Assembly (NCBI RefSeq): GCF_001583435.1
Contig: NZ_CP013251.1
Location: 4,353,215 to 4,417,214 of the forward strand
Source: Endozoicomonas montiporae CL-33
Lineage (GTDB): Bacteria > Pseudomonadota > Gammaproteobacteria > Pseudomonadales > Endozoicomonadaceae
DNA length: 64,000 nucleotides
Reading direction: 5' to 3'
Shown here: positions 1 to 64,000 of the stretch, piece after piece
Layout: every line of letters begins with the position of its first letter
Position numbering within the stretch: the first letter of the stretch is position 1
The notes under the pieces: generated by a model
Seen by the model: the letters and a program-made list of their open reading frames with translations, nothing else
What the model was told of the DNA's origin: nothing
Databases searched by the model: none
Translations under genes and position numbers: made by a program

Positions 1-2
1 AA

Positions 3-83
3 TTGAGCCAGCTCAGAAGCCTTGGTGAAATACAGGCTCCTGCGCTGGCTGGAAAACTGGAAAATCTATTGTCCGTCCAGTAA
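3..83 (+). CDS. C-terminal tail of an unidentified upstream gene
   Basis: The window opens in an open frame of 26 codons that ends at TAA (81-83). The visible tail is helical and Leu/Ala-rich, ending in GKLENLLSVQ. It is too short to assign. In pseudomonads a disulfide reductase gene (dsbD-like) usually precedes aroQ, but nothing here confirms that. It may not be a gene at all. Confidence 0.3.
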   Translation: MSQLRSLGEIQAPALAGKLENLLSVQ

Positions 84-174
84 CAAACTGAAACAGTTCG
101 CTGAATAAATTTCATGCTACAAATTAGCTGAAATGCTTCGTAACTGTCATTAACGCACCGTAACAAGCACGAAC

Positions 175-203
175 TGGACGATTTTCTAACATTACGGCAC
201 AAT
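175..203 (+). promoter_or_regulatory. Candidate sigma-70 promoter of aroQ
   Basis: TGGACG (175-180) and CACAAT (198-203) are separated by 17 bases, each matching 4 of 6 consensus positions. This would start transcription about 18 bases before the aroQ ATG. It is a weak match called by eye. The ribosome site GAGAGGA lies at about 215-221. Confidence 0.3.
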
Positions 204-227
204 GCAATGCGATTGTGAGAGGAATAC

Positions 228-671
228 ATGGCAAGCATACTTGTACTCAACGGCCCAAACCTTAACCTGCTCGGAAAACGAGAGCCAGGGGTTTATGGTG
301 CAACCACTTTGAAACAGATCAACCAGAATTTGGAGACACTGGCGAACAGTCAGGGGCACCAGCTGGAGTCCTTTCAGAGTAATGCCGAGCATGAGCTGAT
401 TGAGCGTATTCATCAGGCTGGCGAACAAGGCGTTGATTTTATCATTATCAATCCTGCCGCCTATACCCATACAAGTGTTGCTATTCGAGATGCCGTTCTG
501 GGTGTTTCCATCCCATTCGTTGAAGTGCATCTCTCCAATATCCATCGCCGTGAACCTTTCCGTCATCATTCCTATTTCAGCGATATCGCCGAAGGCGTTA
601 TTGCCGGACTGGGGCCCAAAGGTTATGAACTGGCTCTGAGTTATGCTCTTGAGCAAATAACCCGACAGTAA
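228..671 (+). CDS. aroQ: 3-dehydroquinate dehydratase, type II
   Basis: This enzyme dehydrates 3-dehydroquinate to 3-dehydroshikimate in the cytosolic shikimate pathway. The 147-residue length is normal for the small dodecameric type II family. The N-terminal [14 protein letters not shown] block is present, with the expected catalytic Arg18 and Tyr23. The [10 protein letters not shown] block (N75, H81) and EVHLSN block (E99, H101) follow, and R112 is in place. GAGAGGA precedes the ATG. It heads an aroQ-accB-accC cluster; the same order is known in pseudomonads. The aroB and aroK steps of the same pathway lie in this window at 17.6-19.2 kb. Confidence 0.96.
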
Positions 672-778
672 GACAAACAAGAACAATGAATTCGAGCTTT
701 CGACCGGGCACATCCCGTCCAACTCGTACCCCTTTCAACCCTTGGCAAAGCCTGCCAAACAGAATTTGAGATTGAACC

Positions 779-1240
779 ATGGACATCAGAAAAGTAAAAA
801 AGCTCATTGAGCTGCTGGAAGAATCCGGAATTGATGAGCTGGAAATTCATGAAGGGGAAGAATCCGTCCGAATCAGTCGTTACTCTCAGAACGCACCTGC
901 TGCCAGCTTTGTTGCTCAGCCGGCTCCGGTAGCCGCCGCACCAGCTCCTGCAGCCGCTGTAGCGCCTGCGGCTGAGGCTGTTGCTCCGGCAGCCGCACAA
1001 CCAACTGGCCATCAGGTTAACTCTCCCATGGTTGGCACCTTCTACACCGCTCCCTCCCCCAGCTCACCCGCTTTTGTTGAAGTCGGTCAGCAAGTCAAGG
1101 AAGGCGACGTACTGTGCATCGTCGAAGCCATGAAGATGATGAACCAGATCAAAGCCGACAAGTCCGGCACCATCGAAGCCATTCTGGTTGATAACGGCCA
1201 GCCCGTTGAATACGACCAGCCATTATTCACAATCTCCTGA
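779..1240 (+). CDS. accB: Biotin carboxyl carrier protein of acetyl-CoA carboxylase
   Basis: AccB carries biotin between the biotin carboxylase (AccC) and the carboxyltransferase in the first step of fatty-acid synthesis. It has 153 residues: an N-terminal helical segment (1-35), a flexible Ala/Pro-rich linker (about 38-77), and a biotinyl domain (about 80-153) with the EAMKMM motif. Lys119 is the predicted biotinylated residue. The 107-base leader after aroQ is long enough for the translational and autogenous control known for accBC in E. coli, but I see no specific element in it. accC starts 10 bases after the stop codon, so the two are co-transcribed. Confidence 0.96.
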
Positions 1241-1250
1241 GAGTAATGCC

Positions 1251-2594
1251 ATGCTGGATAAAATCGTTATTGCCAACCGGGGTGAAATCGCCCTGAGGGT
1301 ACTGCGAGCCTGTAAAGAGCTGGGCATAAAAACTGTCGCAGTCCATTCCAAAGCAGACAAAGACCTGATGCATGTTCATCTGGCTGATGAATCCGTCTGC
1401 ATTGGTCCAAACAGTCCGGTAGAAAGCTACCTGAACATTCCGGCCATTATCAGCGCTGCCGAAGTGACCGATGCCACGGCCATTCATCCTGGTTATGGTT
1501 TCCTGTCTGAAAACGCTGACTTTGCCGAGCAGGTAGAACGCAGTGGTTTCAACTTTATCGGCCCGTCAGCAGACGTCATTCGTCTGATGGGCGACAAGGT
1601 GTCTGCCATCGCCGCCATGAAACAGGCTGGCGTGCCCACAGTGCCCGGTTCCGATGGCCCGCTGACCAGCGATACCGAACGCACCCTTGAGATCGCCCGT
1701 CGTATCGGTTATCCGGTCATCATCAAAGCCTCCGGTGGCGGTGGCGGCCGGGGCATGCGTGTGGTTCACGAGGAATCTGAGTTGTTGAACGGTATCAGCC
1801 TGACCAAGTCAGAGGCCAAGGCTGCGTTTAATAACGATGTGGTGTATCTGGAAAAATTCCTGCAAAACCCTCGTCATGTAGAATTTCAGGTGCTGGCCGA
1901 TGGTCAGGGCGGCGCTATCCATCTGGGTGATCGCGATTGTTCATTGCAGCGCCGCCATCAGAAAGTCATCGAAGAAGCACCAGCGCCTTACATCGACGAA
2001 GATGCTCGCGCCACGGTTGCTGCAGCCTGTACCCGAGCCTGTATTGAAATCGGCTACCAGGGTGCTGGCACCTTTGAGTTTCTCTATGAAGACGGTCGCT
2101 TCTACTTCATTGAAATGAACACCCGTGTTCAGGTCGAGCACCCGGTCACTGAAATGATTTCCGGCGTCGATATTGTCAAAGAGCAGCTGCTCATTGCCAG
2201 TGGTCAGCCCCTGAGCATTACTCAGGATGATGTTGTCCTTCAGGGCCACGCGTTCGAATGCCGTATTAACGCAGAAGACCCGACCACCTTTATGCCCTCA
2301 CCGGGTAAAGTGAGCCAGTTCCATGCGCCAGGTGGTAACGGTGTCCGGGTAGATTCCCATCTGTATAACGGCTATACCGTGCCGCCCTATTACGATTCAC
2401 TGATTGCCAAGCTGGTGACCTTCGGACCGGATCGCGAAACAGCTCTGAAACGGATGCGCAATGCTCTGGATGAAGCCGTTATAGAAGGCATACGAACCAA
2501 TATTCCTCTGCACCAGGAGCTGGTTCGTGACACCAACTTTGAAAAAGGTGGTGTCAATATTCACTATCTGGAAAGCAAACTGGCTGAAGACTGA
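1251..2594 (+). CDS. accC: Biotin carboxylase subunit of acetyl-CoA carboxylase
   Basis: AccC carboxylates the biotin of AccB using ATP and bicarbonate. At 447 residues it matches the family. An N-terminal fold opens with [16 protein letters not shown]. An ATP-grasp domain follows with the glycine-rich [12 protein letters not shown] loop (about residues 159-170) and the catalytic [14 protein letters not shown] segment (about 288-301). An in-frame ATG upstream at 1188 exists, but it would overlap accB by 53 bases. The ATG at 1251 with GAGAG 8-12 bases upstream gives the conserved family N-terminus, so I use it. Confidence 0.96.
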
Positions 2595-2614
2595 TTCCTG
2601 ATAGCCGGAACCGA

Positions 2615-2644
2615 TTCCCATGGCGGACTGCTCTGCCATGGGAA
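2615..2644 (+). terminator. Strong hairpin after accC
   Basis: A perfect 10-bp stem (TTCCCATGGC / GCCATGGGAA) encloses a 10-base loop, 21 bases after the accC stop. The run CCACTCTTTC follows rather than a clean T-tract. It may be an intrinsic terminator or a 3'-end stabilising hairpin. Confidence 0.5.
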
Positions 2645-2749
2645 CCACTCTTTCGTGCAGACCTCAAGCCAACACCCTGCTAGAATTATCCCCGTTTTCC
2701 GCAGAATGTCTGTTCTGCCTTTCTTCTCTTTTTTACAAGTTCTCTTCTC

Positions 2750-3634
2750 ATGCCCTGGATACAAATCAGACTTGATACCAATTCCGATCATGCCGCAGAA
2801 CTGGAAGATCTGCTGCTTGAAGCCGGAGCCAGTGCCGTTACCCTACAGGACGGAAAAGATCAGCCACTGCTTGAGCCGGAACCCGGCAGCACCCCGCTCT
2901 GGCACCATACCGTCGTCATCGGCCTGTTCGACGCCCATACCGATATGGAAGCAGTGGTCAGCCAGCTTCAACATCAGTACCAGCGAGAGCCTTTCCCAAA
3001 TCATAAAGTTGAAATTGTGGAAGACAAAGACTGGGAACGTGAATGGATGACCCACTTTGTGCCCATGCAGTTTGGTAAACGGCTGTGGGTTTGCCCGAGC
3101 TGGAAGGAGGTTCCGGAGCCGGACTCTGTGAACCTGATGCTCGATCCGGGTCTGGCTTTTGGTACCGGTACTCATCCAACCACCGCATTATGTCTGGAAT
3201 GGCTGGAAAAGCAGGGCGACCTGTGCGAAAAAACCGTCGTCGATTACGGCTGCGGCTCTGGTATTCTGGCCATTGCAGCCCTGCTGCTGGGTGCCAGACG
3301 CGTCACCGGTGTAGACCTGGACCCGCAGGCTTTGACCGCCACCATCAACAATGCTGAACGAAACAACATTGCTCCGGAAAAACTACAGGTCTTTCTGCCA
3401 GAAAAAGCCCCGCAGGAAACAGTGGACATAGTACTGGCCAATATTCTTGCCGGGCCGCTGGTTCAGCTGGCTCCCACTTTGGCTGACTACCTGAAACCGG
3501 GCGGCAAGATCGCTCTGTCCGGCATTTTGTCTGAACAGACCGACAGCATTGTCAGCACTTACTCTGAATGGTTTGATCTTGAACCGGTTGTGCACAACGA
3601 TGACTGGATTCTGGTAACAGGTACCCGTCGCTGA
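2750..3634 (+). CDS. prmA: Ribosomal protein L11 methyltransferase
   Basis: PrmA trimethylates lysines and the N-terminus of ribosomal protein L11. The 294 residues fit the family. The N-terminal L11-recognition domain (about 1-60) starts MPWIQIRLDTNSD. The Rossmann methyltransferase domain carries the SAM loop DYGCGSGILAIAA near residue 165 and the NILAGPL motif near residue 227. The start lacks an obvious Shine-Dalgarno sequence, but it matches the conserved PrmA N-terminus. A possible -10 box TAGAAT lies at 2681-2686. prmA follows accC as in pseudomonads and may have its own promoter. Confidence 0.95.
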   Translation: MPWIQIRLDTNSDHAAELEDLLLEAGASAVTLQDGKDQPLLEPEPGSTPLWHHTVVIGLFDAHTDMEAVVSQLQHQYQREPFPNHKVEIVEDKDWEREWMTHFVPMQFGKRLWVCPSWKEVPEPDSVNLMLDPGLAFGTGTHPTTALCLEWLEKQGDLCEKTVVDYGCGSGILAIAALLLGARRVTGVDLDPQALTATINNAERNNIAPEKLQVFLPEKAPQETVDIVLANILAGPLVQLAPTLADYLKPGGKIALSGILSEQTDSIVSTYSEWFDLEPVVHNDDWILVTGTRR

Positions 3635-3644
3635 TTTATCCATT

Positions 3645-3679
3645 TCCAGTGTAGATTCCGTGAAAGCTCCTACACTGGA
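3645..3679 (+). terminator. Hairpin after prmA
   Basis: A perfect 10-bp inverted repeat (TCCAGTGTAG / CTACACTGGA) has a 15-base loop and starts 11 bases after the prmA stop. The downstream CTCCCCCTTTACTC is only partly T-rich, so a terminator role is plausible but not certain. Confidence 0.45.
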
Positions 3680-3759
3680 CTCCCCCTTTACTCTTTGGTC
3701 TAATTCCTATGGTAATGGTTGAAACCCACCACATGACCACTCTGGAATAGATACGCCCA

Positions 3760-4593
3760 ATGACGCCCTCAAGGATCAGAACCACCCGCTGCCCCAAATG
3801 CCACACCTCTTTTCGCGTCACTCAGGCACAACTCCAAACAGCTGGGGGCTCTGTTCGCTGCGGCTCTTGCTTGAATATTTTTAATGCGGGCAAGGATGTG
3901 GACAGTGAGCCGGAAAGCATCATTGAAAACAAACAAACCAAAGCTTTAACAAGCGATGCTGAAACCTCAAAACCTGAACAGTCACAAGACGAGGTCACTG
4001 CCTCGCCCACTACTGGGCAATCAAGCTCCACTCTTAACTCATTACTGAAGAAAGTAGATAAAGAGCAAGTCGAAATCCGCCATGAAAGACGCACAAAGCG
4101 AAGCAAAATCAGCAAAAAACGCCTGCTTCAATACAGTGTCGTCTTAAGTGCCTGCCTGACACTGGGCTTTCAATACCTGTGGTTCAACAAAGATGAGCTG
4201 TCTTTAAATCCAGCAATACGCCCTTATTTACAATCAGTGTGTAAAACCTTGAACTGCACGCTGCCTCCAGTTGTCAATATCAGTGAAATACAAAGCTCAC
4301 AATTGCTGGTTCGTATTCACCCGGATAATGAGCAGATGATGGTGGTGGATGCAGTCATTGTTAACCAGGCCAGCCACCCCCAACCCTGGCCCAAACTGTC
4401 TCTGGCGTTCACCGATCTTCAGGATCAACCCGTTGCCAGCCGAACTTTCAGTCCGAAAGAGTACCTGGGCGGCGAACTGGCAGGCACAAAAGAGATGCCT
4501 GCCAATCAGGCGATTCGACTGAGTCTTGAACTGCTTGACCCCGGCCCCGACGCTGTGAACTATCGCCTTACCTTCAAGAGAAAAACACGGTAG
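3760..4593 (+). CDS. Zinc-ribbon, single-pass membrane protein (DUF3426-like)
   Basis: The first 40 residues form a zinc-ribbon of the MJ0042 finger type. It has two CxxC pairs at C11/C14 and C34/C37, with FxVxxxxL and GGSVRCGSCLNIFNA context. A charged, low-complexity stretch rich in Ser, Glu and Lys follows (about 45-118). One membrane helix (about 121-142, VVLSACLTLGFQYLWF) precedes a roughly 130-residue C-terminal domain. That layout matches the DUF3426 family, which sits between prmA and dusB in many gammaproteobacteria. The topology would put the ribbon in the cytoplasm and the C-terminal domain in the periplasm. The function is unknown. Confidence 0.85.
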   Translation: MTPSRIRTTRCPKCHTSFRVTQAQLQTAGGSVRCGSCLNIFNAGKDVDSEPESIIENKQTKALTSDAETSKPEQSQDEVTASPTTGQSSSTLNSLLKKVDKEQVEIRHERRTKRSKISKKRLLQYSVVLSACLTLGFQYLWFNKDELSLNPAIRPYLQSVCKTLNCTLPPVVNISEIQSSQLLVRIHPDNEQMMVVDAVIVNQASHPQPWPKLSLAFTDLQDQPVASRTFSPKEYLGGELAGTKEMPANQAIRLSLELLDPGPDAVNYRLTFKRKTR

Positions 4594-4665
4594 ATAACGG
4601 AAAAACACCGTTGCACACCATCCAACAGATAATGATAGTTACTTAATATTTAAACTATTAACTAC

Positions 4666-4679
4666 TTGATTTAGATCAA
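4666..4679. promoter_or_regulatory. Perfect FNR/ANR-type box
   Basis: TTGAT-TTAG-ATCAA matches the FNR/ANR consensus TTGAT-N4-ATCAA at all ten positions. It lies 73 bases after the zinc-ribbon gene and about 535 bases before dusB. A TATAAA sequence at 4735-4740 could be the -10 of a promoter with this site upstream. There is no obvious gene between it and dusB. Confidence 0.55.
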
Positions 4680-4860
4680 GAATCGGTCAGATTACAGCGG
4701 CAACACCTTGAGGTTTTCACCAGATAAGTCACTATATAAACGCCGATGAAAAAGATTATTTATCTTTAGTTAACCAATAAGCGGTTAAATCCACCTTTAA
4801 AAGGTAGGTTTATCGAAGCCGTTCTTTGCGAGTGACTGAAGCGGCTGACTGACAGAGGAA

Positions 4861-4905
4861 TTTCGTACATTTTCACTTTCGTACATTTTTTGTACAGAGT
4901 ATGAT
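4861..4905 (+). promoter_or_regulatory. Direct repeats and candidate dusB-fis promoter
   Basis: TTTCGTACATTTT occurs twice (4861-4873 and 4877-4889), 16 bases apart. TTTCGT (4877-4882) and TATGAT (4900-4905) are separated by 17 bases and could form a sigma-70 promoter, so the second repeat would overlap the -35. The -35 match is weak. The repeats could be a regulator site. Confidence 0.35.
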
Positions 4906-5031
4906 GATAGATCGGATCACGGTTAATAAGTCTGTACAGCTGATCCGTCAGGTGGCTTTTCTGCAAAGCTCTTTATCCAGAGTGACCATTAGCTGCCCGA
5001 AGTTGTCCACTCATGTTGTACGTTATTTTTC

Positions 5032-5198
5032 CTAGGAGGCTGTCCGAAAATAGCGCCCGTAGCGAGGATCGTAGAAAATTGAGGATAAAAATCCGGTTTT
5101 GAGAGGAGAATAGCGAGCTATTTGACGAACAAAAGCGGATTTTTAGACCAATTTACTACGACCGCAGTAGGGCAGTCTATTATCGGACAGCCTCCTAG
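5032..5198. mobile_element. 159-bp MITE inserted in front of dusB
   Basis: The element core (5036-5194) has 12-bp terminal inverted repeats GAGGCTGTCCGA / TCGGACAGCCTC and is flanked on both sides by CTAG (5032-5035, 5195-5198), a likely 4-bp target duplication. The interior folds on itself (AAAAATCCG near 5086 against CGGATTTTT near 5136) and encodes no protein. Short size, paired ends and target duplication define a miniature inverted-repeat element. CTAG duplications suggest mobilisation by an IS5-like transposase, but that is inference. The same end sequence recurs at 63838. Its right boundary is 2 bases from the dusB ribosome site. Confidence 0.85.
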
Positions 5199-5212
5199 TC
5201 AGAGGCACCCTT

Positions 5213-6262
5213 TTGTTGAAGATTGGCCCATATACCATCGAGAATCCCGTTATTCTGGCACCAATGGCAGGTGTAACGGATCGCCCTTTTCGCCAGCTGT
5301 GTCTGGAGATGGGCGCAGGCATGGCGGTATCCGAAATGGTTACCAGCAACTCGAAACTCTGGAACACCCGAAAGTCCAGATTACGTATGGACCACAGCGG
5401 TGAACACGAGCCACGTTCTGTCCAGATTGCCGGCAGCGAGCCTGCCCAAATGGCGGAAGCCGCCCGGGCAAATCAGGAGCGCGGGGCACAGATCATCGAC
5501 ATCAACATGGGATGTCCGGCCAAAAAAGTATGCAACAAAGCCGCAGGCTCCGCTCTGATGAAAGAACCGGAACTGGTCAGGCAGATACTGCAGGCCGTCG
5601 TTACGGCTGTTGATATTCCAGTCACTTTAAAGATCAGAACAGGCTGGAGCCCTGATCAGAAAAATGCACTGGATATAGCCAGAATGGCACAGGATTGTGG
5701 CATACAGGCACTTTCCGTTCACGGAAGAACAAGACAGTGCATGTATAAAGGCGAAGCCGAATACGACACGATCCGCAGCGTCTGCGAGGCAATAGACATT
5801 CCGGTGATTGCCAATGGCGACATCACAACACCGGAAAAAGCGAAGCAAGTGTTTGAGTGGACCGGGGCAAATGCCGTCATGGTCGGCAGGGCAGCCCAGG
5901 GAAGACCCTGGATTTTCAGAGAGATTAATCATTATCTGAAAAATGGAGAAAAGCTGCCAGAGCCTGAATCGGAAGAAGTGCAGCGAATCCTGCTCGGACA
6001 CCTCAATGCCCTTTACGAGTTCTACGGAGAACATCAGGGGGTACGCATCGCCAGAAAACACGTTGGCTGGTATTTGCAGGCCAAGCCATCAGGTTCCGAG
6101 CTGAGGAAGCAATTCAACAGACTGGAATCTGCAGAAACACAAGAAAACTGCATTCTGGAGTATTTTCAGAGTTTTTCAGAGAACGACACAATCAGATATT
6201 CAGAGACCTCGCTAGAAAGTGCGGCTCAGGATAGGGGTAAAAAAAAGGACATAGCAGCATGA
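5213..6262 (+). CDS. dusB: tRNA dihydrouridine synthase B
   Basis: DusB is a flavoenzyme that reduces specific uridines in the tRNA D-loop. The 349 residues include the FMN-binding [12 protein letters not shown] near residue 16, the [21 protein letters not shown] block whose Cys107 is the expected catalytic acid, and [11 protein letters not shown] and NGDI blocks in the barrel. The start codon appears to be TTG at 5213: the family N-terminus MLKIGPY begins exactly there, AGAGG sits at 5201-5205 with a 7-base gap, and there is no in-frame ATG nearby. The stop overlaps the fis start by 4 bases, the classic dusB-fis operon. A MITE ends 14 bases upstream of the start. Confidence 0.93.
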
Positions 6263-6561
6263 CAGCCACACAAGTTTTTGTAGAAGACCGCAATGCAGGC
6301 GCTCATCATCTGGTCGGCAAAGTCGAGAGCGAGAGCCAGACTCTGCGCGACAGCGTTGAGAAAGCCATGAACAACTACTTCGCACATCTGGACGGCCAGG
6401 AAGTGACTGACGTATACGAAATGGTTCTGTCCGAGGTTGAAGCACCACTGCTGGAAACCGTTATGGCTTACGTAAAAGGTAACCAGACAAAAGCAGCCAT
6501 TCTGCTGGGTCTGAACCGTGGTACTTTGCGCAAGAAGCTGAAGCAGTACGGTTTGCTGTAA
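6259..6561 (+). CDS. fis: DNA-binding protein Fis
   Basis: Fis is the nucleoid protein that bends DNA, activates stable-RNA promoters and stimulates site-specific inversion. At 100 residues it matches the family (98 in E. coli). The C-terminal helix-turn-helix is well preserved: [20 protein letters not shown], about residues 72-91, then KLKQYGLL to the end. It overlaps dusB by 4 bases (ATGA), so its expression depends on dusB transcription. It is followed directly by a strong terminator. Confidence 0.97.
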
Positions 6562-6581
6562 AAACGGATAAGGCTATTATG

Positions 6582-6607
6582 AAGGCGGCTTTTTAGCCGC
6601 CTTTTTG
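6582..6607 (+). terminator. Intrinsic terminator of dusB-fis
   Basis: A 9-bp stem AAGGCGGCT / AGCCGCCTT with a 4-base loop is followed by a T run. It lies 20 bases after the fis stop codon. Confidence 0.92.
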
Positions 6608-6739
6608 TTGCTTCAAATTTTTCGAACGGATATTCAGAATAATTGCTGCAAAAAACAACGGTACCGGCTAAAATCTGCCAGCTTAACAGGCAACACTAAC
6701 CTTCAGCTGTATCTTACAGCTGCTTCAGAGAAAGGAAAG

Positions 6740-8332
6740 ATGGCAGTAGATTCCCCTGTATCTCCTATTCGTCGAGCTCTTATCAGCGTATCTGATAAAA
6801 CCGGTATTGTAGAATTTGCCAGTGCGCTGCATCAGCGTTCTGTAGACATTCTCTCCACAGGTGGCACTTATAAGCTACTGATTGATAACGATATCCCTGC
6901 CACCGAGATCTCTTCCTACACCGGTTTTCCGGAAATGATGGATGGCCGTGTCAAAACCCTGCACCCCAAAGTCCACGGTGGCATTCTGGGCCGCAGCGGT
7001 CAGGATGAAGCGATCATGGCCGAACATGGCATCAGCCCGATTGACCTGGTAGTGGTCAACCTGTATCCGTTTGAGCAGACCATTGCCCGGGAAGACTGCG
7101 ACCTGCCCACCGCCATTGAAAACATCGATATCGGCGGCCCCACCATGGTGCGATCGGCTGCCAAAAATCATCGAGACACCACGATTGTTGTGAATGCCAG
7201 CGACTATGCTCGGGTTCTAGAAGAAATGGATAGCAATGACAATGGCGTCACCGCCGCTACCCGTTTCGATCTCGCTGTTCAGGCCTTTGAGCACACAGCC
7301 CATTACGATGGTGCCATTGCCAACTATCTTGGCAAACGGGTCCATCAGAGTGAAAGCGATGCTGACCAAGAGTTCCCACGCACATTCAACACCCAGTTCC
7401 AGAAAGCGCAGGTCATGCGTTATGGTGAGAACCCTCACCAGAAAGCGGCGTTTTACGTTGAAAAGAACGCGCCTGCCGGAACCATTGCCTCAGCTCAGCA
7501 AATTCAGGGCAAAGCGCTTTCCTACAACAACATCGCAGACACCGACGCAGCCCTGGAATGTGTAAAAACCTTTGAAGAGCCCGCCTGCGTGATCGTTAAA
7601 CACGCCAATCCCTGCGGTGTGGCTGTCGCCGAAACCCCTCTCGACGCTTACGATCTGGCCTATGCCACCGACCCAACCTCTGCGTTTGGTGGCATTATTG
7701 CCTTCAACCGGACATTGGATGCTGAGACCGCAAAAGCCATTATCGAGCGGCAGTTTGTGGAAGTGATTATCGCACCAGCGGTCGATACAGCAGCCAGAGA
7801 AATTGTTGCCAGTAAAAAAAATGTTCGTCTGCTGGAATGTGGTACCCTTCCAGAGAAACCAGCACCCTTCCTTGATTTCAAGCGGGTTAACGGCGGCTTG
7901 CTGGTTCAGGACTGCGACCAGTTTGTGACCACCCACGCCAACATGAAAGTTGTGACAGACCGGGCTCCAACCGAAGCCGAATTAAAAGACCTGTTGTTTG
8001 CCTGGAAAGTCGGCAAATTCGTTAAATCCAACGCCATCGTTTATGCCAAAAATAATCAAACCATTGGTGTGGGAGCGGGTCAGATGAGTCGTGTTTACAG
8101 TGCCAAAATCGCGGGTATCAAGGCGGCCGATGAAAACCTTGAAGTTCCCGGATCCGTCATGGCGTCTGATGCTTTCTTTCCGTTCCGCGATGGTATTGAT
8201 GCAGCTGCCAAAGCCGGTGTAACGGCGGTGATTCAACCCGGTGGTTCCATGCGTGATCAGGAAGTCATTGACGCTGCCAATGAAGCAGGCATTGCCATGG
8301 TATTCACCGGTGTTCGCCACTTCCGCCATTGA
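6740..8332 (+). CDS. purH: Bifunctional AICAR transformylase / IMP cyclohydrolase
   Basis: PurH catalyses the last two steps of IMP synthesis: formylation of AICAR, then ring closure. At 530 residues it matches E. coli PurH (529). The N-terminal cyclohydrolase domain ([25 protein letters not shown]) covers roughly 1-200. The transformylase domain follows, with [12 protein letters not shown] and KHANPCGVA, which holds the catalytic Lys-His pair. The frame stays open upstream to 6605, but that extension covers the fis terminator. GAAAGGAAAG lies just before the ATG at 6740, which gives the conserved N-terminus. Confidence 0.96.
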
Positions 8333-8372
8333 TAAGTAACACTGACATCACTCTCGTCTCTAATATTCTTTC

Positions 8373-8410
8373 GGGTTCACAATGGTTAAACTGCTAACCA
8401 GCGTGAACCC
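8373..8410 (+). other. Intercistronic hairpin between purH and purD
   Basis: GGGTTCAC (8373-8380) pairs with GTGAACCC (8403-8410), and the inner TGGTTA pairs with TAACCA. Together they give a 14-bp two-part stem with a 6-base loop and a small AA/GC internal loop. It lies midway in the 107-base gap and has no T-run, so transcript stabilisation or partial attenuation is more likely than full termination. Confidence 0.55.
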
Positions 8411-8439
8411 ATAAAAAGCACCTGAAGGACAGGCAAATC

Positions 8440-9726
8440 ATGAAAGTGCTGATCATCGGAAACGGCGGCCGCGAACATGCTCTGGCATGGAAGGTGGCTC
8501 AGGATCAAAACGTACAACAGGTTTTTGTGGCGCCCGGCAATGCCGGTACACACCTTGAGTCCGGCATTACCAATGTCAACATCGGTGTACTGGAGCTGGA
8601 CAAGCTGGTTGCTTTTGCCAGAGAAGAAGCCATTGATCTCACCATTGTTGGGCCTGAGGCGCCTCTGGTGGCAGGCATTGTGGATCGTTTTGAGGCCGAA
8701 AGCCTGAACATCTTTGGCCCGACACAGGCTGCAGCCCAGCTTGAGGGTTCCAAAGCGTTCACCAAAGATTTCCTCGCCCGTCATAACATACCAACCGCTG
8801 ACTACCAGAACTTTACCGAGATTGAACCCGCCAAAGCTTACGTACGGGAAAAAGGCGCCCCCATCGTGGTCAAAGCCGACGGCCTCGCTGCGGGTAAAGG
8901 CGTTATTCTCGCGCAAACGGAACAGGAAGCGTTTGCCGCTATCGACGATATGCTGGCAGGCAATGCCTTTGGCGAAGCCGGACACCGGGTAGTTATTGAA
9001 GAGTTTCTGACCGGTGAAGAAGCCAGCTTCATCGTTATGGTCGATGGCAAAAATATTTTGCCTATGGCCACCAGCCAGGACCACAAGGCGCGTGATAATG
9101 GCGACAAAGGGCCAAACACTGGCGGCATGGGTGCTTATTCACCCGCACCGGTGGTAACACTGGCTATCCATGACCGAGCCATGAAAGAAGTCATTATTCC
9201 AACCGTTGAAGGCATGGCGGCTGAAGGCAATGTCTACAAAGGTTTCCTGTATGCCGGTCTTATGATCGACACAAAAGGAACCCCTAAGGTGTTGGAATAC
9301 AACTGTCGTTTTGGTGACCCTGAAACCCAGCCTATTATGATGCGCCTGCAGTCCAGTCTTGCCCAACTCTGCCTTGCCGGAGCAAAAGGGGAGCTGAATA
9401 CCGTCCAACCTGAATGGGATTCCCGCACAGCATTAGGCGTTGTTATGGCTGCCGGAGGCTACCCTGCTGAATACCGCAAAGGGGATCAGATTACCGGTAT
9501 CGAAGGCGCTAATAACAACAACTGTAAGGTATTCCACGCAGGCACCCAGCTGGAAGGCGATGACGTATTCACTAATGGTGGTCGTGTACTCTGTGTGACC
9601 GCTCTTGGCGAGTCAGCAAAAATTGCTCAGATGATGGCTTATCAAGGTGTCAAAAAGGTGAATTGGAAAGATGCCTACTACCGCACCGATATTGGATACC
9701 GGGCGATAGTCAGAGAAGAAGCATAA
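8440..9726 (+). CDS. purD: Phosphoribosylamine-glycine ligase (GARS)
   Basis: PurD joins glycine to 5-phosphoribosylamine with ATP in the second step of purine synthesis. The 428 residues are normal for the single-domain bacterial enzyme. The N-terminus MKVLIIGNGGREHALAWK is diagnostic. The ATP-grasp loop KADGLAAGKGV lies near residue 146, and NTGGMGAYSPAP and YNCRFGDPETQ follow. GAAGGA precedes the ATG. It is the second gene of a purHD unit and ends at a terminator-like hairpin. Confidence 0.96.
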   Translation: MKVLIIGNGGREHALAWKVAQDQNVQQVFVAPGNAGTHLESGITNVNIGVLELDKLVAFAREEAIDLTIVGPEAPLVAGIVDRFEAESLNIFGPTQAAAQLEGSKAFTKDFLARHNIPTADYQNFTEIEPAKAYVREKGAPIVVKADGLAAGKGVILAQTEQEAFAAIDDMLAGNAFGEAGHRVVIEEFLTGEEASFIVMVDGKNILPMATSQDHKARDNGDKGPNTGGMGAYSPAPVVTLAIHDRAMKEVIIPTVEGMAAEGNVYKGFLYAGLMIDTKGTPKVLEYNCRFGDPETQPIMMRLQSSLAQLCLAGAKGELNTVQPEWDSRTALGVVMAAGGYPAEYRKGDQITGIEGANNNNCKVFHAGTQLEGDDVFTNGGRVLCVTALGESAKIAQMMAYQGVKKVNWKDAYYRTDIGYRAIVREEA

Positions 9727-9746
9727 GCATTTAATGTAATTATTTC

Positions 9747-9775
9747 AGACAGGTGGCTCAGGCCCCTGTCTCTTA
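9747..9775 (+). terminator. Terminator-like hairpin after purD
   Basis: AGACAGG pairs with CCTGTCT, and the inner GG/CC can extend the stem across a mismatch. CTTATT follows. It begins 20 bases after the purD stop. Confidence 0.6.
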
Positions 9776-9946
9776 TTGCCAGCAATTACACGTCAGGCGC
9801 GCAAGGCCAAAAAACTGGGCATACGAAGTATTCTGACCAAACCTGTGACTCGATTCACTCTGCAAAAGGCACTGGCGAAGTCGATTGGAACAGACAAAGA
9901 ACCCGCGCAATCGGAACCCAAACGCAAAATAGCAGAACCCGCGTAA
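9776..9946 (+). pseudogene. Remnant of a response-regulator receiver domain (sensor kinase tail)
   Basis: This open frame of about 56 codons ends at TAA 9944-9946. It reads PAITRQARKAKKLGIRSILT, then KPVTRFTLQKALAKS. The pattern A.KLGI..ILTKP is the end of a receiver domain, where the conserved Lys-Pro follows beta-strand 5. The N-terminal part of the domain, with the phospho-acceptor Asp, is absent, and there is no start codon or ribosome site. In pseudomonads a hybrid sensor kinase (retS) lies directly after purD, so this may be the surviving C-terminal tail of such a gene. The identity with retS is inference from position. Confidence 0.6.
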
Positions 9947-9968
9947 CAGGCAGGCTCTGCGGGCCCGC

Positions 9969-11030
9969 TCAATGATAATCTTGAGACAACTCATGCACCG
10001 CATGAACAAAAACAGCGGCTTTTTCCGGCTCGACGAACTGATGAATTCCGTGTCCAAGATTAAACACATGACCGTCGCCTGAACCAAATTGCTGTAGAAT
10101 CTTTCCTACTTCCTGTCGAATGCGCTGAGGAGAGGCATACAGCACTGAAGGATCCATATTCCCCTGTAAAGCCACTTTACCACCTATGCGGTTTCTGGCA
10201 TCCGATATATTGGTTGTCCAGTCCAGCCCAAGAGCATCAGTACCGGTTTCAGCCATCCACTCCAGCCATTGGCCACCGTTTTTGGTAAACAGTATCACCG
10301 GCACCCGACGGCCTTCATGCTCCCTGATCAATCCGGAAACAATCTTTTGCATATAGTTGAGAGAAAACGCCTGATAGCAGTCCGGAGACAACACACCGCC
10401 CCAGGTATCAAAGATCTGAACCGCCTGAGCACCCGCCTGTATCTGGGCATTCAGATAAGCGGTAACCGACTCGGCCAATACCGTTAACAACTGATGCAGT
10501 GCCTGAGGCTGGTCGTACATCATGGCCTTTACAAGACGGAAGTCTTTGCTGCTGCCACCTTCCACCATATAGGTCGCCAGTGTCCACGGACTACCTGAAA
10601 AACCAATTAAAGGCACCCTGCCATTCAACTCCCGACGAATAACCCGAACCGCATCCATCACGTAACCAAGGTCTTTTTCAGGATCAGGCGCACTCAGCCG
10701 TTCAATATCGGCGGGCGTCCTGACCGGCTGTTTAAACCTCGGCCCTTCACCGGTTTCAAAATACAGACCAAGCCCCATCGCATCAGGAATAGTCAGGATG
10801 TCTGAAAACAAAATCGCGGCATCCAGAGGAAAACGTTCCAGCGGTTGAAGGGTCACTTCACAGGCAAACTCCGGATTCTGGCACAATGACATAAAGTCAC
10901 CGGCTTCTTTTCTCAGAGCCCGGTATTCCGGCAAATAACGCCCGGCCTGACGCATCATCCAGACCGGAGTCACATCCACAGGTTCCCGCAGCAGAGCCTT
11001 TAACAGACGATCATTTTTTAATTCAGCCAT
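9969..11030 (-). CDS. hemE: Uroporphyrinogen decarboxylase
   Basis: HemE removes four acetate carboxyls from uroporphyrinogen III to give coproporphyrinogen III in haem synthesis. From the ATG at 11030 it is 353 residues, typical of the family. The signature [16 protein letters not shown] lies near residue 17. [15 protein letters not shown] (catalytic Asp) and [17 protein letters not shown] follow. A GTG two codons upstream is possible, but AGAGG lies 5 bases before the ATG. It is transcribed alone toward purD and separated from gltD by the gltD terminator. Confidence 0.95.
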
Positions 11031-11093
11031 ACTCACCTCTGACCCTGACCCGAACCTTGTCGCGTTATTATTGATAGAAGAAAGTTATTAATA

Positions 11094-11120
11094 GAAAAAA
11101 GGAAGCTCACAGCTTCCCTT
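11094..11120 (-). terminator. Terminator of gltBD
   Basis: On the minus strand GGAAGCT pairs with AGCTTCC around a 3-base loop, followed by six T (plus-strand A-run at 11095-11100). It lies just beyond the gltD stop. Confidence 0.9.
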
Positions 11121-11125
11121 TTCAA

Positions 11126-12568
<1,443 letters not shown>

Positions 12569-12613
12569 TCATTCGCTGTAATCATTAACGTTATTGCAAC
12601 TTCCATGGACACC

Positions 12614-15600
12614 CTATTCAGGACGTCCGCGGGTGGTTGCCAGCAATGAGTCCAGATCCGCAGCCTTTGGCTTCACCAGCCAGAAGCGACCGCGGTAGTC
12701 ATAGAACTCTTCATGCAGCTCACGTCCCCATTCACTGCCCGTTTTGTTGGCATAGTCTTCCAGCAGCCTCATCAGGTGCGACTGGTACATTTCCATGCTT
12801 TCAGTATCAATGCGGTGAATCTCTACCAATTCGTGGTTATAACGATCCACAAAGTGTCGATGCAGGTCCAACACATAGGCAAAACCACCGGTCATACCAG
12901 CACCGAAGTTATGCCCTGTCTCGCCCAGCACCACCACCAGACCACCGGTCATGTATTCACAGCAGTGATCACCGGCACCCTCAACAATGGCCGTCGCACC
13001 GGAGTTACGCACAGCCAGTCGTTCACCGGCTCGACCAGCTGCGTACAGTTGCCCGCCGGTTGCACCATACAAACAGGTATTACCGATGATGGCGGTTTCA
13101 TTGGATTTAAACGTACTGCCCTGTGGCGGACGAATCACCAGCTCACCACCGGTCATGCCCTTACCCACATAATCATTGGCGTCGCCTTCCAGATGCATGT
13201 TCAAACCACCGGCATTCCAGACACCAAAACTCTGTCCGGCAGTACCCGTCAGGCTGAGCTGTATCGGATTATCATTCATCCCGTGGTTGCCATGTCGTTT
13301 GGCAATTTCGCCAGACAAACGGGCACCAATCGAACGGTCACAGTTGCCAACGGTGTAAGTAAACTCACCACCCTGACCACTTTCAATAGCTGACAGGCAA
13401 TCCTTCACCATCTGCTCGGCCAGTTCACCTTTATCAAACGCAGGGTTACGTGCTACCTGACAGGTGTGCGGCTTATCTTCAGGTATCTGGTCACTACCAA
13501 GAATCGCCGACAAATCCAGATGCTTCTGTTTATCGCCTACCCCCGGAAGCTGCTCCAGCAGGTCTGTACGACCAATGACGTCTTCAAGACGGTTGACGCC
13601 GAGTTTTCCCAGAATCTCACGCACTTCAGTGGCAACAAATGTGAAGAAATTCATAATCATATCAACGGTTCCATTGAAGTGATTATCACGCAGATTCTTG
13701 TCCTGTGTCGCCACACCTGTCGCACAGTTATTGAGGTGACAGATACGCAAGTACTTACATCCCATAGCGATCATCGGGGTTGTACCGAAGCCATAGCTTT
13801 CAGCACCAAGAATGGCTGCCTTCACCACATCCAGACCCGTCTTCAAACCACCATCCGTTTGCAAACGTACCTTGCCTCGCAGATCATTACCTCTCAGGGT
13901 TTGATGGGCTTCACTCAAGCCCATCTCCCACGGAGAACCCGCGTAGCGAATAGACGTCAACGGGCTGGCAGCAGTACCACCGTCGTAACCGGAAATAGTG
14001 ATCAGATCTGCATAAGCTTTGGCAACACCTGCTGCAATCGTACCCACACCAGGCTCTGACACCAGTTTCACTGAAATCAGCGCATCAGGGTTCACCTGTT
14101 TCAGGTCAAAAATCAATTGCGCCAGATCTTCAATAGAATAAATATCATGGTGTGGCGGCGGTGAAATCAGGGTTACACCCGGCACCGAATAACGTAAACG
14201 GGCAATCAACCGGTTGACCTTACCTCCGGGAAGCTGACCGCCTTCACCCGGCTTGGCACCCTGAGCTACCTTGATCTGCAACACCTCGGCATTCACCAGA
14301 TAGTGCGGGGTAACACCAAAACGCCCCGACGCAATCTGCTTGATCTTGGAAACACGATTGGTGCCATAACGGGTCGGGTCTTCGCCACCTTCACCCGAGT
14401 TAGAACGTCCACCCAGTGTATTCATCGCCTGCGCCAGGGCTTCGTGCGCTTCCGGCGAAAGAGCGCCAAGACTCATAGCCGCCGAATCAAAACGTCTGAC
14501 AATATCAGACACTGACTCGACCTCATTCAGGCTGATGGATTGCCCGGTCTCTTTCAGGGTAAACAGATCGCGCAGGGTGGCCGCTGGACGTTCATTCACC
14601 AGTTTTGAGTAACGACGAAACTCTTCGTAGTCGCCGGTCTGAACCGCTTTCTGTATCTGTTGCACAACATCAGGGTTAAACGCATGGTACTCACTGTCGT
14701 GTACATACTTAAGCAAACCGCCCTGCTGAATAGGCTTACGCTTTTTCCACGCTTCATTCGCTAGCAGCAATTGCTCCTGCTGGAATTCGGCAAACCCTGC
14801 ACCTTCAATACGGCTCTGAACGTCTTTAAAGCAGAGATCAACGACTTCTGTCGCCAGGCCAATTGCTTCAAACAACTGCGCTGCGCGATAGGAAGCCACT
14901 GTAGAGATACCCATCTTGGACAGAATCTTCATCAGACCCTTATCAATACCTTTACGGTAAGACTTGTAGGCATCCAGAGGGTCCGCCAGTACTTCGCCGG
15001 AACGAACCTGGTCGTTAACAATTTCGTAAGCGAGATATGGATAGATACAGGTCGCACCAAAGCCCAGCAATACCGCAAAGTGGTGAGAGTCCCGAGCTGT
15101 GCCCGTTTCTACCAGCAGATTAGCATCGGAACGCAAACCCTGATCGATCAGCCTGTGGTGTACAGCACCCGTTGCCATGGCTGCATGAATTGGCAATTTG
15201 TCCTGAGCAATGTCCCGGTCGGTCAGGTGAATGACCACCTTGCCATTTCGAACCGCCTCTTCAGCCTGATCACAAATAAATTCAACAGCCGCCTTCAGAC
15301 CCACTGCCGGATCGTAGTTCAGGTCAATACGCTCCACTTCCAGATCTTCCATCTGGTGATGAGCATTAATCAGGTTCAGGAATTTGGTGGTCGAAAGCAC
15401 AGGTGACTTCAGAATCACCCGATTCGCCAGTTCAGGTGACTCCTGAAACAGGTTTTTCTCGCGCCCCAGACAGGTTTCCAGCGACATCACAATCGCTTCA
15501 CGCAGCGGGTCAATGGGCGGGTTAGTCACCTGAGCAAACTGTTGCCGGAAATAGTCGTACACCGAACGGGTTCTGCCCGACAAAACGGCCATCGGAGTGT

Positions 15601-17071
15601 CGTCCCCCATGGAGCCCACCGCTTCCTGACCGTTTTCCACCAGCGGACGAATGATCTGGTCACGTTCTTCAAAACTGACACCAAACAGCTTTTGGTGCGT
15701 ATTCAGTGCAGCCGTATCCAGATGCTCAATCTTGTGGGCATCTTCACGGAAGTCTGAGCGGATTCGGTAGGAGTATTTCTTCAGCCACTGCTTGTAAGGC
15801 TGACGATCTTTCAACTGCTCATCAATGTCGTGTGCCTGTAACAGTTCGCCGGTCTGAGTATCAATTGCCAGTACTTCACCGGGGCCGACCCGGCCTTTGG
15901 CCACCACATCTTCAGGCTTGTAATCGTAAACTCCAATCTCGGACGCAACCGTCAGATAGCCGTTGCGGGTAATCACCCAGCGAGACGGGCGTAAACCATT
16001 ACGGTCAAGAGCACAAACGGCTTTGCGACCATCCGACAGCACCAGACCGGCAGGGCCATCCCACGGTTCCATGTGCATGGAGTTGTATTCGTAGAAGGCG
16101 CGCAGACCCGGATCCATGGTATCTACGTTCTGCCAGGCAGGCGGAATCAGCATACGAATCGCACGATATAAGTCCACACCACCCGTGACCAGCAGTTCCA
16201 GCATGTTATCCAGAGAGGATGAATCAGAGCCGGTGCGGTTGACCAGCGGCGTAACCTGATCCAAACCCGGCAACAGTTCAGACTGGAATTTCTTGCGACG
16301 CGCCTGAGCCCAGTTCCGGTTACCCATAATGGTATTGATTTCGCCATTATGAGCCAGCAGGCGGAAAGGCTGTGCCAGTTTCCAGCGAGGCATGGTGTTG
16401 GTGGAAAAACGCTGATGGAAGACGCAGATAGCGGTTTCGAAGCGTGGGTCGCCCAGGTCTTCATAAAAGTTGGCAAGATCCACCGGCATCATCAAACCTT
16501 TGTAGGTGATGACGCGGGTTGAAAGCGAGCAGATATAAAAATCATCATCGCCTTCCATAACCATATTGGTGTGACGACGAGCCATGTACATCTTTGCCGA
16601 AAAAGCCACATCATCGAGATCGGCATCGCCAGTAATAAATACCTGCTCAATCACTGGCAATTGCTCTAGCGCAATAGGTCCAAGGCATTGGTTGTTAACC
16701 GGCACTTTCCGCCAGCCTGCAACGGACAACCCTTGCTCAGCCAGATCTCGTTCAATTTGATCACGAGCCGTCTGTGCTTTTTTCTGATCCTGGCTCAGGA
16801 AAATCATACCCACCGCGTACAATTCTGGCAGAGCCTGGCCGAACTGTTCTTTGGCAATGGTTCGAAAAAAGGTGTCAGGGGTTTGAATAAGCAGACCACA
16901 GCCGTCGCCTGTTTTGCCGTCGGCCGCAATGCCTCCGCGGTGCGTCATGCAGGTGAGTGCTTCAATTGCGGTCTTCAGGAGATCATGACTTCTGTTCCCC
17001 TCCATATGGGCAATAAGGCCGAAACCGCAGTTATCCCGAAACTCCCCAGGATTATACAGACCTGATTTCAT
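12614..17071 (-). CDS. gltB: Glutamate synthase (NADPH) large subunit
   Basis: GltB hydrolyses glutamine and transfers the ammonia through a tunnel to 2-oxoglutarate. From the ATG at 17071 it is 1485 residues, the usual size. The class II amidotransferase domain begins at the expected nucleophile: a short propeptide then [12 protein letters not shown], Cys15 being the N-terminus after cleavage. The FMN-binding synthase domain carries [16 protein letters not shown]. The 3Fe-4S cysteines are in [22 protein letters not shown]-terminal beta-helix domain with GGxAxxxG-type repeats ends the protein. A TTG two codons upstream is an alternative start with slightly better ribosome-site spacing. Confidence 0.95.
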
Positions 17072-17077
17072 AGGCAA

Positions 17078-17572
17078 TTTTCATCCACTCAGTCGTCAGT
17101 CGTTTGTTATAGGGTTCGAGAGCTGTCTTCCTGACATTGATGACTGCTGTTTAAGAGGTATGTTTGGTTATAACAAAACCACTTCCTACCTCGCACCGCT
17201 TCCTGATTCTAGCGCAGATTTTTTTACAGCAGAGGCTGGTAACCTTTCCTGATAGCAGATAGATGATGAAAATTTATTCTGATTAAAAAGCTGCCGTCTA
17301 AAGCAACATCCACCTTGCACAGCTTTCCTGAAAAGCAGCTATCCTGAAAAACTGCCTTGAGCAAGCTCACCTTATGGAAAGTCTTTTGCCCGGACAGTCA
17401 GTCACCAGTTCGAACCAACTATTTTGTTTGTTATCTCCCTTTGCCCATTACTGTCGTTATTGGATAGTGTTTTATAGACAAAGGGCTGACCATTTTACAT
17501 GGGCAGCCCTTTAATCACAAATATCAAAAAACAACAATAAGTGTTAACTTTTAACCGAATAGCATCTAACAC
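17078..17572. other. Intergenic region between gltB and aroB
   Basis: I see no coding region in these 495 bases. The gltB promoter must lie in the right-facing part, but no clear -35/-10 pair stands out on the minus strand. An inverted repeat AAAGGGCTG (17480-17488) / CAGCCCTTT (17504-17512) with a 15-base loop lies 61 bases beyond the aroB stop. It could end the aroK-aroB transcript, although no T-run follows it. Confidence 0.5.
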
Positions 17573-18655
17573 CTAACAAGAACACATTTCCAGCAATGTT
17601 GAATCCAGTTCACCACGGTCAAATTCAGATGTCACAACCGCCTTGCCAACCTGCTCCAGAAGCACCAGTCTGAGACGACTGTCCAAAACCTTCTTATCCA
17701 CCGCCATGATCTCAAGGAAGTTTTCGGGCGTCATACCTTCAGGGGGAAGAACTGGCAGGTTTGCCTGTTTCAGCAATTGTTGAAGCTGCTCTACCTGATC
17801 CTCTGAAATAGCGCCCAGACGACAGGACAGTTTGGCTGCCATCACCATCCCTGCAGCAACGGCTTCACCATGCAACCATTCACCATAACCAACGTGCGTT
17901 TCAATGGCATGGCCAAAAGTGTGACCAAGGTTCAGAATGGCCCGAATGCCCGCTTCTTTTTCATCCTCCGCCACCACTTTCGCTTTGTCTGCACAGGATC
18001 TGTGTATGGCATACACCAATGAGTCGGTATCACGCGCCATCAGTTTTGCAATATTGTCCTGCAACCAGCCATAAAACTCTGGATCACAGATAAGCCCGTA
18101 TTTGATCACTTCGGCAATACCGGCAGACAGTTCACGATCAGGCAGAGTACCCAGAACATCTGTATCAATCATTACGGCATTCGGCTGATGAAATGCGCCG
18201 ATCATATTCTTGCCAAGTGGATGATTAACCCCGGTTTTTCCACCGACGGAAGAGTCCACCTGAGACAGCACCGTGGTAGGAACCTGAATAAATTCAACAC
18301 CTCGCTGGTAACAAGCTGCCGCAAAGCCAGCCATGTCGCCAACCACACCACCACCCAGCGCGATCAATGTGGTCGTTCGGTTATGGCGTGCCTGCAACAG
18401 CCCGTCAAAAACGGTCTCCAGTGTTTGCAGGTTCTTAAAAGCTTCGCCATCCGGCAATACGATATCGATAACGTCAAAATCGTTCAGCAACGATTTAAGT
18501 TTATTCAGGTACAGGGGCGCAATGGTTTCGTTGGTCACAATGGCGACCTGCTTTGCCCTGATATAAGGCGTCAGCTTTGAAGCATCAGACAACGTTCCGG
18601 AACCAATGAAGATAGGGTAACTGCGATCACCAAGATCAACCGTTAACTCAGGCAT
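17573..18655 (-). CDS. aroB: 3-dehydroquinate synthase
   Basis: AroB converts DAHP to 3-dehydroquinate using NAD and a divalent metal, the step before AroQ. The 360 residues include the N-terminal Rossmann part ([12 protein letters not shown]), the glycine-rich [21 protein letters not shown] block near residue 99 and [22 protein letters not shown]. The metal-binding GHTFGHAIE and HGEAVAAGM segments are also present. Its start shares one base with the aroK stop (TAATG on the minus strand), so it is translationally coupled to aroK. The C-terminus ends LLEMCSC, an unusual Cys-rich end. Confidence 0.96.
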
Positions 18656-19179
18656 TACAATCCTCGACTTTGTTCTACAGCCTTGATGATTTCATTAATC
18701 AGAGACTTGAGAGAATAACGTTCAGTATCCAGAGTAAGGTCTGCCACACCGGAATAAAGAGGTTCCCGTTCTTTCAGCAGGTTTTCCAGCACCGCCTTGC
18801 GATCCGGCCTTTGCAGTAAAGGACGCTTTTTGTCCTTTGCCGTGCGTTCCAGCTGGGCTGCAACAGAAGCTTTCAGAAAAACCACAAACCCATTAGTCCC
18901 CAGATGTCGGCGGTTTTCCTCCTGGGTCACCGCTCCGCCACCGGTTGCAAGAACGACTCCACGCTCTTCACAGAGCTCCCGGATAACCTGACGCTCACGC
19001 TGGCGAAAGCCTTCCTCACCCTCAACATCAAATATCCAGGGGATATTCGCTCCGGTGCGCGCTTCCACCTCATGATCCGAATCATAGAATGGCAGTCCCA
19101 GCTCTTTTGCCAGCATCCTGCCAATAGTACTTTTTCCAGCCCCCATGGGCCCAACAAGATAAATATTTGTTAACGGCAT
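18655..19179 (-). CDS. aroK: Shikimate kinase
   Basis: AroK phosphorylates shikimate at the 3-hydroxyl with ATP. From the ATG at 19179 it is 174 residues, matching AroK. The P-loop [12 protein letters not shown] lies at about 10-21. The shikimate-binding [11 protein letters not shown] and GEEGFRQRE follow, then the GGGAV loop. The frame is open for 18 more codons upstream, but [17 protein letters not shown] is the family N-terminus. aroK follows pilQ in many gammaproteobacteria. Here a strong terminator separates them, so aroK needs its own promoter or readthrough. Confidence 0.95.
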
Positions 19180-19244
19180 CTCTTGTCGCCCGACCTCCTG
19201 CCTGTATGTAGGCGAGACTAGCGCATAGTACAAGTCTCTGACAA

Positions 19245-19286
19245 ATAAAAAACGGGAGCGTTGTCCGTTAACAACGTTCCCGTTCA
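19245..19286 (-). terminator. Terminator of the pil operon
   Basis: AACGGGAGCGTTGT (19251-19264) and ACAACGTTCCCGTT (19271-19284) form a 14-bp stem with one mismatch and a 6-base loop. On the minus strand a TTTTTTATTT tail follows. It sits 19 bases after the pilQ stop. Confidence 0.9.
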
Positions 19287-19304
19287 GGAAATGTTTGCCC
19301 GGTA

Positions 19305-21314
19305 TCAGCGCAGAGCGACATTCTCGTTGATGATGCGAGGTGTGATGAAGATCATTAGTTCAGTTTTTTCATCACTGTTTGATTCCGTTCGAAAAAGTCT
19401 ACCAACAAAAGGAACATCACCTAGAAGCGGCACCTTGGTAATATTTTTTTTGACCTCTTGAGTAAACACTCCGCCTAAAACCACTGTCCCGCCGTCTTTG
19501 ACTAAAATCCTGGTATCAACTTCATTCTTATTGATAGTGGGCACACCGTTTACCGCATCTGCTCCTTGTGAATCATTCTTCACAATGACATCCATGATTA
19601 CGCTACCTTCAGGTGTTATTTGTGGCGTTACTTCCAGAGACAACACTGCGTCTTTAAAGGCGACTGAAGTCGCACCGCTTGATGTTTTTTCTTCATATGG
19701 AATTTCTTTACCTGACTTTATCACTGCTTTAGTTTTATCTGCCGTGATAACTTTTGGCTGAGCAACCGACTCGCCTCCACCGTCAGAAATAACTGCATTC
19801 ATTTCCAGATTTAATATCGTTGTATTCGAAGCAATTCCTATTTTAAAGTTACTTCCAGCAGAGCCAAAGTCAATATAAGGGTTGTCAGCGTTGCCTACAT
19901 CACTTTCATTTCCCAATTTCCAGTTAATACCTAGTTCTTTATTATAATCCGTATCCAAATTAATGATTCTTGCCTCAATCATCACCTGCCTGACCGGAAT
20001 ATCGAGCCGGTCAATCAGGTTTCGGATTTCATCCAGTTTTTCCTGGGTATCCTTTACCAAAAGACTGTTGGTTCTGGCCACCACCTGAACCGAACCGCGC
20101 TCTGTCAACAGCCCGGAGTCTTCACTTTCTCCCGAAAGCACCCCAGAGATTTCTTTGGCATCAGCGTAGTTAATCTGAATCAAATCGGTATAGACCGGTG
20201 CCAGTTCGCGAATTTGCTTGTCATTTTCCAGCTGCTGACGCTCCCGCGCAGCAATTTCTTCTGCCGGGGCAACGGTGAGAACATTACCTTCCTGACGCTT
20301 ATCCAGCCCTTTCGCCTTAAGCACAATATCCAGGGCCTGATCCCAGGGAACATTCTGCAAGCGCAGTGTTACATTGCCAGTAACAGTATCCGAGGCCACA
20401 AGGTTAAGGTCGGTAAAATCAGCGATCAGCTGCAATACTTCCCTGACTTTAATGTCCTGGAAGTTCAGGGATAACTTATCGCCTTTGTAGGAAAGACCTC
20501 GACGACCACGGTTATAACTCTGCTGGCTGACGGGCTTGACGCTGACGGTAACAACATTGTCGGCCTGATAGGCGAGATAATCGAACTCACCCTTCGGCTC
20601 AATGACGATCACGGCATTACCATCTTCTGTTTTCGCATCGATGTATTTTACCGGTGTGGCAAAATCCATAACATCAAGACGATTCCTTAAGCGCCCGGGT
20701 AATACATTACCCTGAAACTCCAGACGAATTCGCCCGGCCATTTCATTCATATCCATGGGAATATTGGCATTGGCCAGAGTAATAACGACATTACCCTCAC
20801 CCTCTTCACCACGCTGAAAGTCTATATGGGTAATTCCGGTACCACCCGGATCAGCCATTGGCGCTCCTGACTCGGCCACCATGGGTGACGACCCCGGACC
20901 GCCGGAATAAGCACTCTGCTGACTATCCGCACCCAGGTAAACATAAAGAACGTTGCCGTCATTTTTGGTAGAAAACTTGGTCGGGCTGCGCAAATTAACA
21001 ACCAGACGAGTTCGGTCGCCGGCTTGAAGCACTGTGACACTCTTGGCGTTATCAAAGCCAATTTCGTTATATTTGGCCAGCGAACTTCGGGTGAAAGGCA
21101 AATCAATGGAAATTCTAGGTGGCTGATCGACACTGTAGCCTTTTGCCTGGGGAGCCGGCCCGTCAAACATTAATTTCAGCTCCACCATGCCGCCGGACAA
21201 GGAGCCTGCATCCATCCTCTTAAGGGTAACGGCCCAGGCCAAGGTCGGCATCCACGCCAGCAAAACAAACAGCAGTAAAGCTGCCGAAGTCTGCACTACG
21301 GGCTTTCTATTCAT
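19305..21314 (-). CDS. pilQ: Type IV pilus outer-membrane secretin
   Basis: PilQ forms the outer-membrane gate through which the type IV pilus passes. It has 669 residues with a Sec signal peptide (about 1-28, LLLFVLLAWMPTLAWA). Two AMIN-type beta domains (about 30-265) should bind peptidoglycan. A secretin N-domain (about 275-345, LNFQDIKVREVLQLIADFT), an N1-type repeat and a C-terminal secretin barrel follow, with VPLLGDVPFVGRLFR near the end. It is the last gene of pilMNOPQ, but a 128-bp inserted repeat separates it from pilP, so transcription from pilM must cross that element. Confidence 0.95.
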   Translation of the reverse strand: MNRKPVVQTSAALLLFVLLAWMPTLAWAVTLKRMDAGSLSGGMVELKLMFDGPAPQAKGYSVDQPPRISIDLPFTRSSLAKYNEIGFDNAKSVTVLQAGDRTRLVVNLRSPTKFSTKNDGNVLYVYLGADSQQSAYSGGPGSSPMVAESGAPMADPGGTGITHIDFQRGEEGEGNVVITLANANIPMDMNEMAGRIRLEFQGNVLPGRLRNRLDVMDFATPVKYIDAKTEDGNAVIVIEPKGEFDYLAYQADNVVTVSVKPVSQQSYNRGRRGLSYKGDKLSLNFQDIKVREVLQLIADFTDLNLVASDTVTGNVTLRLQNVPWDQALDIVLKAKGLDKRQEGNVLTVAPAEEIAARERQQLENDKQIRELAPVYTDLIQINYADAKEISGVLSGESEDSGLLTERGSVQVVARTNSLLVKDTQEKLDEIRNLIDRLDIPVRQVMIEARIINLDTDYNKELGINWKLGNESDVGNADNPYIDFGSAGSNFKIGIASNTTILNLEMNAVISDGGGESVAQPKVITADKTKAVIKSGKEIPYEEKTSSGATSVAFKDAVLSLEVTPQITPEGSVIMDVIVKNDSQGADAVNGVPTINKNEVDTRILVKDGGTVVLGGVFTQEVKKNITKVPLLGDVPFVGRLFRTESNSDEKTELMIFITPRIINENVALR

Positions 21315-21412
21315 CTAAATGCCCCATTCCTGTATTTATTATTATTGTTCTATTCGGCACTGTCCGGGAAAAATCCAGCTTTCCACTCATAATTCAAAAG
21401 AGCCCTTGGTTC

Positions 21413-21540
21413 TATACCCATTGGATTTCGAGATGCTACTAGGCGACAAGTGAGTGAAGTCCCGTGAGCCTACGAGTAGTAGGTGATCGGAGTGAGCGAA
21501 CGCTGACAACAACGTAGCATCTTGAAAGGCGATGGGTATA
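21413..21540. mobile_element. MITE-like palindromic element in the pilP-pilQ gap
   Basis: The ends are near-perfect inverted repeats: TATACCCAT (21413-21421) against ATGGGTATA (21532-21540). They extend inward as GAGATGCTA against TAGCATCTT. The 128-bp element encodes nothing. TA at both edges would fit the TA target of IS630/mariner-type elements, which is inference. pilP and pilQ are normally adjacent, which supports a recent insertion. Confidence 0.75.
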
Positions 21541-21576
21541 ATCAATCCATTGAAAAGAGGCCATTCGACAAAGAGG

Positions 21577-22098
21577 CTATTGCCCACCCAGAACAAGTGA
21601 TCGTGGTCGCTCAATCCAGAAGTCTTCACCGGCAGGAACAATCTCCAAAACACGGAGTTCCCGCTCATCAATGTAATCTATGCGTCCATGATTACGCCCC
21701 ATGTAATCACCTACTTTAACACGATGAACCCCTTCACTGCTGCGTACCAGTCCCCATAATCCATCTTCGTTGCTGATAGAGCCCACCAGCGAAATAGACT
21801 CTATGTCAAACTGCTCAAGATAATCCTTATCCCGGTTCAGGTCTGGCTTAACATTCTTGTTGAGCTGCTGGAGATTGGCTTTTAAAACAACAGGAAGTTC
21901 AAAAGGGCTGCGCATACCCGCTGCACGATAAGCAAACGCTTCATAAGGCTTGAATTCCGGTAAGGGCTCAATTTTACCTGTCGGTCTGGCGCGCATTTCC
22001 TTCATGTACTGGTCAAGGTCAGACTTACCGGTTTGTCCGCCACAGCCCAGAACCGACAGCATCGCCGCAACCAGAACACTCCACTGCCATCCTTTCAT
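21577..22098 (-). CDS. pilP: Type IV pilus lipoprotein PilP
   Basis: PilP is an inner-membrane lipoprotein that links the PilM/N/O alignment subcomplex to the PilQ secretin. It has 173 residues with a lipoprotein signal ending LSVLGCGG (Cys19 lipidated). A disordered linker follows (about 22-75). The C-terminal beta-sandwich (about 95-170) carries FDIESISLVGSI and WGLVRSSEGVHRVKVGDYMG, both typical of PilP. Its start abuts the pilO stop (shared bases), so the two are coupled. Confidence 0.93.
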   Translation of the reverse strand: MKGWQWSVLVAAMLSVLGCGGQTGKSDLDQYMKEMRARPTGKIEPLPEFKPYEAFAYRAAGMRSPFELPVVLKANLQQLNKNVKPDLNRDKDYLEQFDIESISLVGSISNEDGLWGLVRSSEGVHRVKVGDYMGRNHGRIDYIDERELRVLEIVPAGEDFWIERPRSLVLGGQ

Positions 22099-22727
22099 TA
22101 TTCAGCCTCCCTATCGTTGTAACGATAAGTTCGGGCCAGAATGTCCATTTTCAACACACTGCCACCAGACGATGGATCAATGGCAAAGTCATGCAGAGTG
22201 ACTATTCTCGGCAGACTGGCAACGCCACTGACGAAACTGCCCAGATCATGATAATTGCCCTTCACCGTAATACTGATTGGCAATTCAATATAAAACTCAG
22301 ATATTTTTTCCGGCTGCAGCTTAATAGCCTCAAACTGCAGCCCGGCTCCCCGTCCCGTAAAGGTAATGTCTTCAAGCAGTCCGGGAACTTCTGTATCACT
22401 GGGCAACTGCTTAACCAATGCTCCAAAAGACTCTTCCATCTGCCGCATCTGTTCCCGATAGGCCCCAAGGTTCGCGGCCTGAAATGCTTTGACCCGAAAC
22501 TGCTCTTTTAATTCTTCTTCTTTTGCAATTTCACGATCCAAGTGAGTCTGAAACCCGCGCAAATGAAACTGATAGCCCAAAAAAACAACAAGAATAAACA
22601 CAAGAACACAGGCGGTAACTCGAACCGGCAGAGGCCAGGAGCCAACGTTTTCAAGATCCAGTTCTGACACATCAAATTCAGACAGATTAATCTCATTCAG
22701 TTTCTTAAACGAATCCGCAATACTCAT
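22098..22727 (-). CDS. pilO: Type IV pilus inner-membrane protein PilO
   Basis: PilO pairs with PilN to form the periplasmic part of the pilus alignment complex. It has 209 residues: a short cytoplasmic part (1-30), one membrane helix (about 34-52, VRVTACVLVFILVVFLGYQF), a coiled-coil (about 58-100, EIAKEEELKEQFRVKAFQAA) and a ferredoxin-like C-terminal domain. Start and stop overlap those of pilN (ATGA) and pilP, as in the conserved pilMNOP order. Confidence 0.93.
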   Translation of the reverse strand: MSIADSFKKLNEINLSEFDVSELDLENVGSWPLPVRVTACVLVFILVVFLGYQFHLRGFQTHLDREIAKEEELKEQFRVKAFQAANLGAYREQMRQMEESFGALVKQLPSDTEVPGLLEDITFTGRGAGLQFEAIKLQPEKISEFYIELPISITVKGNYHDLGSFVSGVASLPRIVTLHDFAIDPSSGGSVLKMDILARTYRYNDREAE

Positions 22728-23292
22728 GACCTGTCCTCTTCATCCTCGGTATCCGGAGTCGTCTGCTGAATTGTCAGGTCAAACTCATTCTGTCGCTCGC
22801 CGTTAGCTGTCACTTTTCGAACGGCTGTAAGATTCGGATCTGTAAACCATTCAGAACTATTAAAGTTCCGCATCAGAGCAGAAATCTGATTATTGGACTC
22901 GGCAATCCCTACCAGTTTAAGGGTGCTGTCTTCCATGGACACTTTTTTGAAATACACACCCTTTGGCACCACCCTGACCAGCTGATCAAACACACGAACG
23001 CTGACAGGCCGATTACCCTGCAACCCCTGGATAACAGTCATTCTCTCCAGCAGCTGCTCGCGCTTTTTACGAAGATCTTTGATCTCGGCAATGCTTTTAT
23101 TGAGTTTTTTGATATGACTTTGCAAATACAGATTTCTACTGGCTTGAGCATTGACAGAACTACTAACGGCAAGGTCACCCAGGAAAACAACCGCTGCGCC
23201 GAGAACAATGCTCATCATCAACACAGTGATAAACCGTTTTTTCCGTTCTTCCCTGAGCTGCTCCCGCCAGGGTAGCAGGTTAATTCTGGCCA

Positions 23293-23293
<1 letters not shown>
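22724..23293 (-). CDS. pilN: Type IV pilus inner-membrane protein PilN
   Basis: PilN binds cytoplasmic PilM through its N-terminal INLLPWR motif, which is present here as MARINLLPWREQLREERKK. One membrane helix (about 22-44) and a coiled-coil (about 55-85, LNKSIAEIKDLRKKREQLL) precede a small periplasmic domain. The 189 residues match the family. The C-terminus is acidic (PDTEDEEDRS). It overlaps pilM and pilO by a few bases each. Confidence 0.94.
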
Positions 23294-24372
<1,079 letters not shown>

Positions 24373-24583
24373 TCACTTGTTATAAGAGGTATAATTTCAA
24401 TTAAATATCAGTATTTGCTTTTCTGCAATTACCGCAACAGACGATGCATACTCCACTACCTAAATTCACCAAAACGTGACAGTTACGGACACAAAACCGT
24501 GTAATCACCCGATAACATCGTCAAAATAATTTCAGGGTAACGTAAACTTCCCCGTTTTGTAGGGCATCGGAGTATTTTCCCTT

Positions 24584-24589
24584 TATAAT
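24584..24589 (+). promoter_or_regulatory. Candidate -10 box of ponA
   Basis: A perfect TATAAT lies 60 bases before the ponA ATG. No good TTGACA-like -35 sits 16-18 bases upstream (TTGTAG is 21 bases away), so this is only a likely promoter. The rest of the pilM-ponA gap (24367-24649) shows nothing else I can name. Confidence 0.4.
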
Positions 24590-24649
24590 GCCCCCACAGG
24601 ATCGGCTCAATGAGCTGACAGGCTCAGATAAACTGGATGTCCCAGCAGA

Positions 24650-27178
24650 ATGAAGCGAATGGTTAAATTTTTAAAATTCATACTATGGAGTGGCCTTGCC
24701 GGTTGCGGTGGCGCGCTGTTAATCGCAGCCAGCGCCTATCTGTACCTGAGCCCTTCCCTGCCATCTGTTGAAACCCTGCGGGACGTTCACCTGCAAACCC
24801 CTTTACGGGTATTTACCCGCGACGAGAAGCTGCTGGCAGAATTTGGTGAAAAACGCCGGACACCAGTGCGTATAGAAGAAACCCCTGAATTTCTGATTCA
24901 GGCGTTTATGGCCGCAGAAGACGACCGGTTTTACTCTCATCCGGGTGTCGATATCGTTGGCCTGATGCGTGCAGCGGTGCAACTGGTTTCAACCGGTCGC
25001 ATCCAGTCAGGTGGCAGCACCATCACCATGCAGGTGGCAAAAAACTTCTTTCTCAGTCACGAAAGAGTGTTTTCCCGTAAATTCAATGAAATACTGCTGG
25101 CCCTCCAGATTGAAAGGGAACTCGACAAGTCCGAAATCCTTGAACTGTATCTGAACAAAATTTATCTGGGTCAGCGGGCCTATGGCGTAGAAGCTGCGGC
25201 CCAGGTGTATTACGGCAAATCCATTGATGAACTGAATCTGGCCCAACTGGCAATGATTGCCGGTTTGCCCAAAGCACCATCACGCTATAACCCGGTCAAT
25301 GACCCTGAAAGAGCATTGATTCGCAGGGACTGGATTCTCGGGCGAATGCTGGAATTAGGCTACATAAACGACTACAACTACCAGACATCTGTCGCTGAAC
25401 CAGTGACTGCCCGCTACCACGGAGCCCGCATTGAACTTCAGGCTCCCTATGTAGCTGAAATGGTTCGTCAGGAAATGGTCGAACTTTACGGCCCTGAAAC
25501 CTATACCGAGGGTTATCAGGTATACACGACGGTTGACAGTTCCCTGCAGGAAGCCGCCAACCAGGCCGTCGTTAATGGTCTGTTTGCCTATACCGAACGA
25601 CATGGCTATCGCGGGCCGGTCACCAATCTCAATGAAGCCGACCGCAACCTTGAAATCAATAATTCCGAGATTCAGTCCAACGTTGACGTCTGGAAAGAAG
25701 CTCTGAAAAACGCCCGCGCCAGCCGAATCCTCATGCCTGCGGTAGTCACTGCCGTTGAAGACAAGACAGCTCATATCCTGCTGCGCAATGATGAAATTGA
25801 TGTCATTGAATGGGACAACCTGAACTGGGCCAAACATTTCATCAATGTGAATGCCTTTGGCTACGACCCAAAATCCGCCAGTGATGTCTTGAAAGCAGGG
25901 GATCTGATCCTTGTGCGCCAAATGCCGGATGGTCGTTACCGCCTGAGTCAGGCACCCGAAGCCCAGTCATCCCTGGTTTCCATGAATCCGAAAGACGGTG
26001 CCATCCTGTCACTGGTCGGTGGTTTTAATTTCTTTGACAGCATGTATAACCGCTCAACGCAGGCCGTCAGACAGGCTGGCTCGTCCTTCAAACCCTTTGT
26101 CTACGCTGCTGCCATTAACGAAGGCTTAACGGCCGCCACCATGATTAACGACGCTCCTATGGTATTCGCCGATGAAGGGCTAGAAGGTACCTGGCGCCCG
26201 AACAACGACAACATGAAGTTCAATGGCCCCATGCGATTAAGGGAAGGCCTGTACCGCTCCCGAAACCTCGTATCCATTCGACTGCTGCGTGAAATTGGCA
26301 TAAACCGCACCATCAATTTCCTTGAAGGTCTGGGGTTCGAAGACGGAACGATGGAACGCAACCTTGGGCTGGCTCTGGGTAACGTTTCCATGACACCTCT
26401 GCAATTGACCACCGGTTACGCCACAGTGGCCAATGGTGGCTACAAAGTCAGTCCCTATCTGATTGAACGTGTGGAGACCATGGACGAAGTGCTGTTCCGG
26501 GCTTCACCCGCAACCGCCTGCCCGAAGTGTGAAGACCTGCAGGGCGACACCGACCTGCAGGCCGATGCACAAACAGAACCATCAGAAATAGACTCAGGTT
26601 CAGCTATCGTGCTTGCCCAAGGCGACCATGATGACAATGTTGTTGATCTGACCGGCGAGCTGGATACTCAGCGCATTACTCCGGCAGAACAGGTGATGGA
26701 CCCACGGGTGAATTACATTATCAACGACATCATGAACGACGTGATCTGGAAAGGCACAGGCCGTCGTGCACAAGTACTAAAGCGCCGTGATATTGCGGGT
26801 AAAACCGGTACCACCAACGACAGCAAAGACGCCTGGTTCGTTGGCTTTAACCCTGAAGTGCTGACCAGCGTCTGGGTGGGCATGGATGATTACACGACAC
26901 TCGGTCGCTGGGAGTACGGTGCCAATGCCGCTCTGCCTGTCTGGATTGATTTCATGAAAGTCGCTCTGGACGGTAAGCCGGAACAACGTTTGCCACAACC
27001 CGAAGGCATGGTGTCCCTGCGCATTGATCCCAAAACCGGTCGTCTGGCACGCCAGGGCGATAACGACGCTATTTTCGAAATCTTCCGTCAGGAAAAAGCA
27101 CCTACCACCGTGAGTGAAGGGGCTATGCCTTCCTTTGATGATTTTGGGCAGTCGTTCAAGCCTGAAGATCTTTTCTGA
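24650..27178 (+). CDS. mrcA: Penicillin-binding protein 1A (transglycosylase/transpeptidase)
   Basis: This bifunctional enzyme polymerises glycan strands and crosslinks peptides in peptidoglycan. The 842 residues include an N-terminal membrane anchor (about 8-32) and a glycosyltransferase-51 domain with the catalytic AEDDRFYSHPGVD near residue 89. An OB-like insertion typical of PBP1A follows. The transpeptidase domain has SSFKPF (catalytic Ser near 476), SRN near 537 and KTGTT near 718. Divergent ponA next to pilM is the standard arrangement in gammaproteobacteria. In-frame ATGs at 24650 and 24659 are both possible starts. Confidence 0.95.
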   Translation: MKRMVKFLKFILWSGLAGCGGALLIAASAYLYLSPSLPSVETLRDVHLQTPLRVFTRDEKLLAEFGEKRRTPVRIEETPEFLIQAFMAAEDDRFYSHPGVDIVGLMRAAVQLVSTGRIQSGGSTITMQVAKNFFLSHERVFSRKFNEILLALQIERELDKSEILELYLNKIYLGQRAYGVEAAAQVYYGKSIDELNLAQLAMIAGLPKAPSRYNPVNDPERALIRRDWILGRMLELGYINDYNYQTSVAEPVTARYHGARIELQAPYVAEMVRQEMVELYGPETYTEGYQVYTTVDSSLQEAANQAVVNGLFAYTERHGYRGPVTNLNEADRNLEINNSEIQSNVDVWKEALKNARASRILMPAVVTAVEDKTAHILLRNDEIDVIEWDNLNWAKHFINVNAFGYDPKSASDVLKAGDLILVRQMPDGRYRLSQAPEAQSSLVSMNPKDGAILSLVGGFNFFDSMYNRSTQAVRQAGSSFKPFVYAAAINEGLTAATMINDAPMVFADEGLEGTWRPNNDNMKFNGPMRLREGLYRSRNLVSIRLLREIGINRTINFLEGLGFEDGTMERNLGLALGNVSMTPLQLTTGYATVANGGYKVSPYLIERVETMDEVLFRASPATACPKCEDLQGDTDLQADAQTEPSEIDSGSAIVLAQGDHDDNVVDLTGELDTQRITPAEQVMDPRVNYIINDIMNDVIWKGTGRRAQVLKRRDIAGKTGTTNDSKDAWFVGFNPEVLTSVWVGMDDYTTLGRWEYGANAALPVWIDFMKVALDGKPEQRLPQPEGMVSLRIDPKTGRLARQGDNDAIFEIFRQEKAPTTVSEGAMPSFDDFGQSFKPEDLF

Positions 27179-28820
27179 TTTTTCCATATATTGGGTGCTG
27201 CCTGTGCGGCACCCACATCCATACCGTGTTTCCACCTATTACCCATACGTCAACTGACTAATAAAATCTGCCTTTCTGCACAACACATCTAAATATTCAA
27301 GAAGTAATAGAATGGACAGATTAGTCAAGACCGTTGCCGTTGTTGGGCTGTCGAGCCTTTTGGCTGCTTGCCTGGGTGGCGATGACAAACCAACCATCAA
27401 AAGCCTCAGCAAAGAAGGCGAAATCATCCCGGGAACCGTGCTTAAGGCAGTCTCGCGATGCAGCGACTGCAGTTCAGGAAGAACTCAGTATCAATGGATC
27501 GTTAGTCGTGATGAAGGAGAAATCGTAATCACAGGCGACACCTATCAGGTTACCGATGAAGACTTTGGTAAACCAATAAAACTTATCGCTACGCCATATA
27601 AAGGTTCAAAATCAGGCAGGGATGCTTATGTTGTTTTCCAACGTATTTCTCCTATAGAAGTGACTTCAAACCTTGGTTCAATGGCTGCCCTTAAAAATGA
27701 TGGCAGTGTTGTTGCTTGGGGGATAGGTCGTAGCGGCGGAGATATCACTTCTGGAAGTAGCGGTGATCTTAGTAAAGAGGTTCGTGAAATTTTCTCTGGC
27801 ACTTCGTCTCACGTTGCAATAAAAAATGATGGAAGTGTTGTTGCATGGGGTGATCCATTCTTTGGTGGTGATGTAAACCATGGCTCGGGCGGCAATTTAC
27901 GTTCAGCTGTTAAAGCTGTCTTTCCAGGACGAGGCTCATACGCAGCTCTCAAAGAAGATGGTAGTGTTGTTGCGTGGGGGCGTTCTATGGGAGGAGGAGA
28001 TGTCAACCACGGCAGTGGTGGCGATTTAAGCTCTGGAGTAACTGACATATTTGCGACCAGAAATGCTTATGCTGCTCTAAAAAAAGAAACTGGAGATGTG
28101 ATTACTTGGGGACCTGCAAGAGATGGCAATATCAACTCAAGAGAATGTGGAGAAATAGCACCCGGCGTTACTGACATTGTTTCTAGCCTTGATGCTTTTG
28201 CAGCAATGAAAAAAGATTCCACTGTTATTACATGGGGAATATCCTCCTATTCAGATATCAAACTTGACTGCGACTCCAAGCATAATTCACACATTAAGGA
28301 GGTCGTTGCTAATGACAAGGCATTTGCAGCCTTAAGGATAGATGGAAGTGTTCTGGCTTGGGGTAGCAGAGATGCAGGAGGAGATACCAGTAATTCAACT
28401 GGTGGCGACGTTGATGTTGGCGCCGGTGTCACCAAAATCGTTTATACACCTCAAGCCTTTGCCGCTCGAAAAAGAGATGGCAGCGTTGTAGCTTGGGGAA
28501 GAGAGAGCTATGGAGGTGACTTGACTAATAGTAACGGCGACCTTAGCTCAGGTGTTATATCAATCGTGCCAAACAAACAGGCTTTTGCTGCACTCAAGGA
28601 GAACGGTAGTGTTGTCACTTGGGGACACGAAGATTTCGGTGGCAAAATTGATCCTGAAACTCTGGAACTACTGCAATCTGGCGTTATTGAAATTACTGCA
28701 TCAGATCAAGCATTTGCAGCACTGAAAGATGACGGCAGTGTAGTTGCATGGGGAGATCCTGCCTTTGGTGGAAGTACTCAGATAGTAAGCAGTGGAGACT
28801 TATCTTCTGGTGTCATTAAA

Positions 28821-30466
28821 CTCGATGCTGCAGTTTTACCTAAACAAGTAACGTATTTATCTCGATTCTAAGCTGCATCTAAAAGTTTAAACTTCCGGGC
28901 GTGTGCTTTGAGTGAGTCAGTTGCCTTTTGTTCTCCCAGGTCTCTACCAGCCATATGCCTGCTCGACTCCCGCTTGGGCAAAGTATGCTCTAAGGCTAAG
29001 GCCAGAGCCTTAAGCTCGGTATCTGGATCTTCCGATTCAACCACTGATTTCACCGTAGCAAGCAAGGCTTCTGCATTGAGGCGTTCGATCAGACAGCCTG
29101 CGGGCATTCCGGCCTGTTTGTTTTTCAGTAGGACGAATTGCTCAGGGTGCAGTAACAGCATGTGTTCGCACAGCAGGCTCAGGATCACGCCGCGCTGCGA
29201 TCCGTCAGCACCTTGCTGTTTGCTCAACCTGTTCCAGCCACAATGAGCTTTCCAGTCTTGAATGAAAACCTCGACCAACCACCTCAAGGTGTAAATCCTG
29301 GCTATGTCGGTATGCCGCCATGACATATCTGAAGCCACCAGATAGCGATAATCCTCTTCACCCTCATACTTCAGGGCAATAACAAAACGTCTTTTCCCAT
29401 GAGCCTTAACATACAGCCGAGCAGCCAGCATCGTGACCTGCTCTTCTTTGCCACCGCGTATTATGAGTTGAGTTTCAGCGCCTTTCTGGCGCGAAAAGTA
29501 AGCTTTGAGAGTCGCTTCCGAGTGGTTTCGGTTGGATACTTTCTGATTCGAGCGCAGTTGGCTGACAACCTGGGCTCCGCCTGTTATTTCCGCAGCCTTA
29601 TCCATAAAGTCTCCTGTGCCATACAGTGCATCAGCGAGAATTGCTTTGATCGTAATGTTGGGAAACGAATCAACAAATTCTTGCAGCATAACCAGCGTCA
29701 ACGACTGCATGGTGGGGTAACGAACATGATCTGGCTCAGGACGGTTCGGTCGTTCTTTTTTCTGAATGCCTTGCTTCCTGAGCGCCTTGTCTTTCTTCCT
29801 CCATGCAGATAACTCAGGGTCAGGAATATAAAAGCGAAACCCTACTGGAAAGGTAGCTACTTCAGTAACGAGCACCATAAACACCAGTTCCTGCCCATTA
29901 AAATAACCACCTGTTGATTTGTCTTTTATCTTATGGGCACCGTCGATTTTTGAAGTCCTTTTAGTGCGCTTTTTTCCTGTATCGTCGATAGCAAGGGTTC
30001 CACTTTGTATTCCATAGCGTAGAAGAATATTTCTGACGCTGGCCTGTAGCAGGCTTTGCCATGCAATTTCTGCTTGATAAAACATCCAGCACAGACGGGT
30101 CGCTTTGAATCTGCCTAAGCTTCTGCGCTCAAAAGCAGCCCAGTTAATAGTTTTAGTTACCACGATTCCCATGATAAAAACGCCCAGTGCCACTTTCTGG
30201 GATCTACTCAACTGCGCAGAGGAATTGATGGACTTGAGCGAATCATTCAAAGCATCCAGAAAGGCAGTGACAACGGGTAATGGGCGAATTAGCAAGATAC
30301 GACACTTGACGGTTATTAAGTTCCTATGAGATCTTACCTCCAACCTGCTGCTGTGGCTATGATGGAATCTCGCAAGGCTTGAATTCGGAGCTGCAGTAGT
30401 AGTCTGCTCTTATGCCACCCTGCCATTTCCTGCTCTCCCTCAAATATCAAAAACTGCAGCATCGAG
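28821..30466. mobile_element. Complete 1646-bp insertion sequence in the RCC1-like gene
   Basis: Both ends carry the same 17-bp inverted repeat, CTCGATGCTGCAGTTTT at the left and its complement at the right. The element is flanked by TTAAA (28816-28820 and 30467-30471), a 5-bp target duplication. It encodes one DDE transposase on the minus strand. The perfect ends, intact transposase and clean duplication indicate a recent insertion. The Y-R-E-K spacing of the transposase places it near the IS4 superfamily (IS4 or IS1380-like). The family is not certain. Confidence 0.93.
28868..30343 (-). CDS. IS4-superfamily DDE transposase
   Basis: The 491 residues look intact. The first catalytic Asp is in GTLAIDDTGKKRTKRTS (about residue 118) and the second in AILADALYGTGDFMD (about 238). 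The third catalytic region has YTLRWLVEVFIQDWK, which matches the Y-(2)-R-(3)-E-(6)-K signature. It fills nearly the whole IS, and its stop overlaps the read-out end of the truncated RCC1-like gene. It should be functional for transposition. Confidence 0.9.
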   Translation of the reverse strand: MEVRSHRNLITVKCRILLIRPLPVVTAFLDALNDSLKSINSSAQLSRSQKVALGVFIMGIVVTKTINWAAFERRSLGRFKATRLCWMFYQAEIAWQSLLQASVRNILLRYGIQSGTLAIDDTGKKRTKRTSKIDGAHKIKDKSTGGYFNGQELVFMVLVTEVATFPVGFRFYIPDPELSAWRKKDKALRKQGIQKKERPNRPEPDHVRYPTMQSLTLVMLQEFVDSFPNITIKAILADALYGTGDFMDKAAEITGGAQVVSQLRSNQKVSNRNHSEATLKAYFSRQKGAETQLIIRGGKEEQVTMLAARLYVKAHGKRRFVIALKYEGEEDYRYLVASDMSWRHTDIARIYTLRWLVEVFIQDWKAHCGWNRLSKQQGADGSQRGVILSLLCEHMLLLHPEQFVLLKNKQAGMPAGCLIERLNAEALLATVKSVVESEDPDTELKALALALEHTLPKRESSRHMAGRDLGEQKATDSLKAHARKFKLLDAA

Positions 30467-30803
30467 TTAAAGTTATTTCCAATCAAGCCCATTTTCCTGT
30501 CAAAGATGACAGCTTCATTAATTTTAACAGTGCATTCGCGGCGGTAAAGGATGATGGTAGTGTTGTTGTCTGGGGCAACTATGACCGGGGTGGAAGTCTT
30601 AATTATGGATCAGGTGGCAACTTTGATTCTGGTGTTAAAAAAATTTTCTCCAATGGTTACGCTTTTGCAGCTTTGAGAAACGATGGACAGCTAATCGCTT
30701 GGGGAGATCCTGAAAGAGGTGGGGATATCAGCTCCATTCAAAATGAGCTAGCACCAAAGGAAGTCATCTTACAAAGCAACCTGTAACTCTTAGCTTTATC
30801 AAA

Positions 30804-30826
30804 GCTCCCACGCATAGCGTGGGAGC
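30804..30826 (-). terminator. Terminator-like hairpin between the RCC1-like gene and maeB
   Basis: A perfect 10-bp stem GCTCCCACGC / GCGTGGGAGC with a 3-base loop. On the minus strand it is followed by TTTGAT, which suits termination of maeB. It can also act on the plus strand. Such GTGGGAGC palindromes are often repeated in genomes of this type, so it may also be a REP-like unit. Confidence 0.7.
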
Positions 30827-30835
30827 CTGCTGAAA

Positions 30836-32086
30836 TCAAACGTCGTTCAACGACTCAAGCGGGTAATGCTTTGGGTAGTCCGATTTCGCCACACCACTCT
30901 CAATCGCCGCCTGTGCAACCGCCGCAGACACTCTGCCCAACAAACGCGGATCAGTGGGCTTCGGAATAATGTAGTCTACGCCGAAACTTAGCTGAACACC
31001 GTCGTAAGCATCCATCACTTCCTGTGGCACGTCTTCTTTAGCCAGTTCACGAATTGCATTCACTGCCGCCACTTTCATGGCTTCGTTAATGCGGGTGGCA
31101 CGCACATCCAGCGCACCACGGAAAATAAACGGAAAGCCCAGAACGTTGTTGACCTGATTCGGGAAGTCGGAACGACCAGTTGCCATAATCACATCGGAAC
31201 GGGCTGCTTTTGCCTCTTCCGGATGAATTTCAGGGTCCGGGTTAGCGCAGGCAAAAACAATGGGATTGTCTGCCATGGTTTGCAGTTGCTCTGGAGATAA
31301 CAGATTTGGACCGGAAAGACCGAGGAATGCATCAGCACCCACAATGGCATCGTCCAGTTGACGACGATCGGTGTCTACTGCGAACAGGGCTTTGTACTGG
31401 TTCAGATCATCACGCCCGGTGTGGATAACGCCTTTACTGTCCAGCATCAGAATGTTTCCTGCCTTCATGCCACAGCTGATCAGCAGTTTTACACAGGCAA
31501 TAGCCGCCGAACCGGCACCCAGACACACCATTTTAGCTTCGTCGATCTTTTTGCCAGCAATATCCAGCGCATTCAACATACCGGCTGCGGTAACAATAGC
31601 GGTACCGTGCTGGTCATCATGGAAAACCGGAATGTCGCATTCTTCTATCAGTCGTCGTTCAATTTCAAAACACTCGGGTGCTTTGATATCTTCCAGATTG
31701 ATACCACCAAAACTGCAGGCAATGCGTTTTACGGTATCAATAAACGCCTGAGGACTTTCAGAGTCCACTTCAATATCAATAGAATCAACACCGGCAAAGC
31801 GCTTAAATAACAATGCCTTGCCTTCCATTACCGGTTTGCTGGCCAGTGCTCCCAGATTACCCAATCCGAGAATAGCGGAACCATTACTGATGACCGCAAC
31901 GAGATTACCTTTGCCTGTGTATTTATAGGCATTTTCAGGATCGGCAGCGATTTCACGCACAGGCTCCGCAACACCCGGACTGTAAGCCAGAGAAAGATCC
32001 CTGGCTGTCTCCGCTGGTTTTGTCAGCGCAATTTCAATTTTACCGGGCTTGGGGTGGGCGTGATAATCAAGAGCCGCTTGCTTCAT
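30836..32086 (-). CDS. maeB: NADP-dependent malic enzyme
   Basis: This enzyme decarboxylates malate to pyruvate and makes NADPH. The 416 residues correspond to the short form: an N-terminal malic domain with [14 protein letters not shown] and [16 protein letters not shown], then an NAD(P)-binding domain with [14 protein letters not shown]. The C-terminal phosphotransacetylase-like domain found in the long MaeB form is missing. A perfect FNR-type box lies 66-79 bases upstream of the ATG, which suggests oxygen-linked control. It is a single-gene unit followed by a hairpin. Confidence 0.93.
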
Positions 32087-32151
32087 AATTTGCTGGTTCC
32101 AACCTACTCAAGAACAAGGTTCGCTTCAATCACAGCAACTATTGAATTACT

Positions 32152-32165
32152 TTGATTGAAATCAA
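32152..32165. promoter_or_regulatory. Perfect FNR/ANR-type box upstream of maeB
   Basis: TTGAT-TGAA-ATCAA matches the consensus TTGAT-N4-ATCAA at every defined position and is centred about 72 bases before the maeB ATG. If it sits at -41.5 of a promoter, the leader would be about 30 bases. Whether it activates or represses maeB cannot be told from the sequence. Confidence 0.6.
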
Positions 32166-32317
32166 GTAGGCAGAATATAGGAAGCGAATATAACGGACAA
32201 GCGCAAACAGGTTCAGAAAAGTACATCTACAGACTGAAAACAATGAAACAAAGCTAAATTACTTATCGATGGCGCGGTTAAAATACATTCACTTCGCAGT
32301 TAACAGATAGCGTCTGT

Positions 32318-33196
32318 TTAATTCATGCGCTTAATAGCCAGTGAATGGTAAATACCCATAATCCAGGGTTTGTATTTTTTGGATTGACGTTTCGGGTCAT
32401 TACTTTTCATGATCCAGCCACGGGCTTCTATTTTTCGACCAATCGCATTTCGCAACCAGCGCTCATCTGCTCCGGATTTCATCACTCGAAGCACCAACGG
32501 TCCATCAAGATCAACCCAGTAATAATCACTGTTGCGAGGGGCGCGAACAGACATCACTACGCCACTGACCAGATGAAACCCCGGAGTAACGGGTTGTTTG
32601 GAAATCTCAACCACCGGTTTTGTTGACCAAACGCCTCGCCCTGCCTTTCGGGCATCTTTTTCCCGTTCGGAAAAGCAATCGTTATAGGCATTACGGTCAT
32701 CGGGAAACAATTGGAAAGCCAATCCTTTTTCCAGCAGCATCGCTTCAACAGAGCGACCATCCGGCATAAACAAATGCGCCAGCACTCTTCCATGCTGATC
32801 TTCCTCTCGCTCGGCTCTTTGCATCTGAAGTCTGGAAGAACTTTTCAACAGGTTGCGCAAAGCGTTGGTGGCCTCGTCCCCAAAGGGTTCGGCTTCAAGA
32901 CCGTCGTGTTCTGTTTCCGGTGTGTTGATCGAGGCAAGGCGAACCTTTCGGCCATCTTTAAGCCAAAGCGTATCGCCATCGACAATATAATCCCAGATCA
33001 CCGTTTCCGAGCGGCCTTTGATAAAGCAGTGACTGTGCGGATCGACATTCGCCGGAGCTGCCCAAGAGAAAGGAACTAAAGTACAACTCATAAAAAAGGC
33101 ACTGAACCAGAGGTAAAGTGCCTTTTTTATTAGCTGTCCACGCCTGAACACACTGCCCCGCGAAAGCGAATGGCCGAGTCTGCCCAGGGTAGACAT
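32318..33196 (-). CDS. Exported thermonuclease-family protein (SNase-like)
   Basis: The core (about residues 65-200 from this start) is a staphylococcal-nuclease fold: VDGDTLWLKDGRKVRLASIN, then TPETEH, and DQHGRVLAHLFMPDGRSV with the catalytic Arg/Glu positions. KGLAFQLFPDDRNAYN and ARKAGRGVW also match. The C-terminal 90 residues are a separate domain seen in related nucleases near rpmE. The start is uncertain. ATG 33196 gives 292 residues. A GTG at 33151 gives a textbook signal peptide (RRGQLIKKALYLWFSAFF core, cut near SWAA). ATG 33091 would lose it. The rpmE terminator lies inside the signal-peptide codons. Confidence 0.8.
   Translation of the reverse strand: MSTLGRLGHSLSRGSVFRRGQLIKKALYLWFSAFFMSCTLVPFSWAAPANVDPHSHCFIKGRSETVIWDYIVDGDTLWLKDGRKVRLASINTPETEHDGLEAEPFGDEATNALRNLLKSSSRLQMQRAEREEDQHGRVLAHLFMPDGRSVEAMLLEKGLAFQLFPDDRNAYNDCFSEREKDARKAGRGVWSTKPVVEISKQPVTPGFHLVSGVVMSVRAPRNSDYYWVDLDGPLVLRVMKSGADERWLRNAIGRKIEARGWIMKSNDPKRQSKKYKPWIMGIYHSLAIKRMN
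33092..33128 (-). terminator. rpmE terminator embedded in the nuclease signal-peptide codons
   Basis: AAAAAAGGCACT (33092-33103) pairs with AGTGCCTTTTTT (33117-33128), a perfect 12-bp stem with a 13-base loop that ends in T6 on either strand. It is the first terminator after rpmE, and it lies within the frame encoding the nuclease signal sequence. Confidence 0.85.
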
Positions 33197-33204
33197 ACTC
33201 ACAA

Positions 33205-33420
33205 TTACTTGCGAGCGCTGAGCTTGCCGAAACGCTTGTTGAAGCGTTCGATACGGCCGCCGGTATCCATAACTTTCTGGGTGCCGGTGTAGAATGGGTG
33301 GCACTTGGAGCACACTTCAATGTGCAGATCCTTGCACAGAGTAGAGCGAGTCTGGATTTTGTTACCGCAGGAGCAGGTAACTTCGATCTGGTCGTAGTTC
33401 GGATGGATTTCCGGCTTCAT
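33205..33420 (-). CDS. rpmE: 50S ribosomal protein L31, zinc-binding form
   Basis: L31 bridges the ribosomal subunits. The 71 residues begin [20 protein letters not shown]. They contain the four zinc-binding cysteines (CSC near 16-18 and CSKC near 37-40), so this is the Zn-containing paralogue rather than the zinc-free form made under zinc starvation. The open frame extends 48 codons upstream, but the conserved N-terminus fixes the start at 33420. Its divergent neighbour is priA, with 280 bases between them. Confidence 0.95.
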
Positions 33421-33700
33421 GATATCTACCTCAAAAAACGCATGCCGCCACTGCACAGCCCCAAAAGCATCAACATGATGTCGGTTATGGAACAGCACCG
33501 CACACAAGAAAGCTGGCATTTTCACACTGAAAACACCAACCCCTGGAAATTGAGGGCGAATCATACCAGAGTATGGGTGTCAAGCAAACCTCCCCTGCTG
33601 CCCTTGCGGCTCATGGTCTGGCAGCCATTTTGCGAACATTGAGGGTACAACCCGAAATGGACTCGGGGTAAACTGCCAGAACCAGTCAAGAGTCCGCTTC

Positions 33701-35929
33701 ATGAGTTCCAGCAACGACATCATTCTCAGCATTGCTGTGCCTGCGCCACTGCGTCAGCTGTTTGATTATCTGCCGCCCGAAGGGGTTGATCCGGACACCC
33801 TGCAACCGGGTATGCGTATTCAGGTTCAGTTTGGTCCCCGAAAAATGCTGGGCATTATTGAAGCCATCAAAGATCAATCCGACTGCCCACCCGATAAACT
33901 GCGCCATGCCATCGGCATTCTTGAACCGGAACCGCTGCTGCCTGTGAGCATTATGAAACTGTGTCGCTGGACGGCGGGCTATTACCACTACAGTCTGGGT
34001 GAAACCCTTTCCCTCGCCCTACCCCAGGCACTCAGACAGGGCAAACCGGCTTCGGCAGGCTCTATCACCCTTTGGAAAAGTGAGTGCGATCTGGACGAGA
34101 GCCTGAGAAAACAGCTGAAAAGTGCTAAACGCCAGTTACAGGCTCTGGAATTAATTCAAACCTCCTCTCAAGGCATGAGCGAGGTAGAGTTAAAAGAAGC
34201 CGGTATCAGTAAAGTGATTCTGACCAATCTGGCCAAAAAACATCTTATCTCCCGCCATGAACTGGAAATCCACGACGAGCCATTTGATTCAATCACCCCT
34301 TTACTAAAGGAAACACCCTTTACCCTTAATCCGGAACAACAGTTTGCCCTTGAAGGTATTCTGGAAACGCCTTCCTTTCACCCGGTTCTGTTAGAAGGCG
34401 TCACCGGCAGTGGCAAAACCGAAGTCTATCTTCAGGCGATTACCGCCACACTGCAGGCTGGAAAGCAGGCTCTGGTGTTAGTGCCCGAGATTGGCTTGAC
34501 CCCACAAACCATTGAGCGGTTCAGAAAGCGATTCAGAGTTCCTGTAGTCTGTATTCATTCCGGTCTGGGCGATGGAGAGCGACTACAAAGCTGGCTGGCA
34601 GCCAGCCGGGCCAGTGCAGGCATTCTGATTGCAACCCGCTCTGGTGTATTTACGCCGATGCCCAGATTAGGGCTGATCATTATTGATGAAGAACACGACG
34701 GCTCCTATAAACAGCAGGACACCCTGCGCTACAACGCGAGAGATCTGGCCATTTACCGCGCCAAAATGGCTGACTGCCCTGTGGTGCTGGGTTCCGCCAC
34801 ACCTTCACTGGAAAGCCTGCAAAACGCACGAACGGGGCGTTACAGTCATATTCAGATGAAAAGCCGTGCCGGGGGCGCCAAAGCGCCTACCGTTGAACTG
34901 CTGGACATACGCCAGCAAGTACTGACCGACGGCTTTGCCCAACCCATTCTGGAACGTATTCAGCGCACTCTGCATCAGGGACATCAGGTCATGGTGTTCC
35001 TTAACCGCAGAGGCTACGCGCCATCACTGATCTGCCATGACTGTGGTGACATTATCGATTGCCCTCACTGTGATGCTCATATGACGTTGCACCGTCAGCC
35101 TCCTCACATGCACTGCCATCACTGCGACTATCAGACAGCGGTTCCGTGGAGCTGTCCGACCTGCCAGAGTAAAAAGCTGCAACCAGCCGGACAGGGCACC
35201 GAACGCAGCGAACAGGTATTGTCTCAGCTGTTTCCAGATTATCCGGTGCTTCGAGTGGATAGAGACTCTACCCGCCGGAAAGATGCGCTGCCTGCCCTGC
35301 TGGATCAGATTAATGAAGGCAAGCCCTGCATCCTTCTGGGCACCCAGATGCTGGCAAAAGGTCATCACTTTCCGGGGGTAACGCTGGTAGCCATTATCAA
35401 TGCCGACGGCGGGCTGTTCAGTTCAGACTTTCGCGGCTTGGAAAAAACCGGACAGTTAATCATGCAAGTGGCTGGACGTTCTGGCCGGGGACAAATGCCT
35501 GGGCATGTGATTATTCAAACCCACAATCCGCAGCATCCGGCGCTACAAATGCTGTCGATGAATGACTACACCCGTTTTGCCAACAGTTTGTTTACCGAAC
35601 GCCAGCACCTGCACCTGCCGCCCTGTGGCTATCTGGCCGTTTTTCGAACCGAGTCGGCTTATACGCAGGATGGGCAGGCTCTGCTGCAACAGTTACGACA
35701 TCTGGTTTTAGAGCATTTCGGGGGAGCTGCTTCTTTGACACCACTGGGGCCTTTGCCCGCCATTATGGAGAAACGTCAGGGACGTTTTCGGCAGCAATTA
35801 TTGTTACAGTCCGGTGAGCGGGCACCTCTGCATCGGGCACTGAAGTATCTGGTCGATTATCTGGACCGTTTAAAACTACCCAAGCACCTGCGCTGGACGC
35901 TGGACGTTGATCCACAGGAAATGACCTGA
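33701..35929 (+). CDS. priA: Primosomal replication protein N', helicase
   Basis: PriA recognises collapsed replication forks and loads the DnaB helicase to restart replication. The 742 residues include the 3'-DNA-binding domain (1-105), a helicase core with Walker A GVTGSGKTEVYLQ (near 235) and the DEEH box (DEEHDGSYKQQ, near 330). The zinc-binding insertion has CHDCGDIIDCPHC and CHHC...CPTC cysteine pairs (near 443-490). The helicase motif GTQMLAKGHHFPGVTLV and the C-terminal domain complete it. It is divergent from rpmE, as in pseudomonads. Confidence 0.96.
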   Translation: MSSSNDIILSIAVPAPLRQLFDYLPPEGVDPDTLQPGMRIQVQFGPRKMLGIIEAIKDQSDCPPDKLRHAIGILEPEPLLPVSIMKLCRWTAGYYHYSLGETLSLALPQALRQGKPASAGSITLWKSECDLDESLRKQLKSAKRQLQALELIQTSSQGMSEVELKEAGISKVILTNLAKKHLISRHELEIHDEPFDSITPLLKETPFTLNPEQQFALEGILETPSFHPVLLEGVTGSGKTEVYLQAITATLQAGKQALVLVPEIGLTPQTIERFRKRFRVPVVCIHSGLGDGERLQSWLAASRASAGILIATRSGVFTPMPRLGLIIIDEEHDGSYKQQDTLRYNARDLAIYRAKMADCPVVLGSATPSLESLQNARTGRYSHIQMKSRAGGAKAPTVELLDIRQQVLTDGFAQPILERIQRTLHQGHQVMVFLNRRGYAPSLICHDCGDIIDCPHCDAHMTLHRQPPHMHCHHCDYQTAVPWSCPTCQSKKLQPAGQGTERSEQVLSQLFPDYPVLRVDRDSTRRKDALPALLDQINEGKPCILLGTQMLAKGHHFPGVTLVAIINADGGLFSSDFRGLEKTGQLIMQVAGRSGRGQMPGHVIIQTHNPQHPALQMLSMNDYTRFANSLFTERQHLHLPPCGYLAVFRTESAYTQDGQALLQQLRHLVLEHFGGAASLTPLGPLPAIMEKRQGRFRQQLLLQSGERAPLHRALKYLVDYLDRLKLPKHLRWTLDVDPQEMT

Positions 35930-35939
35930 AGATCAAGCC

Positions 35940-36707
35940 TTATAACATTCGAGCCATCGCCTGCATCTGCCCGCGCTGAAAGTTCTGCATGGCTGAAGAG
36001 CGGGCAAAATCCAGATACGCTCTGATCTCGTTATCCGGCAGGCTGCGATAAGTGTAGAGATAAATGTTGCGCATTTCGTCGCTAATACCTTTGCGGATAT
36101 CCGGCTTTTCTCTGGCTTTCAGAATTTCCGGCGGACGCATAGGGCGTCCATCCTGCATCGGCATAATTTCCCGTAATAAACGCTGGGCGCCCACCGAAGC
36201 ACTGGCCACCAGTTCTGTGCCCAGTTCGGCTGCATCCATGGTTTCCATCAGCTCTTCAATCAAACGGATGCGACTGGTTCTAGGCAGTTGCTGACCTAAT
36301 TTTTCTTCGATATAGCCCTGCATTCGCAGGCGATTAGAGGGGCTATTGGCGGCCATTTCCAGATGCAGCACCTTTTGACCAAGGTTGGAATTGTACCAAT
36401 CCAGCAATTTGAGAAGCTCTCCAACGCTCAAAGCCTCATCCAGCGTTGCCAGCATAGATGAACGGTGAAACGTTCGGCTGTATCGCACCTCGACCACCTG
36501 ATTAACCGTGCTGACGACGGTTTCAGGCAGAGCATACTGATCGCCGTCCAGCTTCATGCTGGCACGAACCCAGTCAATCTGGAGTTCCAGCCTTGCGTTA
36601 TCGTAGAGTTCGTTGAGAAGAATTCGTTTATCGGCGGAGAATGCCTGACCAGACGACAGCAACAGTATGATCAGCGCAACAGCAAATCCATTTCTGTTTA
36701 CGCTCAT
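35940..36707 (-). CDS. Exported protein of unknown function (DUF2059-like)
   Basis: From the ATG at 36707 the protein has 255 residues, starting with a clear Sec signal peptide (MSVNRNGFAVALIILLLSSG, cut near AFSA). The rest is almost all alpha-helical, with two related stretches: ATLDEALSVGELLKLLDWYN near 85, and YTYRSLPDNEIRAYLDFARS near 220. Each ends in a [LY]L.[WF] helix-end of the kind seen in DUF2059-type proteins. It is probably periplasmic. A TTG two codons upstream was rejected. It converges with priA, 10 bases apart, and I see no terminator between them. Confidence 0.75.
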   Translation of the reverse strand: MSVNRNGFAVALIILLLSSGQAFSADKRILLNELYDNARLELQIDWVRASMKLDGDQYALPETVVSTVNQVVEVRYSRTFHRSSMLATLDEALSVGELLKLLDWYNSNLGQKVLHLEMAANSPSNRLRMQGYIEEKLGQQLPRTSRIRLIEELMETMDAAELGTELVASASVGAQRLLREIMPMQDGRPMRPPEILKAREKPDIRKGISDEMRNIYLYTYRSLPDNEIRAYLDFARSSAMQNFQRGQMQAMARML

Positions 36708-36719
36708 AACCAAGCCATT

Positions 36720-36749
36720 TTTAGAGTTGTTTAATTTAGAGTTGTTTAA
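36720..36749. repeat. Two tandem 15-bp repeats
   Basis: TTTAGAGTTGTTTAA occurs twice in tandem, and the second copy runs into the palindrome TTGTTTAAACAA. It lies 13 bases upstream of the exported-protein start and could affect its promoter or ribosome access. Confidence 0.7.
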
Positions 36750-36791
36750 ACAATGTACTGACCACTACTCCAACCATACCGCCTTACGGGG

Positions 36792-37502
36792 TTAGTCGTA
36801 AAGTTTCGATGTGATAGCAGTAACGGCCGTTTCAACCCTGAGGATTCTTGAGCCCAGATGAATACGTTCAAAACCGGCCTCTTCGAGTTTTTCAACTTCG
36901 TAGGGAATAAAACCGCCTTCGGGGCCAATCGCCAGCACCACCTCATCAGAAATCTGGTGTGGACAGGCATTGCCTCCCACGGGGTGAGCCACCAACCCTC
37001 TTTTGCCTTCGACCATGGCAGGCAGGCGATCTTCCACAAATGGCTTAAAGCGTTTTTCCTGAACCACTTCCGGCAAAATCGTATCACGCGCCTGCTCAAG
37101 TCCAAGCACCAGTTGTTCATGAATCTTTTCTTCGGACAACCAGGGGGACTGCCAGAAACTTTTTTCAACCCGGTAGCTGTTCATTAATACGATACGCTTT
37201 ACCCCAAGAGCCGTCAGATGTTGCAGGCTGCGCTTCAGCATTTTGGGTCTGGGCAAGGCTAGCAATACAGTCAGTGGCAAAGCCTCTGGCGGCTGTTCGG
37301 TCAGAGACACTTCCATTTCCAGAGAGTCCGCTGACAGCCCGGTGATAATGCCTTCCCCCATCCGGTCATTGACCAGACCGACCCGCAATGTATCACCCAC
37401 TTTTGCCTGATGAACACCGAGTACATGCTGCAACTGCCGCCCCTGCAGTTTTACCAGAGAGTCCGATACAAAGTCGTCAGAAGTCAGCAAAAGTAAATTC
37501 AT
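36792..37502 (-). CDS. rsmE: 16S rRNA (uracil-1498-N3) methyltransferase
   Basis: RsmE methylates U1498 in the decoding region of 16S rRNA. The 236 residues have an N-terminal PUA-like domain (GRQLQHVLGVHQAKVGDTLRVG) and a SPOUT methyltransferase domain. The knotted C-terminal part shows LAIGPEGGFIPYEVEKL and ends LGSRILRVETAVTAITSKL, both family signatures. It is followed by the exported-protein gene on the same strand. Confidence 0.95.
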   Translation of the reverse strand: MNLLLLTSDDFVSDSLVKLQGRQLQHVLGVHQAKVGDTLRVGLVNDRMGEGIITGLSADSLEMEVSLTEQPPEALPLTVLLALPRPKMLKRSLQHLTALGVKRIVLMNSYRVEKSFWQSPWLSEEKIHEQLVLGLEQARDTILPEVVQEKRFKPFVEDRLPAMVEGKRGLVAHPVGGNACPHQISDEVVLAIGPEGGFIPYEVEKLEEAGFERIHLGSRILRVETAVTAITSKLYD

Positions 37503-37525
37503 AAATGCTTAAAGCCAGTGAGAGG

Positions 37526-37558
37526 TCAAAATCCGGCCGTTTATTGTCCGGATTTTGA
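37526..37558 (-). terminator. Terminator-like hairpin after the small 98-residue gene
   Basis: TCAAAATCCGG and CCGGATTTTGA form a perfect 11-bp stem with an 11-base loop, 42 bases beyond the small gene's stop. The A/T-rich stem base may serve as the U-tract in either direction. Confidence 0.6.
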
Positions 37559-37599
37559 GGGTGGGGGCAAGTAGCAAACGCTATCAGCGACTATGTCGT

Positions 37600-37896
37600 T
37601 CAAAGAAGAGCTATCCCTCTTCGATACTCATCAATAATTATATCTACCTCTGCAAGCAACCTGCGCGCCAGCTGTCTGTCGCTCATTTCAGCAATGGCAG
37701 CCTTGAGATCATCAAGGTCTTCAAAGCCTTCTGACAACAATGATTGCAACGGGGTCAGACAAAACTCCCGGGCAATAGCATTCAACTCATGCAGAATCAC
37801 TTCGAAAGGTACATCAAAAGGGTTGAACTCCCGAGTGATAGTATGTTCAGGATGCTGTTCAGACGAATTGCGGACTGTGGGCTTGGGATACGACAT
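37600..37896 (-). CDS. Small conserved-looking protein of unknown function
   Basis: This is a 98-residue, soluble, acidic and helical protein with no signal or membrane segment. The start at 37896 has an excellent ribosome site (GGAGGAAGT just before ATG). An upstream in-frame start would add 27 residues of poor composition and was rejected. The central part (FDVPFEVILHELNAIAREFC) and the C-terminal DRQLARRLLAEVDIIIDEYR suggest a helical bundle. I do not recognise the family. It sits between tatC and rsmE on the same strand. Confidence 0.75.
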   Translation of the reverse strand: MSYPKPTVRNSSEQHPEHTITREFNPFDVPFEVILHELNAIAREFCLTPLQSLLSEGFEDLDDLKAAIAEMSDRQLARRLLAEVDIIIDEYRRGIALL

Positions 37897-38046
37897 ACTT
37901 CCTCCCTGGATGCTGCAGCAGTTTTCATTGCTATCTTTTAAACACAATAGACAAAAAAGCACTGCAGAGGCTGCCATATACCTGACTTCTGCAATTCAGG
38001 AAAAACAAGCAAGGAAAAGCTGTCAGAGGACTGACGGGAACCTCAT

Positions 38047-38784
38047 CTAATCAGGATTAGATGGTTTAAGCTTTGAAAAAAGAATACCCGCCTCAAACAG
38101 CAACCACATGGGAATAGCCAGTAAAGACTGGGAAATAACATCGGGAGGCGTCAGCAGCATTCCCATAACAAAACAGCCAACCACGATATAAGGGCGTTTG
38201 GCTTTCAGCTTCTCAACGGTCGTGATACCGGACCAGACCATCAGAACCGTTGCCACGGGTATTTCAAACGCCAGCCCAAAGGCAAAGAACAGTTTCAGAA
38301 TAAATTCCAGATAGCGATTAATATCCGTCATCACCGTGACTGACTCAGGCCCGACACTGGTGAAAAAAGCAAAGATCAGTGGAAACACCACATAGTAGGC
38401 AAAGGCCATACCCAGATAGAACAACACCACACTGGCTACCAGCAGAGGAATCGCCAACCGTTTTTCACTGCTGTACAGTCCCGGCGCAATAAACGCCCAG
38501 ATCTGGTGGAGAACGTAGGGAATAGACAGAAAGAATGACAGTACCAGCGTCAGTTTGAACGGTGCCAGAAATGGAGAAGCCACTTCGGTAGCAATCATTG
38601 TGCTACCTTCAGGCAAGTGAGCGCGCAGAGGCTCCGAGATATACAGATAAATATCGTTGGCAAACCAAAACAATCCGATAAAAACCAGAGCAATGACCAG
38701 TAAACTGCGCAGTATACGACTACGTATCTCTAACAGGTGTTGTACCAGCGGTTGCTCGTTATCGTGTTCCGGTGCTTCGCTCAT
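38047..38784 (-). CDS. tatC: Sec-independent protein translocase TatC
   Basis: TatC is the multi-spanning receptor for twin-arginine signal peptides. The 245 residues have six predicted membrane helices. The N-terminal PLVQHLLEIRSRILRSLL carries the invariant LxELRxR-like element, and the periplasmic loop has FLAPFKLTLVLSFFLSIP. KAKRPYIVVGCFVMGMLLTP and PDVISQSLLAIPMWLLFE follow. It overlaps tatB by 4 bases, and tatA-tatB-tatC are co-oriented in one cluster downstream of hisI-hisE. Confidence 0.96.
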   Translation of the reverse strand: MSEAPEHDNEQPLVQHLLEIRSRILRSLLVIALVFIGLFWFANDIYLYISEPLRAHLPEGSTMIATEVASPFLAPFKLTLVLSFFLSIPYVLHQIWAFIAPGLYSSEKRLAIPLLVASVVLFYLGMAFAYYVVFPLIFAFFTSVGPESVTVMTDINRYLEFILKLFFAFGLAFEIPVATVLMVWSGITTVEKLKAKRPYIVVGCFVMGMLLTPPDVISQSLLAIPMWLLFEAGILFSKLKPSNPD

Positions 38785-39200
38785 GAGGCTGACGTCTTGT
38801 TATTTAAAGAATCATCACCAAGATGACTGGCTGGAGTCCGACCATCCGATTGTGACTTTTCACCCTCGCTATGTGACTGGCTCATGGCTTCCGTCGTTTC
38901 TTTAAAAGGCTCTTTAAAAAGCTCTTTGAGAGGCTCTTCGAGAGGCTCATTGAGAGATTCATTGACTGACGCTTTCGTTTTCTCCAACTCCCGCATCACA
39001 TTTTCATTATGAATCTGTCGTTTTATTTCCTCGACATTCAGTTCCCGCTCCAGCTCTTCACGGGCATTCTGAAAACTGCGTCTGAGCTTGCCAACCCAGT
39101 AGGCCGTGGTTCGAATGGCTCCGGGCAGGCGCTCGGGTCCAAGCACCACCAAAGCAATGACTGCGATCAACAGCAGTTCCATGAAACCAATATCCAGCAC
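38781..39200 (-). CDS. tatB: Sec-independent protein translocase TatB
   Basis: TatB forms the substrate-binding complex with TatC. The 139 residues start with a short membrane helix (MLDIGFMELLLIAVIALVVL), the hinge GPERLPGAIRTT, and an amphipathic helix. The tail (about 75-139) is low-complexity, with repeated Glu-Pro-Leu-Lys units (LNEPLEEPLKELFKEPFKE), and is likely disordered. The hinge with GPERLP distinguishes it from TatA. Confidence 0.94.
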   Translation of the reverse strand: MLDIGFMELLLIAVIALVVLGPERLPGAIRTTAYWVGKLRRSFQNAREELERELNVEEIKRQIHNENVMRELEKTKASVNESLNEPLEEPLKELFKEPFKETTEAMSQSHSEGEKSQSDGRTPASHLGDDSLNNKTSAS

Positions 39201-39254
39201 TGGCTACCTCGTCAGGTACTTGTTAAGTACTTTTTAATACGCAGTGAACAAGAA

Positions 39255-39500
39255 TCAGGACTTTTTCTTATCCTTTTCATCAACACTGTCATTGGTAAAA
39301 GACGCATCAGGCTGGTCCGCTGCCACACTTTTTACCTCCTGTTCTTTAGCATCTTCATCGCTATTCAGAGCTTTTTTAAAGCCCTTTACGGCACTGCCAA
39401 GGTCACCACCCAGCCCTCTCAGCTTTTTGGTACCAAACAGCATGACGACTATCAACAGAATGATGAGCAGTTGCCAAAGGCTAATTCCACCGACACCCAT
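39255..39500 (-). CDS. tatA: Sec-independent protein translocase TatA
   Basis: TatA polymerises to form the transport path for folded proteins. The 81 residues include a membrane helix ([17 protein letters not shown]), the [14 protein letters not shown] hinge and the amphipathic helix [10 protein letters not shown], then an acidic/basic tail ending DEKDKKKS. It lies 54 bases upstream of tatB on the same strand. Confidence 0.95.
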
Positions 39501-39566
39501 AATGACCTTCCTCTTTCCAATTCTGGTTATTTATTGCCCCAGAAGCCTGCCAGACTTACCACTGAC

Positions 39567-39920
39567 CTACAGGCTCCTGGAGGCTTTTTCTTCTATTCCA
39601 GACAAGCCAAAACGTCGTTCCAGCTCCGCCAGCACATCGTTATGAGACAAGCCAAGGTGAGACAACATCACCAGCGAGTGAAACCACAAATCTGCCGTTT
39701 CATACACCAGGTCAGACGTTGTACCACCCGCTTCACACCCTTTGGCAGCGATGATGGTTTCCGCAGACTCTTCCCCGACTTTTTTAAGAATTTTATCCAG
39801 TCCGGCCTTGTGCAAACTCGCCACATAGGAAGTGTCTGCTGCTGCTGATCGCCGTTGTTCCAGAACCTGCGCCAGCTGATCCAGTACATCACTCAATGTT
39901 TGTCTCTCCGCTGTTTCCAT
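39567..39920 (-). CDS. hisE: Phosphoribosyl-ATP pyrophosphatase
   Basis: HisE hydrolyses phosphoribosyl-ATP to phosphoribosyl-AMP, step 2 of histidine synthesis. The 117 residues show the MazG-like helical fold: [20 protein letters not shown], then [10 protein letters not shown] and [19 protein letters not shown], with the metal-binding Glu residues. It overlaps hisI by 32 bases on the same strand. hisE and hisI are separate genes here rather than the fused hisIE of enterobacteria. Confidence 0.95.
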
Positions 39921-40329
39921 AAATCGCTGCCGGGTCTTTCAAAACCGGTTCCTCGGCCACCCATTCACCTTGATGCAGACGATTGAAATAACAGGACTCT
40001 CGCCCGGTATGACAGGCCATGCCACCCAGCTGTTCCACCAGCAACAGGATGGAATCACCATCACAGTCCAGCCGCAACTCTTTCAATTCTTGCACATGAC
40101 CGGACGATTCCCCCTTGCGCCACAGTTTACCCCGCGAGCGTGACCAGTATATGCCACGCTGCTCCTGTACGGTTAATGTCAGCGCTTCACGGTTCATCCA
40201 GGCCTGCATCAGTACCTTGCCGGTTTGCCAATCCTGTGCAATGGCAACCACCAGCCCGTCATCATTCCAGCGGACAGCGTCCAGCCAGTGCAGATTTTCC
40301 GTTTGATCCTTCAACGACTCAGAAGCCAT
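39889..40329 (-). CDS. hisI: Phosphoribosyl-AMP cyclohydrolase
   Basis: HisI opens the adenine ring of phosphoribosyl-AMP, step 3 of histidine synthesis. From the ATG at 40329 it is 146 residues. [38 protein letters not shown], the [13 protein letters not shown] metal site and [11 protein letters not shown], the zinc cysteines, are all present. Its start overlaps the end of ubiB by 19 bases. The order ubiB-hisI-hisE-tatABC is conserved in pseudomonads and many relatives. Confidence 0.95.
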
Positions 40330-41912
40330 ACGCCTGCCCCTCCCATCAATATGCCCTGCCAGGGCACCAGACTGACCCACCCGGGCTCAATCAACAACAC
40401 ACCGCCTGCAACCACCAGAGCAGCGCCCAACGCGTTTAGCCATTTCTTGCGTTTCTCTGTCTGCTTATGCATCTCCAGCAGTTTCTGCTGATGCTCGGAC
40501 AGTTGCCTCAAACTAGCCAGAGCATTCTGTGTCATATTGGGGACACTTAGTATCCAGTCAGCGGCATTTTTTCTGATGGATTTGGCAATACCCAATGCTC
40601 CAACCTGATCCTTCATCCATTTTTCAAGGAAGGGTTGTGCCGTTTCCCAGAGATCAAGATCCGGATAAAGCTGACGTCCCAGCCCTTCCACATTCAGCAG
40701 GGTTTTCTCCAGCAGTACCAGTTGCGGCTGAACTTCCATATTAAAGCGACGAGCCACTTGAAACAGTCTGACCAGAAGGTGCCCAAAGGAAATATCTTTT
40801 AAAGGCTTTTCAAAAATAGGTTCGCAAACCGTACGAATCGCAGCTTCCAGCTCGCCAACCGGAGTGTCGGTGGGCACCCAACCGGAATCCACATGCAGCT
40901 GCGCCACCTTGCGATAATCCCGCTTAAAGAACGCCAGAAGGTTTGCTGCCAGATAGTATTGGTCTTCGGGCTCCAAAGTACCAATGATCCCGCAGTCAAT
41001 CCCAATGTATTGAGGCTCTGCCGGATTTTCGATATCCACAAAAATATTGCCCGGATGCATATCGGCATGAAAAAAACGATCCCTGAACACCTGGGTAAAA
41101 AAGATTTCAGTGCCCCGTTCAGCCAACTTTTTCATATCCGTGCCACGGGCTTTCAGGGTTTTGATATCGGAAATCGGCACACCGTAAATCCGATCCATCA
41201 CCATCACCCGTGAACGGCAGTAATCCCAATGCACCTGAGGTACATACAACAGATGGGAGGCCAGAAAGTTACGCCGAAGCTGCGAGGCATTGGCGGCTTC
41301 CCGCAGCAAATCCAGTTCGTCCAGAATCGTCCGTTCGTAATCCCTCACTACTTCCACAGGCCGCAACCGTCTGGCTTCGCGAATCAGGGTCACCAGAATA
41401 CGGCTGAACAGATACATCAGGGCAATGTCTTTACGGATGACCTTTTCAATATCCGGTCGGATGACCTTGATCACTACTTCCTCACCCGAATGCAGCTTTG
41501 CGCCATGCACCTGAGCCACCGAAGCCGAGGCCATAGGTTCATGATCGAAACGGGCAAACAGCTCATCCACCGGCTGACCAAGGTCTTTTTCAATAATGTT
41601 GACCGCATCGCGGCCAGGAAAAGGAGGTACCTGATCCTGAAGTCTTGCCAGTTCGTCGCTCACATCTTCCGGTAGCAAATCACGACGAGTCGAGAGCAAC
41701 TGACCGAACTTGATAAAAATAGGCCCAAGCGCCTCAAGAGACTTTCTGAGACGAACACCCCGAGGATCATGGTTTTGTATAAACAGACGCCACGGCAACA
41801 GCCGGACAAACCACCTTGCCAGAAATGGCAGGCGATCCGGATCAACCAACTCATCCAGACGATAGCGGGCAATAGCACCCATGATTTTCAGCAAACGGGT
41901 CAACTGCAGCAC
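40311..41912 (-). CDS. ubiB: UbiB atypical kinase, ubiquinone biosynthesis
   Basis: UbiB is an ABC1/ADCK-family protein-kinase-like ATPase needed for ubiquinone synthesis. The 533 residues include the diagnostic [14 protein letters not shown] (about 88-101), the Ala-rich [13 protein letters not shown], the catalytic [10 protein letters not shown] near 288 and the metal-binding GIDCGIIG. Two C-terminal hydrophobic helices (about 495-530) anchor it in the membrane. It follows ubiE and ubiJ on the same strand, the standard ubiEJB cluster. Confidence 0.96.
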
Positions 41913-42001
41913 CCTTCACTCCCGTTTCTATTATTAACTGCGTTCATGGAGACCATGCGCCCAGATTTATTGTTAACAAGCCGCTGTACTTTATAGGCCA
42001 G

Positions 42002-42649
42002 TCATGACTGTTTGGATTTTATTTGCTCTTCCAGAGCGGCGATTCGTGCGGCTAACTTATCTGTTCTATCCTGCAACACTGTCGCTTCAGACTGGGAAAA
42101 TTCCAGATCAGTTCTGGCAGGCAACACCTGCAGTTCTTCCTGCAGATAGTCCGGCACCTGTCGGGCAGTCCGTTCAAACAGCTGTTGAAATCCGCTGGAT
42201 ACACGACGAAAACCTTCTGAAACCGCATGCCCGGCTACATCACCCATATAGCGACAGACCAAACCTTCCCAGTCCAGATCCATGTCTTTGTGTATTTCAC
42301 CCAGCTCGGTGATTAGAGCCTTATCACCTTCCGTAGACAGTCCGGCAATATCGTCGAAGGTCGCAAAGCGTCGTCCTGCCAGCTCCATATAAGACACCAG
42401 CGTTCCTTTGACAGTGGCGTCCACATTACCTTCATGGTATCCCGCCAGACGAATCCCATCGGCTTCTATCCACAGCCATGAGATAAAGTCAGGCTCCAGA
42501 CACTCTACCTGCAGGACAGCGCCCTGATGCTGACTAAGTCTTTTTACGGTGACGGGATCAAGCTGCAGTGTTTTGTTCACTACGGTTTCGATGGAAGCCA
42601 GCAATCCGGTTTTAATGGATGGATCAATAGAACATTTTTGCTCCGGCAT
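42002..42649 (-). CDS. ubiJ: Ubiquinone biosynthesis accessory factor UbiJ
   Basis: UbiJ binds lipid intermediates in the soluble Ubi complex. The 215 residues have an N-terminal SCP2-like domain (about 20-115, LQVECLEPDFISWLWIEADG) and a C-terminal coiled-coil (about 180-212, LQDRTDKLAARIAALEEQI). Its start overlaps the ubiE stop by one base, and ubiB follows, which fixes the assignment. Confidence 0.92.
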   Translation of the reverse strand: MPEQKCSIDPSIKTGLLASIETVVNKTLQLDPVTVKRLSQHQGAVLQVECLEPDFISWLWIEADGIRLAGYHEGNVDATVKGTLVSYMELAGRRFATFDDIAGLSTEGDKALITELGEIHKDMDLDWEGLVCRYMGDVAGHAVSEGFRRVSSGFQQLFERTARQVPDYLQEELQVLPARTDLEFSQSEATVLQDRTDKLAARIAALEEQIKSKQS

Positions 42650-43485
42650 CAGGGTTTCACTCCCTTATGCAGAGCCACAACGCCACCGGTCATATTGTGA
42701 TACGTTGTATTCACAAAACCGGCTTCTTTCATCATGCTTTCCAGCGTATCCTGATCCGGGTGTTTGCGAATGCTCTCTGCCAGGTATTTATAACTTTCAG
42801 AATCGTTGGCAATCAGTTTGCCCATGACCGGCAACAGATTAAACGAATAGGTATCGTAGACTTTGGTCAGCAGCGGGTTACGGGTTTTGGAAAACTCCAG
42901 CACCAGCAAACGTCCACCCGGCTTCAGCACTCTGCACATGGAAGCCAGCGCAGCCGGTTTGTCAGTGACATTACGAAGCCCGAAGGCAATGGTGATACAG
43001 TCGAAGGTATTATCAGGAAAAGGCAAACGCTCGGCATTGGCCTGAACGTATTCAATATTGCCCGCCATGCCATCGTCTACCAACCGGTCACGCCCGACTC
43101 TCAGCATGGAATCATTAATATCCGCCAGCACGACACGACCAGTGTCGCCCACCCGTCGGGAAAACTGTCGGGTAAGGTCTCCGGTGCCACCGGCAATATC
43201 CAGCACTTGATGCCCGCGCCGAACGGCAGACAGCTCAATGGCAAAACGCTTCCATAGCCGGTGAACGCCCATGGACATCAGGTCGTTCATCACATCGTAA
43301 CGACTGGCAACAGAATGAAATACACCGGCCACAAGGCTTTCTTTCTGGTCAGGAGGCACTTCCCTGAAACCGAAATGCGTGCTGTCCTGATCCCGAACGT
43401 TTTGTTGAATCTGGTGGGTCTGGTGTCCACCGTTATTCTTATTGGACTCCGACGGTGGTTTCCCGCTGTCATGGTTGCTGGTCAT
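42649..43485 (-). CDS. ubiE: Ubiquinone/menaquinone C-methyltransferase
   Basis: UbiE methylates the ring of demethylmenaquinone and of the ubiquinone intermediate DDMQ using SAM. The 278 residues include [20 protein letters not shown] and [22 protein letters not shown] motif [15 protein letters not shown] and [15 protein letters not shown]. The N-terminal 35 residues are a hydrophilic, Asn/Gln/His-rich extension that is longer than usual. A later start is possible, but no other ATG precedes the conserved HFGF. Confidence 0.95.
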
Positions 43486-43629
43486 CTACTCCCCCGACTC
43501 ACAAAAACACACTACAACCTGCATGGTTGAATTGTGCGCCTGACACACAGTTTTACGAAGCAAACATGCGTACAAATGCGGAGTTTATTGTATATGAATC
43601 CCGCCGAGAGTGTAGAGAAATCTAATCGA

Positions 43630-44022
43630 TCACATAAGTTTTACAACAGAGGCTTCCGGGTCACGGCTGGCACCGGCAGCATGAATCTGGCGCAGATAAT
43701 CTTCCCAGTGGTTTTCCTGATTAACACAAAGGTCATGCAGGTAATCCCAGCTGAACAGGCCGCTGTTATGACCGTCATCAAAGGTCAGTTTAAGGGCATA
43801 GTTGCCCACCGCTTCAATACCTGTGATCACAACATGCTTTTTACCAGTCTGCAGTACCGGATTGCCATGTCCCAGAACTTCCGCCGAAGGGCTGAGAACA
43901 CGCAGCAATTCGCAGGGTAATTTAAAACTCTGACCGTCGCTGTAGGTCAGCTCCAGCTCTTTGGAACGTTTATGCAGATTAATGGCGGATGGGATAGGCG
44001 TTGTCATTGGAGTGGTTGTCAT
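43630..44022 (-). CDS. DUF971 (GBBH-like N-terminal domain) protein
   Basis: A small protein of about 130 residues. The DUF971 core (about 20-105) has LELTYSDGQSFKLPCELLRV, GIEAVGNYALKLTFDDGHN and SGLFSWDYLHDLC. The start is uncertain: ATG 44022 or ATG 44007, since the first codons (MTTTPMTTP) are repetitive. In pseudomonads the same gene follows hslU, as it does here (54 bases downstream of hslU on the same strand). Family members have been linked to Fe-S or cofactor handling, but the function is not established. Confidence 0.85.
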   Translation of the reverse strand: MTTTPMTTPIPSAINLHKRSKELELTYSDGQSFKLPCELLRVLSPSAEVLGHGNPVLQTGKKHVVITGIEAVGNYALKLTFDDGHNSGLFSWDYLHDLCVNQENHWEDYLRQIHAAGASRDPEASVVKLM

Positions 44023-44091
44023 TGAAGTCAGCTTCAAGCGTTCAGCAAATTAAAAGGATTGCTGCATAGCAACAGCAATCCTCTGGCATCA

Positions 44092-45429
44092 TCACAGAAT
44101 ATAGCGACTCAGGTCTTCATCCTGAACCAGTTCACCCAGATGATCGTTGACATAAGCCTGATCAATCATCAGCGGCTTGTCAGAATGCTCCAGCGCCAGA
44201 TCGGCCGCACTGTAGGAAATTTCTTCCAGCAGACGCTCCATCACGGTGTGCAAACGACGGGCACCAATGTTCTCGGTGTTTTCGTTAACCGCCCAGGCCA
44301 CTTCGGCAATGCGGTTGATACCGGTCTGGTCAAACTCGATGTTGAGGTCTTCGGTTTTCATCAATGCCTGATACTGCTCGGTCAGAGAAGCGTCCGGCTC
44401 GGTCAGAATACGGGTAAAGTCCTTGGTACTCAGCGCCTTCAGTTCAACACGAATCGGCAGACGACCCTGCAGTTCCGGAATCAGGTCAGAAGGTTTGGCC
44501 AGATGGAATGCACCGGAAGCAACAAACAGAATGTGGTCGGTCTTGATCATGCCGTACTTGGTAGACACGGTGCAGCCTTCGATCAGTGGCAGCAGGTCAC
44601 GTTGAACGCCTTCACGGGACACATCCGCAGACGCACCGCTGGAACGCTTGGCAACCTTATCGATCTCGTCAATAAAGACAATGCCGTTCTGCTCAACCGA
44701 ATCAATGGCGCGGGCTTTCAGCTCGTCTTCATTGACCAGCTTGGCGGCTTCTTCATCCTGAACCAGCTTCAGGGCATCTTTCACCTTCAGCTTGCGGGAT
44801 TTCTTCTTGCCCTGGTTCAGGTTAGAGAACATACCCTGTAGCTGATTGGTCATTTCTTCCATGCCCGGAGGTGCCATGATCTCAACCCCCATGGCCGCTT
44901 CGTTCACATCGATCTCGATTTCTTTGTCATCCAGATCGCCTTCACGCAGCTTCTTGCGGAACACCTGACGAGTGCCGGACTCCTTCGGCTGGGACTCTTC
45001 ATTAAAGTCACGAGCCGGTGGCAGCAGAGCATCCAGAATACGTTCTTCAGCGGCATCCATGGCGCGATGCTTCACTTTCTCCATTTCCTGTTCACGCAGC
45101 ATTTTTACCGCAGCGTCCATCAGGTCACGGACAATGGATTCAACATCACGACCCACATAGCCCACTTCGGTAAACTTGGTGGCTTCTACCTTGATGAACG
45201 GTGCGTTAGCCAGCTTCGCCAGACGACGGGCGATTTCTGTCTTACCCACACCGGTAGGACCGATCATCAGAATGTTTTTAGGGGAAATCTCGTTACGCAG
45301 CTCTTCATCCAGCTGCATACGACGCCAGCGGTTACGCAGGGCAATGGCCACCGCACGCTTGGCGTCGTCCTGACCAATAATATGCTTGTCCAGTTCGTGA
45401 ACAATCTCACGAGGTGTCATATTAGACAT
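44092..45429 (-). CDS. hslU: ATP-dependent protease ATPase subunit HslU
   Basis: HslU is the AAA+ unfoldase that feeds substrates to HslV. The 445 residues include [20 protein letters not shown], Walker [16 protein letters not shown] (near 57), the GYVGRD pore loop and a helical I domain (about 110-240). Walker B with sensor residues lies in [12 protein letters not shown]. The C-terminus EDLSRYIL ends in the residues that dock into HslV. It lies downstream of hslV, co-oriented. Confidence 0.97.
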
Positions 45430-45504
45430 GATTAAAAACTCTTAATACTGTTCGTTCCGGAAATGCTTGCTTGTTAAGACTGCATTGCCTGTTCGGGATG
45501 TTAT

Positions 45505-46050
45505 TTATTCTTCGATGGAGATTTCTTCAATCACGCGATTGTGGTTGGTGTAAACACACACATCGGCGGCAATTTCCAGACTCTTTTCAACAATATCCCG
45601 GGCGCCCAGCTCAGTATTCTGATACAGCGCCTTGGCGGCAGACTGGGCAAAGAAACCACCGGAACCAATGGCCAGAATGCCATCTTCAGTGACCATAACG
45701 TCACCGTTACCGGTAATAATCAGGGAAGATTTCGCGTCAGCCACAATCAGCATGGCTTCGAGGCGATTCAGGGTGCGATCGGTGCGCCATTCTTTGGCCA
45801 GCTCAACCGCCGATTTTTCCAGACGTCCCTGATGCTTTTCAAGGTGCGCTTCAAAACGTTCAAACAGGGTAAAGGCGTCAGCAGTACCACCGGCAAATCC
45901 GGCAATGACCTTACCTTTGTACAGGCGACGTACTTTGTGGGCGTTGCCCTTGATGACGGCGTCACCCAGGGAAACCTGACCATCACCGCCTACCACCACG
46001 CTGTCAGCTCGACGGACAGACAGAATAGTTGTGCCACGATACTGTTCCAA
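45505..46050 (-). CDS. hslV: ATP-dependent protease peptidase subunit HslV
   Basis: HslV is the proteasome-like peptidase of the HslUV complex. The 181 residues begin [14 protein letters not shown]. The catalytic N-terminal Thr should be Thr7 after removal of a 6-residue propeptide, as in the forms that begin MEQxx[44 protein letters not shown] and the [15 protein letters not shown] loop are typical. Confidence 0.97.
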
Positions 46051-46129
46051 GGTGGACTCCTTTCATTCAATGATGTAGTTCAGGAGTCTATATTGGGCGC
46101 ATCACGGCTTTATCAAGGGCAAACTCCAA

Positions 46130-46720
46130 TTATTTTAATTTCAACAGCAAACTGTCGATCTTCTGTTCAGCCAGAATCCGGCGGGCATTGTCCAGACTGC
46201 CCTGATCATCAAACGGCCCGATCTGCACCCGGTGCCAGGTTTCCCCGCCCGCCACATTGACTTTGGAAATGCGCGGCGTCAGCCCGGATAAAATCAAAGT
46301 TGCCCGCAGCCGGTCGGCATCCTTTTCACTGCGGAATGAACCCGCCTGAAGCAGATAACGATTATGCTCTGCAGGCTTTGTTGCCGGTGCCCTGGTGGTT
46401 GCGGCAGGTTTTGGAGCAGGTCGGGTAACCGGTGTGGCTTCCGGCTCTGGCAGCACAACCTCGGTTTCCGGCAACAACGTATAAAAATCAAACACCGGAT
46501 TCGGCTCACTGTTTTTCGCTGAAGCCTTACCATCCTCGCGCTGTGGCACAGGCACATCAATGGCTGAAGGCGTCAGACTGATCAGTGACGCGACAAAAAA
46601 GCCCAGAGCAAAACCGGTGACAAGGAATAGCCATCCCGGCACCTTGGGTTTTCCGCTACTGGATTTGCGGGTACTGCCTTTACTGGCTCCCCGTCGGCTG
46701 GTTGCTCTCTGGGCACTCAT
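46130..46720 (-). CDS. SPOR-domain membrane protein (FtsN-like)
   Basis: 196 residues: a basic cytoplasmic start (RRGASKGSTRKSSSGKPK), one membrane helix (about 30-50, LFLVTGFALGFFVASLI), a Pro-rich disordered linker (about 55-120) and a C-terminal SPOR domain (about 122-196, RYLLQAGSFRSEKDADRLRA, then WHRVQIGPFDD). SPOR domains bind denuded glycan at division sites. The layout is that of FtsN or a related division protein. It lies between argS (divergent) and hslV, as in pseudomonads. Confidence 0.87.
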   Translation of the reverse strand: MSAQRATSRRGASKGSTRKSSSGKPKVPGWLFLVTGFALGFFVASLISLTPSAIDVPVPQREDGKASAKNSEPNPVFDFYTLLPETEVVLPEPEATPVTRPAPKPAATTRAPATKPAEHNRYLLQAGSFRSEKDADRLRATLILSGLTPRISKVNVAGGETWHRVQIGPFDDQGSLDNARRILAEQKIDSLLLKLK

Positions 46721-47027
46721 TCGGTTGACATTCCAATCTTCAATCTTACAGAGTCGTTTCTCGCAGCCCCTATTATCACCGTTGGAACCAGCATCAGGTC
46801 AAGCCTCACAGGTCAATGCATGTTGTTTAAATGCGCTATTTTCGCTAGCATTCGCAGCCAGGATCGCCCTCACTCACCCTGCTATCAAGCCCTGTTTTCC
46901 TCCTACGGGCGAACCTTTTCAGGGTACCGACTGAGAGCAACACCCCATAACGACGATCAATAGCCCGGAACCCTCCTGACGGCTATTGAAGTAAAATTGA
47001 TACGAGTTTCACATCAAGGACTCATCC
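46721..47027. other. Divergent control region of the SPOR gene and argS
   Basis: No gene is visible in these 307 bases. AAGGA lies about 14 bases before the argS ATG. TAAAAT (46992-46997) could be a -10 box for argS, but no matching -35 is clear. Nothing else stands out. Confidence 0.4.
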
Positions 47028-48773
47028 ATGAATATTCTCAAGCTGCTTGAAGACAGGGTCATCAAGGCGCTGAACGCCGCCGGTGCTCCAGAAGACACGC
47101 CTGCCATGGTTCGCCAAAGTGCCCGCGCTAACTTTGGTGATTACCAGTGCAATGCGGTTATGGCAGCTGCCAAGAAAATGGGTCAGAAGCCCCGTGATCT
47201 GGCTCAGACCGTTGTTGATCATCTGGATCTGGACGGTATTGCAGACAAAACCGAAATTGCCGGTCCGGGCTTTATCAACATTTATCTGGCCCCTGAGTTT
47301 CTGGCAAAAGGTCTGCATTCAGCGGTTTCTGACGAACGCATTGGCGTCGAGGCCGTCGCCAAACCACAAACCGTTATTGTGGACTACTCTGCACCGAACG
47401 TTGCCAAAGAAATGCACGTGGGTCACCTGCGCTCCACCATCATTGGTGACTCTACCGCCCGTACTCTGGAGTTTCTGGGTCACAAAGTGATTCGCCAGAA
47501 CCATCTGGGCGACTGGGGCACCCAGTTCGGTATGCTGATTGCGCACTTGGAAGAGCTGGAGCAGAGCAATCAGGAAGAAGCCATGGATATGGAACTGTCT
47601 GACCTGGAAACGTTCTACAAAGCCGCCAAAAAGCACTTTGACGACGACGAAATTTTCGCCGCCAAAGCCCGTGACTATGTTGTACGCCTGCAGGCCGGTG
47701 AACCTCACTTCAAAAAACTGTGGAAGCGACTGGTTGACGTCACCCTGTCTCACAACCAGGAAGTGTACGAACGTCTGAACGTTTCCCTGACTCCGGGCGA
47801 TGTGATGGGCGAAAGCGCCTACAACGACAGTCTGCCAGTGATCATTAAAGAACTGGACAGCAAAGGTCTGCTGAGCGAAGACCAGGGCGCCAAAGTGGTG
47901 TTCCTCGATGAGTTCAAAAACAAGGACGGCGACCCGATGGGTGTGATCGTCGAGAAGTCCGGCGGCGGTTTCCTGTATTCCACCACCGACCTCGCAGCCA
48001 TCCGTCACCGTGTTCACACCCTGAACGCCAACCGTGTTCTGTACTATGTAGACGCTCGTCAGGGTCAGCACTTCGAACAGGTTTACACCATTGCCCGCAA
48101 GGCCGGTTTTGCGACAGACGACGTACAGCTGGAACACCATGCGTTCGGCATGATGCTGGGTAAAGACGGCAAGCCATTTAAAACCCGTGCCGGTACAACC
48201 ATCAAACTGGTTGACCTGCTGAACGAAGCGGAAGAGCGTGCCGCCCGCCTGCTCGCCAGCAAGGACAGCGACCTGAGCGAAGAACAGAAGGTTAACGTCA
48301 TTAAAGCGGTGGCAATGGGTTCCGTAAAATACGCCGATCTGTCCAAAAACCGCACCAGCGACTACGTATTCGACTGGGACAACATGCTGGCCTTTGAAGG
48401 CAATACCGCGCCTTACATGCTGTACGCCTACACCCGTGTACAAAGCATCTTCCGTAAAGCCGGTGTTAGCGAAGCCGGTCTGAAGGGCGATATCGCCATT
48501 AGCGAACCCACCGAGCGCGAACTGGCTCTGAAGCTGGCACGGTTCAGCGAAACCGTTGAACAGGCTGCCCGTGAAGGCATGCCACACATTGTTTGTGGTT
48601 ACCTGTACGAACTGTCCGGAGCCTTTATGAGCTTCTACGAATGCTGCCCGGTTAACAAAGAAGGGGTTTCTGAAGCACTGAAGAACTCCCGTCTGCAGCT
48701 GTGCTCTCTGACAGCCAGAACCATTAAACAGGGTCTGGATCTGCTGGGTATTGAGACCGTAGAGCAGATGTAA
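47028..48773 (+). CDS. argS: Arginyl-tRNA synthetase
   Basis: ArgS charges tRNA-Arg. The 581 residues include the N-terminal tRNA-binding domain (1-110), the HIGH-like HVGHLRS in [20 protein letters not shown] (near 122), and the C-terminal anticodon-binding helical domain with [13 protein letters not shown]. The KMSKS motif is replaced by [18 protein letters not shown], as in E. coli-type ArgS, so this is normal rather than a defect. A shared terminator with dtd follows. Confidence 0.97.
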
Positions 48774-48791
48774 TCTGTCGTTTGTCTGAAA

Positions 48792-48817
48792 AAATACCGG
48801 TCAGTTGGCCGGTATTT
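48792..48817. terminator. Bidirectional terminator between argS and dtd
   Basis: AAATACCGG pairs with CCGGTATTT around an 8-base loop. TATT follows on the plus strand, and T6 follows on the minus strand (A-run 48788-48794). It serves the convergent genes argS and dtd. Confidence 0.85.
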
Positions 48818-48828
48818 ATTATGACGGC

Positions 48829-49266
48829 TCACACATCCAGATTAAACGTCACTGGGCCATCATTAAGGAGGGAGATTTTCATATCGGCAGCAAACTGGCC
48901 GGTAGCAACATCATCATGTAATGCTTTTGCACGCTGGACAAAATAATCGTACATCGCTTCACCGTGTTCAGGGCTGGCACCTGAGCTAAAGCCGGGGCGC
49001 AACCCTTTGCGGGTGTCGGCCACCAGTGTGAACTGGGAAACCACCAGCAGACCACCGCCAGTATCTTTCAACCCCAGATTCATCTTACCCTGTTCATCCG
49101 AAAACACGCGATACTTCAGCACCTTTTCCAGCAGTTTGTCGGCTTTGGCCTGATCATCGTCTTTTTCAACACCAAGAAACAGCAACAGGCCTTCACCAAT
49201 TTCTCCAACGGTTTCGCCATCTACCTTCACATTGGCAAACTGAACCCTTTGAATGAGTCCGCGCAT
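48829..49266 (-). CDS. dtd: D-aminoacyl-tRNA deacylase
   Basis: DTD removes D-amino acids (and Gly from tRNA-Ala) mischarged onto tRNA. The 145 residues begin [20 protein letters not shown]. They include the two family signatures: [17 protein letters not shown] (near 79, the SQFTL motif) and [11 protein letters not shown] at the C-terminus (the Gly-cisPro-type NXPVT motif). It lies downstream of pip with a 145-base gap. Confidence 0.95.
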
Positions 49267-49360
49267 AATCGAACTAACTCCTGAAATGTAATAAATAAAT
49301 CAGATAAAAAATAAATCGGATAGAGAATGATGCAGTCTGAACCTGTCGGTGAGTCACCGT

Positions 49361-49388
49361 GTTGGGAGGTCGCTGCGCTCGTCCCAAC
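49361..49388. repeat. Palindromic REP-like unit between pip and dtd
   Basis: GTTGGGA (49361-49367) and TCCCAAC (49382-49388) flank a GC-rich core with GCTGCGC, giving a short hairpin. The sequence TTGGGACGAGCGCAGCGACC (minus strand) resembles repetitive palindromes common in marine gammaproteobacteria. I see only one copy in this window. Confidence 0.5.
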
Positions 49389-49411
49389 CTACGGTACAAC
49401 GATCAAACGGG

Positions 49412-50365
49412 CTATTCGAATTGTCGGGCAAACTTGTCTGACGCACGCACCAGAGCATCGGTAATGGATACTTCACTGGCAGCGTGACCGGCATCACGAA
49501 TGACTTGTAATTCAGCTTCGGTCCAGTGATTCGCCAGTTCAACCGCATTATCCAACGGACATACCATGTCGTAACGACCATGTATGATAATGCCGGGAAT
49601 CTGGTCAATCAGCCCCATATTATTAATGATCTGCCCGGGTTTCAGGAAGGTATCGTTGACAAAATAGTGCGCTTCAATACGAGCAATGGCGGTAGCGAAG
49701 TGCGGGTCAGCCGCTTCGTCTTCCATTTCCTGACTGGGTCGCAGTGAACTGATTCTGCCTTCCCAGAGTGACCAGTGTTTGGCAGCGTTCATTCTTGCCA
49801 GCTCATTATCTCCCATCAAACGACTGTGGTACGCCTTCAGCATATCGTCTCGTTCATCTTCCGGAATAATCTCGGCAAAATGCGCCCAATGATCAGGAAA
49901 AATACGGGCAGCTCCCTCGGGTTTATAAAGCCAGTCCTGATCCTGTTGCCGGGCAAGGAAGATACCCCGAAGAATCATCCCCATAACTCTTGCCGGGTGC
50001 GCCTGAGCGTAGACCAGCGCCAGAGTCGATCCCCAGGAACCACCAAACAAAACCCAGCGATCTATCTTGAGAGATACGCGAATCTTTTCAATGTCTTCAA
50101 CCAGATGTTGGGTGGTGTTGTTCTTCAGCTCCAGATGCGGTTTGGAATGGCCGCAACCCCGCTGATCAAATACCACAATCCGATATTTTTCAGGATCAAA
50201 AAAACGTCGGGACTTTTCCGAACTGCCTGCCCCCGGACCACCATGAATGAACAGCACCGGAATGCCGTCCGGACTTCCACTTTCCTCAACGTACAGTTCG
50301 TGAAGCTCATCCACTTTCAGGAAGTGGGTGGCGTAAGGCTTGATGGCGGGGTAGAGCGTATGCAT
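49412..50365 (-). CDS. pip: Proline iminopeptidase (alpha/beta hydrolase)
   Basis: Pip removes N-terminal proline from peptides. The 317 residues have an alpha/beta-hydrolase fold with the oxyanion HGGPGAGSS (near 41), the nucleophile elbow GGSWGSTLALVYAQ (Ser near 109), acid Asp in IIIHGRYDMVCP (near 270) and His in DAGHAASE (near 298). A helical cap lies in between. Length and motifs match the S33 peptidase group. It is a single gene facing dtd on the same strand. Confidence 0.94.
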   Translation of the reverse strand: MHTLYPAIKPYATHFLKVDELHELYVEESGSPDGIPVLFIHGGPGAGSSEKSRRFFDPEKYRIVVFDQRGCGHSKPHLELKNNTTQHLVEDIEKIRVSLKIDRWVLFGGSWGSTLALVYAQAHPARVMGMILRGIFLARQQDQDWLYKPEGAARIFPDHWAHFAEIIPEDERDDMLKAYHSRLMGDNELARMNAAKHWSLWEGRISSLRPSQEMEDEAADPHFATAIARIEAHYFVNDTFLKPGQIINNMGLIDQIPGIIIHGRYDMVCPLDNAVELANHWTEAELQVIRDAGHAASEVSITDALVRASDKFARQFE

Positions 50366-50495
50366 GAACCTTCCTTCGGGGCGTACCGACAGATCATAAC
50401 GTTCAATTAAAACATACTCTGAAATGTAGTCAGTGGGAAGCGGTCAGGAATGGAAAAAGGAGGCACAACCGTGAGAGACTGTCTTAGAAAACAGA

Positions 50496-50514
50496 AAGGG
50501 GCATAAAGCCCCTT
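50496..50514 (-). terminator. Terminator of typA
   Basis: On the minus strand AAGGGGC pairs with GCCCCTT around a 5-base loop, followed by TCTGTTTTCT. It lies 17 bases after the typA stop. Confidence 0.85.
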
Positions 50515-50531
50515 CCTTTCAGCAGATCACA

Positions 50532-52361
50532 TTACTTGGAACGGCTGGCACGCTTACGCTCGTGCTCCTTCAGGAGCTTCTTGCGCAGACGAATGTGGTT
50601 AGGCGTTACTTCCACCAGCTCATCGTCATCGATGAATTCCAGAGCCTGCTCCAGAGAGTGACGAATAGGCGGTGTCAGCTGAATGTTTTCATCGGAACCG
50701 GACGCACGAACGTTGGTCAGCTGCTTACCCTTGGTCGGGTTAACCACCAGATCGTTGTCACGGTTGTGCAGGCCGACAATCTGACCTTCATAAACGTCAA
50801 CGTTAGGCGGCAGGAACAAACGACCACGGTCTTGCAGGTTCCACAGAGCGAAGCCCAGCACTTTACCGTTTACCATGGACACCAGAACACCGTTCTGACG
50901 ATGGGTCACTTCACCGTCTTTTACCACGCCATAGTGATCAAAGACATTGGTCAGAATACCGCTACCGGACGTCATGGTCAGGAACTGGGAACGGAAACCA
51001 ATCAGACCACGGGCTGGCATGATGAATTCCAGACGTACACGACCTTTACCGTCGGGTACCATGTTGGTCAGTTCCGCTTTACGCAGACCCATTTCTTCCA
51101 TCAGGGAACCCTGATGTTCTTCTTCGATGTCAACAACCACCTGTTCGTAAGGCTCTTGCTTAACACCGTCAATTTCACGCACGACCACTTCCGGACGGGA
51201 AACACCCAGTTCGAAGCCTTCACGACGCATGGTTTCAATCAGAACCGACAGGTGCAGTTCACCACGGCCAGACACTTTGAACTTGTCCGCACTGTCACCC
51301 GGCTCAACCCGCAGGGCTACGTTGTGCAGCAGTTCCTGTTCCAGACGATCCTTGATGTTGCGGGAAGTCACGAACTTACCATCCTGACCCGCAAACGGAG
51401 AGTTGTTGACCTGGAAGGTCATGCTCACAGTAGGCTCATCCACGGTCAGTGGCGGCAGCGCTTCAACGTGATCCGGGTGGCACAGGGTGTCAGAGATGTT
51501 CAGCTTGTCGATACCGGTGACGCAGACAATATCCCCCGCACGGGCTTCTTCTACATCAACACGCTCCAGACCCAGATGACCCATCACCTTAAGAATCTTG
51601 GCACTGCGAACGTTGCCATCGGCATCAATCAGTTTGATCGGGGTGGATGGTTTCAGGGAACCACGGGTGATTCGACCCACACCGATAACACCCAGGAAGC
51701 TGCTGTAATCCAGCGCAGATACCTGCATCTGGAACGGCGCTTCAACGTCTACTTTAGGAGCCGGTACGTTGCTGGTGATCATTTCGAACAGCGGCGTCAT
51801 ATCGTCAGCCATGTTTTCCGGATCATCACCGGCAATACCATTCAGGGCGGAAGCATAGATCACCGGGAAGTCCAGCTGTTCTTCAGTCGCACCCAGACGA
51901 TCAAACAGATCAAATACTTCGTCCATTACCCAGTCAGGACGGGCACCCGGACGGTCAATTTTGTTGATAACAACAATCGGGCGCAGACCCTGTTCAAACG
52001 CTTTCTGGGTCACGAAGCGGGTCTGGGGCATTGGGCCATCAACCGCGTCTACCAGCAGCAGAACAGAATCCACCATGGACAGAACCCGCTCTACTTCACC
52101 ACCAAAGTCGGCGTGTCCCGGGGTGTCCACGATGTTGATGTGGAAATCCTGCCAGTTGATCGCGGTGTTTTTCGCCAGAATGGTAATGCCGCGCTCTTTT
52201 TCCTGATCGTTGGAATCCATAATGCGCTCCGCACCCTGATCTTTACGACCCAGAGTTCCGGACTGCTGCAGCAGTTTGTCTACCAGCGTGGTTTTACCGT
52301 GGTCAACGTGCGCTATGATCGCCACGTTCCGCAATAAATTGTTACGAAGTTTTTCTATCAC
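50532..52361 (-). CDS. typA: Ribosome-associated GTPase TypA/BipA
   Basis: TypA is an EF-G-like GTPase that aids 50S assembly and stress adaptation. The 609 residues show G1 [13 protein letters not shown] (near 17), switch [18 protein letters not shown] (near 75), G4 [13 protein letters not shown] and G5 SALNGIAG. An EF-Tu-like domain 2, EF-G III/V-like domains ([16 protein letters not shown]) and the BipA-specific C-terminal domain follow. It is 24 bases downstream of the kinase-like gene on the same strand. Confidence 0.97.
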
Positions 52362-52385
52362 AGTTTTTCTCTCATCAAATCTCGT

Positions 52386-53051
52386 TTACTGTCCCCGGGA
52401 GGACTGAATAACACGGGCAACGTCTTCGGCGTTCATACTGGCCTGTTCTGCATACACCGAAGGAAAGGTGTTATTTTCAAGCAGGTAATTCACATCGACC
52501 TCGTAGCGGGCCATGTGACGAAAATTCCTCAAGCGCAGCTCTTTTTTCAAGGTGCCGCAGCTAAAGCGCATATCGGCAATATCAATCAGCCCGAGAGTGC
52601 CATCAGGCTGCTGCACGATATTGCCCAGATGGGCCGAGCGAAAATACACGCCCAACCGGTGCATTCTGGCAATCAGCCGGGCGTTGTCGGCCAGCAGCTT
52701 TTGCCGCTCCTCGCTATTAAGCCCGGACAACACCTGTCTCAGGGTTTTCCCCGGCAGAGGCTGATAATGCACCGCGGTTCTTGCAATAGAAGGTATACGG
52801 TAGCAGTTAATGATGGTGACCGTTGGAATATTCATTCGGTGCAGTTTGTCAGCATTGGTAGCAAACCGGACCGAGTAAGGCAGGAGCCGGGCGGAACTGA
52901 ACCGGCTTTTAACCATAAACAGTTTCAGGAACGAGCCATCGGCCAGACGCAGGACTTTATCGCCATCCCCGTCGTGCTCGATCACCTCTGCGCCCTGACG
53001 CAAGACCTGATAATCCCTGCCAGAAAGTCGCTTGCCAAACAGCCGCCGCAT
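52386..53051 (-). CDS. Protein-kinase-fold protein, probable LPS core kinase-like
   Basis: 221 residues from the ATG at 53051 (a GTG one codon earlier is possible). The N-terminal lobe has DKVLRLADGSFLKLFMVKSR, whose Lys may bind ATP. HRLGVYFRSAHLGNIV (near 132) resembles the catalytic loop of lipopolysaccharide and aminoglycoside kinases, with the usual HxD changed to RSAH. LGLIDIADM holds the metal-binding Asp. This suggests a sugar or LPS kinase, and msbA and hldE nearby support that, but the substrate is unknown. Three 11-bp tandem repeats precede the start. Confidence 0.7.
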   Translation of the reverse strand: MRRLFGKRLSGRDYQVLRQGAEVIEHDGDGDKVLRLADGSFLKLFMVKSRFSSARLLPYSVRFATNADKLHRMNIPTVTIINCYRIPSIARTAVHYQPLPGKTLRQVLSGLNSEERQKLLADNARLIARMHRLGVYFRSAHLGNIVQQPDGTLGLIDIADMRFSCGTLKKELRLRNFRHMARYEVDVNYLLENNTFPSVYAEQASMNAEDVARVIQSSRGQ

Positions 53052-53090
53052 CACCTGATAGTCACCTGATAGTCACCTGAGAGTTACCTG
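53051..53090. repeat. 11-bp tandem repeats carrying ribosome-site-like sequence
   Basis: TCACCTGATAG repeats three times (the third copy has one change), then a partial fourth copy follows. On the minus strand each copy reads CTATCAGGTGA, so each contains AGGTGA, a Shine-Dalgarno-like core, directly ahead of the kinase-like gene's ATG. Confidence 0.85.
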
Positions 53091-53246
53091 CAAAAACCGG
53101 GAAAATTAAAAAGCGGTGAATAGTACCCCATACCGATAAAAAATGCTCATACCAATCGTCATAACGGTATAAATGACAAACCGGAACTTTATCGACGCCT
53201 GCCAGTCTTATAAGGGAAGCAGTAATTCCAGGATGGAGTGAAACCT

Positions 53247-54782
53247 ATGTATTCCGGCAGGATCGCCCGTTTAATTATAAAATCTTGCGCCATCACGCTG
53301 TGTTTCAGTGTCGCAGGTGCCAAAGCTGACGTTGATAACCAGGCTGAAACCTATCCTCTGGAATTCCTGTATGAGTCCTCTTCAGCCAGGTTTAACTGGC
53401 AACCCCATGCCGAACAGTTGACCAGCGCTCTGCAACACGTCTCAGCCGGACACAACTTCAATAGCTTGTTGCACTCCATAAACAGCACGACTGGAGGCCC
53501 TGTTTATGGCTTCAGTCAGGCCTTTGCCGAATACCTTCCTGAACAACTCCTCAAGGCCACTCCAGGGGGCATTGAACCAAACTATGGCGAGATGGCTCAG
53601 CACGCCATGAATCAATCGTCTGTCACCGGTCAACGCTTCGACAATAACGCAGCTGACGACGGTATCGACCTTATTGATGATTCTTTTGAAGCTAACCATC
53701 TGGTTCATATGCGTATGGTCTTCCCTGCAAATACGTTTTCGACAGAACAAAAAGCATCTGGAAAGAAAACCTTTTACGGCAAGCCTCTGGGCAAACGGTT
53801 AAAAACAACCAATGACATACACGCCAGCGTGCTGCAAAGCAAAAGCCGCTCACAGCCATACATCGATGTATCTCCTAAATGGAAACCAAAACCGGGGATG
53901 TATGTCAGCCGTTACATCAAGGCCCTGATTAAACTTCAGAAACAACTACCCAAGAGATCAACCCTGAGGCTGTTTCCTACGACAACACCGGATGGAAAGT
54001 ACCTGACCTGCGAAGTGATGCTTATTTACCCGGATGACAATGGCATCATGAATTACAGCGCAGTACTGGACATTATCAGGGACTGGGGAGCACCCGGCAC
54101 GGCGCTCTGGCTGACAGACCGGATCGCGCAGGGTAACCTGGTTGCAACACCACCCGAAAACCTCTGGCAAAGTGTTATGAGTCACTTTCGGGTCAACCCG
54201 GCCAGCCTACCCGTCTTTAATCCTGTCGATGCAGAAATGATTGAAGTACTAGCCGAACTGGTGAAAGAGTATCTGAAAGACCCGGATGCAACCTCCCTGA
54301 GCTGCAAACCCTACTGTAACAATTTTGATTTCCGGGACTTCCCCAAACCAAAACCTGTAGACATTAAACGTTCGGGCCATTATGTTGCTGCGCTGGATGC
54401 TGGCGGTATGGTTTTCTTTGTGGATACTTTTTCTTCAACGAGTTCTTCAACGAGTTCTTCAACGAGTTCTTCAACGAGTTCTTCAGCAAGTTCTTCAGCG
54501 AGTTCTTCAAAAGCCGCTTCAAAAAGCCCTGCCAAGCCCAGAATCACCTTAAAAAAGACAGCATTCAAAAACGTGGACGCAGACGCGCTAAGAAGTCTGG
54601 ACGAGCAGAGAATCCAGCTTCACCCCGAGATTCTTCAGGGCAAAAAGCCTTTCAACCCCGAACGAAAACGTGTGGAAATGGCTTTACTGAAGCTACTGAT
54701 CAGCCGGTCTTTGCATCAAGGACTTCCAGAAGGAAATCCGGTTCTGGAAAATATGCATAACACCATCAGTCGCTATCAGTAG
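53247..54782 (+). CDS. Large exported protein of unknown family
   Basis: About 511 residues. The ATG at 53247 with GGAG 8 bases upstream is preferred over a GTG three codons earlier. A Sec signal peptide (SGRIARLIIKSCAITLCFSV, cut after AGAKA) starts it. A domain of about 380 residues follows that I cannot place; it is mostly hydrophilic with Tyr/Pro-rich loops. Then comes a Ser/Thr linker made of a repeated four-residue unit (about residues 394-420) and a basic C-terminal domain of about 95 residues (KSPAKPRITLKKTAFKN). It is flanked by kinase/typA and msbA, which are core genes, so it looks like an insertion of lineage-specific DNA. Confidence 0.75.
   Translation: MYSGRIARLIIKSCAITLCFSVAGAKADVDNQAETYPLEFLYESSSARFNWQPHAEQLTSALQHVSAGHNFNSLLHSINSTTGGPVYGFSQAFAEYLPEQLLKATPGGIEPNYGEMAQHAMNQSSVTGQRFDNNAADDGIDLIDDSFEANHLVHMRMVFPANTFSTEQKASGKKTFYGKPLGKRLKTTNDIHASVLQSKSRSQPYIDVSPKWKPKPGMYVSRYIKALIKLQKQLPKRSTLRLFPTTTPDGKYLTCEVMLIYPDDNGIMNYSAVLDIIRDWGAPGTALWLTDRIAQGNLVATPPENLWQSVMSHFRVNPASLPVFNPVDAEMIEVLAELVKEYLKDPDATSLSCKPYCNNFDFRDFPKPKPVDIKRSGHYVAALDAGGMVFFVDTFSSTSSSTSSSTSSSTSSSASSSASSSKAASKSPAKPRITLKKTAFKNVDADALRSLDEQRIQLHPEILQGKKPFNPERKRVEMALLKLLISRSLHQGLPEGNPVLENMHNTISRYQ
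54431..54502 (+). repeat. Six 12-bp in-frame repeats in the exported protein
   Basis: TTCTTCAACGAG occurs four times, then two variants (TTCTTCAGCAAG, TTCTTCAGCGAG). They encode the Ser-Ser-Thr-Ser or Ser-Ser-Ala-Ser units of the linker. Repeat number could change by slippage without a frameshift. Confidence 0.9.
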
Positions 54783-54931
54783 AGTTCAACAACACAGACT
54801 CTCTCCCGTCACTGTTGCACATTTGTGCTAATATTACCGGTTCGCCGATTTTCACAGTCTTGACTCGGTTTGCATTGAGCAATGCTGTGACTTCATCCAC
54901 AATAGCGAACACTTTAACTGATTGATTTTTA

Positions 54932-56749
54932 ATGGCCATGTCAGAACCAGCCAAGGCCAGTGGCCTGCAGATCTATCTGCGGCTATTGACCTATGTAAAA
55001 CCCTATACCGGTTTCTTCGTTATCAGCCTGCTCGGCTATGCCCTGTTTGCATTGACTCAACCAGCTTTTGCCCGGCTGCTGGAGTACTTTGTTGAAGCTT
55101 TGGAAGGCAGCCATGCCACCATCACCCGAGACCTTGGCGGATTTATCCCGGTTGAGGTCTTTGCTTCTGCAGCATTAATACCTGCTGTAATGACTGTTAT
55201 CGCTATTTTACGCGGTATCGGATCATTTTTGGGTAACTATTATCTTGCCAAGGTATCACTCCGTATTGTTCATGACCTGCGAAGCCTCATGTTTAGCCAC
55301 ATGGTACAACTGCCCAATGAGTACTTTGACAACAACAACTCGGGTCACCTGATAGCCAGAATCACCTATAATGTCAGCCTGGTGACGGGCGCAGCTACCG
55401 ATGCCATCAAAGTAGTGGTCAGGGAGGGGTTAACGGTTACTTTCCTGATCCTGTACCTCCTCGTCACCAACTGGAAGCTCACTCTGGTGTTCTTTGCTGT
55501 TGGCCCGTTGATCGCTCTGGTAGTTTCCACAGCAAGCAAGCGTTTCCGCAAGCTCAGCTCGAAAATCCAGGATTCTATGGGTGACCTGACCCATGTCAGC
55601 TCTGAAACGATCAATGGTTACCGGGTCGTTCGAGGCTTTGGTGGTGAAGATTATGAAATAAACCGCTTTGGCAGTGCCAGTAAACAAAATACCCGCCAAA
55701 ACCTGAAAATGGTTAAAGCGTCTGCTATTCACACCCCGACCCTGCAACTACTGGTAAACTCGGCCCTCGCGATCCTGTTTTTCCTGGTACTCTGGTTGAA
55801 AGGCGATGCAACCACTGCCTCTCTGGTCAGCTTTGTTACAGCCGCCGCTTTGCTACCGAAGCCTATTCGTCAGCTCAGTGAAGTGAATGCCAATATCCAA
55901 AGGGGTATTGCAGCGGCCGAAAGTATCTTCAGGATGGCAGACGAACCCTCGGAGTCCGATAACGGCTCCTTCACATCCGAAAAAGTCGAAGGTCATCTGG
56001 AGTTCAAAAACGTTACCTTCCAATACCCGAATGCCGACCGTCCGGCTCTGGACAACATCAGCTTTACCGTAGAACCCGGACAAACCATTGCTCTGGTGGG
56101 TCGTTCCGGTTCGGGTAAAACGACCCTGGCTAATCTGGTGCCACGTTTTTATAACCACGGGCAGGGAAAGATTCTGCTGGACGGCACCGATGTTGAAGAT
56201 TTTGCCCTGAGAAACCTTCGCAGCCACATTGCTCTGGTTGACCAGAATGTCACCCTGTTCAACGACACCGTCAGCCGCAACATTGCTTATGGTTCTCTGG
56301 AAAAAACCAGTGACTCCGATATAAAAGCCGCTGCCGATGCGGCCTATGCCAGTGAATTTGTCGCCAACATGCCAGAAGGCTTTGACACACTGGTCGGCGA
56401 AGACGGCGTACTGCTGTCCGGTGGTCAGCGTCAGCGTCTGGCAATTGCCCGGGCAATCTTAAAAGACGCTCCGGTTCTGATTCTCGACGAGGCCACTTCG
56501 GCTCTGGATACCGAGTCCGAGCGCCATATTCAGGCGGCTCTGGAAGAAGTGATGAAAGAGCGAACCACACTGGTGATTGCCCATCGACTGTCCACCATCG
56601 AAAACGCTGATCGCATTCTGGTGATGGACAAAGGTCAGATTGTTGAAACCGGCAACCACGCCGAGTTGCTGGCAAAAGGCGGTCACTACGCCAAATTGCA
56701 CAAACTGCAGTTTAAAGAAGATCAGGAAGACTTACTGGAAGCCCTGTAA
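54932..56749 (+). CDS. msbA: Lipid A export permease/ATPase MsbA
   Basis: MsbA flips core-lipid A across the inner membrane. The 605 residues have six membrane helices in the N-terminal half (about 20-310) and an ABC ATPase domain with Walker A GRSGSGKTTLANL (near 390), LSGGQRQRLAIARA signature (near 492) and Walker B VLILDEATSALD. The length and helix pattern fit homodimeric lipid A exporters. The start could be the first or third codon (MAMSEP). hldE, which makes core heptose, lies downstream. Confidence 0.93.
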   Translation: MAMSEPAKASGLQIYLRLLTYVKPYTGFFVISLLGYALFALTQPAFARLLEYFVEALEGSHATITRDLGGFIPVEVFASAALIPAVMTVIAILRGIGSFLGNYYLAKVSLRIVHDLRSLMFSHMVQLPNEYFDNNNSGHLIARITYNVSLVTGAATDAIKVVVREGLTVTFLILYLLVTNWKLTLVFFAVGPLIALVVSTASKRFRKLSSKIQDSMGDLTHVSSETINGYRVVRGFGGEDYEINRFGSASKQNTRQNLKMVKASAIHTPTLQLLVNSALAILFFLVLWLKGDATTASLVSFVTAAALLPKPIRQLSEVNANIQRGIAAAESIFRMADEPSESDNGSFTSEKVEGHLEFKNVTFQYPNADRPALDNISFTVEPGQTIALVGRSGSGKTTLANLVPRFYNHGQGKILLDGTDVEDFALRNLRSHIALVDQNVTLFNDTVSRNIAYGSLEKTSDSDIKAAADAAYASEFVANMPEGFDTLVGEDGVLLSGGQRQRLAIARAILKDAPVLILDEATSALDTESERHIQAALEEVMKERTTLVIAHRLSTIENADRILVMDKGQIVETGNHAELLAKGGHYAKLHKLQFKEDQEDLLEAL

Positions 56750-56768
56750 ACACAGTGGTCTGCCTGAT

Positions 56769-56823
56769 ACTGTTTGATGACTGTTTGATGACTGTTTGAC
56801 TACTGTTTGACTACTGTTTGACA
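56769..56823. repeat. Five 11-bp tandem repeats between msbA and hldE
   Basis: ACTGTTTGATG occurs twice, then ACTGTTTGACT twice, then ACTGTTTGACA. The 11-base period puts the T-tracts on one face of the helix. Just after it, AGAGGGCCAA and TTGGCTCCTCT (56824-56853) form a hairpin with a one-base bulge that may end msbA transcription. Confidence 0.85.
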
Positions 56824-56894
56824 AGAGGGCCAATCGACAGGGTTGGCTCCTCTCCTTCCAGATAAAGGAAGGTAAAAAAAGCGGAATACACTGA

Positions 56895-58340
56895 ATGAAA
56901 TTGACTCTGCCCCGTTTCGACCAGGCCCGGGTCCTGGTGGTAGGCGACGTAATGCTGGACCGCTACTGGCATGGCGCGACTTCCCGAATCTCACCGGAAG
57001 CACCCGTTCCCGTTGTCCGTATTGGTCAGGTGGAAGATCGCCCCGGCGGTGCCGGTAACGTTGCCCTGAACATTGCTTCACTGGGTGCACCGGCCTGGCT
57101 GATTGCCGCCACCGGTGATGATGAGGCGGCCGATGCCCTGCAAACCCGTCTGGAAGCCGCAGGCGTGTTCTGCGACTTCGCGCGCATGCCCGATGCTCCC
57201 ACCATTACCAAACTGCGAGTGATCAGCCAGCACCAGCAGCTGATTCGCCTGGATCACGAAGAAGCATTCCGTAGCCTGAGCAGCGATATTCTGGAAGAAA
57301 AAACGACAGCGTTACTTGATAACATTGACGCTGTCGTATTGTCCGATTACAACAAAGGCACACTGCAAAATCACCAGCAACTGATTCGCAATGCCCGCAC
57401 CCGCAACATTCCGGTTCTGGTTGATCCCAAAGGCACCGACTTTAAACGTTACCGTGGTGCTACCGTGATCACACCGAATCTGCACGAGTTTGAAACCGTT
57501 GTCGGTCATTGCAAAGACGAACAGGAACTGGTGGATAAAGGCCAGAAGCTGATGCAGGAGCTGGAACTCGAAGCCCTGCTGATTACCCGCAGCGAACACG
57601 GTATGACCCTGATCTGCAAAGACCGTCAGGAAGTTCATCTGCCAGCCCGTGCCCGGGAAGTGTTTGATGTGACCGGAGCCGGTGATACCGTGATTTCCAC
57701 TCTGGCTGCCGCACTGGCAGCGGGTGCAGAACTGCCACAGGCGGCCGCTATTGCCAACATTGCCGCAGGCATTGTGGTGGGCAAGCTGGGTACTGCCACC
57801 ATCAGCATGCCGGAGCTGCGCCGCGAAGTGAACCGCGAGCTGGGTGCTGAACGCGGTGTTGTCACCAAAGATCAGTTGATGATTGCCATTGAAGATGCCC
57901 GCGCTCACGGTGAAAAAATCGTCTTTACCAATGGTTGCTTCGATATCATTCACGCCGGACATGTCGGTTATCTGGAACAGGCTCGCAAACAAGGTGACCG
58001 TCTGGTACTGGCGATTAACAGTGACGAGTCGGTGAAACGCCTGAAAGGCGAAGGTCGCCCGATCAATACGGAAGATCGACGTATGGCAGTATTGGCGGGT
58101 CTGGAAGCCGTTGACTGGGTCGTCAGCTTCAGTGAAGACACCCCCGAAAACCTGCTGCGCATGGTGAAGCCCGACGTACTGGTCAAAGGCGGGGATTACA
58201 GCATTGATGAAGTGGTCGGTGCTGATATCGTTTACGAATACGGCGGTGACGTGAAAGTTCTGGCCTTTCTTGATAACTGTTCAACGACAGCGATCGTTGA
58301 AAAAATCCGTACTGACAAAATAACAGAGGGAACCACCTGA
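56895..58340 (+). CDS. hldE: Bifunctional heptose 7-phosphate kinase / heptose 1-phosphate adenylyltransferase
   Basis: HldE makes ADP-glycero-manno-heptose for the LPS inner core. The 481 residues form two fused domains. The ribokinase-like domain (1-320) has VVGDVMLDRYW, GGAGNVALNIASLG and the catalytic FDVTGAGDT (near 256). The nucleotidyltransferase domain (about 345-475) has VFTNGCFDIIHAGHVGYLEQ with the HxGH motif, and KGGDYSIDEVVGA. It is downstream of msbA and ends at a good terminator. Confidence 0.96.
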   Translation: MKLTLPRFDQARVLVVGDVMLDRYWHGATSRISPEAPVPVVRIGQVEDRPGGAGNVALNIASLGAPAWLIAATGDDEAADALQTRLEAAGVFCDFARMPDAPTITKLRVISQHQQLIRLDHEEAFRSLSSDILEEKTTALLDNIDAVVLSDYNKGTLQNHQQLIRNARTRNIPVLVDPKGTDFKRYRGATVITPNLHEFETVVGHCKDEQELVDKGQKLMQELELEALLITRSEHGMTLICKDRQEVHLPARAREVFDVTGAGDTVISTLAAALAAGAELPQAAAIANIAAGIVVGKLGTATISMPELRREVNRELGAERGVVTKDQLMIAIEDARAHGEKIVFTNGCFDIIHAGHVGYLEQARKQGDRLVLAINSDESVKRLKGEGRPINTEDRRMAVLAGLEAVDWVVSFSEDTPENLLRMVKPDVLVKGGDYSIDEVVGADIVYEYGGDVKVLAFLDNCSTTAIVEKIRTDKITEGTT

Positions 58341-58420
58341 TCAATAATAAAAATGCAACCCCATCAATCACTGGAAAGTGAAAACAGTTGTATTTTTTAT
58401 TATCTTGTTTTACCTGTAAC

Positions 58421-58447
58421 GGGAAGGGATTAACTCTTCCCTTTTTT
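58421..58447 (+). terminator. Terminator of hldE
   Basis: GGGAAG pairs with CTTCCC around a 9-base loop, followed by six T. It lies 80 bases after the hldE stop, ahead of the homeodomain gene. This also argues against translation of that gene starting upstream of 58447. Confidence 0.85.
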
Positions 58448-58519
58448 GTAATCATTACAAAGCAAAAACAATGTTGGCTGCTAAGATTAACGCTTAAAAT
58501 AATCCAGGTAGTTATCCTT

Positions 58520-60511
58520 ATGGCTTGCTATTTTATCCAACCATGGTTGGCTTTGCGTGCAAGTATCGCTCTTCTGTTAGTGCTATTTACTTGCAAATCT
58601 CAAAGTGATCTGGCTAACCACATTATCAGCTTTACTGCAACAGACTGTACTGCAACAGACTGTACTGCAACAGACTCTACTGCAACAGACTCTACTGCAA
58701 CAGACTCTACTGCAACAGACTCTACTGCAACAGACTCTTCCATTCAGAAAAGCAATGGTTTTTACTGTCTGAAAAAAGACAATAGTCAACACTTCTGCTC
58801 TCTTACTGGTCTGCCGTCGAAAAACACAACGCCTACCTTTGTCAGGGTGCAGTCATCATCGCTCCTGACAGTCAATATAAATAATGATTCTAAAGACCCG
58901 GGTCGTCTGCTCATTAACAATGATGAAATCGTTGTGGTCTCCCTCAATGAACAGCCTGAAACCATTGAACTTAAGCTTCGCGACAAGATTAAACACCTGC
59001 CCGAAAGCCAGACAGACTCGGGCAACAGCTATTGCCAGACTGTTCCTGAACAGGAAGACATTCTGTCTTGTTACATGTATCCCGGAGATACTGTAAGAAT
59101 AAAAACCCCTGCAGAATTGCTGCTGAGCAAAAAAACGCGATATTCTGATACATATGCAGAAATGACAACAGGCGAACCCAAGGACGCGAGCCACCAAACC
59201 TTTCCACCAGATGATTTTACCAATGGCTCTTTTCTTGTGATTAATACAAGAAAGACAACCCCAAGTTCAGAAGAACAGAAGCCACTCCACTCACCTGATA
59301 CATTCATAACAGCACTGGTTACTGCAAAAATGCAGCTATTATTGGAAATGACCGGTAATAATTTACACCACCGAGGACGGTATACAACCGTACCTGATAG
59401 TTTTAATCAAGAGCTATTGCTTTCACCAAAAACAAAATTTCCTGCTTACGACCTGTCCATTAAGCCTGATAAATCCTACACAACTGTTATCACTTATATG
59501 TTTGGAAGCTCTCCACACCAATATGGTGATTCAACTCTTATACTTCTTATTGAATACTATAGAATTCAATACCATATGGACAATCAGCAAGCGGCAGCTG
59601 CAATGAGTTTTGAGCAATACCTGTTAAATGAAATGCGCCAACAAAATCACATTTATACAGAGCAATATATACTTGACCACCTTGCGTATATTAATTGGAT
59701 TCAAGCTTCAGGAGCAACCTTCACCAACATTCAACCACCTACCCCAATCATTGTACCTTATGGCATATGCGGCAAATGCTTACTATCAGGTGCCGCCTGC
59801 ACCTGCACAATACCACAACAACCTGCACTGACACATACGCGCACACCTACAGATGGACACACACATATACGCCATAAACGTAAAAGAGCATTTTTTACTC
59901 CTTCACAAAAAAATAGTCTTTTTAATGCTTTTAAAAAAGATAATTATTTAACCTCAGATGTTCTAGAGGAACTTTGTCAATCGACTGGACTCTCTGAGGT
60001 GCAAGTTACAAACTGGTACAGCAATCAAAGAGTAAAACAAAAAAAAGCTGAGTCTAATTCAAACGCTTCCAATCAGGGTCAAAATACGACCGCACAAAGT
60101 GGAGGGTATTTATCACTTGCACCAACAGTGCAACCGAATATTCCGCCACCAATCATTTCAAATAATACTGTTAGTGTTAGCTCTGAACACGTTGTTCTTC
60201 TAAAACTGAAAAGGCAAGAACCATTCACAACCCGGGAGTTCCCCGACTATCCAGAATCGCCTGCACAGACAACAGCAAACAATGATAATGCTGTGCCAGC
60301 AGCATACATGTATGAATCGAGTTCAAAATCAGGCACTTCTGAGCCAGATGGCAGAAACCCTGCGTCAAGTGAAAGTACAAAATCTGAAAATGAACAAAAT
60401 CAATCACAAAGAGCAATTAAGCCAAGGGAAAAGCCAAATTTTACAAAGGATGGTAAACCTGTCGAAATGGAAGTTAATGAAAACGGTGATATAAATTTCA
60501 AAAGCGTCTAA
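58520..60511 (+). CDS. Exported protein with a homeodomain
   Basis: 663 residues from the ATG at 58520. The frame is open to 58388, but the hldE terminator lies there, and the second copy at 63914 matches from this ATG. Order of parts: hydrophobic signal sequence (1-28, ASIALLLVLFTC); seven TATD(C/S) repeats (39-73); a Cys-containing region of unknown fold (75-240) with paired cysteines; a region with helical stretches (265-400, QYLLNEMRQQNHIYTEQYIL); a CxxC...CxC cluster near 430-442 (CGKCLLSGAACTC); and a homeodomain (452-511). A disordered Ser/Gln/Asn-rich tail of about 150 residues ends it. The homeodomain contains KRKR and KQKK, possible nuclear localisation signals. Base composition differs from neighbours (13 of 60 bases G+C at 59881-59940, against 35 of 60 in hldE at 57661-57720), which suggests foreign origin. 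A host-directed, DNA-binding effector is the best guess, but it is untested. Confidence 0.85.
   Translation: MACYFIQPWLALRASIALLLVLFTCKSQSDLANHIISFTATDCTATDCTATDSTATDSTATDSTATDSTATDSSIQKSNGFYCLKKDNSQHFCSLTGLPSKNTTPTFVRVQSSSLLTVNINNDSKDPGRLLINNDEIVVVSLNEQPETIELKLRDKIKHLPESQTDSGNSYCQTVPEQEDILSCYMYPGDTVRIKTPAELLLSKKTRYSDTYAEMTTGEPKDASHQTFPPDDFTNGSFLVINTRKTTPSSEEQKPLHSPDTFITALVTAKMQLLLEMTGNNLHHRGRYTTVPDSFNQELLLSPKTKFPAYDLSIKPDKSYTTVITYMFGSSPHQYGDSTLILLIEYYRIQYHMDNQQAAAAMSFEQYLLNEMRQQNHIYTEQYILDHLAYINWIQASGATFTNIQPPTPIIVPYGICGKCLLSGAACTCTIPQQPALTHTRTPTDGHTHIRHKRKRAFFTPSQKNSLFNAFKKDNYLTSDVLEELCQSTGLSEVQVTNWYSNQRVKQKKAESNSNASNQGQNTTAQSGGYLSLAPTVQPNIPPPIISNNTVSVSSEHVVLLKLKRQEPFTTREFPDYPESPAQTTANNDNAVPAAYMYESSSKSGTSEPDGRNPASSESTKSENEQNQSQRAIKPREKPNFTKDGKPVEMEVNENGDINFKSV
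58634..58738 (+). repeat. Seven 15-bp in-frame repeats near the start of the homeodomain gene
   Basis: ACTGCAACAGACTGT occurs twice and ACTGCAACAGACTCT five times, encoding TATDC and TATDS units. The unit length keeps the frame, so copy number can vary without loss of the protein. The repeat lies right after the signal sequence and resembles a length-variable stalk. Confidence 0.95.
59873..60052 (+). other. Homeobox (60-codon homeodomain segment)
   Basis: Numbering the Trp of NWYSNQR as homeodomain position 48, the segment fits the 60-residue fold without a gap: Arg5, Phe8, Gln12, Leu16, Phe20, Tyr25, Leu40, Gln44, Val45, Trp48, Tyr49 (usually Phe), Asn51, Arg53, Lys55 and Lys57. Asn51 is the invariant base-contacting residue. 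Asn47 with Trp48 (TNW) recalls PBX/TALE or HNF1 types, but the TALE three-residue loop insertion is absent. Residue 50 is Ser, as in some paired-class domains. The basic N-terminal arm RHKRKR matches minor-groove arms. Confidence 0.88.
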
Positions 60512-60864
60512 TTTAAAAAAAGAAGAGCAAATGATTCAATCACCAGTAAAGCATAACTGGTGAATGCCGCCCAAAGGAAATGCAGTTGGTCAGCAATTCC
60601 CGCTGAATATTAAAGCTCTTGTGCTGCAAGGTTTGTAGATCAGTAAAAAATAATCACATCGCAGACTCTATAGGGCTATATTGAAGAGCATTATATAGGC
60701 TCTTCGCCGTTTCATATGGATTTCAGCACATCAGCTACAGGACTGGAGATCATGTACTCCACCTTAGAGTTTTAAATGTACGACTGTTTGGTTAGATTTT
60801 TTCCTCACGAAAACCAGTCCGTCAGCCTGCTGTTTAGCAGTCTGTCCAAACAGTCAACTCTCTT
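60512..60864. other. Gene-free region with three hairpins
   Basis: No gene is visible. TCACCAGT (60540-60547) / ACTGGTGA (60556-60563) follows the homeodomain gene and may be its 3' hairpin. GAAGAGC / GCTCTTC (about 60683-60705) is a second. GACTGTTTGG (60782-60791) / CCAAACAGTC (60846-60855) bound a 74-base palindromic unit that contains an inner CTGCT/AGCAG stem. The last ends 9 bases before the IS21-like element and may be the end of an older repeat. Confidence 0.6.
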
Positions 60865-60970
60865 TGTTAACTCCGCTTTAATATGACCTTCTTCCACCGG
60901 TTTGAGATGACCCGTTTTCAGCAATACTTTTGACCCGCTTTCAACGGTTAAGTTCACTGTGTTTTCAGGT

Positions 60971-61732
60971 TTATTTCTTGGCAGAAGTGCCTTTCAGTAA
61001 TCCAGCTTTGCGCTTCTCTTTCAGGCGGTAACTCTCACCTTTGATATTGAGAGTTGTCGCATGATGCAGTAGCCGATCCAAGATCGCAGTGGCTATGGCT
61101 TGATCGCCAAAGATCTCGCCCCAGTCGACAAAGCTCTTATTCGAGGTCAGGATGATACTTGCCTTTTCGTAACGGCGAGTCACGAGTCGGAAGAAAAGGC
61201 TGGCTTCATCCTGATCCATAGGAAGGTAGCCAATTTCATCCAGTACCAGCAGCTTTGGGTACATCAGTTGCTGCATCTGTCTTTCAAGCCGGTTCTCCTG
61301 CAACGCTTTTTTCAGCGTAGTCATCAGCTTGTCGAGGCTCATGAACATAACCCGATGTCCGGCTTCTGCTGCCTTAACAGCCAGAGCTATTGCCAGATGT
61401 GTTTTACCAACACCTGGCGGTCCGAGTAATACGACATTTTCAGCACGATCAACAAAACCAAGACCGGAGAGTTCCCGAACCACTTTTCGGTCAACGGTCG
61501 GCTGAAAGCTGTAGTCAAACTGCTCTAATGTTTTTAGCCATGGTAACCGGGCTTGCTTTAGACGACTCTCAAGCCCTTTCTGGTGACGGCCAGCCCACTC
61601 AGTAGAAAGCACTTCTACCAGGAACTCCCGGTAATTCAGGTCTTTCTTGCTGGCTTGCTCACACAGGGTATCAAGGTTGTCAGCCAGGTGGTCAAGCTTA
61701 AGGCGATTGACCAGTGTCGTTAACTGTTCCAT
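60971..61732 (-). CDS. istB: IS21-family helper ATPase IstB
   Basis: IstB is the AAA+ regulator that assembles with the IstA transposase on target DNA. It has 253 residues from the ATG at 61732 (GTG 61735 gives 254). Walker A GPPGVGKTHLAIALA lies near 103, Walker B LLVLDEIGYLPMD near 165, and the SNKSFVDWGEIFGD segment near 198. The C-terminus LKEKRKAGLLKG is typical. Its start overlaps the istA stop (TGATG), so it is translated by coupling. Confidence 0.94.
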   Translation of the reverse strand: MEQLTTLVNRLKLDHLADNLDTLCEQASKKDLNYREFLVEVLSTEWAGRHQKGLESRLKQARLPWLKTLEQFDYSFQPTVDRKVVRELSGLGFVDRAENVVLLGPPGVGKTHLAIALAVKAAEAGHRVMFMSLDKLMTTLKKALQENRLERQMQQLMYPKLLVLDEIGYLPMDQDEASLFFRLVTRRYEKASIILTSNKSFVDWGEIFGDQAIATAILDRLLHHATTLNIKGESYRLKEKRKAGLLKGTSAKK

Positions 61733-62909
61733 CACACCACCTCCTCATAATGGCTGAGGTCACGGGTTTCAACCTTGATCTCGTCATACAGGGCACGGTG
61801 GTGGGTGGCGTCGAGTACCCAGCGGTTCTTTGCGTCAACCAGCAGATGGCTGGCAACGAGGGTATCGTCCGGGCCATAAACCCGTAGCTGCCGGTCAAGT
61901 CCCATGCGGATACTGACTTGCTGACCAACCAAAGTACTGGGAACACTGTAGCGATTCGTCTTAAAATTAATGTAACCATCAACCGGCACACGTCGTGTTT
62001 CCCGGTAGCTGGTGTCATAACGAATATCCGGTAGCTTTTGAAGGTGCGGCTGTTCTTTAGCAAAGCGTCAGCCACTTTTTCTTTCAGAGTGTCATGATGG
62101 CGTTCATCTGCTACGTTGGTCAGCCAGTCTCCCAGTTGCTGGTTCAAGTGCTCAAGGCTTTCAAAGCTGCGATAGCGCTGGAAGAAGTTTTCTTTTACGT
62201 AGCGCACCATACGCTCGGTTTTTCCCTTGGTCTGTGCTCTGTAGGGTTTGCAGGCTTTAGGCTGAAACTCGTAGTGTCGAGACAACAACAGAAAACCTTC
62301 ATTAAACTTCACCTGTCCGTTACCAGGATGCTCCAGAACTGCAGCCTTCTGGTTATCAACCAGTACCTGCGCACTTGAACCCCCGAACCACTCGAACGCC
62401 CGGATCAGGCTTTCATAAGTGTGTTCCGCATCATTGCTGTAAGCAGCAAAGGCATAGAAGCGGCGTGAGTAGCCCAGAACATTAACGGAGACATAAACTT
62501 TGCGAAGCTCACCTCCAACTTCGATCTGCAGTTCTCCCCAGTCGTGCTGCAACTGGTGACCGGGAGCCGTTTCATAACGGGTGGTCGCCTTGCTTTCACG
62601 CAGGGTGCGTTTAGGGTGGATATAGTCCCGTAAAATGGTGATGCCACCGGCATATCCCTGCCCTTTGATTTCGGCAAATATGACCTCGGCATTCCAGACA
62701 TTCTCAGCCAGTAACGCGTCAATGACGGATTTGAAATCATCAAGCTTACTCTGGCGAACACCGGATTTGCGTCTGGGTGGTGGCCCTTGCCTTTGCAGGG
62801 CTCTCTTGACGGTACTGACAGAGCAACCTCTCTGGCAGGCAATGTCCTCAAGATAGCAGCCTTTGTCTCTGGCTTGCTTTATCATAAGGTAGTCCTCTCG
62901 GTTGATCAT
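61732..62909 (-). pseudogene. istA: IS21-family transposase IstA, frameshifted
   Basis: The N-terminal part (from 62909) has a helix-turn-helix (CYLEDIACQRGCSVSTVKRA) and a DDE core: HDWGELQIEVGG (first Asp), QVLVDNQKAAVL (second Asp) and KGKTERMVRYVKENFF (Glu). Near 62053-62060 the frame is lost by one base. The -1 frame continues as EQPHLQKLPDIRYDTSYRET, then VPVDGYINFKTNRYSVPS, to the true C-terminus at 61732. The shift lies at CTA-AAG, which could in principle be a -1 slip site, but a one-base deletion is the simpler reading. Confidence 0.88.
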
Positions 62910-63038
62910 GGCTCCTTTTCCTGAGTGCTGATAACACTATGGGATTCGGCCATGAAGTGGTAAATCGAGAGGTCATTTCAAACCGGTGATTTGGGGTCAT
63001 TTATTGGCGGAGGTAACATCTTCCTTTTCTTAAGAGAA

Positions 63039-63760
63039 TTATGCTGCTTTCGGCGAAATACTGATCGGTCGGTCGTGTATTTTCTCCGATATCAGCTCCA
63101 ATTTTTGTTCATATCGGTTCCAGCAGCGGCGCACCCGAAGTGGAGGAATAATCCAGCACAAAGGACACTTTAACATTCCTGCTGTAACGGTATTCTCTGG
63201 CCGCCAGGCAATTTTTCCGACTTCCAGGGCCGATTTATTCTGGCAAATGGTCAACAATTGCAATAAGGCATAACCAGCCATTTTTATATGCATCCACCGA
63301 AGCAACGTTCTGAGTTTTTGCTGCCAGAGATGCTTACAGCCGAATTCATGTTTCATTTGTTGAAACATAGGTTCGATAGGCCATCTTTGGGCATAAGCGA
63401 GCAGCACCTCTTCTGCTTCCATTGTCGTATCTGTCGAGATGAATATTTTACTTTCTGTTTCCCCTTGTTAACTCCGCTTTGTCGTTTATAAAACGGCTCC
63501 AGACGACAAGGACTATACGACCTTTTAGAAAACGAGCTCGGCAAAGACAGGAGCGGAAGGATACTGTCCGATGCTTTCCATAGAGCCAAACTTTCACACC
63601 TCCAGATTCCTTGGGAAATCCAATGATGATAGCTATTCCAGAACCCTTCGTAGTGGATAGCCAGCAATGCCTGTGTAACAAAGCCCTCACCGGAGAGCAT
63701 ACTCCCAAGGAGCAGTTCGCAGAACGTTGGTGCTGCATTTGAAGATAGCGCTCCGACAAG
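63039..63760 (-). pseudogene. Internally deleted, frameshifted DDE transposase remnant
   Basis: Three pieces in different frames can be read on the minus strand. The first is an N-terminal SGEGFVTQALLAIHYEGFWN stretch (from about 63700). The second is VWLYGKHRTVSFRSCLCRAR plus FLKGRIVLVVWSRFINDKAE. The third is SKIFISTDTTMEAEEVLLAY plus AQRWPIEPMFQQMKHEFGC, to the stop at 63039. The first catalytic domain between pieces one and two is missing. A one-base loss in a G-run near 63460 separates pieces two and three. It resembles the DDE_5/IS701-like group with the RWPIEPMF motif. It cannot be functional. Confidence 0.8.
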
Positions 63761-63833
63761 AAATGTCGTATATATAGAGTTCCTGAAGAATTACTCTTTG
63801 TTCTGAAGTGAACATGGCAACTGTTTCCTCTTG

Positions 63834-63854
63834 CTAGGAGGCTGTCCGAGAATA
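63834..63854. repeat. Solitary inverted-repeat end shared with the dusB MITE
   Basis: CTAG then GAGGCTGTCCGAGAATA is the same as the left end of the 5036-5194 MITE apart from one base. It faces right, so its partner would lie beyond the window, or it is a lone remnant. It is 60 bases before the second leader gene. Confidence 0.75.
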
Positions 63855-63913
63855 ATCTGATTCGAAAAATACAAAACTTTCGTGCTTATAATTCTCTAAA
63901 CTCGAGTATCCGT

Positions 63914-64000
63914 ATGGCTTGCTATTTTATTCAACCATGGTTGGCTTTGCGTGCAAGTATCGCTCTTCTGTTAGTGCTATTTACTTGCAAATCTCAAAGT
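63914..64000 (+). CDS. Start of a second gene with the same leader as the homeodomain protein
   Basis: The last 87 bases of the window encode 29 residues identical to residues 1-29 of the homeodomain protein, from Met through the signal core ASIALLLVLFTC to KSQS. Only one base differs from 58520-58606, and it is synonymous (ATT for ATC at codon 6). A TATAAT at 63887-63892 may be its -10 box. The gene continues beyond the window, so whether it also carries a homeodomain is unknown. Confidence 0.85.
   Translation, partial: MACYFIQPWLALRASIALLLVLFTCKSQS

Follow-up and report, generated by a model that had tools for sequence, protein, structure and literature searches.

The homeodomain is the textbook DNA-binding domain of eukaryotic development. 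Bacterial proteins that act in the nucleus of the host are called nucleomodulins, and to our knowledge none of them contains a homeodomain. Reviews on nucleomodulins are available (PMC7232420 and PMC7819608). The TAL effectors of Xanthomonas, which are delivered by type III secretion, read DNA with repeats of 34 residues. Animal-type proteins are also described for the bacterial family analysed here. The available parts of the Endozoicomonas montiporae genome paper report two genes for ephrin-like proteins with a proposed action on host receptors (PMC4781883), and the apoptosis inhibitors of Candidatus Endonucleibacter, of the same family, are proposed to act on caspases in the available parts of PMC12491435. 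The string 'homeo' is absent from these parts of both papers and appears once in PMC13286007, as homeostasis, and in the available part of PMC4557100 'homeobox' is confined to the reference list. No bacterial homeodomain was described by title among the matches listed in the literature searched, with subscription papers and preprints outside its scope. This agrees with an earlier reading made from the letters of the present locus (the sequence-only reading), which knew of no bacterial protein class with a true homeodomain.

The homeodomain gene and its genomic slot

The window is a stretch of 64,000 nucleotides from the genome of E. montiporae CL-33. At positions 59873-60052 of the forward strand, 60 codons translate without a stop into the segment that the sequence-only reading had called a true homeodomain. 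Profile, sequence and predicted fold all back this call. The residues R5, F8, Q12, L16, F20, Y25, L40, Q44, V45, W48, N51, R53, K55 and K57 are found at the positions that had been assigned to them, and position 49 is a tyrosine, as had been noted. In an HMM search, the segment aligned to positions 1-57 of the 57 positions of PF00046 with 52.8 bits against a cut-off of 22.9, at residues 453-509 of the protein. The E-value of 3.5e-14 obtained with the whole protein dropped to 3.5e-16 with the segment alone, and no match above the cut-off was obtained in any of 14 control genomes. Structure prediction gave helices at 10-22, 28-38 and 42-59 with a mean pLDDT of 92.8, so that the predicted model has the three-helix fold with its long third helix. 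A PDB sequence search led to DUX4, engrailed, BARX1 and HOX proteins, and Foldseek and VIA-align led to DUX4, HOXB13, Paired and PAX3. The domain is not of the TALE type since it has 60 residues, no loop extension and an alignment to every PF00046 position; its PF05920 score is borderline, with 22.2 bits for the whole protein against a cut-off of 24 and 27.8 bits for the segment alone. Apart from the homeodomain families, the protein had no Pfam match. DNA binding by this homeodomain is well supported by its sequence.

The gene, here called copy 1, extends from 58520 to 60511 on the forward strand and encodes 663 amino acids plus the stop, with AGGT upstream of the start. The mechanical open reading frame begins further upstream at TTG 58388. 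Because a terminator-like hairpin followed by T6 (58421-58441, forward strand, 8 pairs with 5 GC, consensus match) lies within this extension, between the hldE-like gene and the homeodomain gene, and because the start MACYFIQPW is common to the three copies in their alignment, ATG 58520 was taken as the start. Residues 1-29 (58520-58606, forward strand) form a predicted Sec signal peptide, or a membrane anchor, with a hydrophobic stretch from residue 10. This signal-like N-terminus, MACYFIQPWLALRASIALLLVLFTCKSQS, has a mean hydropathy of 2.25 over 15 residues, is identical in the alignment of copies 1-3 and shows no canonical lipobox by eye. Sec export of the protein is plausible, as predicted from hydropathy and conservation.

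The signal peptide is followed by an in-frame tandem repeat of 15 bases with TATDS/TATDC units at 58633-58738 (forward strand), detected by TRF at 3348-3453 of locus L033 and converted to window coordinates. The repeat number varies among the paralogs, with 7.1 in copy 1 and 5.1 in copy 3 by TRF and about one unit in copy 2 by alignment, and the repeat is possibly a length-varying linker. The remainder of the N-terminal module (58739-59866, forward strand) had no Pfam match, and a 304-residue query matched the three copies only, in 1 of 37 family genomes, with no relative in the 36 others. Its structure model was unusable (pLDDT 37.7), and the module was therefore left out of the fold searches. 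Behind the homeodomain, the C-terminal tail (60053-60511, forward strand) had no Pfam match and, by eye, contains many Ser, Asn, Gln and Pro residues.

The left border of the locus is formed by an hldE-like gene with PfkB and cytidylyltransferase domains by Pfam (56895-58340, forward strand). This gene and the aldo/keto reductase gene on the other side of the homeodomain cluster are close neighbours, sharing a contig, in all ten genomes of the genus. By match coordinates, the gap between them is 12.5 kb in the window genome. It is empty in G008 (99 bases) and G009 (222 bases) and measures 1.5-4 kb in the other seven genomes, where it is occupied by other proteins. Since this slot holds other proteins or nothing across the genus, the homeodomain cluster is accessory DNA in a variable site. 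Among the other slot proteins, L050 and L051 have signal-like N-termini by eye, and L053, L054, L055 and L058 belong to one family of 443-468 residues, next to others. Seven of the eight slot proteins searched had no Pfam match above the cut-off, and the eighth is PilJ-like.

Three copies and their divergence

PF00046 was matched above the cut-off three times in the window genome, a single contig of 5,430,256 bases with an estimated completeness of 100% and 1.96% contamination. All three matches are in one cluster, with copies 2 and 3 just beyond the window, and the frames of the three copies are open across 663, 613 and 666 codons. The cluster genes have 40-42% GC, and the genome GC is given as 48.37% in the available part of PMC4781883. 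Copies 1 and 2 are separated by an IS21-type element on the reverse strand (60971-62909; IstB PF01695 with 302 bits, PF00665 and PF22483). Its integrase gene seems split over two frames.

Up to roughly alignment column 330, the three proteins are near-identical. The second half of copy 3 has diverged and has its own homeodomain, with a dS of 0.33-0.90 compared to 0.01-0.03 upstream. This switch is a recombination-like pattern.

By path counting in the one pair of copies 1 and 2, the 60 codons of the homeodomain differ by 28.5 nonsynonymous and 0.5 synonymous substitutions (dN 0.230, dS 0.014), whereas the other stretches of the gene have a dN of 0.014-0.066, plus length differences. The excess of replacements in the homeodomain over the remainder of the gene was significant (Fisher p 1.2e-12), and silent changes were below expectation (binomial p 0.012 for at most 1 of 29). 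Codon by codon, the domains differ at 22 codons, of which two (41 and 60, gapless pairing) keep the residue. The codon switch at Ser41 was scored as two replacements since each path runs through another residue. The changed positions include 6, 46, 47, 54, 55 and 57, which we take to be DNA-contact positions, and W48, S50, N51 and R53 are unchanged. The substitutions are not adenine-specific, and we therefore rejected the idea that a diversity-generating retroelement had caused the changes.

An imported old domain would bring silent differences, and this pair is thus most simply read as a case of selection for change. The divergence of copies 1 and 2 thus points to selection for a new DNA specificity, in this pair only. 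Selection, which the sequence-only reading had proposed as selection for DNA binding, was supported by copies 1 and 2 but did not extend to the domain in two ortholog and two paralog sets of other genomes, which shows no such signal. There, the dN/dS of the homeodomain was 0.14-1.26 in two sets of three orthologs and 0.44-0.73 in two sets of three paralogs. The highest dN/dS, 1.9-3.4 in one ortholog set, was found 5' of the homeodomain, outside the domain.

Distribution and origin of the bacterial homeodomains

Above the cut-off, PF00046 was found in 16 of the 37 family genomes, covering 4 of 8 genus codes with 33 matches, and in the remaining 21 no match was obtained. W48, N51 and R53 are kept in 32 of the 33 matches, the exception being the match in G005. 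In wider samples, the window genome was the only one with a match among 369 genomes of the class and among 398 genomes of the phylum. Eight of 390 genomes of the order were matched, seven of them from the Endozoicomonadaceae and one, G876, from another family. An alignment of 20 rows (A1) had been selected by the motif W-x-x-[NQ]-x-R, so its invariant columns are partly invariant by construction, and it was too loose for scanning contigs. The scan was done with a stricter pattern (alignment A2) and confirmed 5 of 38 stretches, giving at least five loci, which is a lower bound because the pattern is strict. They belong to Sansalvadorimonas verongulae, Endozoicomonas sp. YOMI1, Endozoicomonas sp. 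SESOKO1, E. acroporae Acr-14 and a record titled Salinisphaera sp. G21_0. Of three protein-database searches, two scored only the candidates with the most words in common, which were probably of low complexity, and yielded three proteins and one protein. The third returned a protein of S. verongulae, named hypothetical by its source, and VENTX of a bird.

A signal-like N-terminus precedes the homeodomain in nine genes, namely copies 1-3, the G005 gene, the sub-threshold G007 gene and both genes each of G019 and G876, so that two of the nine belong to another family. The N-termini of the G019 and G876 genes have a hydropathy of 1.67-2.27, and the G006 gene is intermediate with 1.40. The export signal that the sequence-only reading had seen was thus recovered as a predicted signal peptide in copies 1-3 but is not general. 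In genus codes g5 and g7, the homeodomain genes that were scored have polar N-termini without a hydrophobic stretch (hydropathy at most 1.06), several of their starts being uncertain. These proteins might travel by a type III system. The window genome itself carries a type III secretin and two GspD-type secretins, all above their cut-offs.

In G876, two homeodomains (PF00046, 1.1e-24) and a signal-like N-terminus are encoded by an open reading frame of 513 residues, which lies beside a gene that is comEC-like as judged by eye. A second gene encodes a 120-residue protein with a signal-like N-terminus and a homeodomain that has a histidine at position 51 (loci L065-L067). N51 is kept in one of the three G876 domains and lost in the two others, as well as in G005 and G007. 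The G005 and G007 proteins (L019 and L020) are signal-bearing and alike by eye, with a homeodomain-like segment that lacks Asn51 and may serve something else than DNA reading. Another gene, L034 of G057, combines two different homeodomains within one frame of 398 residues.

A profile of the window-type domains best matches engrailed, DUX4, BarH, Dlx and other animal homeodomains, and one S. verongulae domain shares 49% identity with bird VENTX. In G025, two genes (L069 and L070) score 50.1 and 53.4 bits with PF05920 (cut-off 24) and have PBX1 as the best PDB match. L070 partly reads as masked or unknown. TALE and non-TALE homeodomains parted early in eukaryotes. As the family has both the window type and a TALE type, convergence is unlikely and eukaryotic homeodomains were probably captured at least twice, the window homeodomain likely being one of those captured from a eukaryote. 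Of the two origins that the sequence-only reading had offered, an animal host or evolution toward the same fold, the animal best matches and the PBX/TALE-type domains of the relative thus favour capture from eukaryotes, with 60 columns being too few to name the donor. In a tree of 47 rows over these 60 columns, 28 of the 44 inner branches were open, and a single clade of the bacterial rows was neither rejected (p-AU 0.09) nor shown. A plasmid, phage or viral origin was discarded: the window protein had no match in plasmids and phages, and a scan of viral contigs with a strict WFQN pattern gave 10 stretches of which none was confirmed.

A possible role in the host nucleus and comparison with known systems

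The reading that we favour, with somewhat better than even confidence, is that the window gene joins a captured homeodomain to a predicted Sec signal and that its product would be an exported effector that enters host nuclei and binds host DNA. The bacterium is likely a coral symbiont. In the proposed mechanism, the predicted Sec signal peptide would export the protein, and the basic ends of the homeodomain, KRKR and RVKQKK, which are NLS-like by eye, could drive its nuclear import. The homeodomain would then bind a TAAT-like core, R5 contacting the minor and N51 the major groove. Position 50 of Paired-type homeodomains tunes the preference for the flanking bases, and Ser50 may tune the reading of the flank in the same manner. 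The low-complexity tail might compete with host regulators or recruit them, separate copies would read separate sites and the transcription of the host would be altered by the bound protein. The ephrin-domain genes and the type III and GspD-type secretins of the window genome were counted in favour of the host-directed reading. A Sec signal by itself leads to the periplasm, and we counted this against it, together with the N-termini of the g5, g7 and G006 genes, the 21 family genomes that gave no match, the domains that have lost N51 and the selection signal coming from one pair.

Two other readings keep the homeodomain functional and were rated lower. The domain could act inside the bacterium on bacterial promoters, with the hydrophobic N-terminus as a membrane anchor. 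The g5 and g7 relatives without a hydrophobic N-terminus could indeed work in the cytoplasm, and anchoring is conceivable for the N-terminus of the window protein. However, an N-terminal anchor in the orientation usual for Sec places what follows in the periplasm, and an anchored homeodomain would sit there. The genes are also patchy and multi-copy, and their first half was matched in none of the 36 other family genomes. In the relatives, the slot is empty or filled with other proteins, and signal-like N-termini before homeodomains recur in another family. We regard such a bacterial regulator as unlikely. Nor do we give much weight to a secreted protein that binds DNA outside the cells or at the bacterial surface, for instance extracellular DNA or DNA during uptake, with no role in a nucleus. 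The signal-like N-terminus would fit, as would the comEC-like gene adjoining one of the G876 genes, but such a neighbour was met once among the neighbourhoods inspected. Bulk DNA binding would not require the change seen in the cluster, which is focused in the sequence-reading domain while the recognition residues are kept.

It is very improbable that the genes are host fragments in decay that have no present function. Their patchy presence among the family genomes, the loss of N51 in G005, G007 and two G876 domains and the insertion sequence inside the cluster would suit such a state. Against it stand the three open frames of the window genome, the replacement-only change between copies 1 and 2 and the retention of W48, N51 and R53 in 32 of 33 matches. 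Contamination by eukaryotic DNA, or an ordinary bacterial helix-turn-helix that resembles a homeodomain by chance, has a negligible probability and was rejected. Several relatives have assemblies broken into hundreds of contigs, yet the single-contig genomes G000, G030 and G031 carry homeodomain genes, and a separate record of 1,015,541 bases contains the C-terminal 386 residues of copy 3. PF00046 scores reach 77.3 bits, and the controls had no match. The three copies lie on one contig, and contamination is excluded since 16 of 37 family genomes carry homeodomains and the inspected neighbourhoods are bacterial. By eye, these contain an ABC transporter set at L036, a sensor kinase and a radical-SAM protein at L038, a DNA polymerase II-like gene and an acyl-CoA ligase at L039, and lexA-like and mscS-like genes at L067; the neighbourhood of L066 is bacterial as well.

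For the family as a whole, we see an even chance that marine animal symbionts among the Endozoicomonadaceae repeatedly captured ANTP/PRD-like and TALE-like homeodomains on changing delivery modules, diversify their DNA-reading residues under selection and reprogram the cells of corals and sponges with them. The window genome has two ephrin-domain genes (PF00812, above cut-off), the counterparts of the two ephrin-like genes in the genome paper (PMC4781883). Ephrin-domain genes were found in 5 of the 37 family genomes, all of the window's genus, with nine matches in one of them, several clustered.

A bacterial family with tandem, intact homeodomains, one pair of which was apparently selected to change, suggests that a symbiont could act directly on the control of developmental genes in its host. 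The genes offer a concrete molecular handle on the relation of Endozoicomonas to corals and sponges, and the copies are a natural experiment on the evolution of homeodomain specificity. If the reading for the family is true, bacteria have a set of homeobox transcription factors aimed at their hosts.

The closest likeness is to the animal homeodomains HOXB13, Paired, BARHL2, engrailed and DUX4, which we take to be of the ANTP/PRD class. The window domain aligns to them without a gap over 60 residues and three helices and keeps W48, N51, R53 and R5. Its identity is 30-42% in the Foldseek matches listed, and it is too diverged for a donor class. Unlike the animal domains, it belongs to a bacterial protein and follows a predicted signal peptide, and no other animal domain was found by Pfam in this protein. 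Likeness to the PBX/TALE homeodomains is limited to the two G025 genes, the window domain having no loop extension. Like the nucleomodulins, the window protein is bacterial, as its gene lies on a single contig in three copies and has relatives; it is predicted to be exported and, by its sequence, to bind DNA, and its action in the nucleus would complete the likeness. It resembles the TAL effectors in that these are sequence-specific bacterial DNA-binding proteins aimed at host promoters, as is proposed here. In contrast to them, it has a homeodomain and a Sec-type signal, and the sole tandem repeat in copy 1 is the unit of 15 bases, not an array of 34-residue repeats. The ephrin-like proteins and apoptosis inhibitors are likewise animal-type proteins of this bacterial family, and the homeodomain proteins carry a DNA-binding domain instead. 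Taken together, neither the domain nor host-directed DNA-binding effectors as a kind are new, whereas their combination appears to be so.
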